Shown here: piece by piece, positions 1 to 44,897 of the stretch
How the letters are laid out: each line of letters begins with the position of its first letter
Numbering within the stretch: the first letter of the stretch is position 1
From: Syntrophorhabdus sp.
GTDB taxonomy: Bacteria > Desulfobacterota > Syntrophorhabdia > Syntrophorhabdales > Syntrophorhabdaceae
Assembly (NCBI GenBank): GCA_012719415.1
Contig: JAAYAK010000099.1
Span: 1 to 44,897 of the forward strand
Direction: 5' to 3'
Length of the DNA: 44,897 nt
Program-made: the position numbers and the translations under genes
The notes under the pieces: model-generated
What the model was told of the DNA's origin: nothing
The model's database searches: none
Seen by the model: only the letters and a program-made list of their open reading frames with translations

Positions 1-800
1 GGTATGGTCAGGAGGGCTGCCCAGGCGCGGTCGGTTCCCTTTTGACGCATTCGTGAAGACGCACGGAAGGCGAACCGTGCGATGAGAAAGAAGAAGCCTG
101 CCACGACCGCGAAGTGTGACCCCGATATGGACAGAATGTGCGAAGTTCCCGTTTCGAGGAAGAGGGTCTTCGTTGTCTCATCAAGGCCTGCCGTGTCGCC
201 GATGGTCAAAGCCTTCACGACTGCGGCATGCCGGGTACCGCTTGCGTCCACCCTCCCGGCGAGATATCTTCTCCAGCCGTCTATCAGTCTCTTTCCCGGC
301 CGGACGGACAGCACCTCTCCACGGATCTCGCAGAAGGTCCCTTCAAGCTTCTTCACCCATTGCCACGAAAGATGGTGGGGGTTCTTGAAAGTGGGGGCAA
401 TGTTCTTCAGGATACCGAGTACGCCAACCCGGTCGCCGATGGCCGCAGGGTGGTCGGAACGGATGAAGGCCCGTATGCCCGAGAGATGCAAGGGCTCCTC
501 GATCTCGATGACCCTCAACCCCTTTGATGACTCGACAACGGTGCCCCGGTACAGCGACGGCCCCGAATCGACAATGGGAGAAGGTTGGTCGAGGAATACC
601 AGGGCCAGTCTGAGCATTCCGGCCACCAGGAAGGCGATGACAAGCGCCGTGCCTGTCGCCCGGAGGGACCCCTTTCTGATCAAAAGGGGAATGAGGATGA
701 TGAGAACCCCGAGGCTGATCAACAGGGGTGGAAAGGCTATGTGATGGAAGGCCTCCGTGTATATGCCGGCGACAAAGGCAAGGACGGAGGCTATGAACAA
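1..800 (-). CDS. comEC: ComEC/Rec2-family DNA uptake protein, N-terminal part (runs off the window)
   Basis: The minus strand is open from the left edge to about position 800, roughly 266 residues with no stop. The N-terminus has two closely spaced hydrophobic segments followed by an OB-like soluble domain. Near the window edge comes the competence signature: a 'LTIGDTAGLDE' stretch and then 'TGTSHILSISGSHFAVVAGFF', the conserved entry to the ComEC membrane channel. The family forms the inner-membrane channel that passes single-stranded DNA into the cytoplasm during transformation. The likely start is TTG at 800-798, which overlaps the end of the deacetylase gene by 10 nt, so the two are translationally coupled. 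The C-terminal channel and any metallo-beta-lactamase domain lie outside. The family is clear; the exact start is uncertain. Confidence 0.85.
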   Translation of the reverse strand, partial: MFIASVLAFVAGIYTEAFHHIAFPPLLISLGVLIILIPLLIRKGSLRATGTALVIAFLVAGMLRLALVFLDQPSPIVDSGPSLYRGTVVESSKGLRVIEIEEPLHLSGIRAFIRSDHPAAIGDRVGVLGILKNIAPTFKNPHHLSWQWVKKLEGTFCEIRGEVLSVRPGKRLIDGWRRYLAGRVDASGTRHAAVVKALTIGDTAGLDETTKTLFLETGTSHILSISGSHFAVVAGFFFLIARFAFRASSRMRQKGTDRAWAALLTI

Positions 801-1561
801 GCCTTGAGGATACCCGTCAGCAGGAACCGCGTGTTCGTTCCCAGGTCGGCCACGTAATACCCCCCTTCAAGGACACAGAAGAGGCGGGGATTTGCCGATA
901 CGAGAGAAGAGCCGATCCTGTGGTAGTCTTCACCATACAGCATCCCTCCCCAATCGCGGACGTAGGTGTCAAACCCAACCGAACACCCCACGATGTCGTA
1001 GCTTGAGCCGTCCGAAAGGGCCTCCTCCAGGTCCTTGAAGAACCCTTCCCGGGAACGGGCGTCAATGTTCCTGAAAGTGATGCGCGGGTCGGAACGGACG
1101 ATGTCGTGGGTTCCGTTGCCATAGTGGAGGTCGATATCCACGATGAGGGCGCTTTCGATGGTGTCATGCGCGAGGAGGTTCTTGACTGCGATCGCCATGT
1201 TGTTGAAGAAGCAGAAACCGCCGTTGAAATCATGACCTGCATGATGCCCGGGCGGCCTGACAAGGGCGAAGCAGGGCTCCCTGAGCGCCGTCTCGGCGGC
1301 CATCATGGCGCCGCCCGCGGCAAGTATTGCCGTATCGTACACCTCCCTGGTGTGCTGGACGGTTTTGATAAGGCCTTCACTGTGGCACAAAGCCAGGTCC
1401 GACAGGGTGCAGGGCTCGGGTTCGATGAATTCTGCGATATCCTTGATCTTTGAGTGGATGAACTCCACCCGGTCAGGATTCTCGCAGTCCACGGTGGGAT
1501 AATCGGTCAGAAATCTGGCGCTGTATATGGTCTTTATCTTTTCCATGCTCTTTTTAATCAT
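791..1561 (-). CDS. Histone deacetylase-family (AcuC/APAH-like) amidohydrolase
   Basis: A 256-aa zinc-dependent deacetylase-fold protein. Visible signature elements are the paired histidines in 'RPPGHHAGHDFNGG' (H106, H107), zinc ligands D144 and H146 in 'VDIDLHYGNGTHD', a third candidate ligand D198 in 'VGFDTY', and the active-site tyrosine in 'LEGGYY' (Y235/Y236). Bacterial members remove acetyl groups from small amines or proteins; the substrate cannot be read from sequence. It is shorter than usual bacterial members (about 300-350 aa). The start is either ATG 1561 or the in-frame ATG at 1546, which has a better purine tract upstream. It shares an operon with comEC. The prophage end lies 33 bp upstream of its first codon, so its original promoter has probably been displaced. 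Confidence 0.88.
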   Translation of the reverse strand: MIKKSMEKIKTIYSARFLTDYPTVDCENPDRVEFIHSKIKDIAEFIEPEPCTLSDLALCHSEGLIKTVQHTREVYDTAILAAGGAMMAAETALREPCFALVRPPGHHAGHDFNGGFCFFNNMAIAVKNLLAHDTIESALIVDIDLHYGNGTHDIVRSDPRITFRNIDARSREGFFKDLEEALSDGSSYDIVGCSVGFDTYVRDWGGMLYGEDYHRIGSSLVSANPRLFCVLEGGYYVADLGTNTRFLLTGILKACS

Positions 1562-1588
1562 AAAGACAGGGGCAAGTCAATGAGGAAA

Positions 1589-1594
1589 AGATGG
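1589..1594. repeat. Target-site duplication, left copy (AGATGG)
   Basis: AGATGG directly precedes the left terminal repeat, and the same six bases directly follow the right terminal repeat at 39694-39699. Mu-family transposition duplicates about 5 bp of target. Six bp fits ends of the form TG...CA; a 5-bp reading would need the right end shifted by one base. Confidence 0.75.
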
Positions 1595-1640
1595 TGTAGG
1601 GGGGTGCGATAACTAAGTCCCGAATAATGCTATAAGTCAC
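1595..1640 (+). repeat. Left terminal inverted repeat of the prophage
   Basis: Aligned without gaps to the reverse complement of 39648-39693 it matches at 34 of 46 positions. Conserved blocks are TGTAG (1595-1599), TGCGATAA (1605-1612), AATAA (1623-1627) and TATAA (1631-1635). Such end repeats are the expected binding sites of a MuA-type transposase. A further shared motif, TTATTTTCAAAGGG at 1685-1698, resembles TAATTTTCAAAGGT near the right end (39636-39649) and may be an internal binding site. Confidence 0.8.
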
Positions 1641-1740
1641 TTCTGATTAATCTTACGGTTGCCTTACAAGAGGGTCTTTGGGTGTTATTTTCAAAGGGTC
1701 TTTGATTCTAAGTTTTTGGGCGATCACAATCTTGTCTATT

Positions 1741-2385
1741 CTATTTTCCGTCGACCTGGTTGAGCAGTTCCGTTAATTTGGTCTTATCACTTAGCGGATC
1801 ATCGAGGCCATCTTGAATGATTACCTTTGCGAGATCCCTGTGTTTTGCCCTTCCCTTTTCAGTTTTGAGATTTTGTGCTTTCTCTAAATGTGCTCCGGCC
1901 ATATTCAAATATAGGGTTGTGTGGTATAGACTATGTGTCTCCTCAATCACAGAGGCTATAAGGTCGGCTGTTTCTGGAGCAAGAAGTCCACCATATTCCT
2001 GTTGTGATTCTTGCCACCGATCCAATGCCAACTTCATGCGTGATTCGGCTATATCCATCTTCTTGCTGGTCAGTGCAATATCTAAGGAGTCTCTGATTAT
2101 TTGAAGATTTCTAATTAAGGGAGCCCAGCCGGGATATTTCCCCGCCAGCCACATATTGATTGCCTTCGCTCGTGCCGTCACCACAGGGTACCTGATGGTT
2201 TTGAGCGCCAAGACCTGAAGTTCTGAATATCTGCGCTTCAGCAAGGCACGTCTGAGATAGATACCACCTGCAATTAAACACAGTATTATAAGAGAGAAGA
2301 AGACGGCGCCGACTTTTTCATATAGCCAGATGAACGGAAGCGTTATTGCCGCTACCACTATCCCGAGTAGTAAAATGACATACAC
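1741..2385 (-). CDS. Prophage-encoded membrane-anchored protein of unknown function
   Basis: A 214-aa protein lying inside the prophage between the left terminal repeat and the repressor. The first 50 residues form two hydrophobic helices separated by a short loop (MYVILLLGIVVAAITLPFIW, then VGAVFFSLIILCLIAGGIYL). The rest is soluble, charged and helical. I do not recognise the family. Its position, outside the repressor at the end of the element and transcribed leftward with it, is typical of a lysogenic conversion gene expressed from the dormant prophage. Roles such as superinfection exclusion are possible but unsupported. Transcription through it points at the host deacetylase-comEC operon. 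Confidence 0.65.
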   Translation of the reverse strand: MYVILLLGIVVAAITLPFIWLYEKVGAVFFSLIILCLIAGGIYLRRALLKRRYSELQVLALKTIRYPVVTARAKAINMWLAGKYPGWAPLIRNLQIIRDSLDIALTSKKMDIAESRMKLALDRWQESQQEYGGLLAPETADLIASVIEETHSLYHTTLYLNMAGAHLEKAQNLKTEKGRAKHRDLAKVIIQDGLDDPLSDKTKLTELLNQVDGK

Positions 2386-2482
2386 TGTCTTTGCGTACCT
2401 CCTGAGAAGACTGTATAGATGATTCTCCGCTCTGATGATGGATTATGACTTTGGGTGTGCTTGCTTGTAAGAACGGTTGCTG
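2386..2482. other. Spacer upstream of the membrane-protein gene
   Basis: A purine tract (minus-strand AGGAGG about 12 nt before the 2385 start) can serve as ribosome-binding site for the membrane protein. No hairpin or further gene was recognised. Confidence 0.3.
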
Positions 2483-2623
2483 CTACGTCAAAACGTAACG
2501 CCAAAACAGTCGCAATGATTCCGTGCGGATCGCGACGAGATAACGCCGGATGGCCCGGAGTCTCCTTAAAGGTTCGTCAATGATCTCCCGCTCCGCTTCG
2601 TCAACGCGGCCCCCATCGATCAC
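2483..2623 (-). CDS. Possible 46-aa small protein downstream of the repressor
   Basis: A GTG-initiated frame of 46 codons starts 6 bp after the repressor stop. It encodes a charged helical peptide (begins MIDGGRVDEAEREIIDEPLR, ends with an aromatic and basic WRYVLT segment). A purine-rich GGGGAA lies about 12 nt upstream. It could be co-translated with the repressor. No family is recognised, and chance openness is possible at this length. Confidence 0.35.
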   Translation of the reverse strand: MIDGGRVDEAEREIIDEPLRRLRAIRRYLVAIRTESLRLFWRYVLT

Positions 2624-2628
2624 TCTTA

Positions 2629-3195
2629 TTATTCCCCGCCCACACGATGCTTTTCCCCTGGTTGTCGACTCTCCCCTGGTGATTCCTGGGTCTTAAAGTC
2701 CGTATCCCTCGATTTTAATGCCCTTTTTATGTCCTCAATATCCGATTCTAATTTAGATACCTTTAGCTCGCTACGAACCGTCCTTTGAAAGGTGAATATA
2801 TTCTGCGTCAGTGCCAGTTTAGTGCCTTCGTCGTTGGATAGCATTACCTCCATAAAGGCATCATGCACCTTTTTCATGCTATTGGGGACAGTTGTTTGAT
2901 ATTCCTCTGGCTTCTCTGATACTGTGCCTTTTTCATTTTCTTTACCGGAGGAATTACAGAAGACAGGACCAACACCACTTATTAACCAGGTCAAATTAAC
3001 ATTTGCCAATATGTAAAGTGTATCCAATACAACATACTCGGGTTCGCGTTTGTTATTCTCGTACAGGCTTATAGCGGTCGCACTCTTTAGACCCACATAA
3101 TCTGCTAATTGCTGTTGATTGAATCTCAATTGTTTCCGTATATGTCGGAGCCTTTCCCCTAAAGTTGTCAATTTGTCATCTTTTTCGCTTGACAT
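2629..3195 (-). CDS. XRE-family helix-turn-helix repressor (prophage CI-like)
   Basis: A 188-aa protein with an N-terminal XRE/Cro-type HTH (about residues 10-65: 'LGERLRHIRKQLRFNQQQLADYVGL...AISLYENNKREPEY') and a charged, partly coiled C-terminal half likely to oligomerise. No S24/LexA-type autoprotease motif is visible, so induction probably does not rely on RecA-stimulated self-cleavage. It is divergent from the Ner-like gene, with 24 bp between start codons. That gap contains the perfect palindrome TTTATCA-ACC-TGATAAA, three bp from this start codon, its most probable operator. Position and orientation match Mu repressor c. No Shine-Dalgarno is seen before the ATG. Confidence 0.85.
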   Translation of the reverse strand: MSSEKDDKLTTLGERLRHIRKQLRFNQQQLADYVGLKSATAISLYENNKREPEYVVLDTLYILANVNLTWLISGVGPVFCNSSGKENEKGTVSEKPEEYQTTVPNSMKKVHDAFMEVMLSNDEGTKLALTQNIFTFQRTVRSELKVSKLESDIEDIKRALKSRDTDFKTQESPGESRQPGEKHRVGGE

Positions 3196-3216
3196 TATTT
3201 ATCAACCTGATAAATT
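3189..3216 (+). promoter_or_regulatory. Rightward early promoter (TTGACA-16-TAAATT)
   Basis: A consensus -35 TTGACA (3189-3194) and a -10 TAAATT (3211-3216) are separated by 16 bp. Transcription would start around 3222-3225, on or next to ATG codons at 3220 and 3226, so the first early mRNA would be leaderless or nearly so. The -35 lies inside the repressor start region. Confidence 0.65.
3198..3214. promoter_or_regulatory. Palindromic operator between repressor and Ner-like gene
   Basis: TTTATCA-ACC-TGATAAA is a perfect 7+3+7 palindrome filling the spacer and -10 of the rightward promoter. It is 3 bp upstream of the repressor start codon. Binding by the XRE repressor or the Ner-like protein would block early transcription. 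Confidence 0.65.
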
Positions 3217-3219
3217 CTA

Positions 3220-3477
3220 ATGAACATGATTAACAACGCTAAGCTCGAAAAGCTAAAAAAAGAGGACAAACCCCAGTACATTCGTGTCTTGCTCGCCATC
3301 AACGGATATCGGACCCAGGCCGCCTTTGCGGACACCCTTGGTGTTACCCCAGAGTTGATCTCCCAGGTAATCCATCGGAAAGTCACGTCAAGACCAGTAC
3401 AGCTGGCCATCGCCGACGCATGCGGGGTCCCGTATGAGGACCTCTGGGACAGGAAACCTCGCAGAAGGGCGGCATAG
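3220..3477 (+). CDS. Ner/Cro-like helix-turn-helix regulator
   Basis: An 85-aa DNA-binding protein with a compact HTH in residues 23-75 ('RVLLAINGYRTQAAFADTLGVTPELISQVIH...ACGVPYEDLWD'). It is the first gene of the rightward early operon, as ner is in Mu, where it limits early and repressor transcription. No Shine-Dalgarno is found before ATG 3220 or ATG 3226. The predicted transcription start falls at about 3222-3225, making 3226 a plausible leaderless start. The following gene begins within a dozen bases of its stop. Confidence 0.75.
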   Translation: MNMINNAKLEKLKKEDKPQYIRVLLAINGYRTQAAFADTLGVTPELISQVIHRKVTSRPVQLAIADACGVPYEDLWDRKPRRRAA

Positions 3478-3488
3478 AGGTGGAGAAC

Positions 3489-4280
3489 ATGGACCAACAC
3501 CCAGATGTAGACCACAACCTGCCGGTTCTGGCGTCGCGGCACGACATCTCCCTTTTTGGTTACCAGTCGGGTGAGTGGATCGACGCAGAAACCCTGGGTG
3601 CAAAACTGGGCTATGAACAGCCAAGAAAATTCCTCAACAACCTCTTCAACAGGTATAAAAAACGCTTCAAACCGGATGAGAGCATCGTCCTCAAGCTGAA
3701 GACGATGGTCCATCCGAAAAACGGGGACAAACCGTACAATTATGAGCGCGAGACCCGCCTCTTTTCCGTCCCCGCCGGAGCCCTCCGCTTGTGCATGCTG
3801 TCGAAAGCCCCGAACGCCCTCGATGTCCACGATGAGATCCTCGATCTCTTCCAGACGCGGCAGTTCAGCAAGGCCTTGGAGATGACGCCGGCCAACCAGG
3901 AGATTCCCCTTACTGAGTCTCACATACATGAGATCAAGCGCCGCCTGGGTCCTAAGGACGGCAACCGGATCGTCAAGGCCATGCTCCTGGGTAATTATGA
4001 TCACAGTACCTATATCATGCCCATAGAGGAGATCGCGAGGCTGTCCGACGGCGCGATCACCGCTGCCGCCGTGAAGGAAGAGGCAAAGCGGCGGGGTTGT
4101 TCCCCCATGACGGTCTACCGGAAGGTGCAGAGGCTCCGCGAGGCCTTCGGTATAGACAAGAAGCCCACCAGATCTACAGGGCTGCCGCGACGCACAAGGT
4201 CGGACAAAGGCAAGACAAAGAGGCCCGCCGGTCATCCGATGACCTCCGGGAAGAACGAATTCGGATCTCTGGCCGGATGA
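3489..4280 (+). CDS. BRO-N-like phage antirepressor with C-terminal HTH
   Basis: About 263 aa. Residues 10-110 resemble the BRO-N/antirepressor fold: 'LFGYQSGEWIDAETLGAKLGYEQPRKFLNNLF' followed by the 'ETRLFSVPAGALRLCMLSKAPNALDVHDEILDLF' core. A linker leads to an IEEIARLSDG...MTVYRKVQRLREAFGI segment (around 180-230) that looks like a second HTH, and then a basic tail. Such proteins bind DNA or repressors and favour lytic growth. The ATG at 3489 is preferred because GAGGTGG (3477-3483) lies 5 nt upstream; a GTG at 3480 is the alternative. It follows the Ner-like gene in the early operon. Confidence 0.65.
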   Translation: MDQHPDVDHNLPVLASRHDISLFGYQSGEWIDAETLGAKLGYEQPRKFLNNLFNRYKKRFKPDESIVLKLKTMVHPKNGDKPYNYERETRLFSVPAGALRLCMLSKAPNALDVHDEILDLFQTRQFSKALEMTPANQEIPLTESHIHEIKRRLGPKDGNRIVKAMLLGNYDHSTYIMPIEEIARLSDGAITAAAVKEEAKRRGCSPMTVYRKVQRLREAFGIDKKPTRSTGLPRRTRSDKGKTKRPAGHPMTSGKNEFGSLAG

Positions 4281-4313
4281 GAAGCCCAAAAGGGCCGCAT
4301 AGGAGGGCACATA

Positions 4314-4568
4314 GTGGATCTAATTGTACAACTCCAGGGGCACCTCAAAAGAACGATGTGTGTGTCCATTTCCAGACAGGCTGCCCGGGAGATTCTCTGC
4401 TCTAACGGGCTCATCAAGATGAAGCCCTCCCGTACTCGGGCCACTGCACCGGAAATCGCTCAACGGGGAGCTGTAATGGGGACAAGATGTCCCACAGGAA
4501 TGTGTGCAGCCGATCAGCCGATCGATGGACCTGGCGGAAGCTCACGAAATATTCCTTCACGATCTTAA
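4314..4568 (+). CDS. Possible small early protein, 84 aa
   Basis: A GTG start at 4314 has a strong AGGAGGG (4301-4307) six nt upstream, which is the main support. The product begins MDLIVQLQGHLKRTMC and continues basic; its second half is low in recognisable structure. Its 3' half is antisense to the end of the zinc-ribbon gene (4414-4568), so either the two genes overlap convergently or only the minus gene is real in this stretch. No family recognised. Confidence 0.35.
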   Translation: MDLIVQLQGHLKRTMCVSISRQAAREILCSNGLIKMKPSRTRATAPEIAQRGAVMGTRCPTGMCAADQPIDGPGGSSRNIPSRS

Positions 4569-4959
4569 GGGGCCTTATTTGAGTTTGACATCTCTTGCAC
4601 GAAAAAAGACCGGGATCGGCGGCGAATCTGTCCATCCGCTTCAAGGAATAGCTCGACTCCTTCCCGCAATCTCCGCATCTGAACGTCATACTCTTTATCC
4701 ATATGAGGTTCCATTCATCACACACAGGCTCGTATCCGATCAGTTCCATCCCGCAGGTCATCATATCCTCAACAGCCCTGACAAATCGGGGATAGAACCG
4801 GAAGAATCTCACAACGTCACCCTGCTTGTTATCGATGATGCTGTTGCATCCGGGACAGCCGATCATCCTCGCCGCGAGAATGTCATTGACCCGGTCTTCA
4901 CTGAAAAAGAACCGGTCGAGGCATCTTCGGCATATAAAGGCAGCATCTCTCGGAAACAT
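4414..4959 (-). CDS. Multi-zinc-ribbon protein, opposite strand within the early region
   Basis: 181 aa with three pairs of CxxC knuckles: CRRC (residues 10-13) with CPGC (35-38), CGDC (95-98) and CKRC (120-123), plus further cysteines. It therefore has at least two zinc ribbons. The N-terminal ribbon resembles zinc-binding treble-clef domains of nucleic-acid-binding proteins. No enzymatic motif is visible. It is the only minus-strand gene of the prophage right of the repressor and is separately transcribed from a region with a TCAAAT-CTG-ATTTGA palindrome. This suggests expression in the lysogen. A minus-strand AAGGAA precedes the ATG. Function unknown; DNA or RNA binding is inferred. Confidence 0.7.
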   Translation of the reverse strand: MFPRDAAFICRRCLDRFFFSEDRVNDILAARMIGCPGCNSIIDNKQGDVVRFFRFYPRFVRAVEDMMTCGMELIGYEPVCDEWNLIWIKSMTFRCGDCGKESSYSLKRMDRFAADPGLFSCKRCQTQIRPLKIVKEYFVSFRQVHRSADRLHTFLWDILSPLQLPVERFPVQWPEYGRASS

Positions 4960-4978
4960 CCAGATTCCTTTCTTGTTT

Positions 4979-4993
4979 TCAAATCTGATTTGA
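4979..4993. promoter_or_regulatory. Palindrome TCAAAT-CTG-ATTTGA between divergent genes
   Basis: A perfect 6+3+6 palindrome in the 61-bp gap between the zinc-ribbon gene (leftward) and the 5021 gene (rightward). Similar half-sites recur beside the methylase gene (38801-38817 and 39620-39636). Probable operator; no binding protein assigned. Confidence 0.4.
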
Positions 4994-5020
4994 TTCTAAC
5001 AAAAGAAACCGGGGTTAGCA

Positions 5021-5503
5021 ATGTCAAAAGTTAAGCGGAAAATTGACAGTCGCCAGGGAGGACTCTTCGAGTACCTGAAACCCGAGGCGCCTCCCGCTCC
5101 CGGGAGCCTCAACGTCAGCGCCCGGATCCGCCAGGCGGTCTCCTCGGCGATCAAGAAGTCCGGCATGGACCGGGTCGACATCTGCTCGGCTGTCTACAAG
5201 CTCACCGGTATCGAGGTGCCGAAGAGCACCCTCGACAACTGGTCGGCGGAGAGCCGGGATCTCACCGGCGACATCATCGACCATAACGGGAATAAGAGGT
5301 GGGGCATGTCCGTCGACGTCCTCGCAGCCTTCTGTGAGGTATGTCGCGACTACGAGGTGCTCTTTATCCTGGTTGAAGCCTGCAACTACAAGGCCCTGAA
5401 GGGAAAGGACGTCGTCCGGGCCAGGGCGGGGCTCCTCAAGGAAGAGATCACCAGGAAGCAGCAGGAACTGAAGGAACTGGAGCGGGCGCTCCTGGAACAC
5501 TAA
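5021..5503 (+). CDS. Early phage DNA-binding-like protein, 160 aa
   Basis: The product has a basic N-terminus and then a helical region (residues 35-80, 'ARIRQAVSSAIKKSGMDRVDICSAVYKLTG...PKSTLDNWSAES') with the spacing of an HTH. A middle segment (about 95-130) follows, and the C-terminus is a charged coiled coil ('GLLKEEITRKQQELKELERALLEH'). Proteins of this layout are common just upstream of the transposase in Mu-like phages, but I know no assigned function. It starts the main early operon: the next gene follows after 16 bp and then genes are close-packed to MuB. Confidence 0.6.
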   Translation: MSKVKRKIDSRQGGLFEYLKPEAPPAPGSLNVSARIRQAVSSAIKKSGMDRVDICSAVYKLTGIEVPKSTLDNWSAESRDLTGDIIDHNGNKRWGMSVDVLAAFCEVCRDYEVLFILVEACNYKALKGKDVVRARAGLLKEEITRKQQELKELERALLEH

Positions 5504-5519
5504 ACAAGGAGGGAATGTC

Positions 5520-5819
5520 GTGGCCACATCCTACAAACGCATCGAGGCCGTCAGGAAGACCGGCGAGATCCTGAAATTCCTGGCCGGACAGAAAGAACCC
5601 ACCACCGGGCCCAGGATCGCAGAGGCGGTGAACCTGCCGACGGGCACGACCATGTGCCACCTCGCGACCCTGGAAGACCTGGGATTTGTCTCGACCGTGG
5701 GCGATCGCTACCGTCTCGGCATGGGCCTGGCACTCTTCTGGGCGAGGGTCCGGAGCACCCTCGAGGCCGACAGGGCAAGGATAGATCTGGATATCAAATC
5801 TCTGGACATGGAGGAATAA
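5520..5819 (+). CDS. IclR-type winged-helix protein, DNA-binding domain only
   Basis: 99 aa from GTG 5520 with AAGGAGGG about 6 nt upstream. Residues 5-70 read as an IclR-like winged helix ('RIEAVRKTGEILKFLAGQKEPTTGPRIAEAVNLPTGTTMCHLATLEDLGFVSTVGDRYRLGMGL'). The large IclR effector-binding domain is absent, so this is a stand-alone transcription or transposition accessory DNA-binding protein. It ends one base before the next gene starts. Confidence 0.7.
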   Translation: MATSYKRIEAVRKTGEILKFLAGQKEPTTGPRIAEAVNLPTGTTMCHLATLEDLGFVSTVGDRYRLGMGLALFWARVRSTLEADRARIDLDIKSLDMEE

Positions 5820-6755
5820 ATGGCAAGGACACCACGGGTTACAGACGAACAGGTCGAGGCCTCGAAGGAGATCTACAGGATCGCGAGGGAAGAGGCGGAC
5901 ATCGAGATAACAAAGCTTCGCGCCGAGATGGAGGCCAGGGGCAACCAACGCGAGGCCATGGGCATCCTCAAGAAGATACGTCACGACAGGGCTCACAATG
6001 ACCTCATCGAGGCCGTTGTGCTGTACCGGGTCAAGGAGAACAAGGGATACAAAGACGGCGGCCTTACCTGGGCGCAATTTTGTGAGTCCGTCGGATATGA
6101 GGTCCGAACGGCCGACAACATCATCAACGATCTTCGCCCGCTCTTCAATTCATTTTCGGCAAACGTTTCCGATTTCTTAGGAATCAGTTTCAATAAAATT
6201 CGCTACTTAGGCAAAGCCATTTCGGCAGATTTTGCCGAAATTTCCGATGGCGCCCTTGTCATCGAAGGTGAGAAGATCCCCCTCACCCCCGAGCACAAGG
6301 ACGAGATCGAAGCCGCGATCGACAAGCTCCAGGAGGACCTCAAAAAACAGAAAGAGGACTTCGCTGCCCAGAAAAAGGCCCATGAGCGCGTGCAGGCAGA
6401 TACGCATAAGACCCTGACGAAGCTCGAAAAGGAACTGGCCCGTCACAAGGGCTTCCTGGAGGACAGGGACCTCAACGACGAGGACGCCGCGTTCGTGAAG
6501 AAGGTCTCCCTCCTCAAGACGGCCTTCGATGGCTATCTTTTGACCCTGGATCCCGAAAACATCGAGGAGCTGCAGATTGGCAAGGAACCATCCGTCCGCA
6601 TGCGGGCGGAGTATCTCACGGCGCTCTCGTACATGAAGATGCAGATCCTCACGATCTACGAGATGGCGGAGGGTATGTACGGGGACTGCATCATGATCCC
6701 CGAAAAGATGCCCGCCTTTGGGGCGGCGAAAGGCTCGCAGGGCGAAGCTGAGTGA
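5820..6755 (+). CDS. Early coiled-coil protein next to the transposase, unknown function
   Basis: 311 aa. The N-terminal 60 residues are charged helix. Residues 70-110 ('YKDGGLTWAQFCESVGYEVRTADNIINDLRPLF') resemble an HTH-type segment seen in plasmid and phage partition-like proteins. Residues about 160-225 form a strong coiled coil (many KLQEDLKKQKEDF-type heptads). The DNA around 6150-6245 is visibly more AT-rich than its surroundings and contains a perfect 9-bp inverted repeat (6219-6241), suggesting recombination or an embedded site. It overlaps the transposase start (GTGA). A role in transposition or segregation is a guess from position. Confidence 0.55.
   Translation: MARTPRVTDEQVEASKEIYRIAREEADIEITKLRAEMEARGNQREAMGILKKIRHDRAHNDLIEAVVLYRVKENKGYKDGGLTWAQFCESVGYEVRTADNIINDLRPLFNSFSANVSDFLGISFNKIRYLGKAISADFAEISDGALVIEGEKIPLTPEHKDEIEAAIDKLQEDLKKQKEDFAAQKKAHERVQADTHKTLTKLEKELARHKGFLEDRDLNDEDAAFVKKVSLLKTAFDGYLLTLDPENIEELQIGKEPSVRMRAEYLTALSYMKMQILTIYEMAEGMYGDCIMIPEKMPAFGAAKGSQGEAE
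6219..6241. repeat. Perfect 9-bp inverted repeat inside the coiled-coil gene
   Basis: ATTTCGGCA and TGCCGAAAT flank a 5-base spacer (GATTT). A third copy of the TTTCGGCA motif lies at about 6153-6160, in the same AT-richer patch. It could be an internal protein-binding site such as a transpositional enhancer, or a chance result of local composition. Confidence 0.35.
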
Positions 6756-8473
6756 GGTGGATCGTGTGGCAGGAAGACCTGGCGAGTGAACTCAAGAACG
6801 CAGACAACGCGGCGGCAAGAACGAGGGTGATCGAGGGATACACTCAGCGGACGGGCTTAAGCTCACAACATCTCTACCGTGTCGCCCGCCAGTTCGGTTA
6901 TGTCTCCGGTCGTAAGGCGCGTGCCGACAAGGGTGTCCGGAGATCGGGGCTCACCGACAGGCAGGTGGAGCTGGTGGCCGGCCTCATACAGACCACGGCC
7001 CGCGAGGTCAAGGGCCCCATCATGCCCGTCGAGCGGTCCCTGGAGATCGCCGCCGACTCCGGCTGCCTTGAGGCGGACCAGGTCACCCCCGCGGGGATGA
7101 GGAACATCCTCAGGACGCACCAGCTCAACGCCGCGAGCATGAAGGTCGCGGACCCGCACAGCCGCATGCGCTCCCTCCATCCAAACCACTGCCATGTCTT
7201 CGATGTCAGTGTCTGCATCCAGTACTACCTCAAGGGAAAAAAGGGCCTGTGCATCATGGATGAGCGGGATTTTTATAAAAACAAGCTGCACAATTTCGCG
7301 AAGGTAAAGGCCCGGCTCCTGCGGTACGTGATCGTCGACCATTTCTCCGGCATGTTCTACTTCCGGTACTTTGAGGCTGCCGGCGAGTCACAGAACAACC
7401 TCTACACGTTTCTCGTTGAAGCCTGGCGGGGACGGGACGATGAACGTTACCCCTTCCGCGGGGTTCCCTTCCACCTGCTTATGGATAACGGCGCCGCCAA
7501 TTCAGCAAGGGCGGTTGTTTCCTTCCTGGAGCGCCTCGAGATCAACATCCCCGCAGGAAAGCCCTACAACTCCCAGCGACAGGGCGCCGTCGAGAGGATG
7601 CACGGCATCATCGAGGTGTGGTTCGAGTCGGGCCTCCGGCTGCAGCCGGCCTATGATCTCGACACCCTCAACGCCTGGGCCTTCGATTTCTGCGTCCACC
7701 ATAACGCGACCAGAATTCATACCAGGCACGGCATGACGCGCACCCAGTGCTGGCTGCTCATCCGGCAGGACCAGCTGCGCGAACTCCCCGACCGGGAGAT
7801 CCTCTCAGAGATCTACTCCTATACGGACGAACAGTTCACGCGGTCCGTTGGCCGGGAGTATTCGATATCCTACAAGGGAGAGACCTACAACCTCAAACAC
7901 GTCGAGGGCATCGTGCCCGGCGTTTCGACGGTACGGATCATCATCAAACCCTTCGATCCCGAAACCATCGGCGTCGCTTTCCGCGACGTGATTTACGAGG
8001 TGAAACCCGTAAAGATCCTGCCGGCGGAACTCGGGGCCTTTCCCGTCACCGCGGCGGTCATCGGCGAGGAGTTCAAATCGCAGCCGGACAGCGTGGTCCA
8101 GCAGGCGAAGAAAAGGATAGAGAACATGGCCTACGGTGAGGACAGGAAGAAGGACCAGATCCCCTTTGCGGGCCTTACGGTCTTCGGCCACCAGGCCGAC
8201 AAGGTGGACCTCACCCTGATGCCCAGAAAGGGAACGCCCATGGAGATCGACCGGGCGATCGTGGAGAAGAGGATATCCTTCACGGAGTTCCTGAAGCGCC
8301 TCACGGGCCGGGTGGGGGCCATATCAAAGGAAACGAACCGGCAGCTCAAGGCAGCCTTCGGGGACTCCATCGAGATATCGAGGGCGGACGAGGTCATCGC
8401 CCAGATCGAGGCGGAGGGCACCTGGAACATAGGGATCTCAAACAGCGGCGAAGTACAGATCGCCAACCAATAA
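6752..8473 (+). CDS. MuA-like DDE transposase
   Basis: 573 aa. Residues 1-60 form a small HTH region. The RNase H-like catalytic core follows with D151 ('CHVFDVSVC'), D245 ('LLMDNGAAN') and E281 ('QRQGAVERMHG'); the D-E spacing of 36 is the usual rve/DDE value. The C-terminal part (about 330-573) contains the beta-barrel and helical regions that in MuA contact MuB. It cuts and joins the prophage ends during replicative transposition. It starts at GTG 6752, overlapping the preceding stop; GTG 6764 is an alternative. It is shorter than Mu A (663 aa), in keeping with loss of part of the N-terminal end/enhancer-binding domains. Confidence 0.93.
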   Translation: MRWIVWQEDLASELKNADNAAARTRVIEGYTQRTGLSSQHLYRVARQFGYVSGRKARADKGVRRSGLTDRQVELVAGLIQTTAREVKGPIMPVERSLEIAADSGCLEADQVTPAGMRNILRTHQLNAASMKVADPHSRMRSLHPNHCHVFDVSVCIQYYLKGKKGLCIMDERDFYKNKLHNFAKVKARLLRYVIVDHFSGMFYFRYFEAAGESQNNLYTFLVEAWRGRDDERYPFRGVPFHLLMDNGAANSARAVVSFLERLEINIPAGKPYNSQRQGAVERMHGIIEVWFESGLRLQPAYDLDTLNAWAFDFCVHHNATRIHTRHGMTRTQCWLLIRQDQLRELPDREILSEIYSYTDEQFTRSVGREYSISYKGETYNLKHVEGIVPGVSTVRIIIKPFDPETIGVAFRDVIYEVKPVKILPAELGAFPVTAAVIGEEFKSQPDSVVQQAKKRIENMAYGEDRKKDQIPFAGLTVFGHQADKVDLTLMPRKGTPMEIDRAIVEKRISFTEFLKRLTGRVGAISKETNRQLKAAFGDSIEISRADEVIAQIEAEGTWNIGISNSGEVQIANQ

Positions 8474-8490
8474 ACAGGGGAGGTGACGGT

Positions 8491-9732
8491 GTGGCACAAA
8501 AGGCAACGGCATACAGGTTAACGGTGAAACCCATCATCCTGAAGCAGCTCCTCGTGGACTGCGACATCAACCAGGGAACGATCGGTGAGTTGACAGGGCT
8601 TGCCCGGACGACGATCAACATCGTCGTCAACAGGGGGTACATCCCCCTCGAACATCCGGAGTTCAAGGGCCGCGTCGAGGAGTTCATCGGCGGCAACGTG
8701 CGCGCCCGGAAATGGCTCGCGCAGCACTGCCTCAGGATCGAGAACATCTGGGATCCCCTGGGCCGGGAGATGAAGCGGGCCCATCCGGTGGGTACCATCG
8801 CGAGAATGGTGACAACACAGAGGAGAAAGGCTGTACTCAGCGGCGATCCGGAGCACATTCACGTAATACGGGAGGTAGAGGTGATCACAGAAGACACAAA
8901 GAGGCATTTCAAGCTTTTCAAAAACCCCTTCATCAACGACGTCCAGGAGGAGAAGGACATCTTCATGTCCGACGAGCACCACTACATCGAGGCGGCGATG
9001 ATCGACGCGGCCAAGCACGCGGGCTTCCTGGCGGTGGTGGGGGAGGTACAGAGCGGCAAGAGCATCATGCGGCGCAAGGTGGTCCTCACCCTCCAGCGCG
9101 AGGGGAACGTCCGGGTCATCTACCCCCAAATCGTCGACAAGGACCGGGTGACGGCGGCGTCCTTGTGCGACGCGATCATTCACGATATCAGCAGCGAGAA
9201 GCCGAAGATAAAACTCGAGGAGAAATCGAGGCAGGTCTTGAGGCTCCTCCTTGCCCGGCACAAGCAGGGCTCCCGGCACGTCATTATCGTGGAGGAGGCC
9301 CATGACCTCGGCTTCAAGGTCCTAAAGCTCCTCAAGCGGTTCTACGAGTTCGAGGACGGCTACACGAAGCTCCTCGGGATCATCCTCGTCGGTCAGCCGG
9401 AACTCAAGGACAAGCTCGACGAGGGTGAGCATCCCGACATGAGGGAGGTCATCCGGAGGATCCAGATCGCCGAGATCCGGGGACTCAACGGCAACATCAA
9501 GGACTATATGACCCTCAAGTTTAAACGGGTGGGCGCGAAGGTGGATGACATCTTCACCGACGAAGCCATCGCCTCGCTGTCGAAGCGGCTCACCGACAGG
9601 GACGGAAGGACGGGCAAGACGATAAGCCATGCCTACCCGGGCCTCGTGAACAACTACGCGGCGAAGGCGATGAACCTCGCCTGCCAGATGGGCTGCGAGA
9701 AGGTGACGGAAGAAGTGGTGATGGAGATATGA
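8491..9732 (+). CDS. MuB-like AAA+ ATPase, target-DNA selection protein
   Basis: 413 aa. The N-terminal HTH (about residues 28-50, 'GTIGELTGLARTTINIVVNRG') resembles the MuB N-terminal domain. The ATPase has Walker A GEVQSGKS (184-191) and Walker B VIIVEEAHD (264-272). In Mu, ATP-bound B coats target DNA, activates MuA and gives target immunity. GTG 8491 is preferred, with GGGGAGGTGAC just upstream. It follows the transposase by 17 bp and overlaps the next small gene (ATGA). Confidence 0.92.
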   Translation: MAQKATAYRLTVKPIILKQLLVDCDINQGTIGELTGLARTTINIVVNRGYIPLEHPEFKGRVEEFIGGNVRARKWLAQHCLRIENIWDPLGREMKRAHPVGTIARMVTTQRRKAVLSGDPEHIHVIREVEVITEDTKRHFKLFKNPFINDVQEEKDIFMSDEHHYIEAAMIDAAKHAGFLAVVGEVQSGKSIMRRKVVLTLQREGNVRVIYPQIVDKDRVTAASLCDAIIHDISSEKPKIKLEEKSRQVLRLLLARHKQGSRHVIIVEEAHDLGFKVLKLLKRFYEFEDGYTKLLGIILVGQPELKDKLDEGEHPDMREVIRRIQIAEIRGLNGNIKDYMTLKFKRVGAKVDDIFTDEAIASLSKRLTDRDGRTGKTISHAYPGLVNNYAAKAMNLACQMGCEKVTEEVVMEI

Positions 9733-9932
9733 GGACACGGCAGAGGACACAATCCTATAAGAGGCAGTCGGGCACCGGCGCGTATCCCGGCAACCCGACC
9801 GCGAAGCCACCCAGGTACCCCAACGGCGACGTGTGGTGCCAGCGTCACAGCGATCGCATTGACCACGCGGTCTGCATTGCCCGCGCCGTGAGACAGCCCG
9901 AGAAGTGCAAGGGCTGTCCCCTTAACCTGTGA
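9729..9932 (+). CDS. Small cysteine-motif protein, 67 aa
   Basis: The start codon overlaps the MuB stop. Cysteines at 37, 49, 60 and 63, the last pair in 'CKGC', together with H40/H46, form a plausible single zinc site. No family recognised. Its place in the early operon suggests an accessory regulator. Confidence 0.6.
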   Translation: MRTRQRTQSYKRQSGTGAYPGNPTAKPPRYPNGDVWCQRHSDRIDHAVCIARAVRQPEKCKGCPLNL

Positions 9933-9945
9933 GACGAGGTGAAAC

Positions 9946-10242
9946 ATGATGAGACGTAAGAAGATAGCACGAAACATCTTCTGGGTCCTTCTCCTGGCGA
10001 CGGTGTTCTTCGCCGGCTGGCAGGCCCGGGGAGAGCGCTCATTTCAGCGCGGTTTTGAAACGGGTTACGAGGCCGCATCCAATCATATCTCCTCCCGGAT
10101 CCGCGCGGGGATGAAAGAGGTGCAGCCCTTCTACATCGCCGATATCGGTTTTCGGTTTTCACCCAGAGGCTACACCATCGCGGGGATCCGTTTCCTGGGC
10201 GATGAGAGGGCATACACCGCACAAGCGGAGGCAAAACCATGA
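9946..10242 (+). CDS. Small single-pass membrane protein, 98 aa
   Basis: The basic start 'MMRRKKIARN' is followed by a hydrophobic segment (about residues 10-26) and a soluble tail of about 70 residues, giving an N-in membrane anchor. No family recognised. It overlaps the next gene by 4 bp. Early-expressed phage membrane proteins often affect exclusion or host envelope, but nothing here proves it. Confidence 0.55.
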   Translation: MMRRKKIARNIFWVLLLATVFFAGWQARGERSFQRGFETGYEAASNHISSRIRAGMKEVQPFYIADIGFRFSPRGYTIAGIRFLGDERAYTAQAEAKP

Positions 10243-10415
10243 AGGCGGCTCTGGAGATATGGAAGGACGCGGCAGTCATCCGGATCATGGATGACTCAGG
10301 AAGGGTTATCGACCGCTACGAGACGGACGCGATACACATCGATAACCACCAGTATGAAAAACGGCACGAGGATCCGGAGGGAACGCTCCCGATCGTGCCG
10401 AAGACAGTGAGCTGA
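10239..10415 (+). CDS. Small phage protein, 58 aa
   Basis: ATG 10239 overlaps the preceding stop (ATGA). The frame ends at TGA 10413-10415. The product (MKAALEIWKDAAVIRIMDDS...) is acidic and probably a small alpha/beta fold. No family recognised. Support is the coupled start and the tight operon spacing. Confidence 0.5.
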   Translation: MKAALEIWKDAAVIRIMDDSGRVIDRYETDAIHIDNHQYEKRHEDPEGTLPIVPKTVS

Positions 10416-10424
10416 GGGGGAGAC

Positions 10425-10637
10425 ATGGTCAATTCAAACGACACAATAACCGTTCGCTACGCCCACTGCGGCTCTACCTATGTAGCCCGCTGCCAGGGCA
10501 AGACCGCATCTTGCACATCGTGCGCGAAGGGCGCGGCAAAGGCAGTGGCAAGGAAGATCATGGGCAACCGGCCCCATGCGGTGGTCCGCATAGACGGAGA
10601 CCGGTTGTGGAAGATCGTGGAAGAAAGTAACGACTAA
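10425..10637 (+). CDS. Small phage protein with paired cysteines, 70 aa
   Basis: Residues 14-33 contain C15, C23, C30 and C33 ('CTSC' at 30-33), a compact potential zinc knuckle followed by a basic helix 'KAVARKIMGNRPHAVVRI'. GGGGGAG lies 5-6 nt before the ATG. Probably nucleic-acid binding; function unknown. It lies directly before Gam. Confidence 0.55.
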   Translation: MVNSNDTITVRYAHCGSTYVARCQGKTASCTSCAKGAAKAVARKIMGNRPHAVVRIDGDRLWKIVEESND

Positions 10638-10646
10638 GGAGGATAT

Positions 10647-11147
10647 ATGGCAAAGATCATCAAGACATCGGATTACACGGACTGGCCCGAGGTTGACGGC
10701 GCCCTGAGGCGCATGGGCGAGATCGACATCAAGCTCCAGAAGCTCGAGGGCGAGATGACCCTCAAGATCAACGAGATCAAAGCGGAATATGACGTGAAGG
10801 CCGAGGGACTGAAAGCCGAGCACAAGGCCATCGAAGAAAACATCACCCTCTTCGCCGAGTCCAGGAAACAGGAATTTGCCAGGGTCCGCTCAAAGGACCT
10901 CACTTTCGGGGTTGTGGCCTACCGGGTGGTTACAAAGGTGGTCCTGAAAAGCAAGGCGGCAACGGTGGCGGCCCTCAAGGCCCTGGGGCTCGTGCAGTAT
11001 CTCAGGATCATCGAGGAGCCCGATAAGGAGGCCATGAGCGGCCTTGATGCAACAACGCTCGCGAAATGCGGCGCCACGTTGAAAACCGAGGACAAACTCC
11101 GGATCGAGCCCAACATGGAGAAGATAAAGGAGAAGGAGGCGGCATGA
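10647..11147 (+). CDS. gam: Gam-like host-nuclease inhibitor
   Basis: 166 aa with the Mu Gam layout: an N-terminal long coiled coil (about residues 20-78, 'GEIDIKLQKLEGEMTLKINEIKAEY') followed by a C-terminal beta/alpha domain ('RSKDLTFGVVAYRVVTKVVLKSKAATVAALKALG'). Mu Gam binds ends of linear double-stranded DNA and protects them from RecBCD; it is the phage relative of Ku. AGGAGG precedes the start. The stop overlaps the next gene. Confidence 0.9.
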   Translation: MAKIIKTSDYTDWPEVDGALRRMGEIDIKLQKLEGEMTLKINEIKAEYDVKAEGLKAEHKAIEENITLFAESRKQEFARVRSKDLTFGVVAYRVVTKVVLKSKAATVAALKALGLVQYLRIIEEPDKEAMSGLDATTLAKCGATLKTEDKLRIEPNMEKIKEKEAA

Positions 11148-11329
11148 AACGGCGCGATCCCCAGGAACTCCTGCGGACGATGAGGAGACTGTGCCCGCCC
11201 GGGGAAGATACGGGCGCGCCGATCGGGATCATCTCCCGGGATGACACGGGATTCCTGGCGCGGATGGAGCTAACCCCCGAGGCGGCGCGGTGCATCGAGA
11301 AGAAGCTCCGTCAGCCGCGGGCTGAGTAG
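11144..11329 (+). CDS. Small phage protein after Gam, 61 aa
   Basis: The ATG at 11144 overlaps the Gam stop (ATGA), with GGAGG in the Gam C-terminus as ribosome-binding site. The product is basic at both ends (starts MKRRDPQELLRTMRRL). No family recognised. A longer in-frame version starting inside gam is unlikely. Confidence 0.5.
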   Translation: MKRRDPQELLRTMRRLCPPGEDTGAPIGIISRDDTGFLARMELTPEAARCIEKKLRQPRAE

Positions 11330-11338
11330 ACGGCCGAA

Positions 11339-11384
11339 ACCATTTTCGTGACTCCGCGAAAATGGTCTGCCGGTGATGCCGGCA
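11339..11384. repeat. Two adjacent perfect hairpins in the gap after the gam operon
   Basis: ACCATTTTCG / TGACTCCG / CGAAAATGGT (11339-11366) is a perfect 10-bp stem with an 8-nt loop. It is followed at once by TGCCGG / TGATG / CCGGCA (11368-11384). There is no T-run after either, so these are not simple intrinsic terminators. They may be an operator or a processing or attenuation signal separating the early operon from the peptidase cassette. Confidence 0.55.
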
Positions 11385-11404
11385 CTGAGGAGGCTAAGAA
11401 ACGG

Positions 11405-11797
11405 ATGACACCAGTTATGCAAACAAGATTCGGACGGCAGGGTAATTGCTTTGAGGCATGCATTGCCTCTTTACTCGACATGAGCATAGAACGGATACCC
11501 GATCTGGCCGCATACGACGACGATGGAGAATGGATGGGCAGACTCAATGAGTGGCTCTCGAAAATGGGACTTGCCTATTTCGAAGCAAGAATACCGAGAG
11601 ACGAGATGAAGGGATTCTTCAGCGACAAGGACTTCTGCCACGTGATGATAGGTCCAACAAACAGGTTCACCGATCTGCAACACGCGGTGGTGGGCCGCAA
11701 GGGGCAATTGGTCCACGATCCGCACCCGGATGGAGTTGGGGTATTATCAGAACCTGAATCGCTGCGGATAGGCGTGATTGTCCGACAGTGCGTGTAG
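11405..11797 (+). CDS. Putative papain/C39-fold cysteine peptidase-like protein
   Basis: 130 aa. The pattern 'RQGNCFEACIASLLDM' (cysteine nucleophile at the start of a helix), 'DLQHAVVGRKG' (histidine on a strand) and 'LVHDPHPDGVG' (aspartate) matches the Cys-His-Asp order of papain-like/C39 peptidases. Phages and prophages often carry such small single-domain versions of unknown role. The ATG at 11405 follows GAGGAGG (11387-11393). A GTG at 11348 would extend it, but that region is the hairpin. DNA here is slightly more AT-rich than the core phage genes. Catalysis is inferred from motif order only. Confidence 0.55.
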   Translation: MTPVMQTRFGRQGNCFEACIASLLDMSIERIPDLAAYDDDGEWMGRLNEWLSKMGLAYFEARIPRDEMKGFFSDKDFCHVMIGPTNRFTDLQHAVVGRKGQLVHDPHPDGVGVLSEPESLRIGVIVRQCV

Positions 11798-11819
11798 CGG
11801 AAAGGGAGGTACAGCTGAT

Positions 11820-12368
11820 ATGAGCAAGATCTTCGAATTCGGAACGTTACCGAGTGTGGCCGCCAGGGAGATGTATCGCCGGGCCAGACACGGGATCTAC
11901 ACCGGGGCCGACACGCGGGAGAACAGCAGGCTGGTCAGGCACTGCACTGGTCAATGGTCAGACGGAGTCCTGCGTACCATCATGATATTCACCAGGGATG
12001 TGGGGCACCACAGCGGCGGCATGTTCAAGAACCCGGATTATGAGCGGTGCCTTCACCTGTCGCTGTCGTTCCGCGCGGCGCTCACGGGGCGTACCGCGGG
12101 GAAGAGCGAACGGCTCACGAAGATGTGGATCGACGTTTTCTTCCCGCCCGACTACCAGCGCTGTCTGTGGGTGGAGTCCCCGAAGAGCGAAAAGGGCCAG
12201 ACCCTGGACGTATGGCATTACCGGGTCTTCTGCGATATCCACTGGCGGCCGATCATCCCCCGCAAGGAGGTCTACACGAGTGAGTTCACGGAACTCGGGT
12301 GGCAGTCCTTCTCCGAGCTGCACGATGGGAAGGAAGCGATAATGGCCGGGTGGGGAGGTCAACCGTAA
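11820..12368 (+). CDS. Phage protein of unknown function, 182 aa
   Basis: ATG 11820 follows AAGGGAGG closely. The product is a globular-looking alpha/beta protein rich in Trp, His and Arg ('YRRARHGIYTGADTRENSRLVRHCTGQWSDGV...IMIFTRDVGHHSGGMFKNPDYERCLHLSLSF') without membrane segments. No family recognised. Its stop overlaps the next start (TAATG), so it is coupled with the ASCH-domain gene. Confidence 0.55.
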   Translation: MSKIFEFGTLPSVAAREMYRRARHGIYTGADTRENSRLVRHCTGQWSDGVLRTIMIFTRDVGHHSGGMFKNPDYERCLHLSLSFRAALTGRTAGKSERLTKMWIDVFFPPDYQRCLWVESPKSEKGQTLDVWHYRVFCDIHWRPIIPRKEVYTSEFTELGWQSFSELHDGKEAIMAGWGGQP

Positions 12369-12733
12369 TGGCAATCCTCAACTTTCAGAAACGATTCGCT
12401 GTCATCGTAGCACTTGGGGTCAAGAGGCAAACTATTCGGGCCAGGAGAAAGTACCCGATCAGAGAGGGAGAAGATCTTGCTCTCTATACCGGGCTCCGTA
12501 CGAAGTCGTCAGAGCTCCTGAGGAGGGCACGATGTCTTTATGCCCGTGACATATCTATGGACCTGGACATCGACGGCCGGCCGCAAATCATCATCGCCGG
12601 CTACGGGCCCCTGTCATATGAAGAGAAGAAGGACCTTGCAATGAAAGACGGTTTCAGCAGCATCGACAGGATGCTCGTCTATTTCCACGCTACGTACGGA
12701 CTGCCTTTCGAGGGGCAACTGATCAAATGGTGA
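12368..12733 (+). CDS. ASCH-domain (PUA-like) RNA-binding protein
   Basis: 121 aa that fit a phage ASCH domain: 'FQKRFAVIVALGVKRQTIRARRKYPIREGEDLALYTGLRTKSSELL' (the K-x-Q-T-I-R signature and G-(D/E)-x-L-x-L-Y-T-G strand), then a second strand region and an aromatic C-terminus. ASCH domains share the PUA-like fold and are predicted to bind RNA; some are amidohydrolases acting on modified nucleosides. The start overlaps the previous stop and the stop overlaps the next start. Confidence 0.75.
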   Translation: MAILNFQKRFAVIVALGVKRQTIRARRKYPIREGEDLALYTGLRTKSSELLRRARCLYARDISMDLDIDGRPQIIIAGYGPLSYEEKKDLAMKDGFSSIDRMLVYFHATYGLPFEGQLIKW

Positions 12734-13038
12734 ACACAGCCAATGATGACCGTAACCGCCGTCACCCGCAATGCGGCAAAGATCTCACAAAATCCTCCAG
12801 AACTCTCCCCGCCGGAGGAGAGCAATTGCGGGATCCGGCAATAACCGATCTCGGGAGTGTATCCATCATGAATGACGACACCCGCCACGTGGAACTGACA
12901 ACGGACTGCTGGACCTGCGGAAAACCCATGACACGCTTCGCCCAGGATTCCTGGTACTGGTACTACCGGTGCGAGGACTGCGGGGTGGAGCGTATGTATC
13001 CCAAGGAGAAAAGCGATGCTGATATGCCCGAAATGTAG
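12727..13038 (+). CDS. Zinc-ribbon protein, 103 aa
   Basis: The C-terminal half (residues 60-95) is a clear zinc ribbon: CWTCGKPM and, 20 residues later, CEDCGVERM. The first 45 residues are low in structure. An internal ATG at 12868 would give a 56-aa protein containing just the ribbon and may be the true start. It overlaps the ASCH gene at its 5' end and the next gene at its 3' end. Confidence 0.6.
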   Translation: MVNTANDDRNRRHPQCGKDLTKSSRTLPAGGEQLRDPAITDLGSVSIMNDDTRHVELTTDCWTCGKPMTRFAQDSWYWYYRCEDCGVERMYPKEKSDADMPEM

Positions 13039-13528
13039 CTCCGGCAACATAGTGCCCGACAGATGGTCCGAGTCGGGCCAGAGGTGCCTGATGTGCGGTA
13101 CTAACCGCGGCTTCATCGAGAGAGAGAGAGAGAGAGAGAGAGTAAAAGACATGCCCGATCAACTCTCCCTTGATTTTGACAGGCCCGCTCTGACGGAGGA
13201 GCAAAAGCAGATCTTAAGCTTGCTTCGCAAGGGCAGGAAAAACGCGATACGCGAGAAGGCCCTTTCTGCCATGACGGGGATCTCCGGCGTGCGGGTCCGG
13301 CAGATCATCAAGCATCTCACCGAGCATCACGGCGTTCTGGTGGTTTCCTCGACGGCAAATCCTCCCGGGTTCTACTTTCCGGAGACCAGGGAGGAGTACC
13401 GGGCAGGCGTCGCGCAGTATGTAAACAGGATCCGGTCCCTGGCGGTCCGGCTAAGGGCAATGGACCGCGAGGCCTACGAATCGTTATTTGGTCAGGAGAG
13501 GCTGGCAATACAAAACCTAAACATTTAA
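13016..13528 (+). CDS. Zinc ribbon joined to a winged-helix protein through a (GA)n tract
   Basis: 170 aa in two parts. Residues 1-35 are a zinc ribbon (CPKC and CLMC knuckles). Residues 36-44 are an ERERERER linker encoded by a 25-nt GA repeat. From M46 onward the protein ('MPDQLSLDFDRPALTEEQKQILSLLRKGRKNAIREKALSAMTGISGVRVRQIIKHLTEHHGVLVVS') is a winged helix similar to small phage regulators that begin MPDQLSLDF-like. It may really be two genes, a 36-aa ribbon and a 125-aa winged helix (13151-13528), with the GA tract acting as Shine-Dalgarno for the second. Length changes of the tract would break the fusion. Confidence 0.65.
   Translation: MLICPKCSSGNIVPDRWSESGQRCLMCGTNRGFIERERERERVKDMPDQLSLDFDRPALTEEQKQILSLLRKGRKNAIREKALSAMTGISGVRVRQIIKHLTEHHGVLVVSSTANPPGFYFPETREEYRAGVAQYVNRIRSLAVRLRAMDREAYESLFGQERLAIQNLNI
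13118..13142 (+). repeat. (GA)12.5 dinucleotide repeat
   Basis: A perfect 25-nt GA/AG run inside a coding frame, ending 8 nt before an in-frame ATG at 13151. It is coding (ERERERER) and also purine-rich enough to serve as ribosome-binding site. Perfect repeats of this length are prone to slippage. Confidence 0.9.
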
Positions 13529-13542
13529 GGAGGGTATTACGT

Positions 13543-14100
13543 ATGGAGACAATCAAGGTCAGAATCGAAGGAACGGCACCGCTGATGCAGCACCGGTACG
13601 TGTTCAAGGATGAACTGGCACAGAAGACCCAGAAGAAGACGGGCGCAAAGGATTACAGCGATGAGTGGAAAACGGCGCTCCACTGGGACGATGTGATCGG
13701 AGTCTTTGAGCCGGCAAGCCACATCGAGGGTGCGCTCATCAAGGCGGCGGTCAACTTCCAGATAACGGGCAAGGGCAAGAAAACCTACAAGGACCTCTTC
13801 AAGAGCGCGGTCTTTGTCACCCCGGACTACATTCCCCACGGACTGAAGGGCTCTCCGGAAAAGCTCCTGGAATCGGGGAAGCTGACCGTGGACAAGAGGC
13901 TTGTGAGGGTCAATAACTCGGGCGTTGAGAGGATGCGCCCCATGCTCAGGAACTGGTCCCTGGAATTCGACATCGAGGTGCATGATCCCCAGATCCCCCG
14001 GGAGGTGGTGAAGGAGGTCCTGGACCTTGCAGGCAAACAGTACGGCATCGGGGATTTCAGGCCGAGATATGGAAGGTTTATGGTGACGCGATTTGAATAA
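13543..14100 (+). CDS. Conserved-looking phage protein of unknown function, 185 aa
   Basis: Starts with AAGGAGGG upstream. 'IEGTAPLMQHRYVF' opens the protein; 'FEPASHIEGALIKAAVNFQITGKGKKTYKDLFKSAVFV' and the closing 'YGIGDFRPRYGRFMVTRFE' look like conserved blocks. It is highly basic and aromatic, suggesting nucleic-acid binding. The start and end blocks are faintly reminiscent of RAMP-fold proteins, but I cannot support that. It is the last gene before the G-rich repeat tract. Confidence 0.6.
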   Translation: METIKVRIEGTAPLMQHRYVFKDELAQKTQKKTGAKDYSDEWKTALHWDDVIGVFEPASHIEGALIKAAVNFQITGKGKKTYKDLFKSAVFVTPDYIPHGLKGSPEKLLESGKLTVDKRLVRVNNSGVERMRPMLRNWSLEFDIEVHDPQIPREVVKEVLDLAGKQYGIGDFRPRYGRFMVTRFE

Positions 14101-14402
14101 TCGGGCGAGGCATGGCCGGATGAGCTGTGGTTCGGTGGGCTCGGCCCGGTATGGTGTGGTTTCGCGTGGCGGGCTATGTCGAGTCAAGGCAAGGCAAGGC
14201 GAAACACCCCTTCGGGGGTGTCACCGGATGATATCCGGTCTGATGAGCCTCAGGGCAAGGCGGTTTGTGGCCGGGTTATGGTTAGGCGCGATCGGGTGAG
14301 GTTAGGCGGGCTCAGGTGCGGCTCGGCAAATGCTGGCATGGCGAGGCGAGCTTTGGCAAGGCAAGGTCTGGCAAGGCAGGGATTATTTGCTTGGGAGGTT
14401 TT
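14101..14402 (+). repeat. G-rich degenerate repeat tract upstream of gemA
   Basis: About 300 bp without a convincing gene. It is built from degenerate GGCAAGGC / GGCGAGGC / GGTTAGGC-type units, e.g. AAGGCAAGGCAAGGCG at 14186-14201 and GGCAAGGCAAGG at 14357-14368, almost free of C-runs on this strand. In the middle are two perfect hairpins (14204-14221 and 14223-14239). Short GGCAAGGC-like repeat blocks in front of gemA are something I recall from other transposable phages. Function unknown; candidates are a middle-promoter regulatory region, transcript pausing, or a recombination hot spot. Confidence 0.7.
14204..14239 (+). terminator. Tandem hairpins, first with a UUCG tetraloop
   Basis: ACACCCC-TTCG-GGGGTGT (14204-14221) is a perfect 7-bp stem closed by C(UUCG)G, the most stable RNA tetraloop. 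One base later, ACCGGAT-GAT-ATCCGGT (14223-14239) forms a second perfect 7-bp stem. No T-run follows, so a Rho-independent terminator is not typical; transcript 3'-end protection or processing is possible. Confidence 0.55.
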
Positions 14403-14888
14403 ATGAACGAGGCCGTCAACCGAAAGCAACTGCAGATAATTCATGTTGCCCTCAAACAACTGAGACTTGATGACGCGACCTATCGGGCCATGCTGAAAAA
14501 CCGCTATAAGGTGGAATCCAGTAAGAACCTCTCCTACCGGGAAGCAAGCGAGTTGATAGATTGCTTCAAAGGGCTCGGCTTCCGTCTGAAGACGAAGCGG
14601 ACCCCTCCCCAGAATCCCTGCTGGCCCTGCGCTCCCAGGACTCCCGGCGTGCCCCTTCCGGAGAACGTCGTCGTCCTCGCGAGCCCGGGTCAGCTCCGGA
14701 TGATCGAGCACCTGGCTGCCGATATCAAGTGGCGCCACTGGGACGGGTACCGTCGCTGGCTGAAGAAATACTTCAAGATCGATCAGGTCCGCACATCTCC
14801 CGACGCCTCCGCCGTCATCGAGGCGCTAAAAAACATGTGGAAGGACCAGAACGGCTGCGCGTGCAGGAGGGTGGGGAACCAGGGATGA
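14403..14888 (+). CDS. gemA: GemA-like regulatory protein
   Basis: 161 aa matching the GemA family of Mu-like phages: N-terminal 'RKQLQIIHVALKQLRLDDATYRAMLKNRYKVESSKNLSYREASELIDCFKGLGF' and C-terminal 'ASPGQLRMIEHLAADIKWRHWDGYRRWLKKYF'. In Mu, GemA (with Mor) affects host gene expression and DNA topology. ATG 14403 has GGGAGG 6 nt upstream; longer versions would run into the repeat tract. The stop overlaps the mor start (ATGA). Confidence 0.88.
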   Translation: MNEAVNRKQLQIIHVALKQLRLDDATYRAMLKNRYKVESSKNLSYREASELIDCFKGLGFRLKTKRTPPQNPCWPCAPRTPGVPLPENVVVLASPGQLRMIEHLAADIKWRHWDGYRRWLKKYFKIDQVRTSPDASAVIEALKNMWKDQNGCACRRVGNQG

Positions 14889-15202
14889 TGAACGAGTGGA
14901 TCGAGACAATCATCGGCGAGATCACCATCGACGACCTCCCGGATTCCTACCGTGAGGTAGCCCGCGCCATCGGGGTAGAGAACGCCGTGAAGCTCTCCTC
15001 CGTGGTGGGGGGGCTGGCCTACTACTTCCCCCAGATCGAGGGCATCCTCAGGAAGAAGCGTGACGAGTGCATACGGCGGGAATTCACAGGCAACAATCAC
15101 CGGGACCTCGCCAGGAAATACGGTTTGACAGAGAGATGGGTTCGTGAGATAGTGGAGGAGAAAATCCCCCAGGATCTCTTGTTCGACATATCCCCTCATT
15201 GA
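14885..15202 (+). CDS. mor: Mor-like middle/late transcription activator
   Basis: 105 aa of the Mor/C family: a dimerisation region (residues 20-60, 'YREVARAIGVENAVKLSSVVGGLAYYFPQ') and a C-terminal HTH ('RREFTGNNHRDLARKYGLTERWVREIV'). Mor binds a dyad upstream of a promoter lacking a good -35 and recruits RNA polymerase. The start overlaps gemA. No second family member (C) was seen, so this protein may activate the late genes directly. Confidence 0.88.
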   Translation: MMNEWIETIIGEITIDDLPDSYREVARAIGVENAVKLSSVVGGLAYYFPQIEGILRKKRDECIRREFTGNNHRDLARKYGLTERWVREIVEEKIPQDLLFDISPH

Positions 15203-15261
15203 AGCAATTTTCTTAACCACTTCAAAGGACTTCCCTTCCCCCAATCTTTTAGACTCTTAAG

Positions 15262-15633
15262 GTGAACGAACACCTCTCCTTTATGAAGCAGGATGCCGGG
15301 CCCGTCGCACCCGGTGTCCTGCGCTCATCAAAACACGATAAGGCGCACGCCCTTTGCGAAGCCCTGGAGGGGAACCCACGTCCGGTTAAAGGCCCGGCGG
15401 GTCCCCTACCAGGCAATAAAGGCTTCATCGACAAGCTCCAGGAACTGGTTGCCCGGTGGGAACATCACGCGAGGCGAGAGTTTCATGCGGCTGAAAGCGA
15501 AGAGAATTACATGGGGAGAAAGTTGCTGGAACACGGAGCGGTATGCCACTGCAACTGCGCGAAAGCTCTCGGGGAAGTCCTAAAGGCAGCCTCAACTGAG
15601 CCTTCAGCCACTCCAGAAGGAGATCAAAAGTGA
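15262..15633 (+). CDS. Phage protein of unknown function, 123 aa
   Basis: GTG start at 15262 after the short gap following mor. The product is soluble and Pro/Gly/Ala-rich at the start, with a helical His/Cys-containing second half ('ARWEHHARREFHAAESEENYMGRKLLEHGAVCHCNCAKALGEVL'). The CHCNC cluster could bind metal. No family recognised. First gene of the lysis/late block. Confidence 0.5.
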   Translation: MNEHLSFMKQDAGPVAPGVLRSSKHDKAHALCEALEGNPRPVKGPAGPLPGNKGFIDKLQELVARWEHHARREFHAAESEENYMGRKLLEHGAVCHCNCAKALGEVLKAASTEPSATPEGDQK

Positions 15634-15652
15634 CTGATACACCGGTGACCGG

Positions 15653-16099
15653 ATGAAAAAGCCTTCCGAATGTTTCCTGAAGCTTGACGACACGCAGCTT
15701 CTCGCCCTGTGTCTCTACGGGGAGACGGGCAAGATGCCCGTCACGGGACAGCAGCTCGGGATTGCCTGGTGCGTCATGAACCGGCTCAAGGTTCTTAACC
15801 GGCGGGTCGACCAGATCACCCTGCAAAGCGTCGTCCTCTCCTCGAGACAGTTCCCCTGTTTCCAGGAGGGCAACCCGAACCGCCTGGGTCTCATGGCGAT
15901 CGCCTGCGGGTGGGACAAAGCGTTTCAGAGGAACAAACACCTCCGCGAATGCTACCGGATCGCCGAGAGTGTTATGAACGGAGATCTCCCGGACAATGTC
16001 TCCGGGGCAACCCACTACAGAAGAAGCAAGGACCAGGTTCCCTGGTCGGAAGCAAAGGAACTTGTCGCCGTCATCGGCGACTTTGAATTCTACGCATAA
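15653..16099 (+). CDS. SleB/CwlJ-type cell wall hydrolase (endolysin)
   Basis: 148 aa of the Hydrolase_2 family: 'LLALCLYGETGKMPVTGQQLGIAWCVMNRL' with the catalytic glutamate E24, then 'SSRQFPCF' and the closing 'AESVMNGDLPDNVSGATHYRR'. SleB/CwlJ enzymes cleave peptidoglycan glycan strands; in phages they act as endolysins. No signal peptide, so export must go through a holin. It is followed by membrane proteins and a second muralytic enzyme. Confidence 0.85.
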   Translation: MKKPSECFLKLDDTQLLALCLYGETGKMPVTGQQLGIAWCVMNRLKVLNRRVDQITLQSVVLSSRQFPCFQEGNPNRLGLMAIACGWDKAFQRNKHLRECYRIAESVMNGDLPDNVSGATHYRRSKDQVPWSEAKELVAVIGDFEFYA

Positions 16100-16111
16100 C
16101 AGGAGGTATGC

Positions 16112-16576
16112 ATGTTCGGGCATGTCACCATCTTTTTGATCGGACTGTTTTCAGGAACCGCCCTGGGCATCTTCATTGTGACATTGTGCCCTGTAATCGG
16201 TGAGTGGTGCACCACGAAGATATTCCGGAAAGCCGCACAGGCCCGGGAGGTGGAAGCCTGCGCGTCGGGTGGCACCGGCACCGTCGAACTCCCGCGGATC
16301 GGCGAGATCAAAAAATATGCGCTCCGTTTCGGACTGCCCCTTGCGGGCCTTATCGGCCTCCTCTGGCTACTCAAACCGGAGAACATCGGGATGGTGTTCT
16401 ACAAGATTGTACTACTCGCCGTCAGCCTCATCGTATACGAGCTCGTCTGGCTCATAGATTACAAACCGATATTCGGCAAAATCGAGGTGCTCAGTGAAAA
16501 CAAGATGCGCAGTGTTCTCATTTTTCGCGGCATTCTGTGTCTTGGCATCATCCTGGGTATTACCTGGGGACTGTAG
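16112..16576 (+). CDS. Phage membrane protein, possible holin
   Basis: 154 aa with about four hydrophobic segments (near residues 5-27, 72-88, 95-114 and 136-153) and a hydrophilic loop between the first and second. AGGAGG precedes the ATG. The lysis-cassette position between two wall-degrading enzymes makes a holin or lysis regulator likely. Its 3' end overlaps the next gene by 83 bp in another frame. Confidence 0.55.
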   Translation: MFGHVTIFLIGLFSGTALGIFIVTLCPVIGEWCTTKIFRKAAQAREVEACASGGTGTVELPRIGEIKKYALRFGLPLAGLIGLLWLLKPENIGMVFYKIVLLAVSLIVYELVWLIDYKPIFGKIEVLSENKMRSVLIFRGILCLGIILGITWGL

Positions 16577-17096
16577 CGCTCTCGACCGCTGCAGGAAATA
16601 CAAGGCCCGCGTGATCCGGGAGGCCCACTACCACATCGGCCTTAATGCCCCCTGGCACCTCTTTCTCGGGCAGATCGAACAGGAAAGCGGATGCAGGCCG
16701 GGCGTTACCGCCTTCGATGGCGGAGCGGGCCTGGGGCAGTTCATGCCGAAAACCGCCGAGTGGATACACGACCGGGAGGAGGCCCTCCGGGAGATCTCCG
16801 TCACGCCGTCACCCTACGATGTGCGGTGGTCCATCCGGGCCCTCATCCTGTACGACCGGTACCTCTACGGGGTGGTCCTGTGTGAGGACTGGTCTTACGC
16901 ATTCAGGGCCTACAACGGCGGCCAGGGGATCCTGAACAGGGAGATCCGCCGCGCGGGGTCCTGCGACCGTAAGACCGTGGAGAGCCAGTGCCGGCGCAAG
17001 GTCATCCGGCTCAGGAACGGCAGCCTTCTCGATCTCTGCAGGGTGAACATCGACTACCCTCGCCAGATCGAGCGAAGGGGGGAGAGGTACAGATGA
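16494..17096 (+). CDS. Lytic transglycosylase (SLT fold) with signal peptide
   Basis: 200 aa. Residues 1-29 are a signal sequence (MKTRCAVFSFFAAFCVLASS...). The lysozyme-like SLT core follows: catalytic E64 in 'GQIEQESGCRPG', 'GAGLGQFMP' (77-85) and 'AYRAYNGG'-type motif ('AFRAYNGGQG'). It would cleave peptidoglycan in the periplasm without needing a holin, or serve in virion entry. It overlaps the preceding membrane gene by 83 bp and the Rz-like gene by 4 bp. Confidence 0.85.
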   Translation: MKTRCAVFSFFAAFCVLASSWVLPGDCSALDRCRKYKARVIREAHYHIGLNAPWHLFLGQIEQESGCRPGVTAFDGGAGLGQFMPKTAEWIHDREEALREISVTPSPYDVRWSIRALILYDRYLYGVVLCEDWSYAFRAYNGGQGILNREIRRAGSCDRKTVESQCRRKVIRLRNGSLLDLCRVNIDYPRQIERRGERYR

Positions 17097-17530
17097 CAGC
17101 AGAGATCGTCCTCAGGATCGCGAAGGTTCTTGCTCCCGTCCTCATCGGCGCCGTCATCGGTGGCGCGATCGTCGGCAAGGTCCAGCAGGCCCGCATCGAT
17201 ACTGTGGCCGTGGAACTGGCAAAGGTGAAACAGGAGCTCACAACCAAGAAGCAGGAGCTCACCGACTGCCAGGACGCGAACGCGACGAGCCAGACGACGA
17301 TCGGGAGCATGAAGGCGGAGCTGCAATCGGCGCAGGCAAGTTGCACGGCACGGCTCCGGCAGAAGGAGCGCACGGCCGCCGAGATCGCGCGGATCGATAA
17401 CCTCAAACCGGGGGTGAAAACAGATGAGACAAAGGGCATTACTGGCGATGGCGGTACTGGCGATCCTGTCCTCGACGCTCTCAACGGGCTGTATGTCAAT
17501 GAACGATGGCCGGCAGGTCGTGAAGACTGA
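17093..17530 (+). CDS. Rz-like inner-membrane spanin
   Basis: 145 aa with an N-terminal transmembrane helix (about residues 10-28, 'VLAPVLIGAVIGGAIVGKV') followed by a long coiled coil (KVKQELTTKKQELTDCQ...). This is the layout of i-spanins, which span the periplasm and fuse inner and outer membranes at lysis. ATG 17093 overlaps the upstream stop. An Rz1-like gene is nested in its 3' end in another frame, which strongly supports the call. Confidence 0.75.
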   Translation: MTAEIVLRIAKVLAPVLIGAVIGGAIVGKVQQARIDTVAVELAKVKQELTTKKQELTDCQDANATSQTTIGSMKAELQSAQASCTARLRQKERTAAEIARIDNLKPGVKTDETKGITGDGGTGDPVLDALNGLYVNERWPAGRED

Positions 17531-17726
17531 GTACATAAGGCAGCAGGTCCCGGAGCCTCCGGCGCTCCCGGAGTACTACCCGGTCACCTTCATCAGGAAG
17601 GACGGTCTCTACTGCACGTCGGACGACGAGAGCGCGCGGAACCTCCTCAAGAACCGCGTCCTCGACAAGGGCTACCAGGCGGAGATGAGGGGCGCCCTGG
17701 ACGACATGAAGAAAGGTGTCCGATGA
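17424..17726 (+). CDS. Rz1-like outer-membrane spanin lipoprotein
   Basis: 100 aa with an N-terminal lipoprotein signal (MRQRALLAMAVLAILSSTLS, then TGC with the lipidated cysteine at C23) and a proline-containing mature part ('QQVPEPPALPEYYP'). The first 107 bp overlap the Rz-like gene in another frame. It would anchor in the outer membrane and pair with the i-spanin. The -3 residue of the lipobox is Ser rather than Leu, which is unusual but tolerated. Confidence 0.75.
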   Translation: MRQRALLAMAVLAILSSTLSTGCMSMNDGRQVVKTEYIRQQVPEPPALPEYYPVTFIRKDGLYCTSDDESARNLLKNRVLDKGYQAEMRGALDDMKKGVR

Positions 17727-18064
17727 CCCCCGAGACCGCACATACCCTGGCAGCGATCGCGACGATCATCGACAAGCTCGGCGCCCTTCCGATAGGGACG
17801 CTACTCATCGTCATCATCTTCGGTCCTTGGGTCTTCACGTTCATCATGGAGCGGGCCCACGAGAAACGGATCGCGGCGATGGAGGCCATGTACAAGAGCA
17901 ACGTGAAGCTCGTCGAGGCCTACGCGAGACTGGCGGACGGGCTCAACGACGTCATCACGCTCAACACCGCGAAGTGGAGCGAGGCGATCGACAAGATCAA
18001 CGCGAACCAGTACTGTCCCCTGGCGCGGGTGAAGAAGGTCCACATGGAGGATATGCATGGGTGA
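17723..18064 (+). CDS. Small membrane protein, holin-like
   Basis: 113 aa with one clear transmembrane segment (about residues 22-43, 'LPIGTLLIVIIFGPWVFTFIM') and a charged helical tail. The start overlaps the Rz1-like stop. It sits between the spanins and the packaging genes; holin or lysis accessory is likely but unproven. Confidence 0.5.
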   Translation: MTPETAHTLAAIATIIDKLGALPIGTLLIVIIFGPWVFTFIMERAHEKRIAAMEAMYKSNVKLVEAYARLADGLNDVITLNTAKWSEAIDKINANQYCPLARVKKVHMEDMHG

Positions 18065-18302
18065 GATAGCGAGGCTCAAGACGGAGATACAGGCGAGGAA
18101 GTTCCGGGCCCTCACGCTCGCGGCGGACATCGACCGCAAGGTCAAGGACATCAAGGAGGCCCTTGCCGGCTATCCCCTCACAAGGCCCGAGAACCTGCGG
18201 CTCGCCATGGTGGCCGAGATCTCCGCCGAGCTCGAGAAGCTCCAGGCAGAATACCTCCAGCTGCAGCATGAGATCGATCTCGCCGAGAAGGAGCTGCAAT
18301 AG
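18057..18302 (+). CDS. Small coiled-coil protein, 81 aa
   Basis: Almost entirely charged helix with heptad character, starting MGEIARLKTEIQARKF and ending 'LQHEIDLAEKELQ'. It overlaps the previous gene by 8 bp and ends exactly where the small terminase begins. In many Mu-like phages a similar small helical protein precedes the terminase. Function unknown. Confidence 0.55.
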   Translation: MGEIARLKTEIQARKFRALTLAADIDRKVKDIKEALAGYPLTRPENLRLAMVAEISAELEKLQAEYLQLQHEIDLAEKELQ

Positions 18303-18815
18303 ATGGCGAACAGATCCTACCAGCTCGAGACCCGCGAGGACGCCTACGAGACCTGGCGCTCCTGCGGACAGAACGTGGAGCAGACCCTCGCCGAGCTCAA
18401 GAGGAACGGATACTCCATCTCGAAGCCCACCCTTTATGACTGGATGGAGAAGTACGGATGGAAGGACCGGGCGGCCCGCGCCGAGGTGTACGAGAAGAAG
18501 ACAGGCGACCCGGCGATGAGCGCAGAGGCCCGGGCGCTTCTGTCCTTGGAGAAGGTCCAGGAGCGTTACGAGGAGTACTTCGAGACCCTGGGGCCGGGCA
18601 GGGTCGACAACCAGGCCATGTTCGCCTACACGGGGATCGTCAAGTCCATCACGGAGATAAAGGCGAAGACCGGGGCCGTCAAGGCGGCGCTCTTCCTCGA
18701 CTTCATGAAGGACCTCATCGGGTATCTCGGAAAGAACGACCCCGCCGCACTCGAGGCGATCGAGCGGAACTTCGACGACTTCGTGAGGTACGCACAGGAG
18801 ACGTATGCCGCTTAG
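18303..18815 (+). CDS. Small terminase subunit (Mu gp27-like)
   Basis: 170 aa. The N-terminal HTH (about residues 8-50, 'TREDAYETWRSCGQNVEQTLAELKRNGYSISKPTLYDWMEKYGW') is typical of DNA-recognition subunits. The rest is helical and would form the oligomeric ring. It recognises phage DNA for headful packaging, which in Mu begins near the left end. It overlaps the large subunit by 11 bp. Confidence 0.75.
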   Translation: MANRSYQLETREDAYETWRSCGQNVEQTLAELKRNGYSISKPTLYDWMEKYGWKDRAARAEVYEKKTGDPAMSAEARALLSLEKVQERYEEYFETLGPGRVDNQAMFAYTGIVKSITEIKAKTGAVKAALFLDFMKDLIGYLGKNDPAALEAIERNFDDFVRYAQETYAA

Positions 18816-20490
18816 CGCCAAAGACAGGATGTTCAACCGGGAGGTCGAGGCCCTCCGGGCTCTTATCCAGAGCAAGGCCAAACCCTTCTCCGATGACCGC
18901 AACGCTCAGCGCGAGAGGATGAGCCGGGCCAGGAAGGACCTGGAATACTTCGGGCTGACCTATTTCCCTCATTATCTCGATACGCCCCCGTCGGAGCTGC
19001 ACAAGTATTTCTCCCTGAGGTACCCGCAGATGGTCCTCCGGGCGAGCGAGACGGGAGAGGGAGACCGGGAGGCGGATGCAGCACCGAGGGGTAACGCAAA
19101 GTCCACCTGGACCACGCTCATCCTTCCCTTGTGGTGCGCCGCATACAGGCACCGCCTGTTTCCGCTCATCGTCAGCGAGACGGCCGCGCAGTCGGCAGAC
19201 TTCATCTCCTTCATCAAGGCAGAATTGGAAACCAACGAAAGACTGAAGCAGGACTTCCCTGATCTCTGCGGCGAGGGTCCCGTCTGGCAGGCCTCCCAGA
19301 TCATCACCCGCAACGGGGTAAAGATCAGAGGAGTCGGCGCCGGCCAGAAGCTCCGCGGCATGCGCCACGGATCCCGCAGGCCCGACCTCGTCATCTGTGA
19401 CGACCTCGAGAACGACGAGTCCGTGGAGTCCCCGGACCAGCGCAAGAAGCTGGAGAAGTGGTTCATGAAGGCCCTCATGAAGATCGGGCAGCCCGATACG
19501 GTCTACATCGTCGTCGGCACGATCCTCCACTACGATTCGCTCCTTGCGAACCTGCTTAAGAAGCCCGGATGGAAGGGGCGTAAATTCAAGGCCGTCTTGA
19601 AATGGTCACGATCGAAGCTCTGGGAGAGATGGGAAGAGATCTTCGCGGATGTGAGCGTCGGCAAGGAGGAGGCGGAGTCCGCGGCGGACGCATTCTTTAC
19701 AAAACACCAGGCGGAGATGCTCTCCGGCACCGAGGTCCTCTGGAAAGAACGTGAGCCCTATTACTACCTCATGAAGATGTACGTCTCCGAGGGTCCGGCG
19801 TACTTCAACTCGGAGAAGCAGAACGAGCCCCTGAACCCCGAGGACGCCGTCTTCCTCGAAGAGTGGATCCGGTACTACGACGAGGATGAGGTCGACCTCT
19901 CCGGGATCCAGCAGGGCTGCGCCATCGACCCGTCGATGGGCAAGAAGTCGCGCGCGGCCGACCCTTCCGCCATCATCGGCGGCCGGATGAAGGACGGGAC
20001 CATCTACCTTACCGTGGCGGACATTGAGAAGAGGCACCCCGACAAGATCATCGACGACTTCATGACCTATCACACCCGGGATCGCTTCAACCAGGTCGTG
20101 ATCGAGGACGTGCAGTTCCAGGAGTACTTCAAGGACGCCTTCGAGGCAGAGACCCACAAGCGGGGCATGACGGTGTACGTCGAGGGCGTCAAGCCCAACG
20201 TCGACAAGGACCTGCGCATCATCACCCTGCAGCCCTGGGTGAAGAACGGGTGGATCCGGTTCAAGAGGCAGGGGATGGGCGAACTGATAAAGCACCTCAT
20301 CTACTACCGGCCGAGGGGCAAGGGCGGCCATGACGACGGACCGGATGCGCTCGAGATGCTCAAGAGCCTGCTCGAGAAAGGCCTCGCCGGGTCCGTGGAA
20401 TACACGACGGTGGCCACCCGGGGAGTCTTCAAAAGGGATGACGATGAAGGGGACCATCGACTGAGATTTGCAGCGAGAGGAGCATGGTGA
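18805..20490 (+). CDS. Large terminase subunit (Mu gp28-like ATPase/nuclease)
   Basis: 561 aa. ATPase: Walker A APRGNAKST (93-101) and Walker B LVICDD (195-200) followed by E202. RNase H-like nuclease: D375 ('CAIDPSMG'), E434 ('VVIEDVQ') and D510/D511 ('GGHDDGPDALE'). It drives DNA into the prohead and cuts the concatemer-free, host-flanked Mu DNA. All catalytic elements are present. The ATG lies inside the end of the small subunit gene. Confidence 0.92.
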   Translation: MPLSAKDRMFNREVEALRALIQSKAKPFSDDRNAQRERMSRARKDLEYFGLTYFPHYLDTPPSELHKYFSLRYPQMVLRASETGEGDREADAAPRGNAKSTWTTLILPLWCAAYRHRLFPLIVSETAAQSADFISFIKAELETNERLKQDFPDLCGEGPVWQASQIITRNGVKIRGVGAGQKLRGMRHGSRRPDLVICDDLENDESVESPDQRKKLEKWFMKALMKIGQPDTVYIVVGTILHYDSLLANLLKKPGWKGRKFKAVLKWSRSKLWERWEEIFADVSVGKEEAESAADAFFTKHQAEMLSGTEVLWKEREPYYYLMKMYVSEGPAYFNSEKQNEPLNPEDAVFLEEWIRYYDEDEVDLSGIQQGCAIDPSMGKKSRAADPSAIIGGRMKDGTIYLTVADIEKRHPDKIIDDFMTYHTRDRFNQVVIEDVQFQEYFKDAFEAETHKRGMTVYVEGVKPNVDKDLRIITLQPWVKNGWIRFKRQGMGELIKHLIYYRPRGKGGHDDGPDALEMLKSLLEKGLAGSVEYTTVATRGVFKRDDDEGDHRLRFAARGAW

Positions 20491-20528
20491 TGAGACAGGC
20501 GAAAAAAAGGCCTTATTTTGAGGCCGGA

Positions 20529-20603
20529 CCCTTTATAAGGGCAAACACCCGCATGAAGCCATTGACAGGTGTTATAACTATGTCAACGGCGAATTGGGAG
20601 GCC
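20529..20603 (+). promoter_or_regulatory. Possible activator-dependent late promoter before the portal gene
   Basis: The 121-bp gap between terminase and portal holds CCCTT-TAT-AAGGG (20529-20541), then TTGACA (20562-20567) and TGTCAA (20581-20586) as an interrupted dyad around GTTATAAC, and GGGAGG (20596-20601). A -10-like TATAAC (20573-20578) has no -35 at the right distance, as expected for Mor/C-type activated promoters. Confidence 0.35.
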
Positions 20604-20611
20604 ATTTAGTT

Positions 20612-22162
20612 ATGCTCGTAGACCAGTTCGGCCGGGAGATCCGTTCCAACAAGCCCATCCTCGAAGAAATCGCCGTCCAGACGGTCCGGGACCGCTACGG
20701 TTCCTACCCCTCCCAGGGGCTCACCCCGGAGCGCCTCGCACGGATCTTCAAGGAGGCTGACCAGGGGGATGTGACGCGCCAGGCGGAGCTCTTCGAGGAG
20801 ATGGAGGAGAAGGACCTCCACCTCGGCGGTATCCTCCAGACGAGGAAGCTTGCAGTGACGGGTCTCGAGTGGGATGTCCTGCCGGCCAGTGACAGCGCGG
20901 AAGACAAGAAGATCGCGGCGGCGGCGAGAGAGATGATCGAGTACATCGAGAACTTCGACGATGCCCTCATGGACATCCTCGACGCCGTGGGGAAGGGATT
21001 CTCCGCGCTGGAGATCATGTGGGAGATCTCGGAAGGGCAGGTCTGGGTGAAGACCCTCGAGTGGGTCCACCAGAAGCGCTTTACCTTCAACTCCCCCCAG
21101 GGACTCCTCAAGCGCCCCCGGCTCCTCACCGACGATGCACCCGTCTGGGGCGAGGACCTGCCGCCCAACAAGTTCCTCGTCCACGCCTACAAGGCCCGCT
21201 CGGGCGCGACGCCCCGGGGAGGCCTCCTTCGGCCCTGTGCCTGGATGTACCTCTTCAAGAACTACGACATCAAGGACTGGCTGATCTTCAACGAGCTCTT
21301 CTCTGTCCCCATGCGGATCGGCAAGTACAAGCCGGGGGCGTCGTCGAACGACATCGATGCGCTCAAGCGGGCTGTCTTCAACCTCGGCGTCGACGCGGCC
21401 GCCGTAATCTCCGAGTCGACGATGATCGAGATCCTGGAGTCGAAGGTGACGGGCACGAACAGCTCGCACGCGAAGTTCGCCGAGTTTTGCGACAAGGCGA
21501 TGAGCAAGGCAGTCCTCGGGCACACGGGTAACGCCGATAGCACCCCGGGGAAGCTCGGCGCCGAGAAGCAGGCTACCGAATTGAGGCAGGACCTCAGGGA
21601 GTCTGACGCCAAGGCCCTCATGAAGACGACGAAGTTCCACCTTCTCACCCCCTGGGTCATGTTCAATTACGGGCCCGGCAAGGGGGTTCCCAAATTCAAG
21701 ATCCACTGCGAGGAAGAGGAGGACCTGGAGAAGGCTGCGAAGGTGTATGGCATCCTGGTGAAGGAGGCGGGTTTCGAGGGGATCCCCGAGAGCCACATCC
21801 ATGACCGCTTCGGCATCCCGAAACCCCAGGCGGGAGAGAAGACCCTGAGGCTCCGGCAGCCGGGCGGACCCGGTGACGACGCTCCCGCCGTCGAGAAGAC
21901 GGCCCACAAGGCGGATGTACCGGACGACATCGACAACCTCATTACCGCCCAGAGATACATAGACTCCCTGGCCGACGATGCCCTTGCGCGGGGTGCGATC
22001 GACCTGTCGGCCATCGAGTGGATCGTCGAGAAGGCGGAGTCCTTTGACGATCTCCAGGCGATGCTCGCCGAGGTCTACACCGACATCGGGATGGATGAGT
22101 TCCGTCGCGTCCTGGCGGAGGCGATAATCAGAGCTGACCTGAAAGGAAGGACCCTCGCATGA
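20612..22162 (+). CDS. Portal protein (Mu gp29 / DUF935 family)
   Basis: 516 aa from ATG 20612, preceded by GGGAGG; a TTG at 20594 would add six residues. Conserved portal features are 'GDVTRQAELFEEMEEKDLHLGGILQTRKLAVTGLEW', 'WVHQKRFTFNS', 'DWLIFNELFSVPMRIGKY' and 'HTGNADSTPGKLG'. Twelve copies form the DNA-entry ring at the capsid vertex. It overlaps gpF by 4 bp. Confidence 0.92.
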   Translation: MLVDQFGREIRSNKPILEEIAVQTVRDRYGSYPSQGLTPERLARIFKEADQGDVTRQAELFEEMEEKDLHLGGILQTRKLAVTGLEWDVLPASDSAEDKKIAAAAREMIEYIENFDDALMDILDAVGKGFSALEIMWEISEGQVWVKTLEWVHQKRFTFNSPQGLLKRPRLLTDDAPVWGEDLPPNKFLVHAYKARSGATPRGGLLRPCAWMYLFKNYDIKDWLIFNELFSVPMRIGKYKPGASSNDIDALKRAVFNLGVDAAAVISESTMIEILESKVTGTNSSHAKFAEFCDKAMSKAVLGHTGNADSTPGKLGAEKQATELRQDLRESDAKALMKTTKFHLLTPWVMFNYGPGKGVPKFKIHCEEEEDLEKAAKVYGILVKEAGFEGIPESHIHDRFGIPKPQAGEKTLRLRQPGGPGDDAPAVEKTAHKADVPDDIDNLITAQRYIDSLADDALARGAIDLSAIEWIVEKAESFDDLQAMLAEVYTDIGMDEFRRVLAEAIIRADLKGRTLA

Positions 22163-23304
22163 TCTCCTTCGAAAGCCTTCCCTTTGATGAAGCGATCATG
22201 TTCTTCCGGGACAAAACGGTCCTGACACCCGAGAAATACGCTCAGCTCAGCGACGTGGCAAAGGCGAAGGCCTTCACGGTCTCCGGCGTCACCCGGATGG
22301 ACGTCCTCACCGACATTCACGGCGCCATCGACAGGGCGATTGCCGATGGCACGACGTTCGCAGACTTCAAGAAGGACATGAAGCAGACCATGGCGCGGCG
22401 GGGCTGGGAAGGCTTGAGTCCCTACCGGCTCGAGACGATATTCCGCACGAACGTCCAGGCAGCCTACCAGGCGGGCCACTACCAGAGACAGATGGAGGTC
22501 ACCGGCAGTCACCCGTACTGGCAATACGTGGCTGTAATGGATTCCCGGACACGCCCAGCCCATGCGGTAATGAACGGCAGGACACTGCCTCACGACGATC
22601 CCTTCTGGTCCACAAGCTATCCTCCGAACGGCTTCAACTGCCGCTGCACCGTGAGGGCACTGACGAAAGGAGAGGTCTCCCGGGAGAAACTGTCGATCGA
22701 AAAGGAGGCGCCGGGCATCGCGGACCCCGGCTTCGCGGGCAATCCCGGACAGGCGTACCGGACAGACCTCATTGCCTGGGAGAAGGCACAGAGGGCACCG
22801 GAGGCCGTCAGGGAGGCGTTCGTCGCCTCGATGGTGGAGAGTTCCCCGAGGAAGGCGGCATTCTCATCCTGGATCGACGATATCGTGAGAGACGGAAAGG
22901 CCCGCGGCGCGACGTCCGTTGTCGGCTGGATGGACCTGGCCACCATGAAATACCTGGAAGGGGAGAACATCGCCATCGCATCGCCGGTGATCATCGCGGA
23001 TGACCGCGGCATGCTCCATGCGGCAAGGACCGCAAAGCGACTCAGGGGCAATGCCCTGACCCCCGAGGAACTGAAGATGCTCCCGGACATCGTGGCGAAT
23101 GCGGAGGCCATCCTCTGGGATACCCAGGACCCCGCGCTCCTCTACGTCGTCACCGACAGGGACAGGAAGATAAAGGTTGTAACCCGTGTCAATTACAGGC
23201 TGAAGGGAGCGCCGGAGCCGGTCAACATTATCGCAACGGCAGGAAAGGTCAAGAGGGGCGACTTAATGGGCAGGAGATATCAGATTATCCGGGGGAAGTT
23301 ATGA
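22159..23304 (+). CDS. Mu gpF-like head morphogenesis protein with C-terminal toxin-type (PBECR-like) nuclease domain
   Basis: 381 aa. Residues about 30-190 are the Mu F/SPP1 gp7 domain ('LETIFRTNVQAAYQAGHYQRQ', 'VMDSRTRPAHAVMNGRTLPHDDPFW', 'YPPNGFNCRCTVRAL'). Residues about 230-381 form a separate module ('GWMDLATMKYL...MLHAARTAKRLRGNALTPEELKMLPDIVANAEAILWD...LLYVVTDRDRKIKVVTRVNYRL'). This has the layout of Barnase/EndoU/ColicinE5/RelE-like phage nuclease domains attached to gpF-type proteins. A few gpF copies enter with the DNA in related phages, so this module could act on the new host. The nuclease assignment is by resemblance only. Confidence 0.8.
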   Translation: MISFESLPFDEAIMFFRDKTVLTPEKYAQLSDVAKAKAFTVSGVTRMDVLTDIHGAIDRAIADGTTFADFKKDMKQTMARRGWEGLSPYRLETIFRTNVQAAYQAGHYQRQMEVTGSHPYWQYVAVMDSRTRPAHAVMNGRTLPHDDPFWSTSYPPNGFNCRCTVRALTKGEVSREKLSIEKEAPGIADPGFAGNPGQAYRTDLIAWEKAQRAPEAVREAFVASMVESSPRKAAFSSWIDDIVRDGKARGATSVVGWMDLATMKYLEGENIAIASPVIIADDRGMLHAARTAKRLRGNALTPEELKMLPDIVANAEAILWDTQDPALLYVVTDRDRKIKVVTRVNYRLKGAPEPVNIIATAGKVKRGDLMGRRYQIIRGKL

Positions 23305-23440
23305 TGGGGCCGGAGGGGCGCCACATCCCTCATAGGGCCGATCCCGTAGGCCCGGGACCCGTCCAACTGGCCGCGGCGACTTTCCAGTTGTCAGCCCCAT
23401 CAACAGTACAAAGTTTACCACACCCGGGGGAGTTGTCAAG
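23305..23440. other. Gap between gpF and gpG genes with hairpins
   Basis: 136 bp. It contains CAACTGG...CCAGTTG (23364-23390, 7-bp perfect stem, 13-nt loop) and a GGGCC...GGCCC element before it. GGGGGAG at about 23426-23432 serves the gpG start. No T-run, so mRNA processing or weak attenuation is more likely than termination. Confidence 0.45.
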
Positions 23441-23968
23441 ATGCAGATAGACGTCGAGATAAAGGACAAAAAGGTGCAGCGGCTCTTCACGAGACTCCAG
23501 AGGAACGTGAAGGACCTCCGCCCCGCCTTCCGCGCGATCGGGGAGATCATCCGGTCCTCGGTGATCAGGAACTTCGAGGAAGGCGGCCGTCCGGATAAGT
23601 GGGAGCCCACGCGGATCCGCTCCATTTACCAGGCGTACACGGGGAAGAAGACAAAATCGGGCGGGAACCGAAAGGCGTACACCATCCGCGGCCGTCTCAC
23701 CAAGGCCTTCGACCGTTATTCATCAGGGAGAAAGACCCTCATCGACACGGCACGACTCCAGAACTCGGTTACTGCCCGCGCCGAGACCGACCGTGTCGTT
23801 GTGGGCACCAACCTGGTCTACGCCCGCATCCATCAGCTCGGCGGCATGGCGGGCAGGAACAAGAAGGTGAAGATCCCCGCGAGACCCTATCTTCTGGTCC
23901 AGGACGAAGACTGGCCATCGATCGGGCAGTGCCTCAGGGGGTTTCTCATGAAAGGAGCACAGGAATGA
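23441..23968 (+). CDS. Mu gpG-like virion morphogenesis protein
   Basis: 175 aa of the phage virion morphogenesis family: 'LRPAFRAIGEIIRSSVIRNFEEGGRPDKWEP' and 'LIDTARLQNSVTARAETDRVVVGTNLVYARIHQLGG...IPARPYLLVQDED'. The family links head completion to tail joining. Strongly basic. It overlaps the protease gene by 4 bp (ATGA). Confidence 0.9.
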   Translation: MQIDVEIKDKKVQRLFTRLQRNVKDLRPAFRAIGEIIRSSVIRNFEEGGRPDKWEPTRIRSIYQAYTGKKTKSGGNRKAYTIRGRLTKAFDRYSSGRKTLIDTARLQNSVTARAETDRVVVGTNLVYARIHQLGGMAGRNKKVKIPARPYLLVQDEDWPSIGQCLRGFLMKGAQE

Positions 23969-24975
23969 AGAACGCGCTGGTTCTAATCTGCAAGGATGTC
24001 GAGGGCAAGGTGCCCGCCGAGATCCAGGTGATCCCCTACGGGTACCATGACACCCCCAAGGGACCGTTCACGCTCGACGACGAGGGGGCCCGCGGGATCG
24101 TCGAGGCCTTCGAGGCACAGACGAACGACATGGTCATCGACTACGAGCACCAGACGGTCGCCGATCCTCCCGTTGAGGCCCCGGCCGCGGGGTGGATAAA
24201 GACGCTCGTGAACAGGGGCGCCGACGGTATATGGGCCGTCATCGAGTGGACGGACAGGGCGAAGCAGTACATCGCCAACAGGGAATACCGGTACGTCTCG
24301 CCCGTCTTCTTGAAGAGGATCTCCGACAACAGGGTCATCCGGCTCATCAACGTGGCGCTCACAAACCAGCCGAACATCGACGGCATGGTTCCCCTTGCCA
24401 ACAAGCTCGGCTTCGAGGGGGACACAAATACAAAGGAGGCAACCATGAAAGAACTGTGGAAACTCCTCGGTCTTTCCGAGGACGCAAAGGAAGAGGCGGC
24501 GATCGCGGCGGTGAACAAGCTCAAGATCGCCCTTGAGGGGAAGACGGTGATTATCGCGAACAAGGGAGTCCTCGACGCCCTGGGCCTCGCGGAGTCAGCT
24601 ACGGAGTCGGAGATCGTCGCCACCATCCTCGCGATGAAACAGTCACACACGAAGATCGACGACGTGGTGAAGGAACTCAACACGCTCAAGGCGGGTTTGA
24701 TTCAGAGGGACGCCGACGGCGCCGTCGAGATGGCGATGAAGGAGGGCAAGATCACACCGGCACAGAAGGACTGGGCCCTTGACTACGCGAAGCGCGACCT
24801 GGAGGGTTTTAAGGTCTTCGTCTCGAAGGCCCCGGTCGTCGTCATCGAGGGCAAGGTGGTCACCGACCAGAAGGAGGCCGGTACCGGGATCGATGACGTC
24901 CAGGCCCAGATCAACAAGATGTGCGGCGTCGATGAAGAAACGTTCAAGAAGCACAATAAAGGGGGTGAAGCATGA
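23965..24975 (+). CDS. Mu gpI-like prohead protease with C-terminal scaffold
   Basis: 336 aa from ATG 23965. Residues 1-150 are the protease domain of the Mu I family ('VIPYGYHDTPKGPFTLDDEGARGIVEAFEAQTNDMVIDYEHQT', 'AAGWIKTLVNRGADGIWAVIEWTDRAKQYIANREYRYVSPVF'), with candidate catalytic histidine in YEHQ and serine in VSPVF. The rest is helical scaffold-like sequence. The protease cleaves scaffold during head maturation. A strong internal ribosome-binding site and ATG at 24445 lie at the domain boundary, so the scaffold is probably also made alone. Confidence 0.88.
   Translation: MKNALVLICKDVEGKVPAEIQVIPYGYHDTPKGPFTLDDEGARGIVEAFEAQTNDMVIDYEHQTVADPPVEAPAAGWIKTLVNRGADGIWAVIEWTDRAKQYIANREYRYVSPVFLKRISDNRVIRLINVALTNQPNIDGMVPLANKLGFEGDTNTKEATMKELWKLLGLSEDAKEEAAIAAVNKLKIALEGKTVIIANKGVLDALGLAESATESEIVATILAMKQSHTKIDDVVKELNTLKAGLIQRDADGAVEMAMKEGKITPAQKDWALDYAKRDLEGFKVFVSKAPVVVIEGKVVTDQKEAGTGIDDVQAQINKMCGVDEETFKKHNKGGEA
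24445..24975 (+). CDS. Internal start: separate scaffold protein (Mu gpZ-like)
   Basis: AAGGAGG at 24433-24439 with 5 nt before ATG 24445, in the same frame as the protease-scaffold gene, would give a 176-aa scaffold beginning MKELWKLLGLSEDAKEE. In Mu the scaffold gpZ is translated from within gene I in just this way, and excess scaffold over protease is needed. Based on sequence plus the Mu precedent. Confidence 0.7.
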   Translation: MKELWKLLGLSEDAKEEAAIAAVNKLKIALEGKTVIIANKGVLDALGLAESATESEIVATILAMKQSHTKIDDVVKELNTLKAGLIQRDADGAVEMAMKEGKITPAQKDWALDYAKRDLEGFKVFVSKAPVVVIEGKVVTDQKEAGTGIDDVQAQINKMCGVDEETFKKHNKGGEA

Positions 24976-25865
24976 CCGCATTGACTGCAGACAAGAGGAC
25001 GCAATACACCGAGGGCGTCGATGTTCCTGCCCCGGTCGATGGGGGCAGCAAGATCTTCGCCGGCGCGAACGCATGCTTCAACACGGCGGGGTTCCTCGTC
25101 CCGGGAGGGGATACGAGCGGCCTCATCTATGCCGGCGTCTCCCGGAGCTCCATCGACAACAGCCTGGGCCAGGACGGAGACGAATTGGCCGTCATTCGCC
25201 GGCGCGGGCTCTTCCTCATGGAATTTGCCACGGAGATCAGCCAGGCGAACGTCGGGGACAACGTCTTCCTCGTCGACGACCAACTGGTGGATCTCGCGGG
25301 AAACGTGACATACGATATTTTCTGCGGCATCATCGCCCAGTTCGTCGACACGACGCACGCATTCGTCGACATCCTCCCCGCGATCCTGCAGGCGGACGTC
25401 GCCTCGCACATCGCGGACCCGTCGGGAGCCCACGCGGCCTCCGCCATCTCCGCGGCGGACGCGGGGAACCACTTCCCCGCCGCTGAGGCCACTGTCGAAG
25501 CTCAGCTCCAGAAGCTCGGCAAGGGCCCCTTCTTCCTGACTCTCCCCAGGTTTACCGGGTGGACCAAGGACGCAGCGGACCACGCGATCGCCCTGCCGGC
25601 GATCGAATCCCCGAACCCCGTCATGGTGAAGCGGGCATACGTGAACCTCGGCACGGCCCCCGGGGCGGACAAGACCTTGACGCTCAAGCTCAATGACACG
25701 GAACTCCTCTCCATCGCCGGGGCGGACACCCAGGGGGAGGCGGAGGCCCTTTCGATCGCCGTCGCCAAGGACACGGACTTCATCATCAAGGCGAACGAGA
25801 CGGCATCGGGAGCCGGCGCGAACTGCGACATCACGCTCGTCATGTACATCGATGACGGCGAATAA
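24972..25865 (+). CDS. Capsid decoration/head protein with C-terminal beta module
   Basis: 297 aa between scaffold and major capsid genes. Residues 1-140 look like a phage cement/decoration domain (DUF2190-like: 'VDVPAPVDGGSKIFAGANACFNTAGFLVPGGDTSGLIYAGVS', 'NVGDNVFLVDDQLVD'). A linker with 'DPSGAHAASAISAADAGNHFP' (a type of short module also met in phage fibre proteins) leads to a C-terminal beta-rich domain (190-297). That domain probably projects from the head surface. The start overlaps the protease stop. Confidence 0.65.
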   Translation: MTALTADKRTQYTEGVDVPAPVDGGSKIFAGANACFNTAGFLVPGGDTSGLIYAGVSRSSIDNSLGQDGDELAVIRRRGLFLMEFATEISQANVGDNVFLVDDQLVDLAGNVTYDIFCGIIAQFVDTTHAFVDILPAILQADVASHIADPSGAHAASAISAADAGNHFPAAEATVEAQLQKLGKGPFFLTLPRFTGWTKDAADHAIALPAIESPNPVMVKRAYVNLGTAPGADKTLTLKLNDTELLSIAGADTQGEAEALSIAVAKDTDFIIKANETASGAGANCDITLVMYIDDGE

Positions 25866-25889
25866 AAGAGCCTACAAAGGAGGCCAACA

Positions 25890-26768
25890 ATGATTATCAA
25901 CCAGGCAGCACTTTCCGGGATACACAAGACCTTCAGCACCATCTTCAAGGAGGCGCTGGCGGCCGCGAAGAGCCAGGTCGATCTTGTCGCCATGCGGGTA
26001 CCTTCCACCGGTAGAAGCGTCGACTACAAGTGGCTCGGCAACTTCCCGCAGATGCGCGAGTGGCTTGGGGATCGGGTCATCAAGGACCTGTCCGGTTTCC
26101 ACTACGAGCTCGTCAACAAGTCCTACGAGGCCACGATCGAGGTCGACCGGGATGACATCGAGGACGATCAGATTGGCGTCTACACGCCCATGATCCAGGG
26201 GCTCGCCCAGTCCGCGAAGGTCCACCCTGACATCCTTGCCTTCGCGTTGCTCAAGCTCGGCTTCTCCACTCGGTGCTACGACGGGCAGTATTTCTTCGAT
26301 ACCGACCATGAGGTAAACGGAGCCTCGGTGGCCAATTCCGGAGGCGGGTCAGGTACGGGCTGGTACCTTACGGACCTCTCGCGCCCCATCAAGCCCCTCA
26401 TCCTGCAGCGCCGCAAGGAGCCGGAGTTCGTTGCCATGGACAAGCCCGACGATGAGAACGCCTTCATGCGCAAGAAATACCGCTACGGTGTCGACGATCG
26501 GAAGAACGTGGGCTTTGGCCTCTGGCAGCTCGCCTACGGCAGCAAGCAGACCCTTAACGGGGCGAACTATGCCGCCGCGCGCTCGGCGATGATGTCCTTC
26601 ACGAACGATGAAGGAACGCCCCTCGGGATCAAACCCACGCATCTCGTTGTCCCGCCCACCCTGGAATCAGTGGGAAGGACGGTCCTCGAGGCGGAGAAGG
26701 ATGCCACGGGCGCGTCGAACGTCTGGTACCACACGGCTGAGCTCGTTGTCGTGCCTTGGCTGGCGTAG
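25890..26768 (+). CDS. Major capsid protein (Mu gpT-like)
   Basis: 292 aa of the Mu gpT family: 'VAMRVPSTGRSVDYKWLGNFPQMREWLGDRVIKDLSGFHYELVNKSYEATIEVDRDDIEDDQIGVYTPMIQGLAQSAKVHPD' and the closing 'LVVPPTLESVGRTVLEAEKDATGASNVWYHTAELVVVPWL'. It forms the HK97-fold shell. AAGGAGG lies 7 nt before the ATG, consistent with high expression. Confidence 0.95.
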   Translation: MIINQAALSGIHKTFSTIFKEALAAAKSQVDLVAMRVPSTGRSVDYKWLGNFPQMREWLGDRVIKDLSGFHYELVNKSYEATIEVDRDDIEDDQIGVYTPMIQGLAQSAKVHPDILAFALLKLGFSTRCYDGQYFFDTDHEVNGASVANSGGGSGTGWYLTDLSRPIKPLILQRRKEPEFVAMDKPDDENAFMRKKYRYGVDDRKNVGFGLWQLAYGSKQTLNGANYAAARSAMMSFTNDEGTPLGIKPTHLVVPPTLESVGRTVLEAEKDATGASNVWYHTAELVVVPWLA

Positions 26769-26780
26769 AAGGAGGCCTCA

Positions 26781-27020
26781 ATGAAGATCAAGTGTAAATC
26801 GATACCGAAGAAGTTCCGCAGGGCAGGGATCACGTTCTCGAGTACACCCGCGGAATACGACGTCGACGAGAAGACCCTAAAGGTCCTTCAGACCGAGTCC
26901 ATGCTCGTCGTCGAAGTTCTCCCGGAAGAGAAGAAAGATCCGGAGAAGGGAAAGGCCCAGGACAAGGAGAAAGCAGCTCCGGGCCAGGACGAATCCGGGA
27001 AGAAGGGCAAAGAGAAGTAA
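26781..27020 (+). CDS. Small head protein (Mu gp35 position)
   Basis: 79 aa: a short beta-rich start ('KIKCKSIPKKFRRAGITFSSTPAEYDVDEKTLKVLQTES') and a highly charged, Lys/Glu-rich disordered tail. Similar small proteins follow gpT in Mu-like phages (HI1506-like). Function unknown. Confidence 0.65.
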   Translation: MKIKCKSIPKKFRRAGITFSSTPAEYDVDEKTLKVLQTESMLVVEVLPEEKKDPEKGKAQDKEKAAPGQDESGKKGKEK

Positions 27021-27028
27021 TAAAGGAC

Positions 27029-27074
27029 AAGGAGGCCAGGAGGAGGGCCCTGCCCTCCTCCTTTACAAACCATG
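27029..27074 (+). promoter_or_regulatory. Split ribosome-binding site with bridging hairpin before the gp36-like gene
   Basis: AAGGAGG (27029-27035) lies 36 nt before ATG 27072. Between them, AGGAGGAGGGC-CCT-GCCCTCCTCCT (27038-27062) is a perfect 11-bp stem. When folded, the effective distance becomes about 11 nt, bringing the Shine-Dalgarno into range. No other purine tract lies at a usable distance. TTTA follows the stem, so weak termination is an alternative reading. Confidence 0.6.
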
Positions 27075-27533
27075 GCATATTGCACGCTCGACGATATCAC
27101 GAAGGCCCTGGACGAGACGACCATTATCCAGCTCACCGATGACGAGAACCTGAAACCCGCGGCGATCGACACCGGGGATCCGGATCACGCCGGCATCATC
27201 GCCCGCATCGACGAGGCCATCGAAACGGCGGATGCGGAGATCGACGGGTACTGCGCCGTGAAGTACTCGGTACCGCTCTCCCCGGTCCCGGCCGTCGTGA
27301 ACAAGCTCTCCGTGGATCTCGCCATCTACTACCTGTACTCGCGGCGAACCATCCCGGAGAAGGTAGAGAAGCGCTACGAGAGGGCCGTGGCCAGGCTTAA
27401 GGACGTCGCGAGAGGACTCCTCTCCCTGGGCGTCGATCCGGAGCCGGCGGCATCGGTGGCAGCCGACAGCGCCCAGGCCAACAAGGCAACGAGCGATCGC
27501 GTCTTCACCCGCGACTCGCTGAAGGGGTTCTGA
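27072..27533 (+). CDS. Mu gp36-like protein (DUF1320), head-tail connector
   Basis: 153 aa with the DUF1320 pattern: 'YCTLDDITKALDETTIIQLTDDE', then 'RIDEAIETADAEIDGYCAVKYSVPLSPVPAVVNKLSVDLAIYYLYSRR' and a helical end. The fold resembles gp6-type connector proteins. It starts after the bridging hairpin and ends one base before the gp37-like gene. Confidence 0.88.
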   Translation: MAYCTLDDITKALDETTIIQLTDDENLKPAAIDTGDPDHAGIIARIDEAIETADAEIDGYCAVKYSVPLSPVPAVVNKLSVDLAIYYLYSRRTIPEKVEKRYERAVARLKDVARGLLSLGVDPEPAASVAADSAQANKATSDRVFTRDSLKGF

Positions 27534-27534
27534 C

Positions 27535-28056
27535 ATGCTTGAGCAGATCGAAGAGGCCGTGGCCGCCAGGCTCACGCTGAAGGTTCCCGAACCGAAGCAC
27601 GTCGATATCGAAGAGAAGCACAGCTCGCTGGCCATGCCGGCAATCGAGGTATACACGGGACCTGGACCCTTTGAGAAGGTTGGTCAGAAGTACAAGCTGA
27701 GACCCTCGATCTTCGTCGTCGTGACGTTTCAGAACATGCGCTCGACGAAGGACCGGCGTGCAGGGATGTACCCTGTCCTGGAGGCCGTGGCGGCTGCCCT
27801 CATCCTGCAGACGCTCGATCTCCCCATTGACCCTATGCGGCCGAAGGGAATCGAGAACATCACCCTCGAGGAAGAGGAGAAGGACGGAAAGATCGTCTTC
27901 GCCGTGGAGTTCCAGACCGGATTCTTCATCGACAGGATCGATGATGAAGCCGCGACAGCGGAGGATCTCCTCGAGATGGGATTCAAGTATTATCTCAAAC
28001 CCGGTGATGACGTCGCCGACGCGGAAGACGTCGTGGAGTTTGGAACCGAGACATGA
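27535..28056 (+). CDS. Mu gp37-like protein (DUF1834), head-tail joining/tail terminator
   Basis: 173 aa. 'MLEQIEEAVAARL' start, 'PAIEVYTGPGPFEKVGQKYKLRPSIFVVVTFQNMRS' core and 'RAGMYPVLEAVAAALILQTLDLPIDPMRPKGIENI' match DUF1834 of Mu-like phages. By position it likely caps the tail or joins it to the head. Confidence 0.85.
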   Translation: MLEQIEEAVAARLTLKVPEPKHVDIEEKHSSLAMPAIEVYTGPGPFEKVGQKYKLRPSIFVVVTFQNMRSTKDRRAGMYPVLEAVAAALILQTLDLPIDPMRPKGIENITLEEEEKDGKIVFAVEFQTGFFIDRIDDEAATAEDLLEMGFKYYLKPGDDVADAEDVVEFGTET

Positions 28057-28069
28057 AAAGGAGGCTATC

Positions 28070-28261
28070 ATGGCAGTCTTAAAAGTTACCGCAGCGCCCG
28101 GCACGCGCTGTCCAATGGAAGGCCGGCCGCGGGAATACATCGCCGACGGCGCGGCCGTGGAAGTACCCGAGACCGCATACTACCGGAGGCTCATCGCCGA
28201 CGGGTCCCTCGTTGTTGCCGCCCCGGGAAACAAAAAGGAGGTAAAGACCGATGGCAAGTGA
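28070..28261 (+). CDS. Mu gp38-like small protein (DUF2635)
   Basis: 63 aa from ATG 28070 after AAAGGAGG. The DUF2635 pattern is visible: 'VTAAPGTRCPMEGRPREYIADGAAVEVPETAYYRRLIADGSLVV'. Overlaps the tail sheath gene by 11 bp. Precise role in tail assembly unknown. Confidence 0.8.
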   Translation: MAVLKVTAAPGTRCPMEGRPREYIADGAAVEVPETAYYRRLIADGSLVVAAPGNKKEVKTDGK

Positions 28262-29690
28262 GAACATATCCTTCGATAACATCCCCTCATCGATCCGCAA
28301 GCCCGGCAAGTACTTCGAGTTCAACACGAAGCTCGCCGTGCGGACGCTGCCCAACAACAAACAGCGCATGCTTATCGTCGGCCAGAGGACATCGGCCGGC
28401 ACCGTCGCGGAGAAGATCCCGACCCGTGTCTTCAGCGACAAGGAGGCGGAGGTCTACTTCGGCGCGGGCTCGATGTGCCACCTCCTGGCTCGGGCCGCCA
28501 TCACGGCCAATCCTTACCTGGACCTCACCGTCATCGCCCTCGATGACGCGAGTGCCGGGCAGCCCGCGGTGGGGACCGTGACTCTCGGCGCATCCGCGTC
28601 GGGCAGCGGCGTGCTGACCCTCTACGTGGGAACACATAAGGTGGAGATCGCCATCGCCACGTCGACGGCCGCAGCTGCGGTGGCCGCAGCTCTCGAGGCG
28701 GAGCTTGACAAGCACCCGGACCTGCCCGTGACGGCGAGCGTCGACGGGGCTGTCGTCACCCTGACGGCAAAGAACAAGGGCCTGTGCGGCAACGACATAC
28801 ATCTCAGCTACGTCCTCACGAACGTATCGACCCTGACGGTGTCCATCAGTGCCATGGCAAGCGGGGCCACCAATCCGACCCTGGCCGATGCGCTTGCGGT
28901 CGTCTTCGGGGAGAAATACGACATCATCGCCTCGCCCTACAACAATCAGACGGACCTCACGACGCTCAAGACCCATCTCGACTCGGTGAGCGGTCCCATG
29001 GAACAGCGCCCAGGCGTCGGGGTCTACGGCATGAACGCGGCCCTGTCGACGGTAACGACGCTCACCGGCCAGGTGAACTCGGGGAGGATCCTCTGCGCCT
29101 ACCACCGGTATACGGCGGCCACCCTCGTGCAGAGCATGCCCTATGAGATAGCGGCCGCCTTCGGTGCCGTCATGGCCTGGGAGGAGGATCCCGCGCGGCC
29201 GCTCAACACCCTCGCGCTCACTGGCATCACACCTGCCAACATCGCGGACCGCCTGTCGAGGACAGAGCAGGAAACTCTCCTTTACAACGGCGCCTCGCCC
29301 ATTGAGGTGGGCCCGGGTGAGACGGTCCAGATCGCGAGGGCGATCAGCACCTATCTCCAGGATGCCCAAGGAATTGACGACGTGTCGCTCCTCGATATCA
29401 CCACGATCCGCACCCTCGACTATGTCCGCAAGGCGGTACGGGAGCGGATCAGCTTGCGCTTTCCCCGGGAGAAGCTCTCGAGCAAGACACCGCCGAAGGT
29501 CCGTGCGGAGATCCTGGACGTGCTCCTTCTTCTCCAGGAACTTGAGATGGTCGAGGAGGTTGAAGCAAACAAGGACGCCCTCATCGTCGAGAGGGACCTG
29601 CAGGATGTGAACCGTCTGAACGCCCGGATCCCCGCGGACGTCGTCAACGGGCTCCACGTGTTCGCCGGCAGGATCGACCTGCTGCTGTAG
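28251..29690 (+). CDS. Tail sheath protein (Mu gpL-like)
   Basis: 479 aa. 'ISFDNIPSSIRKPGKYFEFN' start and 'NKQRMLIVGQRTSAGTVAEKIPTRVFSDKEAEVYFGAGSMCHLLARAAI' are typical of Mu/T4-type contractile sheaths. The C-terminal third ('DDVSLLDITTIRTLDYVRKAVRERISLRFPREKLSSKT') is the conserved sheath core. Its presence shows a myovirus-type contractile tail. AAAGGAGG is placed before the start inside the DUF2635 gene. Confidence 0.95.
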   Translation: MASENISFDNIPSSIRKPGKYFEFNTKLAVRTLPNNKQRMLIVGQRTSAGTVAEKIPTRVFSDKEAEVYFGAGSMCHLLARAAITANPYLDLTVIALDDASAGQPAVGTVTLGASASGSGVLTLYVGTHKVEIAIATSTAAAAVAAALEAELDKHPDLPVTASVDGAVVTLTAKNKGLCGNDIHLSYVLTNVSTLTVSISAMASGATNPTLADALAVVFGEKYDIIASPYNNQTDLTTLKTHLDSVSGPMEQRPGVGVYGMNAALSTVTTLTGQVNSGRILCAYHRYTAATLVQSMPYEIAAAFGAVMAWEEDPARPLNTLALTGITPANIADRLSRTEQETLLYNGASPIEVGPGETVQIARAISTYLQDAQGIDDVSLLDITTIRTLDYVRKAVRERISLRFPREKLSSKTPPKVRAEILDVLLLLQELEMVEEVEANKDALIVERDLQDVNRLNARIPADVVNGLHVFAGRIDLLL

Positions 29691-29708
29691 TCAAAAAGGA
29701 GGACAACC

Positions 29709-30068
29709 ATGGCAGATGAATATGTCGAATTGGTAACACTGGAAGTGAACGGCACGGAGATCACCGATTTCAACAAGGTGTCGGAGAACGAGATCGAGGT
29801 CCGGCGGCCTGTCAATCTCATGAACAAGACGGGTTTCACGAAGACCACTGCCCGCTATGGGGTCAAGGTGGAGTACGTGATCCCGAAGACTCAAACGCCC
29901 TTCAACTTCGAGGAAGTGGAGAACGGGACGCTTACCATCGACAGGGGCAACGGCAAGCGGATCACCTACAGCGGCGTCTTCACGACGAAGATCGGAGAAG
30001 CCTCCTACGGTGAGAAGGAAGCCAGCCAGACCATCGAGCTCGGCGCCGACAAGAGAACGGAGACGTGA
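29709..30068 (+). CDS. Tail tube protein (Mu gpM-like)
   Basis: 119 aa: 'LEVNGTEITDFNKVSENEIEVRRPVNLMNKTGFTKTTARYGVKVEYVIP' and 'GTLTIDRGNGKRITYSGVFTTKIGEASYGEKEASQTIELGA' match the Mu M tube family. Forms the inner tube within the sheath. The stop overlaps the chaperone start (GTGA). Confidence 0.92.
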   Translation: MADEYVELVTLEVNGTEITDFNKVSENEIEVRRPVNLMNKTGFTKTTARYGVKVEYVIPKTQTPFNFEEVENGTLTIDRGNGKRITYSGVFTTKIGEASYGEKEASQTIELGADKRTET

Positions 30069-30397
30069 CCATGATAAAGGAAAAGCGCACGCTCCCCATC
30101 GGCATCGAGCATAACGGCCAGGTCCACCGCGAGCTGGAGATCGAGGCGCGCCGGGTCGCCCACATGGTGGACGCCCTCGAGGAGGAACGGGCCCAGGAGA
30201 ATAGCCGTTATCGCGAAGTTTGCATGTACGCATGCCAGATAATCAAGCTGGGCGATATCCCGAAAGAGGACATTAACGGGGAGCTTCTCCTGTCTATGTT
30301 CCCCCGGGACTTCGAGGTGCTGACGGAGGCAGCGGAGACGGCCCAGAGACGGGCCGAGGGGTTTCAATCCGGGCCCGAAGAGTCAACGGAGACTTAG
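30065..30397 (+). CDS. Tail assembly chaperone (Mu gp41-like), upstream frame
   Basis: 110 aa: 'TLPIGIEHNGQVHRELEIEARRVAHMVDALEEERAQE...ICLGDIPKEDI'-type sequence and position between tube and tape measure identify the E/gp41-like chaperone. Its last 74 bp overlap an open frame in the +1/-2 register (30324-30584), as in phages that make an extended chaperone by frameshifting. GTG 30065 overlaps the tube stop; ATG 30071 is the alternative. Confidence 0.8.
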   Translation: MTMIKEKRTLPIGIEHNGQVHRELEIEARRVAHMVDALEEERAQENSRYREVCMYACQIIKLGDIPKEDINGELLLSMFPRDFEVLTEAAETAQRRAEGFQSGPEESTET

Positions 30398-30584
30398 CTC
30401 CGCCGAGGCAGAGGTTCTCCTCAGACAGGCGATACTGGCCATGCTCAGGCTGGGGTTCAGTTATTCGGATGTAAGATCGATGTATGCCAGGGATCCAGCA
30501 GCCTGGCTTGATGCTCACGAGAAGATCGTCAATCCGAAACGCGGGCGAACATACATCGTAAAAAGGAAACCAGAGCAAGTATGA
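30324..30584 (+). CDS. Tail chaperone extension in the +1/-2 frame (frameshift product)
   Basis: Open without stop from 30324 to TGA 30582-30584, ending on the tape-measure ATG (ATGA). It has no good start: its first ATG is at 30441 with no Shine-Dalgarno. The coding-like part 'LSSAEAEVLLRQAILAMLRLGFSYSDVRSMYARDP' fits the second half of tail chaperones. Entry is most likely by frameshift in 30324-30397. Candidate +1 sites are TTT-C (30362-30365) and CCC-G (30374-30377). Fusion would give about 172 residues. Confidence 0.65.
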   Translation, partial: RRQRRRPRDGPRGFNPGPKSQRRLSSAEAEVLLRQAILAMLRLGFSYSDVRSMYARDPAAWLDAHEKIVNPKRGRTYIVKRKPEQV

Positions 30585-32398
30585 GCAGCAAGAACGTTCT
30601 CGAACTGATCCTTTCGGGGAATTCCTCGAAGCTCCTCAATGCGCTTGGCATTGGCGAGAAGGGCCTCAGGAAGTTCGGCCACACCGCGAAACAGGAGTTC
30701 GACAGGATCCGCAGCGCCGCGACGTCCGTGGAAGGGAAGCTTGCGTCCCTCGGGATGTCGATCGGCGCAGGTATGCTGGTCAAACAGTCCGCCCAGATGG
30801 ACAAGGTCCTCACCCAGATCGGCCAGACGGCGGGAGCGACGAAGGGCGAGGTCCAAGGTCTCCGGAAAGAACTGTTCCGGATGTCGTCCGAGACGGGTCA
30901 GAGCGTCGAGGACCTGCAGCAGGGGTTTAACAACGCCGTCCAAGCCGGACTGAATTTCAAGGAGGCACTCCCCGTCATCGAGGCAACCAACAAGGCAATG
31001 GCGGTCACCGGCGCGAATGCCGATCGATTGACCTCGGGCCTCACCGTCGCGGCCACGGCGTTCCAGTTCGACCTGTCCAAACCAAGCCTGGCCCTGTCGC
31101 TGCTGGATAAGATGACCACGGCTGGGCGGCTCGGAAACGCCGAGCTGCAGAACCTCAGCGATATTTTTGCCCGGGTCGGCGTCAATGCATCGCGCGCCGG
31201 CATGGGCTTCGATCAGACGCTCGCCTTCATCGAGGGCCTCTCCCTCATCGAGAAGCAGCCGGAGAGACTCGCAACCCTCGCGGACTCGACCTTGAGGCTC
31301 TTCACGAACCTCAATTACATGAAGCAGGCCCAGAAGACGACGGGGGTCAAGTTCTTCGATGCAAGCGGCGAACGACGCAACCCGCTGGAGATCCTTGCCG
31401 ACATCAAGAAGAAATACGACGCACTTGAGACCACTGTACAGCGTGAGACCTTTATGAGCAAGGCCCTGAAGGGCGCCGACCTCGACACGATAAAGGGCAT
31501 GCAGACACTCCTCAAGGGGGACATGCTCGGTAAGATCTCCGGAGAGTTTCTCGCGAAGATCGGGCAGGCCGCAGGGACGATAAACAACGACCTTGATGAC
31601 GCAATCAACAATGCGATCGACCAGACCGGCAGGCTGAAAGCGAGGATGCGCGAAGCCGCAGATGATTTCGCGAAGCCCGTCAAAGAGGCCATAACCTACG
31701 GTATCAAGAGACTCCTCAACAAGAAGAAGAATTCCGAAGATTGGGCCGTCGATTATGACACTGGCACTCCGGGCGGAGTGAGCGGTCTTGGTCTCTCAGG
31801 GAAGCAGCTTGTCGGCGGCGGGATTGCGGCGCTCGGTGCCGGCTATGCAGCATATCGGTTCGGCGGACCTCTTGCAAAGAAACTCCTGGGCAGGCTCGGC
31901 GGATCCGCGGCGGGCATCGCCGAAGGCAAAGCAGTAGAGGCGACTACGGGTGTTACCCCCGTCTTTGTCACGAACTGGCCCGCCGGGGGTCTTGGCGGCG
32001 CTGCGTCTGACATCCCTGGTGCTTCGAAGGCCGGATCTCTTATAAAGAAGGCACTTCCTTTTGCAGGCAAAGGTCTGGCCTGGTTGACCGGGGGTGCCGG
32101 TGCGCTTGCGTCCACGGCGGGCCTGGCCGCAGCTGCATCGGGCACAGCGCTCTACAGCGCGTATGATATTGCCCGCGGTGGAAGCGGAAAAAACTGGATC
32201 AGCAATACCTTTGATTCGGCGATACAGGCGCTTTTCAATGATAACAAAAGCCTGGGAGACCGGATGTATGACTGGCTAAACAAGGAGGGAGTTAAAAACA
32301 CCATCAACATCAGTGTGGATAAGGATGGTCGGGTGACGACGAATTCAGACAACATGAACACGCAGGTCAATACATCGAATCACGGGTACTTCCCATGA
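30581..32398 (+). CDS. Tail tape measure protein (Mu gp42-like)
   Basis: 605 aa. The N-terminal 350 residues are the TP901-type tape measure core ('KQSAQMDKVLTQIGQTAGATKGEVQGLRKELFRMSSETGQSVEDLQQGFNNAVQAGLNFKEALPVIEATNKAMAVTG'). Glycine/alanine-rich hydrophobic segments follow at about 405-435 and 490-535, probably membrane-active during DNA injection. Length sets tail length; at about 1.5 angstrom per residue it predicts a tail near 90 nm. Confidence 0.92.
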   Translation: MSSKNVLELILSGNSSKLLNALGIGEKGLRKFGHTAKQEFDRIRSAATSVEGKLASLGMSIGAGMLVKQSAQMDKVLTQIGQTAGATKGEVQGLRKELFRMSSETGQSVEDLQQGFNNAVQAGLNFKEALPVIEATNKAMAVTGANADRLTSGLTVAATAFQFDLSKPSLALSLLDKMTTAGRLGNAELQNLSDIFARVGVNASRAGMGFDQTLAFIEGLSLIEKQPERLATLADSTLRLFTNLNYMKQAQKTTGVKFFDASGERRNPLEILADIKKKYDALETTVQRETFMSKALKGADLDTIKGMQTLLKGDMLGKISGEFLAKIGQAAGTINNDLDDAINNAIDQTGRLKARMREAADDFAKPVKEAITYGIKRLLNKKKNSEDWAVDYDTGTPGGVSGLGLSGKQLVGGGIAALGAGYAAYRFGGPLAKKLLGRLGGSAAGIAEGKAVEATTGVTPVFVTNWPAGGLGGAASDIPGASKAGSLIKKALPFAGKGLAWLTGGAGALASTAGLAAAASGTALYSAYDIARGGSGKNWISNTFDSAIQALFNDNKSLGDRMYDWLNKEGVKNTINISVDKDGRVTTNSDNMNTQVNTSNHGYFP

Positions 32399-33690
32399 GC
32401 GATGACGAGAGGTTCGAGGCGAAGATAGACGATTTCAACCTCGAGATGGAGACGATCGAGGATACGGTGGAGAAGTCCCTCGCGAAGTACGAGTTCCCCT
32501 TCCGCGACGGCGCCCTTATAGAGGACATGGGCCAGAAGGCGCGGGTCATCAAGATGCGGTGCTACTGGTATGAGGAGACCTACGAGACCCACAAGGACTT
32601 CGTGAAGCACCTCGAGAAGAAGGATCCCTACGAGCTCCTCCATCCCAAGTACGGCCTCATGAAGGGCTCGATTGATTCTTTCTCAGTCCGCCACGATGAC
32701 CGCAGGAAGACCGCCGAGGTGGATATTGCCTTCACCCAGGGCCTCATCACGAAGGAGGCAGCCGAACCGACGTACGTGAACAAGGGCGCCGTCGACTGGG
32801 GAGCCGAGGACGACTTTGCCACGGGACAGACGGAGCTCATCGAGGAGCTCGAGGCAGACGCCCGGGACCTCCTCGGGACCGAGGCCAAGGAGATCCTCTC
32901 GACGATCCTCGATCCCGCACAGGGTCTCATCGGACAGTTCACGGGCATCTCAATGAAGGCGCGGGAGTACGTCAAGAAGGCGGAGAGTATCGTGACGGAC
33001 CTCACGGGGATGCTCTCCACGATCACGAACCCCGCGGACTCGCTCCTCGCGATGATCACCTACCCGAGCACCCTTCCCGGTATCGTTATCGGCACGATCG
33101 CCCGGACGCTCGAGCGGTACGTCTCTCTCTATGACACGCTCCGCGCATCACCGACACGGTTCCTGTCGAGCCTCGATGGGAGCTTCACGTCCCTCGCCGA
33201 CGACACGGAGGACTCAGGGATGGCAAAGTACGTGACGATCGCCTCCGCACAGAGGAAGGCCCTGGAGACGGCCTATATCTTCCGCGACGACGAGGACAGC
33301 CGGGACGTGGTCAAGCGCCTCGAGTCAACCCCGTCCTTCGACGCCCTTGGCAATTACATCAAGCCCGAATCGACAGAGGAGATCCTCACCGTCGACGAGA
33401 TCGAGGAGATCCTGGCGGATACCCGGACGGACATCCAGGAGGCCGTCGACCTCTCCCGGAACATGACGAGCCTCAAGTCGACCGCGGCGGGCCTCCTCTT
33501 CCACGTGAACGAGATCAAGCTCGAGCGGGATAAGATCATGACCGTGGAGACACAAGATACGCTGCCCCTGCACCTTATCTGCCTCAAGTACGGCCTAACG
33601 TACAACTACGCGAACCGGGTGGAGAGCATCAACAGGATCAAGAACCCCTCCTTTACCCCTGCCGGCGAGGTGAAGATCTATGTCCGATAA
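32395..33690 (+). CDS. Mu gpN-like tail/DNA circularisation protein
   Basis: 431 aa. The N-terminal 100 residues match the DNA-circularisation/gpN domain ('YEFPFRDGALIEDMGQKARVIKMRCYWYEETYETHKDFVKHLEKKDPYELLHPKYGLMKGSIDSFSVRHDDRRKTAEVDIAF'). The C-terminus ('TLPLHLICLKYGLTYNYANRVESINRIKNPSFTPAGEVKIYV') is LysM-like, as in other baseplate hub adaptors. Overlaps genes on both sides. Confidence 0.88.
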   Translation: MSDDERFEAKIDDFNLEMETIEDTVEKSLAKYEFPFRDGALIEDMGQKARVIKMRCYWYEETYETHKDFVKHLEKKDPYELLHPKYGLMKGSIDSFSVRHDDRRKTAEVDIAFTQGLITKEAAEPTYVNKGAVDWGAEDDFATGQTELIEELEADARDLLGTEAKEILSTILDPAQGLIGQFTGISMKAREYVKKAESIVTDLTGMLSTITNPADSLLAMITYPSTLPGIVIGTIARTLERYVSLYDTLRASPTRFLSSLDGSFTSLADDTEDSGMAKYVTIASAQRKALETAYIFRDDEDSRDVVKRLESTPSFDALGNYIKPESTEEILTVDEIEEILADTRTDIQEAVDLSRNMTSLKSTAAGLLFHVNEIKLERDKIMTVETQDTLPLHLICLKYGLTYNYANRVESINRIKNPSFTPAGEVKIYVR

Positions 33691-34738
33691 CGTCGAGCTC
33701 CGCGTCGGGAACAAGGTTCTCAGAAACTGGCTGTCCTATACCATTGAGGCGGATATCTACACCGCCGATGATGCGTTCTCTCTGGAGTTAGCACATCTGG
33801 AAATCGCCATAACGGCCGGACAGGAATGTAAGCTCTATGTCAACGGTGAGCCCGAACTCACCGGGATTATCGACCGGGTAAACAGGAGCTACGACAAGTC
33901 GGGAGAGAAACTCCGGATCGAAGGTCGGGACCTCATGGGGCTTCTCGTCGACTCCTACTGCGAGGAGTTTGTAACCCTCCAGGGCACGACGGTGAAATCC
34001 CTGGCGGAGCGTCTCCTGAAAAGCATCCCTTTTATCAACCGTAAGAAGATCATCTACCAGGAGGATTTCGCCGGACGGCTGAAGAAGAAGGGAAAATCCT
34101 CGGGGGACTCTTCGCTGAACCTCATCGATGTCCCACACAATTTCTCACAGATCGAGCCGGGCATGACAGTCTTCGAGGTGTTGAAGCAGTACTCCGCGAG
34201 CCGGGGCATGATGTTCTTCTCCCTGCCCGACGGCACCTTCGTCTTCGGCAGACCCAGGGAGAAGGGGACTCCGCTTTACGCTATCGTTTGCACCCGGGAT
34301 GGGAAAGACAACAACGTCCTTGAAGGGGAGATGGTAAACGACATCTCGAAGCAGTACTCGAAGATAACCGTCATCGGCCAGCAGCAGGGGACCGATGACT
34401 CCGAGTCGAACAAGATCAATACAAAGGCGAGCGTGACGGACAGCTCGGTCCCCTTCTACAAACCCATGGTGGTCAAGGACAACAACGACTACCAGAGCCC
34501 GGCTCTCCGTGCCCGCATGCTTCTTGAGAAGGCGAGGCATGACGGGTTCCAGCTGCACTACAAGGTGCCCTTCCACAGCCAGGGCGGCAGGAACTGGGCG
34601 ATCAACGAGCTCTGCACGGTAAAGGACGAGGTCCTCGGCATAGAGGGGACCTATCTCATCTACGGCCGGACCCTGGAGTTATCGAGACAGGGATCCTTCA
34701 CGAGCGTGAAGCTCGGCAAACCGGGGGTGGCGAAATGA
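33680..34738 (+). CDS. Baseplate hub protein (Mu gpP/gp44-like)
   Basis: 352 aa of the gp27/gpP hub fold: 'DNVELRVGNKVLRNWLSYTIEADIYTADDAFSLELA', 'RIEGRDLMGLLVDSYCEEFVTLQGTTVKSLAERLL' and 'YLIYGRTLELSRQGSFTSVKLGKPGV'. Forms the trimeric hub holding the spike. Overlaps the spike gene by 4 bp. Confidence 0.9.
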   Translation: MSDNVELRVGNKVLRNWLSYTIEADIYTADDAFSLELAHLEIAITAGQECKLYVNGEPELTGIIDRVNRSYDKSGEKLRIEGRDLMGLLVDSYCEEFVTLQGTTVKSLAERLLKSIPFINRKKIIYQEDFAGRLKKKGKSSGDSSLNLIDVPHNFSQIEPGMTVFEVLKQYSASRGMMFFSLPDGTFVFGRPREKGTPLYAIVCTRDGKDNNVLEGEMVNDISKQYSKITVIGQQQGTDDSESNKINTKASVTDSSVPFYKPMVVKDNNDYQSPALRARMLLEKARHDGFQLHYKVPFHSQGGRNWAINELCTVKDEVLGIEGTYLIYGRTLELSRQGSFTSVKLGKPGVAK

Positions 34739-35277
34739 TACGGGGCGTTATTCAATCCGTCTTTGAAGGGGTGATAAAGCGGTTCAGCGCCTCCGGCAGG
34801 CCGGACGAGACGATCACGAATCGGGAGTACTTTCAGCACTACGGCTTCTCATCGGTACCCCTTGCCGGCGCCGAGGCGATCCTTGTCCAGGAGGGCAACC
34901 ACATCGTGATGATCGCCTCGGATGACCGCAGGTACCGGATCGGTCTCGAGGCTGGCGAGGTATGCCTCTACACAGACGAGGGGGATCAGATCCGCTTGAA
35001 GCGCGACAAGGAGATCTACGTCAAGAGCGGGAACAAGCTCACCGCGGAGATCGAGAACGAGGTGAACGTGACGGCGAAGACGGCGATAGTGACCGCGGCC
35101 GAACTTATCCATCTCAAGTCGAAGGCGATCGTCCTGGAGTGTGAGTCCCTCAACATCCTGTCCTCGAGCGGCAGCTCGGCGGCCACGTTGAAAGGGGATT
35201 TCGCGCTCGACGGGAGCCTGACCGCCACGGGCTCGATCATCGACACCTCGGGCAATACGAACCACCACACCCATTAG
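34735..35277 (+). CDS. Central tail spike (Mu gp45-like), metal-binding tip
   Basis: 180 aa: N-terminal OB-like domain ('VPLAGAEAILVQEGNHIVMIASDDRRYRIGLEAGEVCLYTDEGDQI'), then a beta-helix of repeating strands ('IENEVNVTAKTAIVTAAELIHLKSKAIVLECESLNI'). It ends in NTNHHTH, the HxH tip that in Mu gp45 and P2 gpV coordinates iron at the membrane-piercing apex. Confidence 0.92.
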   Translation: MIRGVIQSVFEGVIKRFSASGRPDETITNREYFQHYGFSSVPLAGAEAILVQEGNHIVMIASDDRRYRIGLEAGEVCLYTDEGDQIRLKRDKEIYVKSGNKLTAEIENEVNVTAKTAIVTAAELIHLKSKAIVLECESLNILSSSGSSAATLKGDFALDGSLTATGSIIDTSGNTNHHTH

Positions 35278-35285
35278 GGAGGGAC

Positions 35286-35657
35286 ATGGACTTCAAGATC
35301 TTGACGGATGACGACGCGACGGTGGGCCAGATGACCTTCGACCCTGCCGGCGACATCATGAACAACGTCTATCTGAGCCTCGTCGTCAAGCGGGGCTCCT
35401 GGTTCCAGAATCCGGACTTCGGCAGCCGGCTGCACCTGTTACAGCGGGCCAAGAACACCGAGAAGACGGCCGCCCTCGCCGAGGAGTACTGCCGGGAGGC
35501 CCTGGCCTGGCTCATTGACTGCGGACGGGCCACGAAGATCGACATCCACACCGAGCGGGACCGCTCCCAGGACCTGCACCGCCTGAAGCTCCTCGTCGAG
35601 GTGACCCAGACGGACGGCCGGCAGGTGAGTTTTGACAGATTCGTGGAGGTTGTATGA
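35286..35657 (+). CDS. Baseplate wedge protein (Mu gp46-like, gp25-type)
   Basis: 123 aa: 'LTDDDATVGQMTFDPAGDIMNNVYLSLVVKRGSWFQNPDFGSRLHLLQRAKNTEKTAALAEEYCREALAWLID' is the gp46 family. It corresponds to T4 gp25 and starts sheath polymerisation. Overlaps the J-like gene. Confidence 0.9.
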   Translation: MDFKILTDDDATVGQMTFDPAGDIMNNVYLSLVVKRGSWFQNPDFGSRLHLLQRAKNTEKTAALAEEYCREALAWLIDCGRATKIDIHTERDRSQDLHRLKLLVEVTQTDGRQVSFDRFVEVV

Positions 35658-36640
35658 ACTTTCAGAAGGACTTTGACGAGCTTCTCGATGAGATCCTGAC
35701 GGACTACCGCAACCAGTTCCCCGAGGCGGATACCTCCCAGGGGAGCCTGATATTCATCCGGAGCGCCTGCCTCGCGTCGGCGGTTTGGGGTCTCTACCAC
35801 TACCAGGAGTGGATCTCGAAGCAGATCTTTCCTGACTCGGCGGACACGGAGGCCCTGGAGCACCACGTCTGGGTCAGGGGACTCTCCCGGACGTACAAGG
35901 AGACAGACTCCTCGCTCCTTGCCCGTCTCCTCGAATATATCCGGCGGCCGCCAGCGGGAGGCAACAAGTATGACTACGTCAAATGGGCAAAGGCGATCGA
36001 TAATGTCGCTGCCGCCTACTGCTATCCCCTCGCCCAGGGGCTTGGCACCGTGGATGTCGTCGTCGTGGCAAACGAGGCGAACACGGGCGCCGAGGTGCCC
36101 TCGTCTCACACGACCCTCTCCGGGACAGTGACGTCGACGGGTGAGCTCCAGCTCATCGACACGGCCGCCACCTTCGTCACCTCGGGAGCACAGAAGGGCG
36201 ATCGGGTGACGAACACCTCCGCCGGCACGGAGGCGAAGATCATATCCGTCGACAGCGAGACGCAGCTCACCCTGGATACGGATATCTTCACCCAGGCAGG
36301 TGAGGCCTACGAGATCCCCTCGCTCATCACCGAGGTGAAGGATTACATCGACGATCAGAGGCCGGTCACGGCCTCCGTGGTCCGGGTCCTCGGTCCCGAG
36401 ATCCTCAGCCAGGCGGTGACGATGACCGTTACCGGTGACAGTGCGGATAAGACGCAGATCGCGGCCGACATCGAGGCGTACATGGAGGGGCTTATCCCGG
36501 GTCAGACGCTCTACACCTCGCAGCTCACCGCGATCGCCATCCAGAACGGCGCGGACAACGCCACGGTGACGACGCCGGCAGCGGACGTCTCTTGCACGGA
36601 CTATCAGATGATACGCCCGGGGGAGATCGATGTCTCATAG
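35654..36640 (+). CDS. Baseplate J-like protein (Mu gp47-like)
   Basis: 328 aa with the baseplate-J layout: 'SLIFIRSACLASAVWGLYHYQEWISKQIFPDSADTEALEHHVWVRGLSR', 'RPPAGGNKYDYVKWAKAIDNVAAAYCYPLAQGLGTVDVVVVA' and a C-terminal wedge domain. A beta-rich insertion (about 150-215: 'SSHTTLSGTVTSTGELQLIDTAATFVTSGAQKGDRV') interrupts the core, like decorations in other J proteins. Confidence 0.9.
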   Translation: MNFQKDFDELLDEILTDYRNQFPEADTSQGSLIFIRSACLASAVWGLYHYQEWISKQIFPDSADTEALEHHVWVRGLSRTYKETDSSLLARLLEYIRRPPAGGNKYDYVKWAKAIDNVAAAYCYPLAQGLGTVDVVVVANEANTGAEVPSSHTTLSGTVTSTGELQLIDTAATFVTSGAQKGDRVTNTSAGTEAKIISVDSETQLTLDTDIFTQAGEAYEIPSLITEVKDYIDDQRPVTASVVRVLGPEILSQAVTMTVTGDSADKTQIAADIEAYMEGLIPGQTLYTSQLTAIAIQNGADNATVTTPAADVSCTDYQMIRPGEIDVS

Positions 36641-37178
36641 CGATGTGATCAGGCTTCTCTTCCCCATTGAGCTCACGGGGGTATCGGACGGGGATATCGC
36701 CCTTGAAGGAAGCGTTCTCGATGCCGCTGAAACCCAGGCCCGGGAGCTCCTCGAGGAGATGTTCCCGGACAGGAGCGTCAAGTGCCTCACCGACTGGGAG
36801 CGTGTGTGCGGCCTCACGCCGGCAACCGACGCGACGCTGCAGTCCCGGAGGGATAACGTCGTGCGCAAGCTCCGGGAGCGAGGCGGGCTCTCCCGGGCAT
36901 ACTTCATCGCCCTGGCGGCCGCCATGGGCTACACGATCACGATCGAGGAGCTGCAGCCATTCATGGCGGGCTGGAGCCGGGCCGGGGATCCCCTTTATGA
37001 GGAAGAAGTGCGGTTCATCTGGAGGGTCAAGGTATCGGGCCAGGCGCTGTACTATTTCCGGGCGGGGCTGTCGACGGGAGGGGAAAGGCTCCTATGGTGG
37101 CCGTCCGTGACGGCGCCCGAGGATCTCTTCAACAACCTGAAGCCTGCCCACACCTACATCATATTTGACTACAGTTAA
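36630..37178 (+). CDS. Baseplate protein (Mu gp48-like, DUF2313/YmfQ)
   Basis: 182 aa: 'ETQARELLEEMFPDRSVKCLTDWERVCGLTPATDATLQSRRDNVVRKLRERGGLSRAYFIALAAAMGYTITIEELQPFMAGWSRAGDPLY' is typical DUF2313. It links wedges to the tail fibre. Overlaps the J-like gene by 11 bp. Confidence 0.9.
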   Translation: MSHSDVIRLLFPIELTGVSDGDIALEGSVLDAAETQARELLEEMFPDRSVKCLTDWERVCGLTPATDATLQSRRDNVVRKLRERGGLSRAYFIALAAAMGYTITIEELQPFMAGWSRAGDPLYEEEVRFIWRVKVSGQALYYFRAGLSTGGERLLWWPSVTAPEDLFNNLKPAHTYIIFDYS

Positions 37179-37189
37179 GGAGGGATACC

Positions 37190-38290
37190 ATGAGCAAGAC
37201 CACATACGTCGACGGCAACCCCGCGGAGGGGGTCCCGGGAACGATCGTTACAGCGGATTTCTTGAACAAGGTCAATAACCACCATCACACCGGGAGGGAT
37301 ATCGACGGCGAGGGGGCGCTGGCCTATGCCGCGGATACCGGGGAGGCTAACGCTTACGTCCTGTCGCTCTCTCCGGCGCTCGACGCCTACATCACCGGCA
37401 TGCCTATATGCTTTAACGCCGAAAACGCCAACACCGGGGCGTCGACGATCGATATCAACGGGCTGGGCACGAAGACGATTAAGAAGAACGGAAGCGAGGA
37501 CCTCAGCATCGGGGACATCCTCGCCGGGCAGATCGTGACGGTCATCTATGACGGGACGAACTTCCAACTCATGGCCGCGCCCAGGGCCCTGCCACTTCGG
37601 GATGCGGCCCGGGGGCTCATCGTCAAGAATAACACCTCGAACCCGAATTACCAGGTCGACATCACCGCCGATGAGATGATCCTCCAAGACAGCGCCGGCA
37701 ACCCGATGCGCATCCTCAATCTGAGCATGACGGCAGACATAACGGTGAGCGGCGCGGGTGGTCTTGATGCGGGCTCGGAGGCTGCCTCGACATGGTACCA
37801 CCTCTGGGTGATCGCCAAGGCCGACGGGACGAAGTCGGTCATCTTCTCGACGAGCGCTACGGCGCCCACACTGCCGGCGGGGTACACATATAAGGCATAT
37901 ACGGGGGCCTGGTACAACGGCTCTGACGGGCATTTCAGGAAGGCTTATCAAATTGGCCGCCGGGTCACGATGGAAGGAATGACAGCCGATATGTCAGGCG
38001 GGACGGCAACGAGCTACACGGCTGTTACGATTAGTGTCCCTACAACCGCGCGGATATGGCATGGTTGCCTCGGTATTACGGCAAATTCGGGCGTGGGGTC
38101 GATCCTGTTAGCGAGTGATAGCTCGTGGGCGGGTAACTGTTCTCAAATCGGATGGGCAGGTAGTAGTGTGTTGCATCAAGCAATGCACAGCATAATAATC
38201 AAAACCCCACAAACACTCTACTATGCCCTTCAAGGATCACCGTATGTGACCTTAGCTGGGAGCCTGTGGACATCAGGATGGGAATACTAA
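37190..38290 (+). CDS. Tail fibre protein
   Basis: 366 aa. The N-terminal 'TYVDGNPAEGVPGTIVTADFLNKVNNHHHTGRDIDGEG' is a baseplate-attachment module; beta-rich shaft modules follow ('GASTIDINGLGTKTIKKNGSEDLSIGDILAGQIVTVIYDGTNFQLM'). The distal 110 residues (from about 37960) change base composition to clearly more AT-rich DNA and end in an aromatic tip ('SLWTSGWEY'). This suggests a horizontally exchanged receptor-binding end. No invertible segment is seen. Confidence 0.85.
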   Translation: MSKTTYVDGNPAEGVPGTIVTADFLNKVNNHHHTGRDIDGEGALAYAADTGEANAYVLSLSPALDAYITGMPICFNAENANTGASTIDINGLGTKTIKKNGSEDLSIGDILAGQIVTVIYDGTNFQLMAAPRALPLRDAARGLIVKNNTSNPNYQVDITADEMILQDSAGNPMRILNLSMTADITVSGAGGLDAGSEAASTWYHLWVIAKADGTKSVIFSTSATAPTLPAGYTYKAYTGAWYNGSDGHFRKAYQIGRRVTMEGMTADMSGGTATSYTAVTISVPTTARIWHGCLGITANSGVGSILLASDSSWAGNCSQIGWAGSSVLHQAMHSIIIKTPQTLYYALQGSPYVTLAGSLWTSGWEY

Positions 38291-38301
38291 GGAGGACCTT
38301 C

Positions 38302-38649
38302 ATGAAATACGCCTACATTCTAACAGACGGCCAGGCTCACGATCTGAGGTTCGTGGCCGATGACTATACCCCGGCTCCGGGGGAAACCATCGCCGACGGG
38401 GACATTCTGCCCGACATCGAGACACTTCACGAGGCGTCATACATCGCCGCAAGGGCTGCCGCGGCCCTGAAGGTCTCGGCCCAGGAGGCCCTCGACAGGT
38501 CGGACATCACGATCCTGCGGTGCTACGAAAACGCCGTGGCGGTCCCCGGGACCTGGCAGACATACCGGACGGAACTAAGGGCGATCGTCTCCGGGACCTC
38601 ATCGGCGACGGAGCTGCCCGGAATGCCGGCATACCCGGAAGGGACATAA
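38302..38649 (+). CDS. Tail fibre assembly-like protein
   Basis: 115 aa from ATG 38302, with AAGGAGGACC upstream. 'MKYAYILTDGQAHDLRFVADDYTPAPGETIADGDILPDIETLHEASYI' and a C-terminal 'ILRCYENAVAVPGTWQTYRTELRAIVSGTS' resemble the end of tail fibre assembly/DUF4376-type proteins (W-x-x-Y-R-x-x-L-R motif). Likely chaperone or tip component for the fibre. Confidence 0.65.
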   Translation: MKYAYILTDGQAHDLRFVADDYTPAPGETIADGDILPDIETLHEASYIAARAAAALKVSAQEALDRSDITILRCYENAVAVPGTWQTYRTELRAIVSGTSSATELPGMPAYPEGT

Positions 38650-38655
38650 AGGAGA

Positions 38656-38735
38656 GGCGGACAGTACCCAAGGGAGTTAGCCCTCCCTCAGACAAGCGTT
38701 AGCGCGCTTGACGGGATAACCCGCTACCATCCGCC
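38656..38735 (+). ncRNA. Candidate structured leader RNA upstream of the DNA methylase
   Basis: GGCGGACAGTA (38656-38666) pairs with TACCATCCGCC (38725-38735) except for two central mismatches. The closed stem encloses three perfect hairpins: AGGGAG-TTAGCC-CTCCCT (38671-38688), CAAGCG-TTAGCG-CGCTTG (38693-38710) and CGGG-ATAA-CCCG (38712-38723). The whole is a four-way junction of 80 nt. Bases 38676-38686 are also perfectly complementary to the methylase Shine-Dalgarno region (38821-38831). No known riboswitch class was recognised. Confidence 0.55.
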
Positions 38736-38800
38736 ATAGGACTTGAATTATGCTCGAGAGTAAACCAGAGCAAAGAATGTAGCAGGGAACCCCCGGTAAA

Positions 38801-38817
38801 ATCAAACTCTATTTGAT
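38801..38817. promoter_or_regulatory. Palindrome ATCAAA-CTCTA-TTTGAT before the methylase
   Basis: A perfect 6+5+6 inverted repeat 4 bp upstream of the methylase Shine-Dalgarno. It may be a DNA operator or a small RNA hairpin. Half-sites resemble those at 4979-4993 and 39620-39636. Confidence 0.45.
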
Positions 38818-38833
38818 ATAGGAGGGCTAACCC

Positions 38834-39625
38834 ATGAAAAGTTTCTTATCGTATTACGGCGGCAAGTCGCTTCTCGCGAAGAGAATCATCCCCAGGATCC
38901 CGGAACACACCTGCTACTGCGAGGTATTCGCCGGGGCCGCCTGGCTCCTTTTCAAAAAGGAAGAGTCGAAGGTAGAGGTCATAAACGACATCAACAAGGA
39001 CCTGGTCACACTGTACCGGGTCATCAAGCATCATCTCGAGGAGTTCATCCGTTATCTCAAATGGATCCTCGTGGCCAGAGAGGAATTTGCCCGGTTCAAG
39101 GCCGAAAACCCGGAGACCCTGACGGACATCCAGAGGGCGGTGCGGTTCTACTATCTTATGAGGACGGGGTATGGAGCCAAGCTCGTCGGACAGACGTTCA
39201 GCGTCGGGCCCACCAGGCCGTCATCGCTCAACCTCCTCAGAATCGAGGAGGAGCTCTCCGCAGCCCACCTGCGTCTATCCAGGGTCTATATCGAGAACAT
39301 GACCTATCAACGGCTCATTGAACGTTTCGATCGCCCTGAGACCTTTTTCTACATCGATCCGCCCTATTACGGGTGTGAAGAGGATTATGGGAAGGGGATA
39401 TTCGACAGGGAAGACTATCGGCGACTTCGGGACGTTCTCACCGGGATCAGTGGACAGTTTGTTCTGTCTATCAATGACGTTCCCGAGATTCGGGAGGTCT
39501 TCAAAACATTCTTGATCGAGGAGGTTAAGACGAGCTATACCATCTCGGGAGCGGACAAGCAGCAGAGGGTCACAGAGCTCCTGATCCGAAACTACGAACT
39601 GCCATCAGAATCAAGCGCGATTTGA
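38834..39625 (+). CDS. dam: DNA adenine N6-methyltransferase (D12 class, Dam-like)
   Basis: 263 aa, alpha-class m6A methylase: 'YYGGKSLLAKRI' (7-18), FAGAAWL S-adenosylmethionine motif (32-38) and catalytic DPPY (175-178). Target sequence cannot be told from this; Dam-type GATC is possible. It occupies the place of mom at the right end of Mu and could protect phage DNA from host restriction. It is separated from the tail operon by a 184-bp structured leader. SD GGAGGG (38821-38826) can be masked by the leader. The stop codon lies in a palindrome. Confidence 0.9.
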   Translation: MKSFLSYYGGKSLLAKRIIPRIPEHTCYCEVFAGAAWLLFKKEESKVEVINDINKDLVTLYRVIKHHLEEFIRYLKWILVAREEFARFKAENPETLTDIQRAVRFYYLMRTGYGAKLVGQTFSVGPTRPSSLNLLRIEEELSAAHLRLSRVYIENMTYQRLIERFDRPETFFYIDPPYYGCEEDYGKGIFDREDYRRLRDVLTGISGQFVLSINDVPEIREVFKTFLIEEVKTSYTISGADKQQRVTELLIRNYELPSESSAI

Positions 39626-39636
39626 CAGTATCAAAT
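39620..39636. promoter_or_regulatory. Palindrome ATTTGA-CAGTA-TCAAAT over the methylase stop
   Basis: A perfect 6+5+6 inverted repeat covering the methylase stop codon, 12 bp before the right terminal repeat. Half-sites have the same sequence as those at 4979-4993 but in the opposite order. It could be an operator or a transposase accessory site. Confidence 0.4.
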
Positions 39637-39647
39637 AATTTTCAAAG

Positions 39648-39693
39648 GTTAGTTATAACGTTATTTGCTACTCAATTATCGCACGCGGCTACA
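39648..39693 (-). repeat. Right terminal inverted repeat of the prophage
   Basis: The reverse complement begins TGTAG and contains TGCGATAA, AATAA and TATAA blocks in register with the left end. It ends in CTACA at 39693, followed by the AGATGG duplication. Confidence 0.8.
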
Positions 39694-39699
39694 AGATGG
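39694..39699. repeat. Target-site duplication, right copy (AGATGG)
   Basis: Identical to 1589-1594. Joining the two copies restores a host intergenic region between the deacetylase and selB. Confidence 0.75.
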
Positions 39700-39723
39700 G
39701 TGATGGGGGACGGGGGATAGAAA

Positions 39724-39861
39724 CGGTTCAAGGGTTCAAAAGTTCAAGAGTTCAAGAGTAAAAAGGAAAGAACGCCGGATGCCTTCGGCCGGTGTGCGAA
39801 TTGTGCAAACCACCCCCCTTCGCGACCTTTTCCGTGAACCTTGAACCTTGAACCTTGAACT
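39724..39861. repeat. Inverted short-repeat arrays upstream of selB
   Basis: Left arm: four 8-nt units NNGTTCAA in tandem (39724-39755). Right arm: three GAACCTT units plus a partial one (39836-39861), the reverse complement of AAGGTTC. The arms can pair across about 80 nt of unique sequence. No gene lies in the 221 bp from the prophage end to selB. The selB promoter region (TATAGT at 39898-39903) lies just downstream. Confidence 0.7.
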
Positions 39862-39914
39862 GCCTTTCCCCCCTTTCCCTGCGCGCCCCATTCGTGGTAT
39901 AGTCTTACCCTGTC

Positions 39915-41807
39915 ATGAAACGTATAATCGTAGGTACCGCGGGGCATATCGATCACGGTAAGACGACCCTGATCAGGGCGCTTACGGGCATCGATTGCGA
40001 TCGTCTCAAGGAGGAGAAGGAGAGGGGCATTACCACGGAGCTTGGTTTTGCCCACTGGCGCCTGGATGAGGATCTGCTTGTCGGTATCGTCGATGTCCCC
40101 GGTCATGAAAGATTCGTACGTCACATGGTGGCTGGCGCCTGGGGCATCGATACGGTGCTTCTTGTTGTTGCCGCTGACGAAGGGGTTATGCCGCAGACGC
40201 GGGAGCACCTGGATATATGCGAGATCCTGGGGCTCACGAAGGGGATCGTCGTCATAACCAAGAAAGACCTCGTCGACGCGGAAATGGTCGAGCTCGTGGA
40301 AGAGGATGTCAGGGATTTTCTCAAGGGCAGGGCGCTGGAGAATGCCCCCGTGGTGGCGGTGTCCGCGACGACGGGAGAGAACCTCGATCTCCTTAAGGGC
40401 ATGCTCCGTGACCTGTCGACGGGAATCGAAGAGAGATCGAGAGAGGGGATCTTCCGGCTGCCTGTCGACAGGGTGTTTACCCTTCGAGGGATGGGGACCA
40501 TTGTCACGGGGACCTGTATTTCCGGACATCTTTCCGTTGGGGAGGAAGTGGAGTTGTTCCCTTTCAGCAGGAAAGCCAGGGTTCGCAGCATACAGGCGTA
40601 TCACGAGGACGTGAAAGAGGCCAGCGCCGGACAGAGGATCGCCTTCAACCTTCAGGGACTTGACAGGCAGGATGTGGAAAGGGGAAGTATGGTGGCTCGT
40701 CCCGACACGCTCCTGCTGACGTCGCGCATCGATGCCTCGCTGCGCCTTTTGAAGCTTCCCATGAAACCGATACGCCACGACAGCATACTGCGCTTTCATA
40801 TCGCCACGACACAGGAGGAGGCACGTCTCGTGCTGCTTGAAAGCGACCAGATAGAGCCGGGACAGGAGCTCTTCGTGCAATTCGTCTTCAAGAGACCCAT
40901 CGTCGTTCTTCCCGGTGACAGATTCATCCTGCGCGGTTCGTACGCCATCCAGACGGTGGGCGGGGGGAAGGTTCTCGACATCATGCCCGCGAGACACAAG
41001 AGAAAGACGGGCGAGCTCGGGAGAGCGTACCACGTTCTCAGCAAGGGGACGGACCTTGAGAAGGCGGCGTATCATGTCTTGAAGGGTGGTTTTCAGGGGG
41101 TCAGGCAGCAGAACCTGTCCATACTCACCGGAAAGGATATTCCTTCCATAGAGAGAGTGGGAGAGGTTCTCCGGAAGGAAGCGATCGCGACCCTTGTCGG
41201 GAAGACATACCTGCACAAGGATTATTTCGACGCGTACCGGGAGAAGGTTGTTGCCTTCGTTGGGGAGTACCACAAGGCAAACCCCCTGAAGATCGGCATC
41301 TCGAAGGAAGAGTTGCGATCACGTCTTCCCGCCACCGACGTCCAGGTGTTTCAGTCGGCCCTCGATGTGTGTGTAGCCGCCGGGCTTATCGTCGTCGAGA
41401 AAGACCGCGTCCGGTCCCGGGACCACGCCCGGGGCACCAGCCAGACGGACGAATTTGAAAAGCGTGTTCTCGATGCCCTCCTTACGGCGGGATTCACCCC
41501 TCCCGGTCTGAAAGACCTCGCGGGGATCGTGGGGGTCACCGAGAAGAATGCGCGGGAGCTTCTCGAGCGCCTTGCCTTCACGGGGGGAGTGGTGAAGGTT
41601 GGCCAGGACATGTACTTCCACAGGGACATGATCGAAGAGGTGAAGGAAAAGGCGGCGAACTATCTCCGCGATCACCAGGAAATGGGTCCCTCAGACTTCA
41701 AATCGGAGCTCAACCTCTCACGAAAATTCCTCATACCCCTCCTCGAATACCTCGACCAGATCAAACTCACGATCAGGAAGGGAGACAAGAGGGTATTAAG
41801 GGGATAA
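39915..41807 (+). CDS. selB: Selenocysteine-specific elongation factor SelB
   Basis: 630 aa. GTPase: P-loop [12 protein letters not shown] (7-18), switch I GITTEL (38-43), DVPGHE (60-65) and TKKD (115-118). EF-Tu-like barrels follow. The C-terminal half has winged helices ('[45 protein letters not shown]', '[33 protein letters not shown]') that bind the SECIS hairpin. It delivers Sec-tRNA to UGA codons, so the host makes selenoproteins. No clear Shine-Dalgarno is present, and a TATAGT -10 lies 11 nt upstream of the ATG, so the leader is very short. It is the downstream neighbour of the prophage insertion. Confidence 0.97.
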
Positions 41808-41958
41808 AGACCGTTTTAGGTTTTAGGTTTTAGGTAAAAGACCGGGAAGCACCGGGACTCGACACCTGCCGCTTGATGCCAGACAATCCCCGTCAGGCTG
41901 GTTTCTTTCTTTTGTCTTTTTACCTAAAACCTAAAACCTAAGACTTAAAACGGTCTTT
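41806..41958. terminator. Long inverted repeat between convergent selB and ExeA-like genes
   Basis: Left arm 41806-41842 and right arm 41914-41958 are nearly complementary and begin and end inside the two stop codons. Each arm contains tandem 7-nt units (GGTTTTA on the left, CCTAAAA on the right). The arms enclose about 70 nt of unique sequence. Best read as a bidirectional terminator and barrier. Same design as the array upstream of selB but with another unit sequence. Confidence 0.65.
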
Positions 41959-43489
41959 ACTTTGTTGTTGCCGTTGCTACCTGGGAGGCGATCCAGCCTG
42001 TTCGGTTGCCGTAGAGGCTTACCTTGTACCACTTCATTCCCGTGCTGTCGCCGCGTTCATCGAGGATGGGCAGGATCTCGCCCTGGACGATGGTGAGGAT
42101 CCGCGGGGACTCTATGCCGGGACCGCTGCGGACGTTGGCGGCCGGCGCCTTGACGACGGCGACACGGTTCCGGGACGTTTCGTTCTTCTTCTTCATCTCT
42201 TCCTTGAAGGCGGCTATCACATCCTTTTCGGGAGCCGCCTCGGGGGGAGCCTCAATGGGCGCCTGCACCTGGGGTTTGACCTCGGTGGTCTCCTGTTGAT
42301 CCTTTGTTTGCGCGTTCTCGACGACCGGTTCCTTCGGGGCCTCCGGTTTCTGCACCTCTTTTATGATAACAGTGTTCTGGGGCTGTTTCGTGGCAAGGAC
42401 GAAACGGTATCCCGCCGCTCCGATGAAGATGAAGAGCAGTATGAGCAATGTTATCAATACGGGCCTCAGGTACTGACGGGAGTCGGAGCTGAAGAAGGTC
42501 TCGCGGGCGCTGTGCGAAACATATTCCAGAGCAGGTGCCGGACTGCGCGTTCCAGCCGGCGCGGCGGTATCGTTCGGTGCTTTCAGGGTTTCTTTCGGCG
42601 CCTCCCCCCTGTCGGCAACGATGTAGGGCAGACTCTCCCCCCTTCCGCTCATGGAGTTGATGGCCTTGGAAACCTCCTTGAAGCCTATCTTCCGGGTCTT
42701 GTCGTTGTAGCCGTTGAGAAGGGCGAGGTCGGACACGGCGATGATGGTCCGGGGCAGACCCTTGGAGTACTTGTGGATGATCTCGATGGCATCCTCGGCG
42801 AATATCTCCCGGGCGACATCGAGGCCGGCCTTGTTGAGGCGGTACCTGATCAATTCCCGTGTTTCGTCGAATCTCAGCGGAGTGAAGTAGTAACGGACGG
42901 GCAGTCTCTGCCAGAATTCGGGCATCTCCTGCAGGGTGTCCCAGAGCGCCTTCTGGCCGGAGAGGATGAAGGTATGGAGGTACTCGTTGTTGTGGGTGAG
43001 ATTGATGAGTACCCGGAGCTCCTGGAGGACGTTGCGGGCCTCGCAGAGCATCTGGCCCTCATCGATCACGATGATGTTCTTGCCGCCCTCATCGCGTGCC
43101 GCGACAAGGGCGTTCTTGAGGATCGTGAGGTTCTTCAGCTTGTCATCTGCCGGTGCCTCCCCGGTGATCAGGCCTGTGATCTGGCCGATCATCTGATCCG
43201 CCGTGAGCGTCGGGTGATCGACGAAGGCGTATCGGAAATGGGAACCGTACTCGGCCTTCATCTCGTCGATGAGCTTGAGAAGGATGGTGGTCTTGCCGAG
43301 TCCCGCATCCTCGGATGCGACGACAACGCCGCCCTTGTTCGTGTTTATCGCATACTTCAGGCGCTCGAAGCACTCGAAGTACTGTCCTGTCACACACATC
43401 ATGTTTCCGTCGGGAGCGAGAAGGAACGGATGGTGGTCGAGGCCCCAGTACCTGAGATACTCCTCGGTCATGGCTTGCAGATCTTGCAT
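41957..43489 (-). CDS. ExeA-like AAA+ ATPase with membrane anchor and SH3 domain
   Basis: 510 aa. N-terminal AAA domain typical of the ExeA/GspA family: 'YLRYWGLDHHPFLLAPDGNMMCVTGQYFECFERLKYAI', Walker A SEDAGLGKTT (59-68) and Walker B NIIVIDEGQ. A single transmembrane segment follows ('VLITLLILLFIFIGAAGYRFVL', about 345-366), then a Pro/Glu/Gln-rich periplasmic linker and a C-terminal bacterial SH3 domain ('ANVRSGPGIESPRILTIVQGEILPILDERGDSTGMKWYKVSL'). Such proteins couple ATPase activity to peptidoglycan, helping secretin or pilus assembly. Its start lies inside the SNase gene end (22-nt overlap); ATG 43471 is an alternative. Confidence 0.85.
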   Translation of the reverse strand: MQDLQAMTEEYLRYWGLDHHPFLLAPDGNMMCVTGQYFECFERLKYAINTNKGGVVVASEDAGLGKTTILLKLIDEMKAEYGSHFRYAFVDHPTLTADQMIGQITGLITGEAPADDKLKNLTILKNALVAARDEGGKNIIVIDEGQMLCEARNVLQELRVLINLTHNNEYLHTFILSGQKALWDTLQEMPEFWQRLPVRYYFTPLRFDETRELIRYRLNKAGLDVAREIFAEDAIEIIHKYSKGLPRTIIAVSDLALLNGYNDKTRKIGFKEVSKAINSMSGRGESLPYIVADRGEAPKETLKAPNDTAAPAGTRSPAPALEYVSHSARETFFSSDSRQYLRPVLITLLILLFIFIGAAGYRFVLATKQPQNTVIIKEVQKPEAPKEPVVENAQTKDQQETTEVKPQVQAPIEAPPEAAPEKDVIAAFKEEMKKKNETSRNRVAVVKAPAANVRSGPGIESPRILTIVQGEILPILDERGDSTGMKWYKVSLYGNRTGWIASQVATATTK

Positions 43490-44088
43490 GGTACGTAACC
43501 TATTTTAATAGCATCGCTCCTATTATGAAAGATAATTCTGGATTTCTCAGGGATCTTTTCAATCATCTTGCACGTTGGCCTGTGAAAGACGAACGTCCGC
43601 TTGTTGCCGACATAATGCTTCTCCGTGTCCTGCTTCTTCTCCGACCATATGCCCCTGTCATCGGCCTTTGCCTTTCTTTCGGCGTCGAGGAGGGCATCCC
43701 TGTGCTTGACGTTGGGGCCGGAGACATCCGCCCGGGCATAGCCATTCCTGATGAGCTCGGCGTTGACAAAGGTCTTCTTGACGAAGACGTAGGCCAGGAG
43801 ATTTCCCTTTTCGTCCTTCTTCTTTGCGTCGAATTCCAACCTGACCTTTTTCATGAAGACGAGTCTCTTGTTATAGCCCACAGCCTGCCTGGCGTAGAAC
43901 TCGGCTCCACCTTCCTTTCTGTTAAGCTCCGGGGTGGCGACCCCGATGTACCTGACGATCTCCCCCGATTCGAGCTGAACGGTGTCGCCATCGATTATCT
44001 TCCTGACGACATAATCCTTGGCAAGGGCGACACCGAAGGGAAAGATCAGCGCGGCGAGCAGGGCTAAGGCGACGTATCTCCTGAGCAT
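43468..44088 (-). CDS. Staphylococcal nuclease-like (thermonuclease) secreted protein
   Basis: 206 aa with a signal peptide (1-23, 'LRRYVALALLAALIFPFGVALA'). The SNase OB-fold has 'VRKIIDGDTVQLESGEIVRYIGVATPELN' (D-G-D-T metal region, R and E catalytic positions) and 'NAELIRNGYARAD...AERKAKADDRGIW'. The C-terminal extension has HRPTC and CKIC, a metal-knuckle often attached to SNases. Predicted extracellular or periplasmic DNA/RNA degradation. Same operon as the ExeA-like ATPase. Confidence 0.88.
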   Translation of the reverse strand: MLRRYVALALLAALIFPFGVALAKDYVVRKIIDGDTVQLESGEIVRYIGVATPELNRKEGGAEFYARQAVGYNKRLVFMKKVRLEFDAKKKDEKGNLLAYVFVKKTFVNAELIRNGYARADVSGPNVKHRDALLDAERKAKADDRGIWSEKKQDTEKHYVGNKRTFVFHRPTCKMIEKIPEKSRIIFHNRSDAIKIGYVPCKICKP

Positions 44089-44143
44089 GTTGGTGATGAT
44101 TTTACACTATTTTGCGGCACCGTCAAACAAAATACATGAACAA

Positions 44144-44180
44144 CAAAAAAACCGCCCCCCGTTGTCAGGGGGGCGGTTCG
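44144..44180 (-). terminator. Rho-independent terminator of the thiolase gene
   Basis: ACCGCCCCCC (44151-44160) and GGGGGGCGGT (44168-44177) form a perfect 10-bp GC-rich stem with a 7-nt loop. On the minus strand it is followed by seven T's, 20 bp after the thiolase stop. Confidence 0.92.
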
Positions 44181-44199
44181 CACTATGCTGACTCAGATG

Positions 44200-44897
44200 T
44201 TAACCAACCTTGAAGATCATGGATGCGCCGGTGTCGCCGGCTGCGCAGCCTGCCCAGAGACAATAGCCGCCACCGATCAAGACCATCTCCTCGAGCATCT
44301 CGGCGATGATCCTGCCGGCCGTCGGGGCCTGGGGATGCCCGTAGATCAGGGAGGAACCGTAGTTGTTCATCTTCATGACGTCGATATTGAACTTCTTTGC
44401 GAAGTTGAGGTCGTTGGTCGTGAAGGGGTTGTGGCTCTTAATGGCCTTCATGTCGGTGATCTTGAGGCCGGCATTGGCAAGGGCCATCTCTGCGGCCGGT
44501 ACCGGTGCGGAGGCCATGAAGCCGGGGTTGACGCGGGAAAAACCGTAGGAGACAACCTGGATCTCGACCTTGGGATCGGCGCTCAACTCTTTTGCTTTCT
44601 CCCGATTGGTCACGATGAAGCCGACGTTGCCGTCCGCGGGGAATGTCTGGGCGCCAAAGCTGTGGATCCCACCCTTTTCCGCGGGGCCGAGCTTCGCGAG
44701 ACCTTCGGCTGTCGTAGGGGTAACACCCTCATCCAGCTCGACGAGCACGGTCTTCTTTTTCGAGACTTTGACTTCCGCGGGGAACATGTACTTCTTCTGG
44801 AATTCCCGATCATTTGCCTGTGACATCATGTACTGCTCATAACGCCGAAGCACGACTGCGTCGGACTGTTCCTTGGTGAATCCTTCCAGCTTGGCGA
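44200..44897 (-). CDS. Thiolase-family protein (acetyl-CoA acetyltransferase-like), C-terminal part
   Basis: The gene continues past the right edge. About 232 residues are visible: 'FTKEQSDAVVLRRYEQYMMSQ' (thiolase loop region), then the C-terminal thiolase lobe with 'SAPVPAAEMALANAGLKITDMKAIKSHNPFTTNDL' and 'MNNYGSSLIYGHPQAPTAGRIIAEMLEEM', closing with 'GGGYCLWAGCAAGDTGASMIFKVG'. The last contains the conserved C-x-G neighbourhood and G-H-P (NPxGG-like) histidine. Ordinary thiolases read NxNGGAIAxGHP; here N-Y-G-S-S-L-I-Y-G-H-P, a variant also met in degradative thiolases of anaerobes. Substrate unknown. Confidence 0.85.
   Translation of the reverse strand, partial: AKLEGFTKEQSDAVVLRRYEQYMMSQANDREFQKKYMFPAEVKVSKKKTVLVELDEGVTPTTAEGLAKLGPAEKGGIHSFGAQTFPADGNVGFIVTNREKAKELSADPKVEIQVVSYGFSRVNPGFMASAPVPAAEMALANAGLKITDMKAIKSHNPFTTNDLNFAKKFNIDVMKMNNYGSSLIYGHPQAPTAGRIIAEMLEEMVLIGGGYCLWAGCAAGDTGASMIFKVG

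Follow-up and report, generated by a model that had tools for sequence, protein, structure and literature searches.

A conserved RNA leader before phage DNA-modification genes pairs with the ribosome-binding site and may act as a translational switch

Phages that modify their DNA to withstand restriction must avoid modifying it too early or excessively, and Mu with its Com protein is the textbook case. In Mu, the ribosome-binding site of the late modification gene mom is hidden in RNA, and the leader is opened by Com (PMC6483171); mom expressed at the wrong time kills cells (PMC4461284). The leader of the MS2 maturation gene carries an upstream complement of the ribosome-binding site and has a cloverleaf-like fold, and its transient structure allows early translation (PMC6733600). 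Translation-type riboswitches such as SAM-II and TPP thiC join a conserved domain of several helices to a downstream platform in which the ribosome-binding site is either hidden or free, while the ribosomal-protein leaders in Rfam (L20_leader) are structured mRNA leaders that control translation of the next gene.

Here, we describe a leader that shares features with each of these systems. It precedes a DNA methylase gene (dam) of a Mu-like prophage in a stretch of 44,897 nt from Syntrophorhabdus sp. (contig JAAYAK010000099.1), hereafter the window. As in Mu, the gene modifies phage DNA, computation and comparison place its ribosome-binding site within an RNA structure that would have to be opened, and the likely reason for control is the same, namely the toxicity of ill-timed modification. 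Unlike in Mu, where the opener is Com, the window has no Com, and its leader of 175 nt contains a junction. As in MS2, the final fold, here a computed one, pairs the ribosome-binding site with an upstream complement. However, the present leader belongs to a DNA phage and to DNA-modification genes, its complementary strand sits inside a junction hairpin, and the junction sequence is strongly conserved over several phyla. A conserved domain with two exclusive folds is what a riboswitch-like translation switch would have, yet the window leader matches no Rfam riboswitch. The likeness to ribosomal-protein leaders may extend to the mode of control; no leader matched one over the cut-off, and the gene content is unrelated.

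The right part of the window is a Mu-like prophage (Phage_Mu_Gp48 match), and dam is its last gene. Beyond it, the host gene at 39915 looks like selB from its reading frame. The stop codon of the upstream phage gene and dam are 184 nt apart (Table 1). A consensus scan of 37000-40500, weak as such scans are, returned no promoter-like site, including in the interval that separates the leader from the upstream gene. A tRNA-like or known RNA at the leader was rejected on negative ARAGORN and Rfam results.

Table 1. Features of the dam leader and its flanking genes in the window
Feature	Position	Strand	Evidence and remarks
Upstream phage gene	38311-38649	+	Stop codon 38647-38649, 6 nt 5' of P1
Four-way junction core	38656-38735	+	Folding, covariation, covariance-model match of 91.5 bits (model R1 matches 38655-38736)
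P1	38656-38661 with 38730-38735, plus 38664-38666 with 38725-38727	+	Part of junction core
P2 hairpin AGGGAG-TTAGCC-CTCCCT	38671-38688	+	Loop and 3' arm form the anti-ribosome-binding-site strand; folding, covariation, coevolution
11-nt anti-ribosome-binding-site strand GTTAGCCCTCC	38676-38686	+	Exact complementarity, coevolution, shuffle test
P3	38693-38699 with 38704-38710	+	Part of junction core
P4	38712-38715 with 38720-38723	+	Part of junction core
Conserved UAGCAGGG...CCC segment	38779-38795	+	Complementary to P4/P1 strand CCCGCUAC; predicted junction opener once transcribed
Small hairpin ATCAAA/TTTGAT	38801-38817	+	Just 5' of the ribosome-binding site; in some relatives only
dam ribosome-binding site with extension GGAGGGCTAAC	38821-38831	+	Partner of 38676-38686
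dam, D12-class N6-adenine DNA methylase	38834-39625	+	Presumed controlled gene; PF02086 (4.5e-30); phrog_56

A sequence-only reading of this DNA had proposed an 11-nt complementarity between the leader and the methylase ribosome-binding site, an 80-nt four-way junction, and two exclusive folds. The complementarity was correct in coordinates and letters, GTTAGCCCTCC being the exact reverse complement of GGAGGGCTAAC. A perfect 11-nt match arose in 0.06% of 5000 dinucleotide shuffles when the leader was shuffled against the real ribosome-binding-site region, and in none when both were shuffled. The junction was borne out by its folding energy (-36.2 kcal/mol, z -3.55) and by covariation in homologues. 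The 201-nt leader reached -65.6 kcal/mol (z -3.58), and its minimum-energy structure contains the long-range duplex. Since bases 38683-38688, the 3' arm of P2, are needed by both, the junction and the duplex are mutually exclusive; computation and comparison support the proposal of two such folds, one of which hides the ribosome-binding site. The same reading had pointed to a TTAGC sequence shared by hairpin loops. This is present in the window but not conserved, the P3 loop varying freely in relatives, and the repeat was rejected as a meaningful feature.

For the full-length RNA, the ensemble energy was -69.2 kcal/mol with the ribosome-binding site hidden (OFF) versus -62.1 kcal/mol with the junction enforced (ON), which favours OFF by about 7 kcal/mol. 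Such energies are rough for RNAs of 200 nt, and the relative stability and the folding order are both computed. When minimum-energy folds were followed in the growing transcript, the junction formed first and was displaced near 38799, once the UAGCAGGG...CCC segment was out.

Next, related leaders were compared. Methylase-based searches yielded 184 related loci, and about 45 leaders of other phages and prophages have the same junction, with covariation. Thirty-nine leaders, found in viral contigs and in Thermodesulfobacteriota and Nitrospirota hosts, could be aligned across the junction (alignment A2). Standard pairing was found in 90.2% of the named junction pairs versus at most 44.5% when the pairs were slid, and both sides had changed in 11 of 24 pairs. 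Sequence conservation was strong at P1 (CGGACAGUA...GCUACCAUCCG) and P4 (ACGGGAURACCCG), and CGGACAG..GCUACCAUCCG was conserved across phyla. The sequence at 38779-38787 is also conserved; pairing between UAGCAGGG and CCCGCUA occurred in 87.5% of cases, no more than in shuffles, so that covariation lends it no support, and both this pairing and the junction-opening role of the segment are predictions.

Because the full-length alignment (A3) was too gappy at the ribosome-binding-site strand, column counts were replaced for this helix by swapped-partner tests. Each P2 strand was paired with its own ribosome-binding site or with that of another leader, using 29 representatives with less than 80% dam identity and 20,000 permutations. 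Own pairs had a mean energy of -16.1 kcal/mol versus -12.1 kcal/mol for swapped pairs (z -9.5), and no permutation was as low (0/20,000). Eight control segments from the same leaders gave z values of -2.2 to +1.4, and a whole-leader version of the test gave z -8.6. Helices of 9-13 bp were found in 16/48 leaders, with 13 different sequences, versus 4.4% of swapped pairs. The window's helix counts 10 bp inside the segment tested, and one relative (L195) has a 13-bp helix, TCGCACCTCTCCA with TGGAGAGGTGCGA, in which both partners have changed. The P2 strand of about ten leaders pairs with no more than the 5-nt core of the ribosome-binding site; the pairing is therefore widespread, not uniform. In four of these leaders (L010, L037, L087, L113), the 5' arm of P3 (ATGCGAT or TGCGCTC type) is a better partner for the start region than P2, and P3 seems to replace P2 in the same job. 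The covariation check in homologues, which had been named beforehand, thus came out in favour of both the junction and the long-range pairing, and on this comparative evidence we regard the two structures and their coevolution as established.

Since the junction leaders had been found via dam, viral contigs were also scanned by the P4/P1 core alone. A dam homologue lay directly downstream in 42 of 45 copies, a few of the genes being visibly broken, and the remaining three copies preceded genes of DNA modification or restriction-modification other than dam. One core (L241) is followed by genes for a small CxxC protein and for an N6_N4_Mtase (PF01555). Another (L245) is followed by a gene for a DAM-like-phage1 plus GNAT-phage-like protein (PF22555, PF22559) and then by ParB-like and EcoRI-methylase genes. 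The third (L231) is followed by a short frame, a frame weakly matching an uncharacterised PHROG, and a gene for a BsuBI/PstI restriction endonuclease (PF06616). In all three, pairing of the P2 strand with the start region of the frame that follows comes to about -20 kcal/mol. Model R1, run on 395 genomes across the phylum, gave nine matches, eight of them upstream of dam. Taken together, the core scan and the genome search show that the element tracks DNA-modification genes and not a single gene family, a link that comparison of sequences establishes. The exception in the genome search (L198, G197:C1:1336490-1336571) is a 52-bit junction match with no methylase in the flank examined; the second copy in that genome precedes dam. 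In one viral contig (L224), leader cores at 1832-1852 and 4655-4675 fall within 2.8 kb; both precede a dam gene, and the gene after the first core is truncated.

A second leader, similar in design, precedes many dam genes that are more distant; it has a GAGC/GGCTC-like stem and the hairpin GGTGCGNNAACACC. Its third hairpin ends in a strand like GTGAGCC, and the start region is like GAGGCTCAC. The consensus fold of this second class has compensatory changes in 13/14 pairs, and its strand and the first gene's start region coevolve (z -9.0 in 47 leaders; z -3.0 in the 14 that precede com). It was found before dam, com-dam and com-mom operons and lies 5' of com in most com loci inspected. One such locus (L324) is a com-mom operon, in which the leader is followed by com (PF10122) and a mom whose product is 65% identical to Mu Mom. 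By reading sequence, we located the second class in phages B3 (before com), KS9, VP882, phiHAP-1 and MuM16-1, and the same reading found none in Mu, including the Mu com leader. On the methylase tree, leader and com arrangements switch about 14 times. Junction-like sequence also occurs before com at two loci (L122, L125). A rule of either com or an RNA leader, never both, was considered and rejected, most com loci inspected having a second-class leader upstream.

The sequence-only reading had gone further and seen in the leader a com-mom-like switch opened by zinc-ribbon proteins of the prophage. What stands is a modification-gene leader that, judged from its sequence, would be able to block translation; a Com-like zinc protein acting here does not. 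The Mu arrangement, in which com lies upstream of and overlaps the modification gene, is absent at the window, where that gene is a D12-class dam and not mom. No PF10122 (Com) match was found in the window contig, and none of 43 window-class leaders has a Com-like frame upstream. PF10122 exceeded the cut-off in 1/14 window-class contigs (away from dam) and 0/11 second-class contigs versus 8/8 com contigs, and the proposal is therefore left without positive evidence. Opening by a Com-like protein of this prophage could draw on the precedent of the Mu mom leader and on the few CxxC-rich open frames of the window, two of them on the prophage strand. Against these stand the PF10122 counts and the fact that elsewhere a leader sits 5' of com itself, and we consider it highly improbable. 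Nor is this a convergence confined to this prophage: the same class serves non-homologous modification genes, and the second class is found 5' of com. For these two reasons, we take the leader to be a layer separate from Com that coexists with it elsewhere. The contig of one window-class leader (L042) encodes a Com-like zinc ribbon (31 bits, G405:C1:11794-11880), far from dam.

We propose that the leader acts in cis, as an RNA switch on the translation of phage DNA-modification genes, a reading to which we assign a probability of roughly 0.6. The junction would fold first during synthesis, P2 would lock the anti-ribosome-binding-site strand, and ribosomes could reach dam (ON). Once transcription has passed the UAGCAGGG segment and the dam ribosome-binding site, the junction would open and 38676-38686 would pair with 38821-38831 (OFF). 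Conserved junction residues may bind a putative small-molecule or protein factor that stabilises ON. The methylase would then be made under the right condition only, and the cell would be spared ill-timed DNA modification. Because the hidden fold is preferred at full length, yet the junction forms first, we infer that the junction serves as the ON state and as the sensor; it is probably either held by some factor or short-lived after synthesis. The conserved residues could instead serve folding alone.

A switch that senses a factor is not the only way to read these folds. In a delayed-folding timer of the MS2 type, the ribosome-binding site would be open on young mRNA only, giving a short burst of methylase and requiring no ligand. 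The greater stability of OFF, the earlier formation of the junction, and the cloverleaf-like MS2 leader with its transient structure all fit such a timer, which nevertheless strikes us as rather unlikely, as CGGACAG..GCUACCAUCCG is conserved across phyla far beyond the needs of a kinetic trap. Dominance of the OFF fold in the computed ensemble would equally suit a static brake that holds the methylase constantly low, without regulated switching. A plain hairpin on the ribosome-binding site would be enough for that, yet a competing conserved junction that uses the same strand has been kept, and a static brake is in our view unlikely.

The position of the leader raises the question of a trigger by upstream translation, in which terminating ribosomes about 9 nt before P1 would unfold P1 and set the state of the switch. 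The upstream stop codon is separated from the junction by 9 nt (median) in relatives and by no more than 40 nt in 34/39, and the upstream genes differ. However, tight packing is general among phage genes, the distance may therefore be meaningless, and a terminating ribosome would disrupt P1, not P2; this trigger is very unlikely. As for chance pairing in a G+C-rich intergenic region, its sole attraction is that anti-ribosome-binding-site sequences are generally common. With a shuffle frequency of 0.0006, conservation and coevolution against it, its probability is practically negligible, and we regard it as refuted by the homologues.

The window leader follows a known principle, that of a structured leader hiding a ribosome-binding site, and its class is absent from Rfam: nothing in Rfam 15 exceeded the curated cut-off, either at the window leader or at those of the related loci scanned. 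A literature search, mostly without subscription papers, found nothing on such leaders. An RNA motif named D12-methyl, from a survey of 224 candidate RNAs, reportedly lies upstream of D12-class DNA methylase genes. If it is part of Rfam 15, it has no match at the leaders scanned here. The related RNAs before the DNA-modification genes of many phages suggest an uncatalogued RNA control layer that times DNA marking. Many phages may thus use RNA leaders for the timing step, whether before dam, com or unrelated modification genes, and the leaders point to a possible new sensor RNA. It is conceivable, at somewhat less than even odds, that the two related but distinct classes, neither of which is in Rfam, together make up a common layer of control that senses a ligand or a protein and responds to one shared infected-cell signal before any phage modification operon (dam, com-dam, com-mom, N4/N6 methylase, DAM-like plus GNAT). 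The cultured phages VP882, B3 and KS9 are among the carriers, which makes the timing of DNA modification directly testable.

Just 3' of the outer stem of second-class leaders lies a perfect DNA palindrome with a changing centre (for example in L096, L063, L067, L099 and L200). Examples of such palindromes are CCTGTACAGG, CCTACGTAGG, CCTAGCTAGG, CTCTCGCGAGAG and GCTCACGTGAGC. A palindrome of at least 10 bp was present in 62% of 77 second-class leaders versus 6% of shuffles, and its apex is self-complementary, a trait that plain hairpins do not require. A hammerhead core considered in the linkers of four leaders (L005-L008, CTGATGAGTC) was dropped, with no Rfam match at these loci. Within the prophage of the window, an Rfam type II hammerhead ribozyme match exceeds the cut-off at 14197-14254 (+ strand, 40.1 bits).
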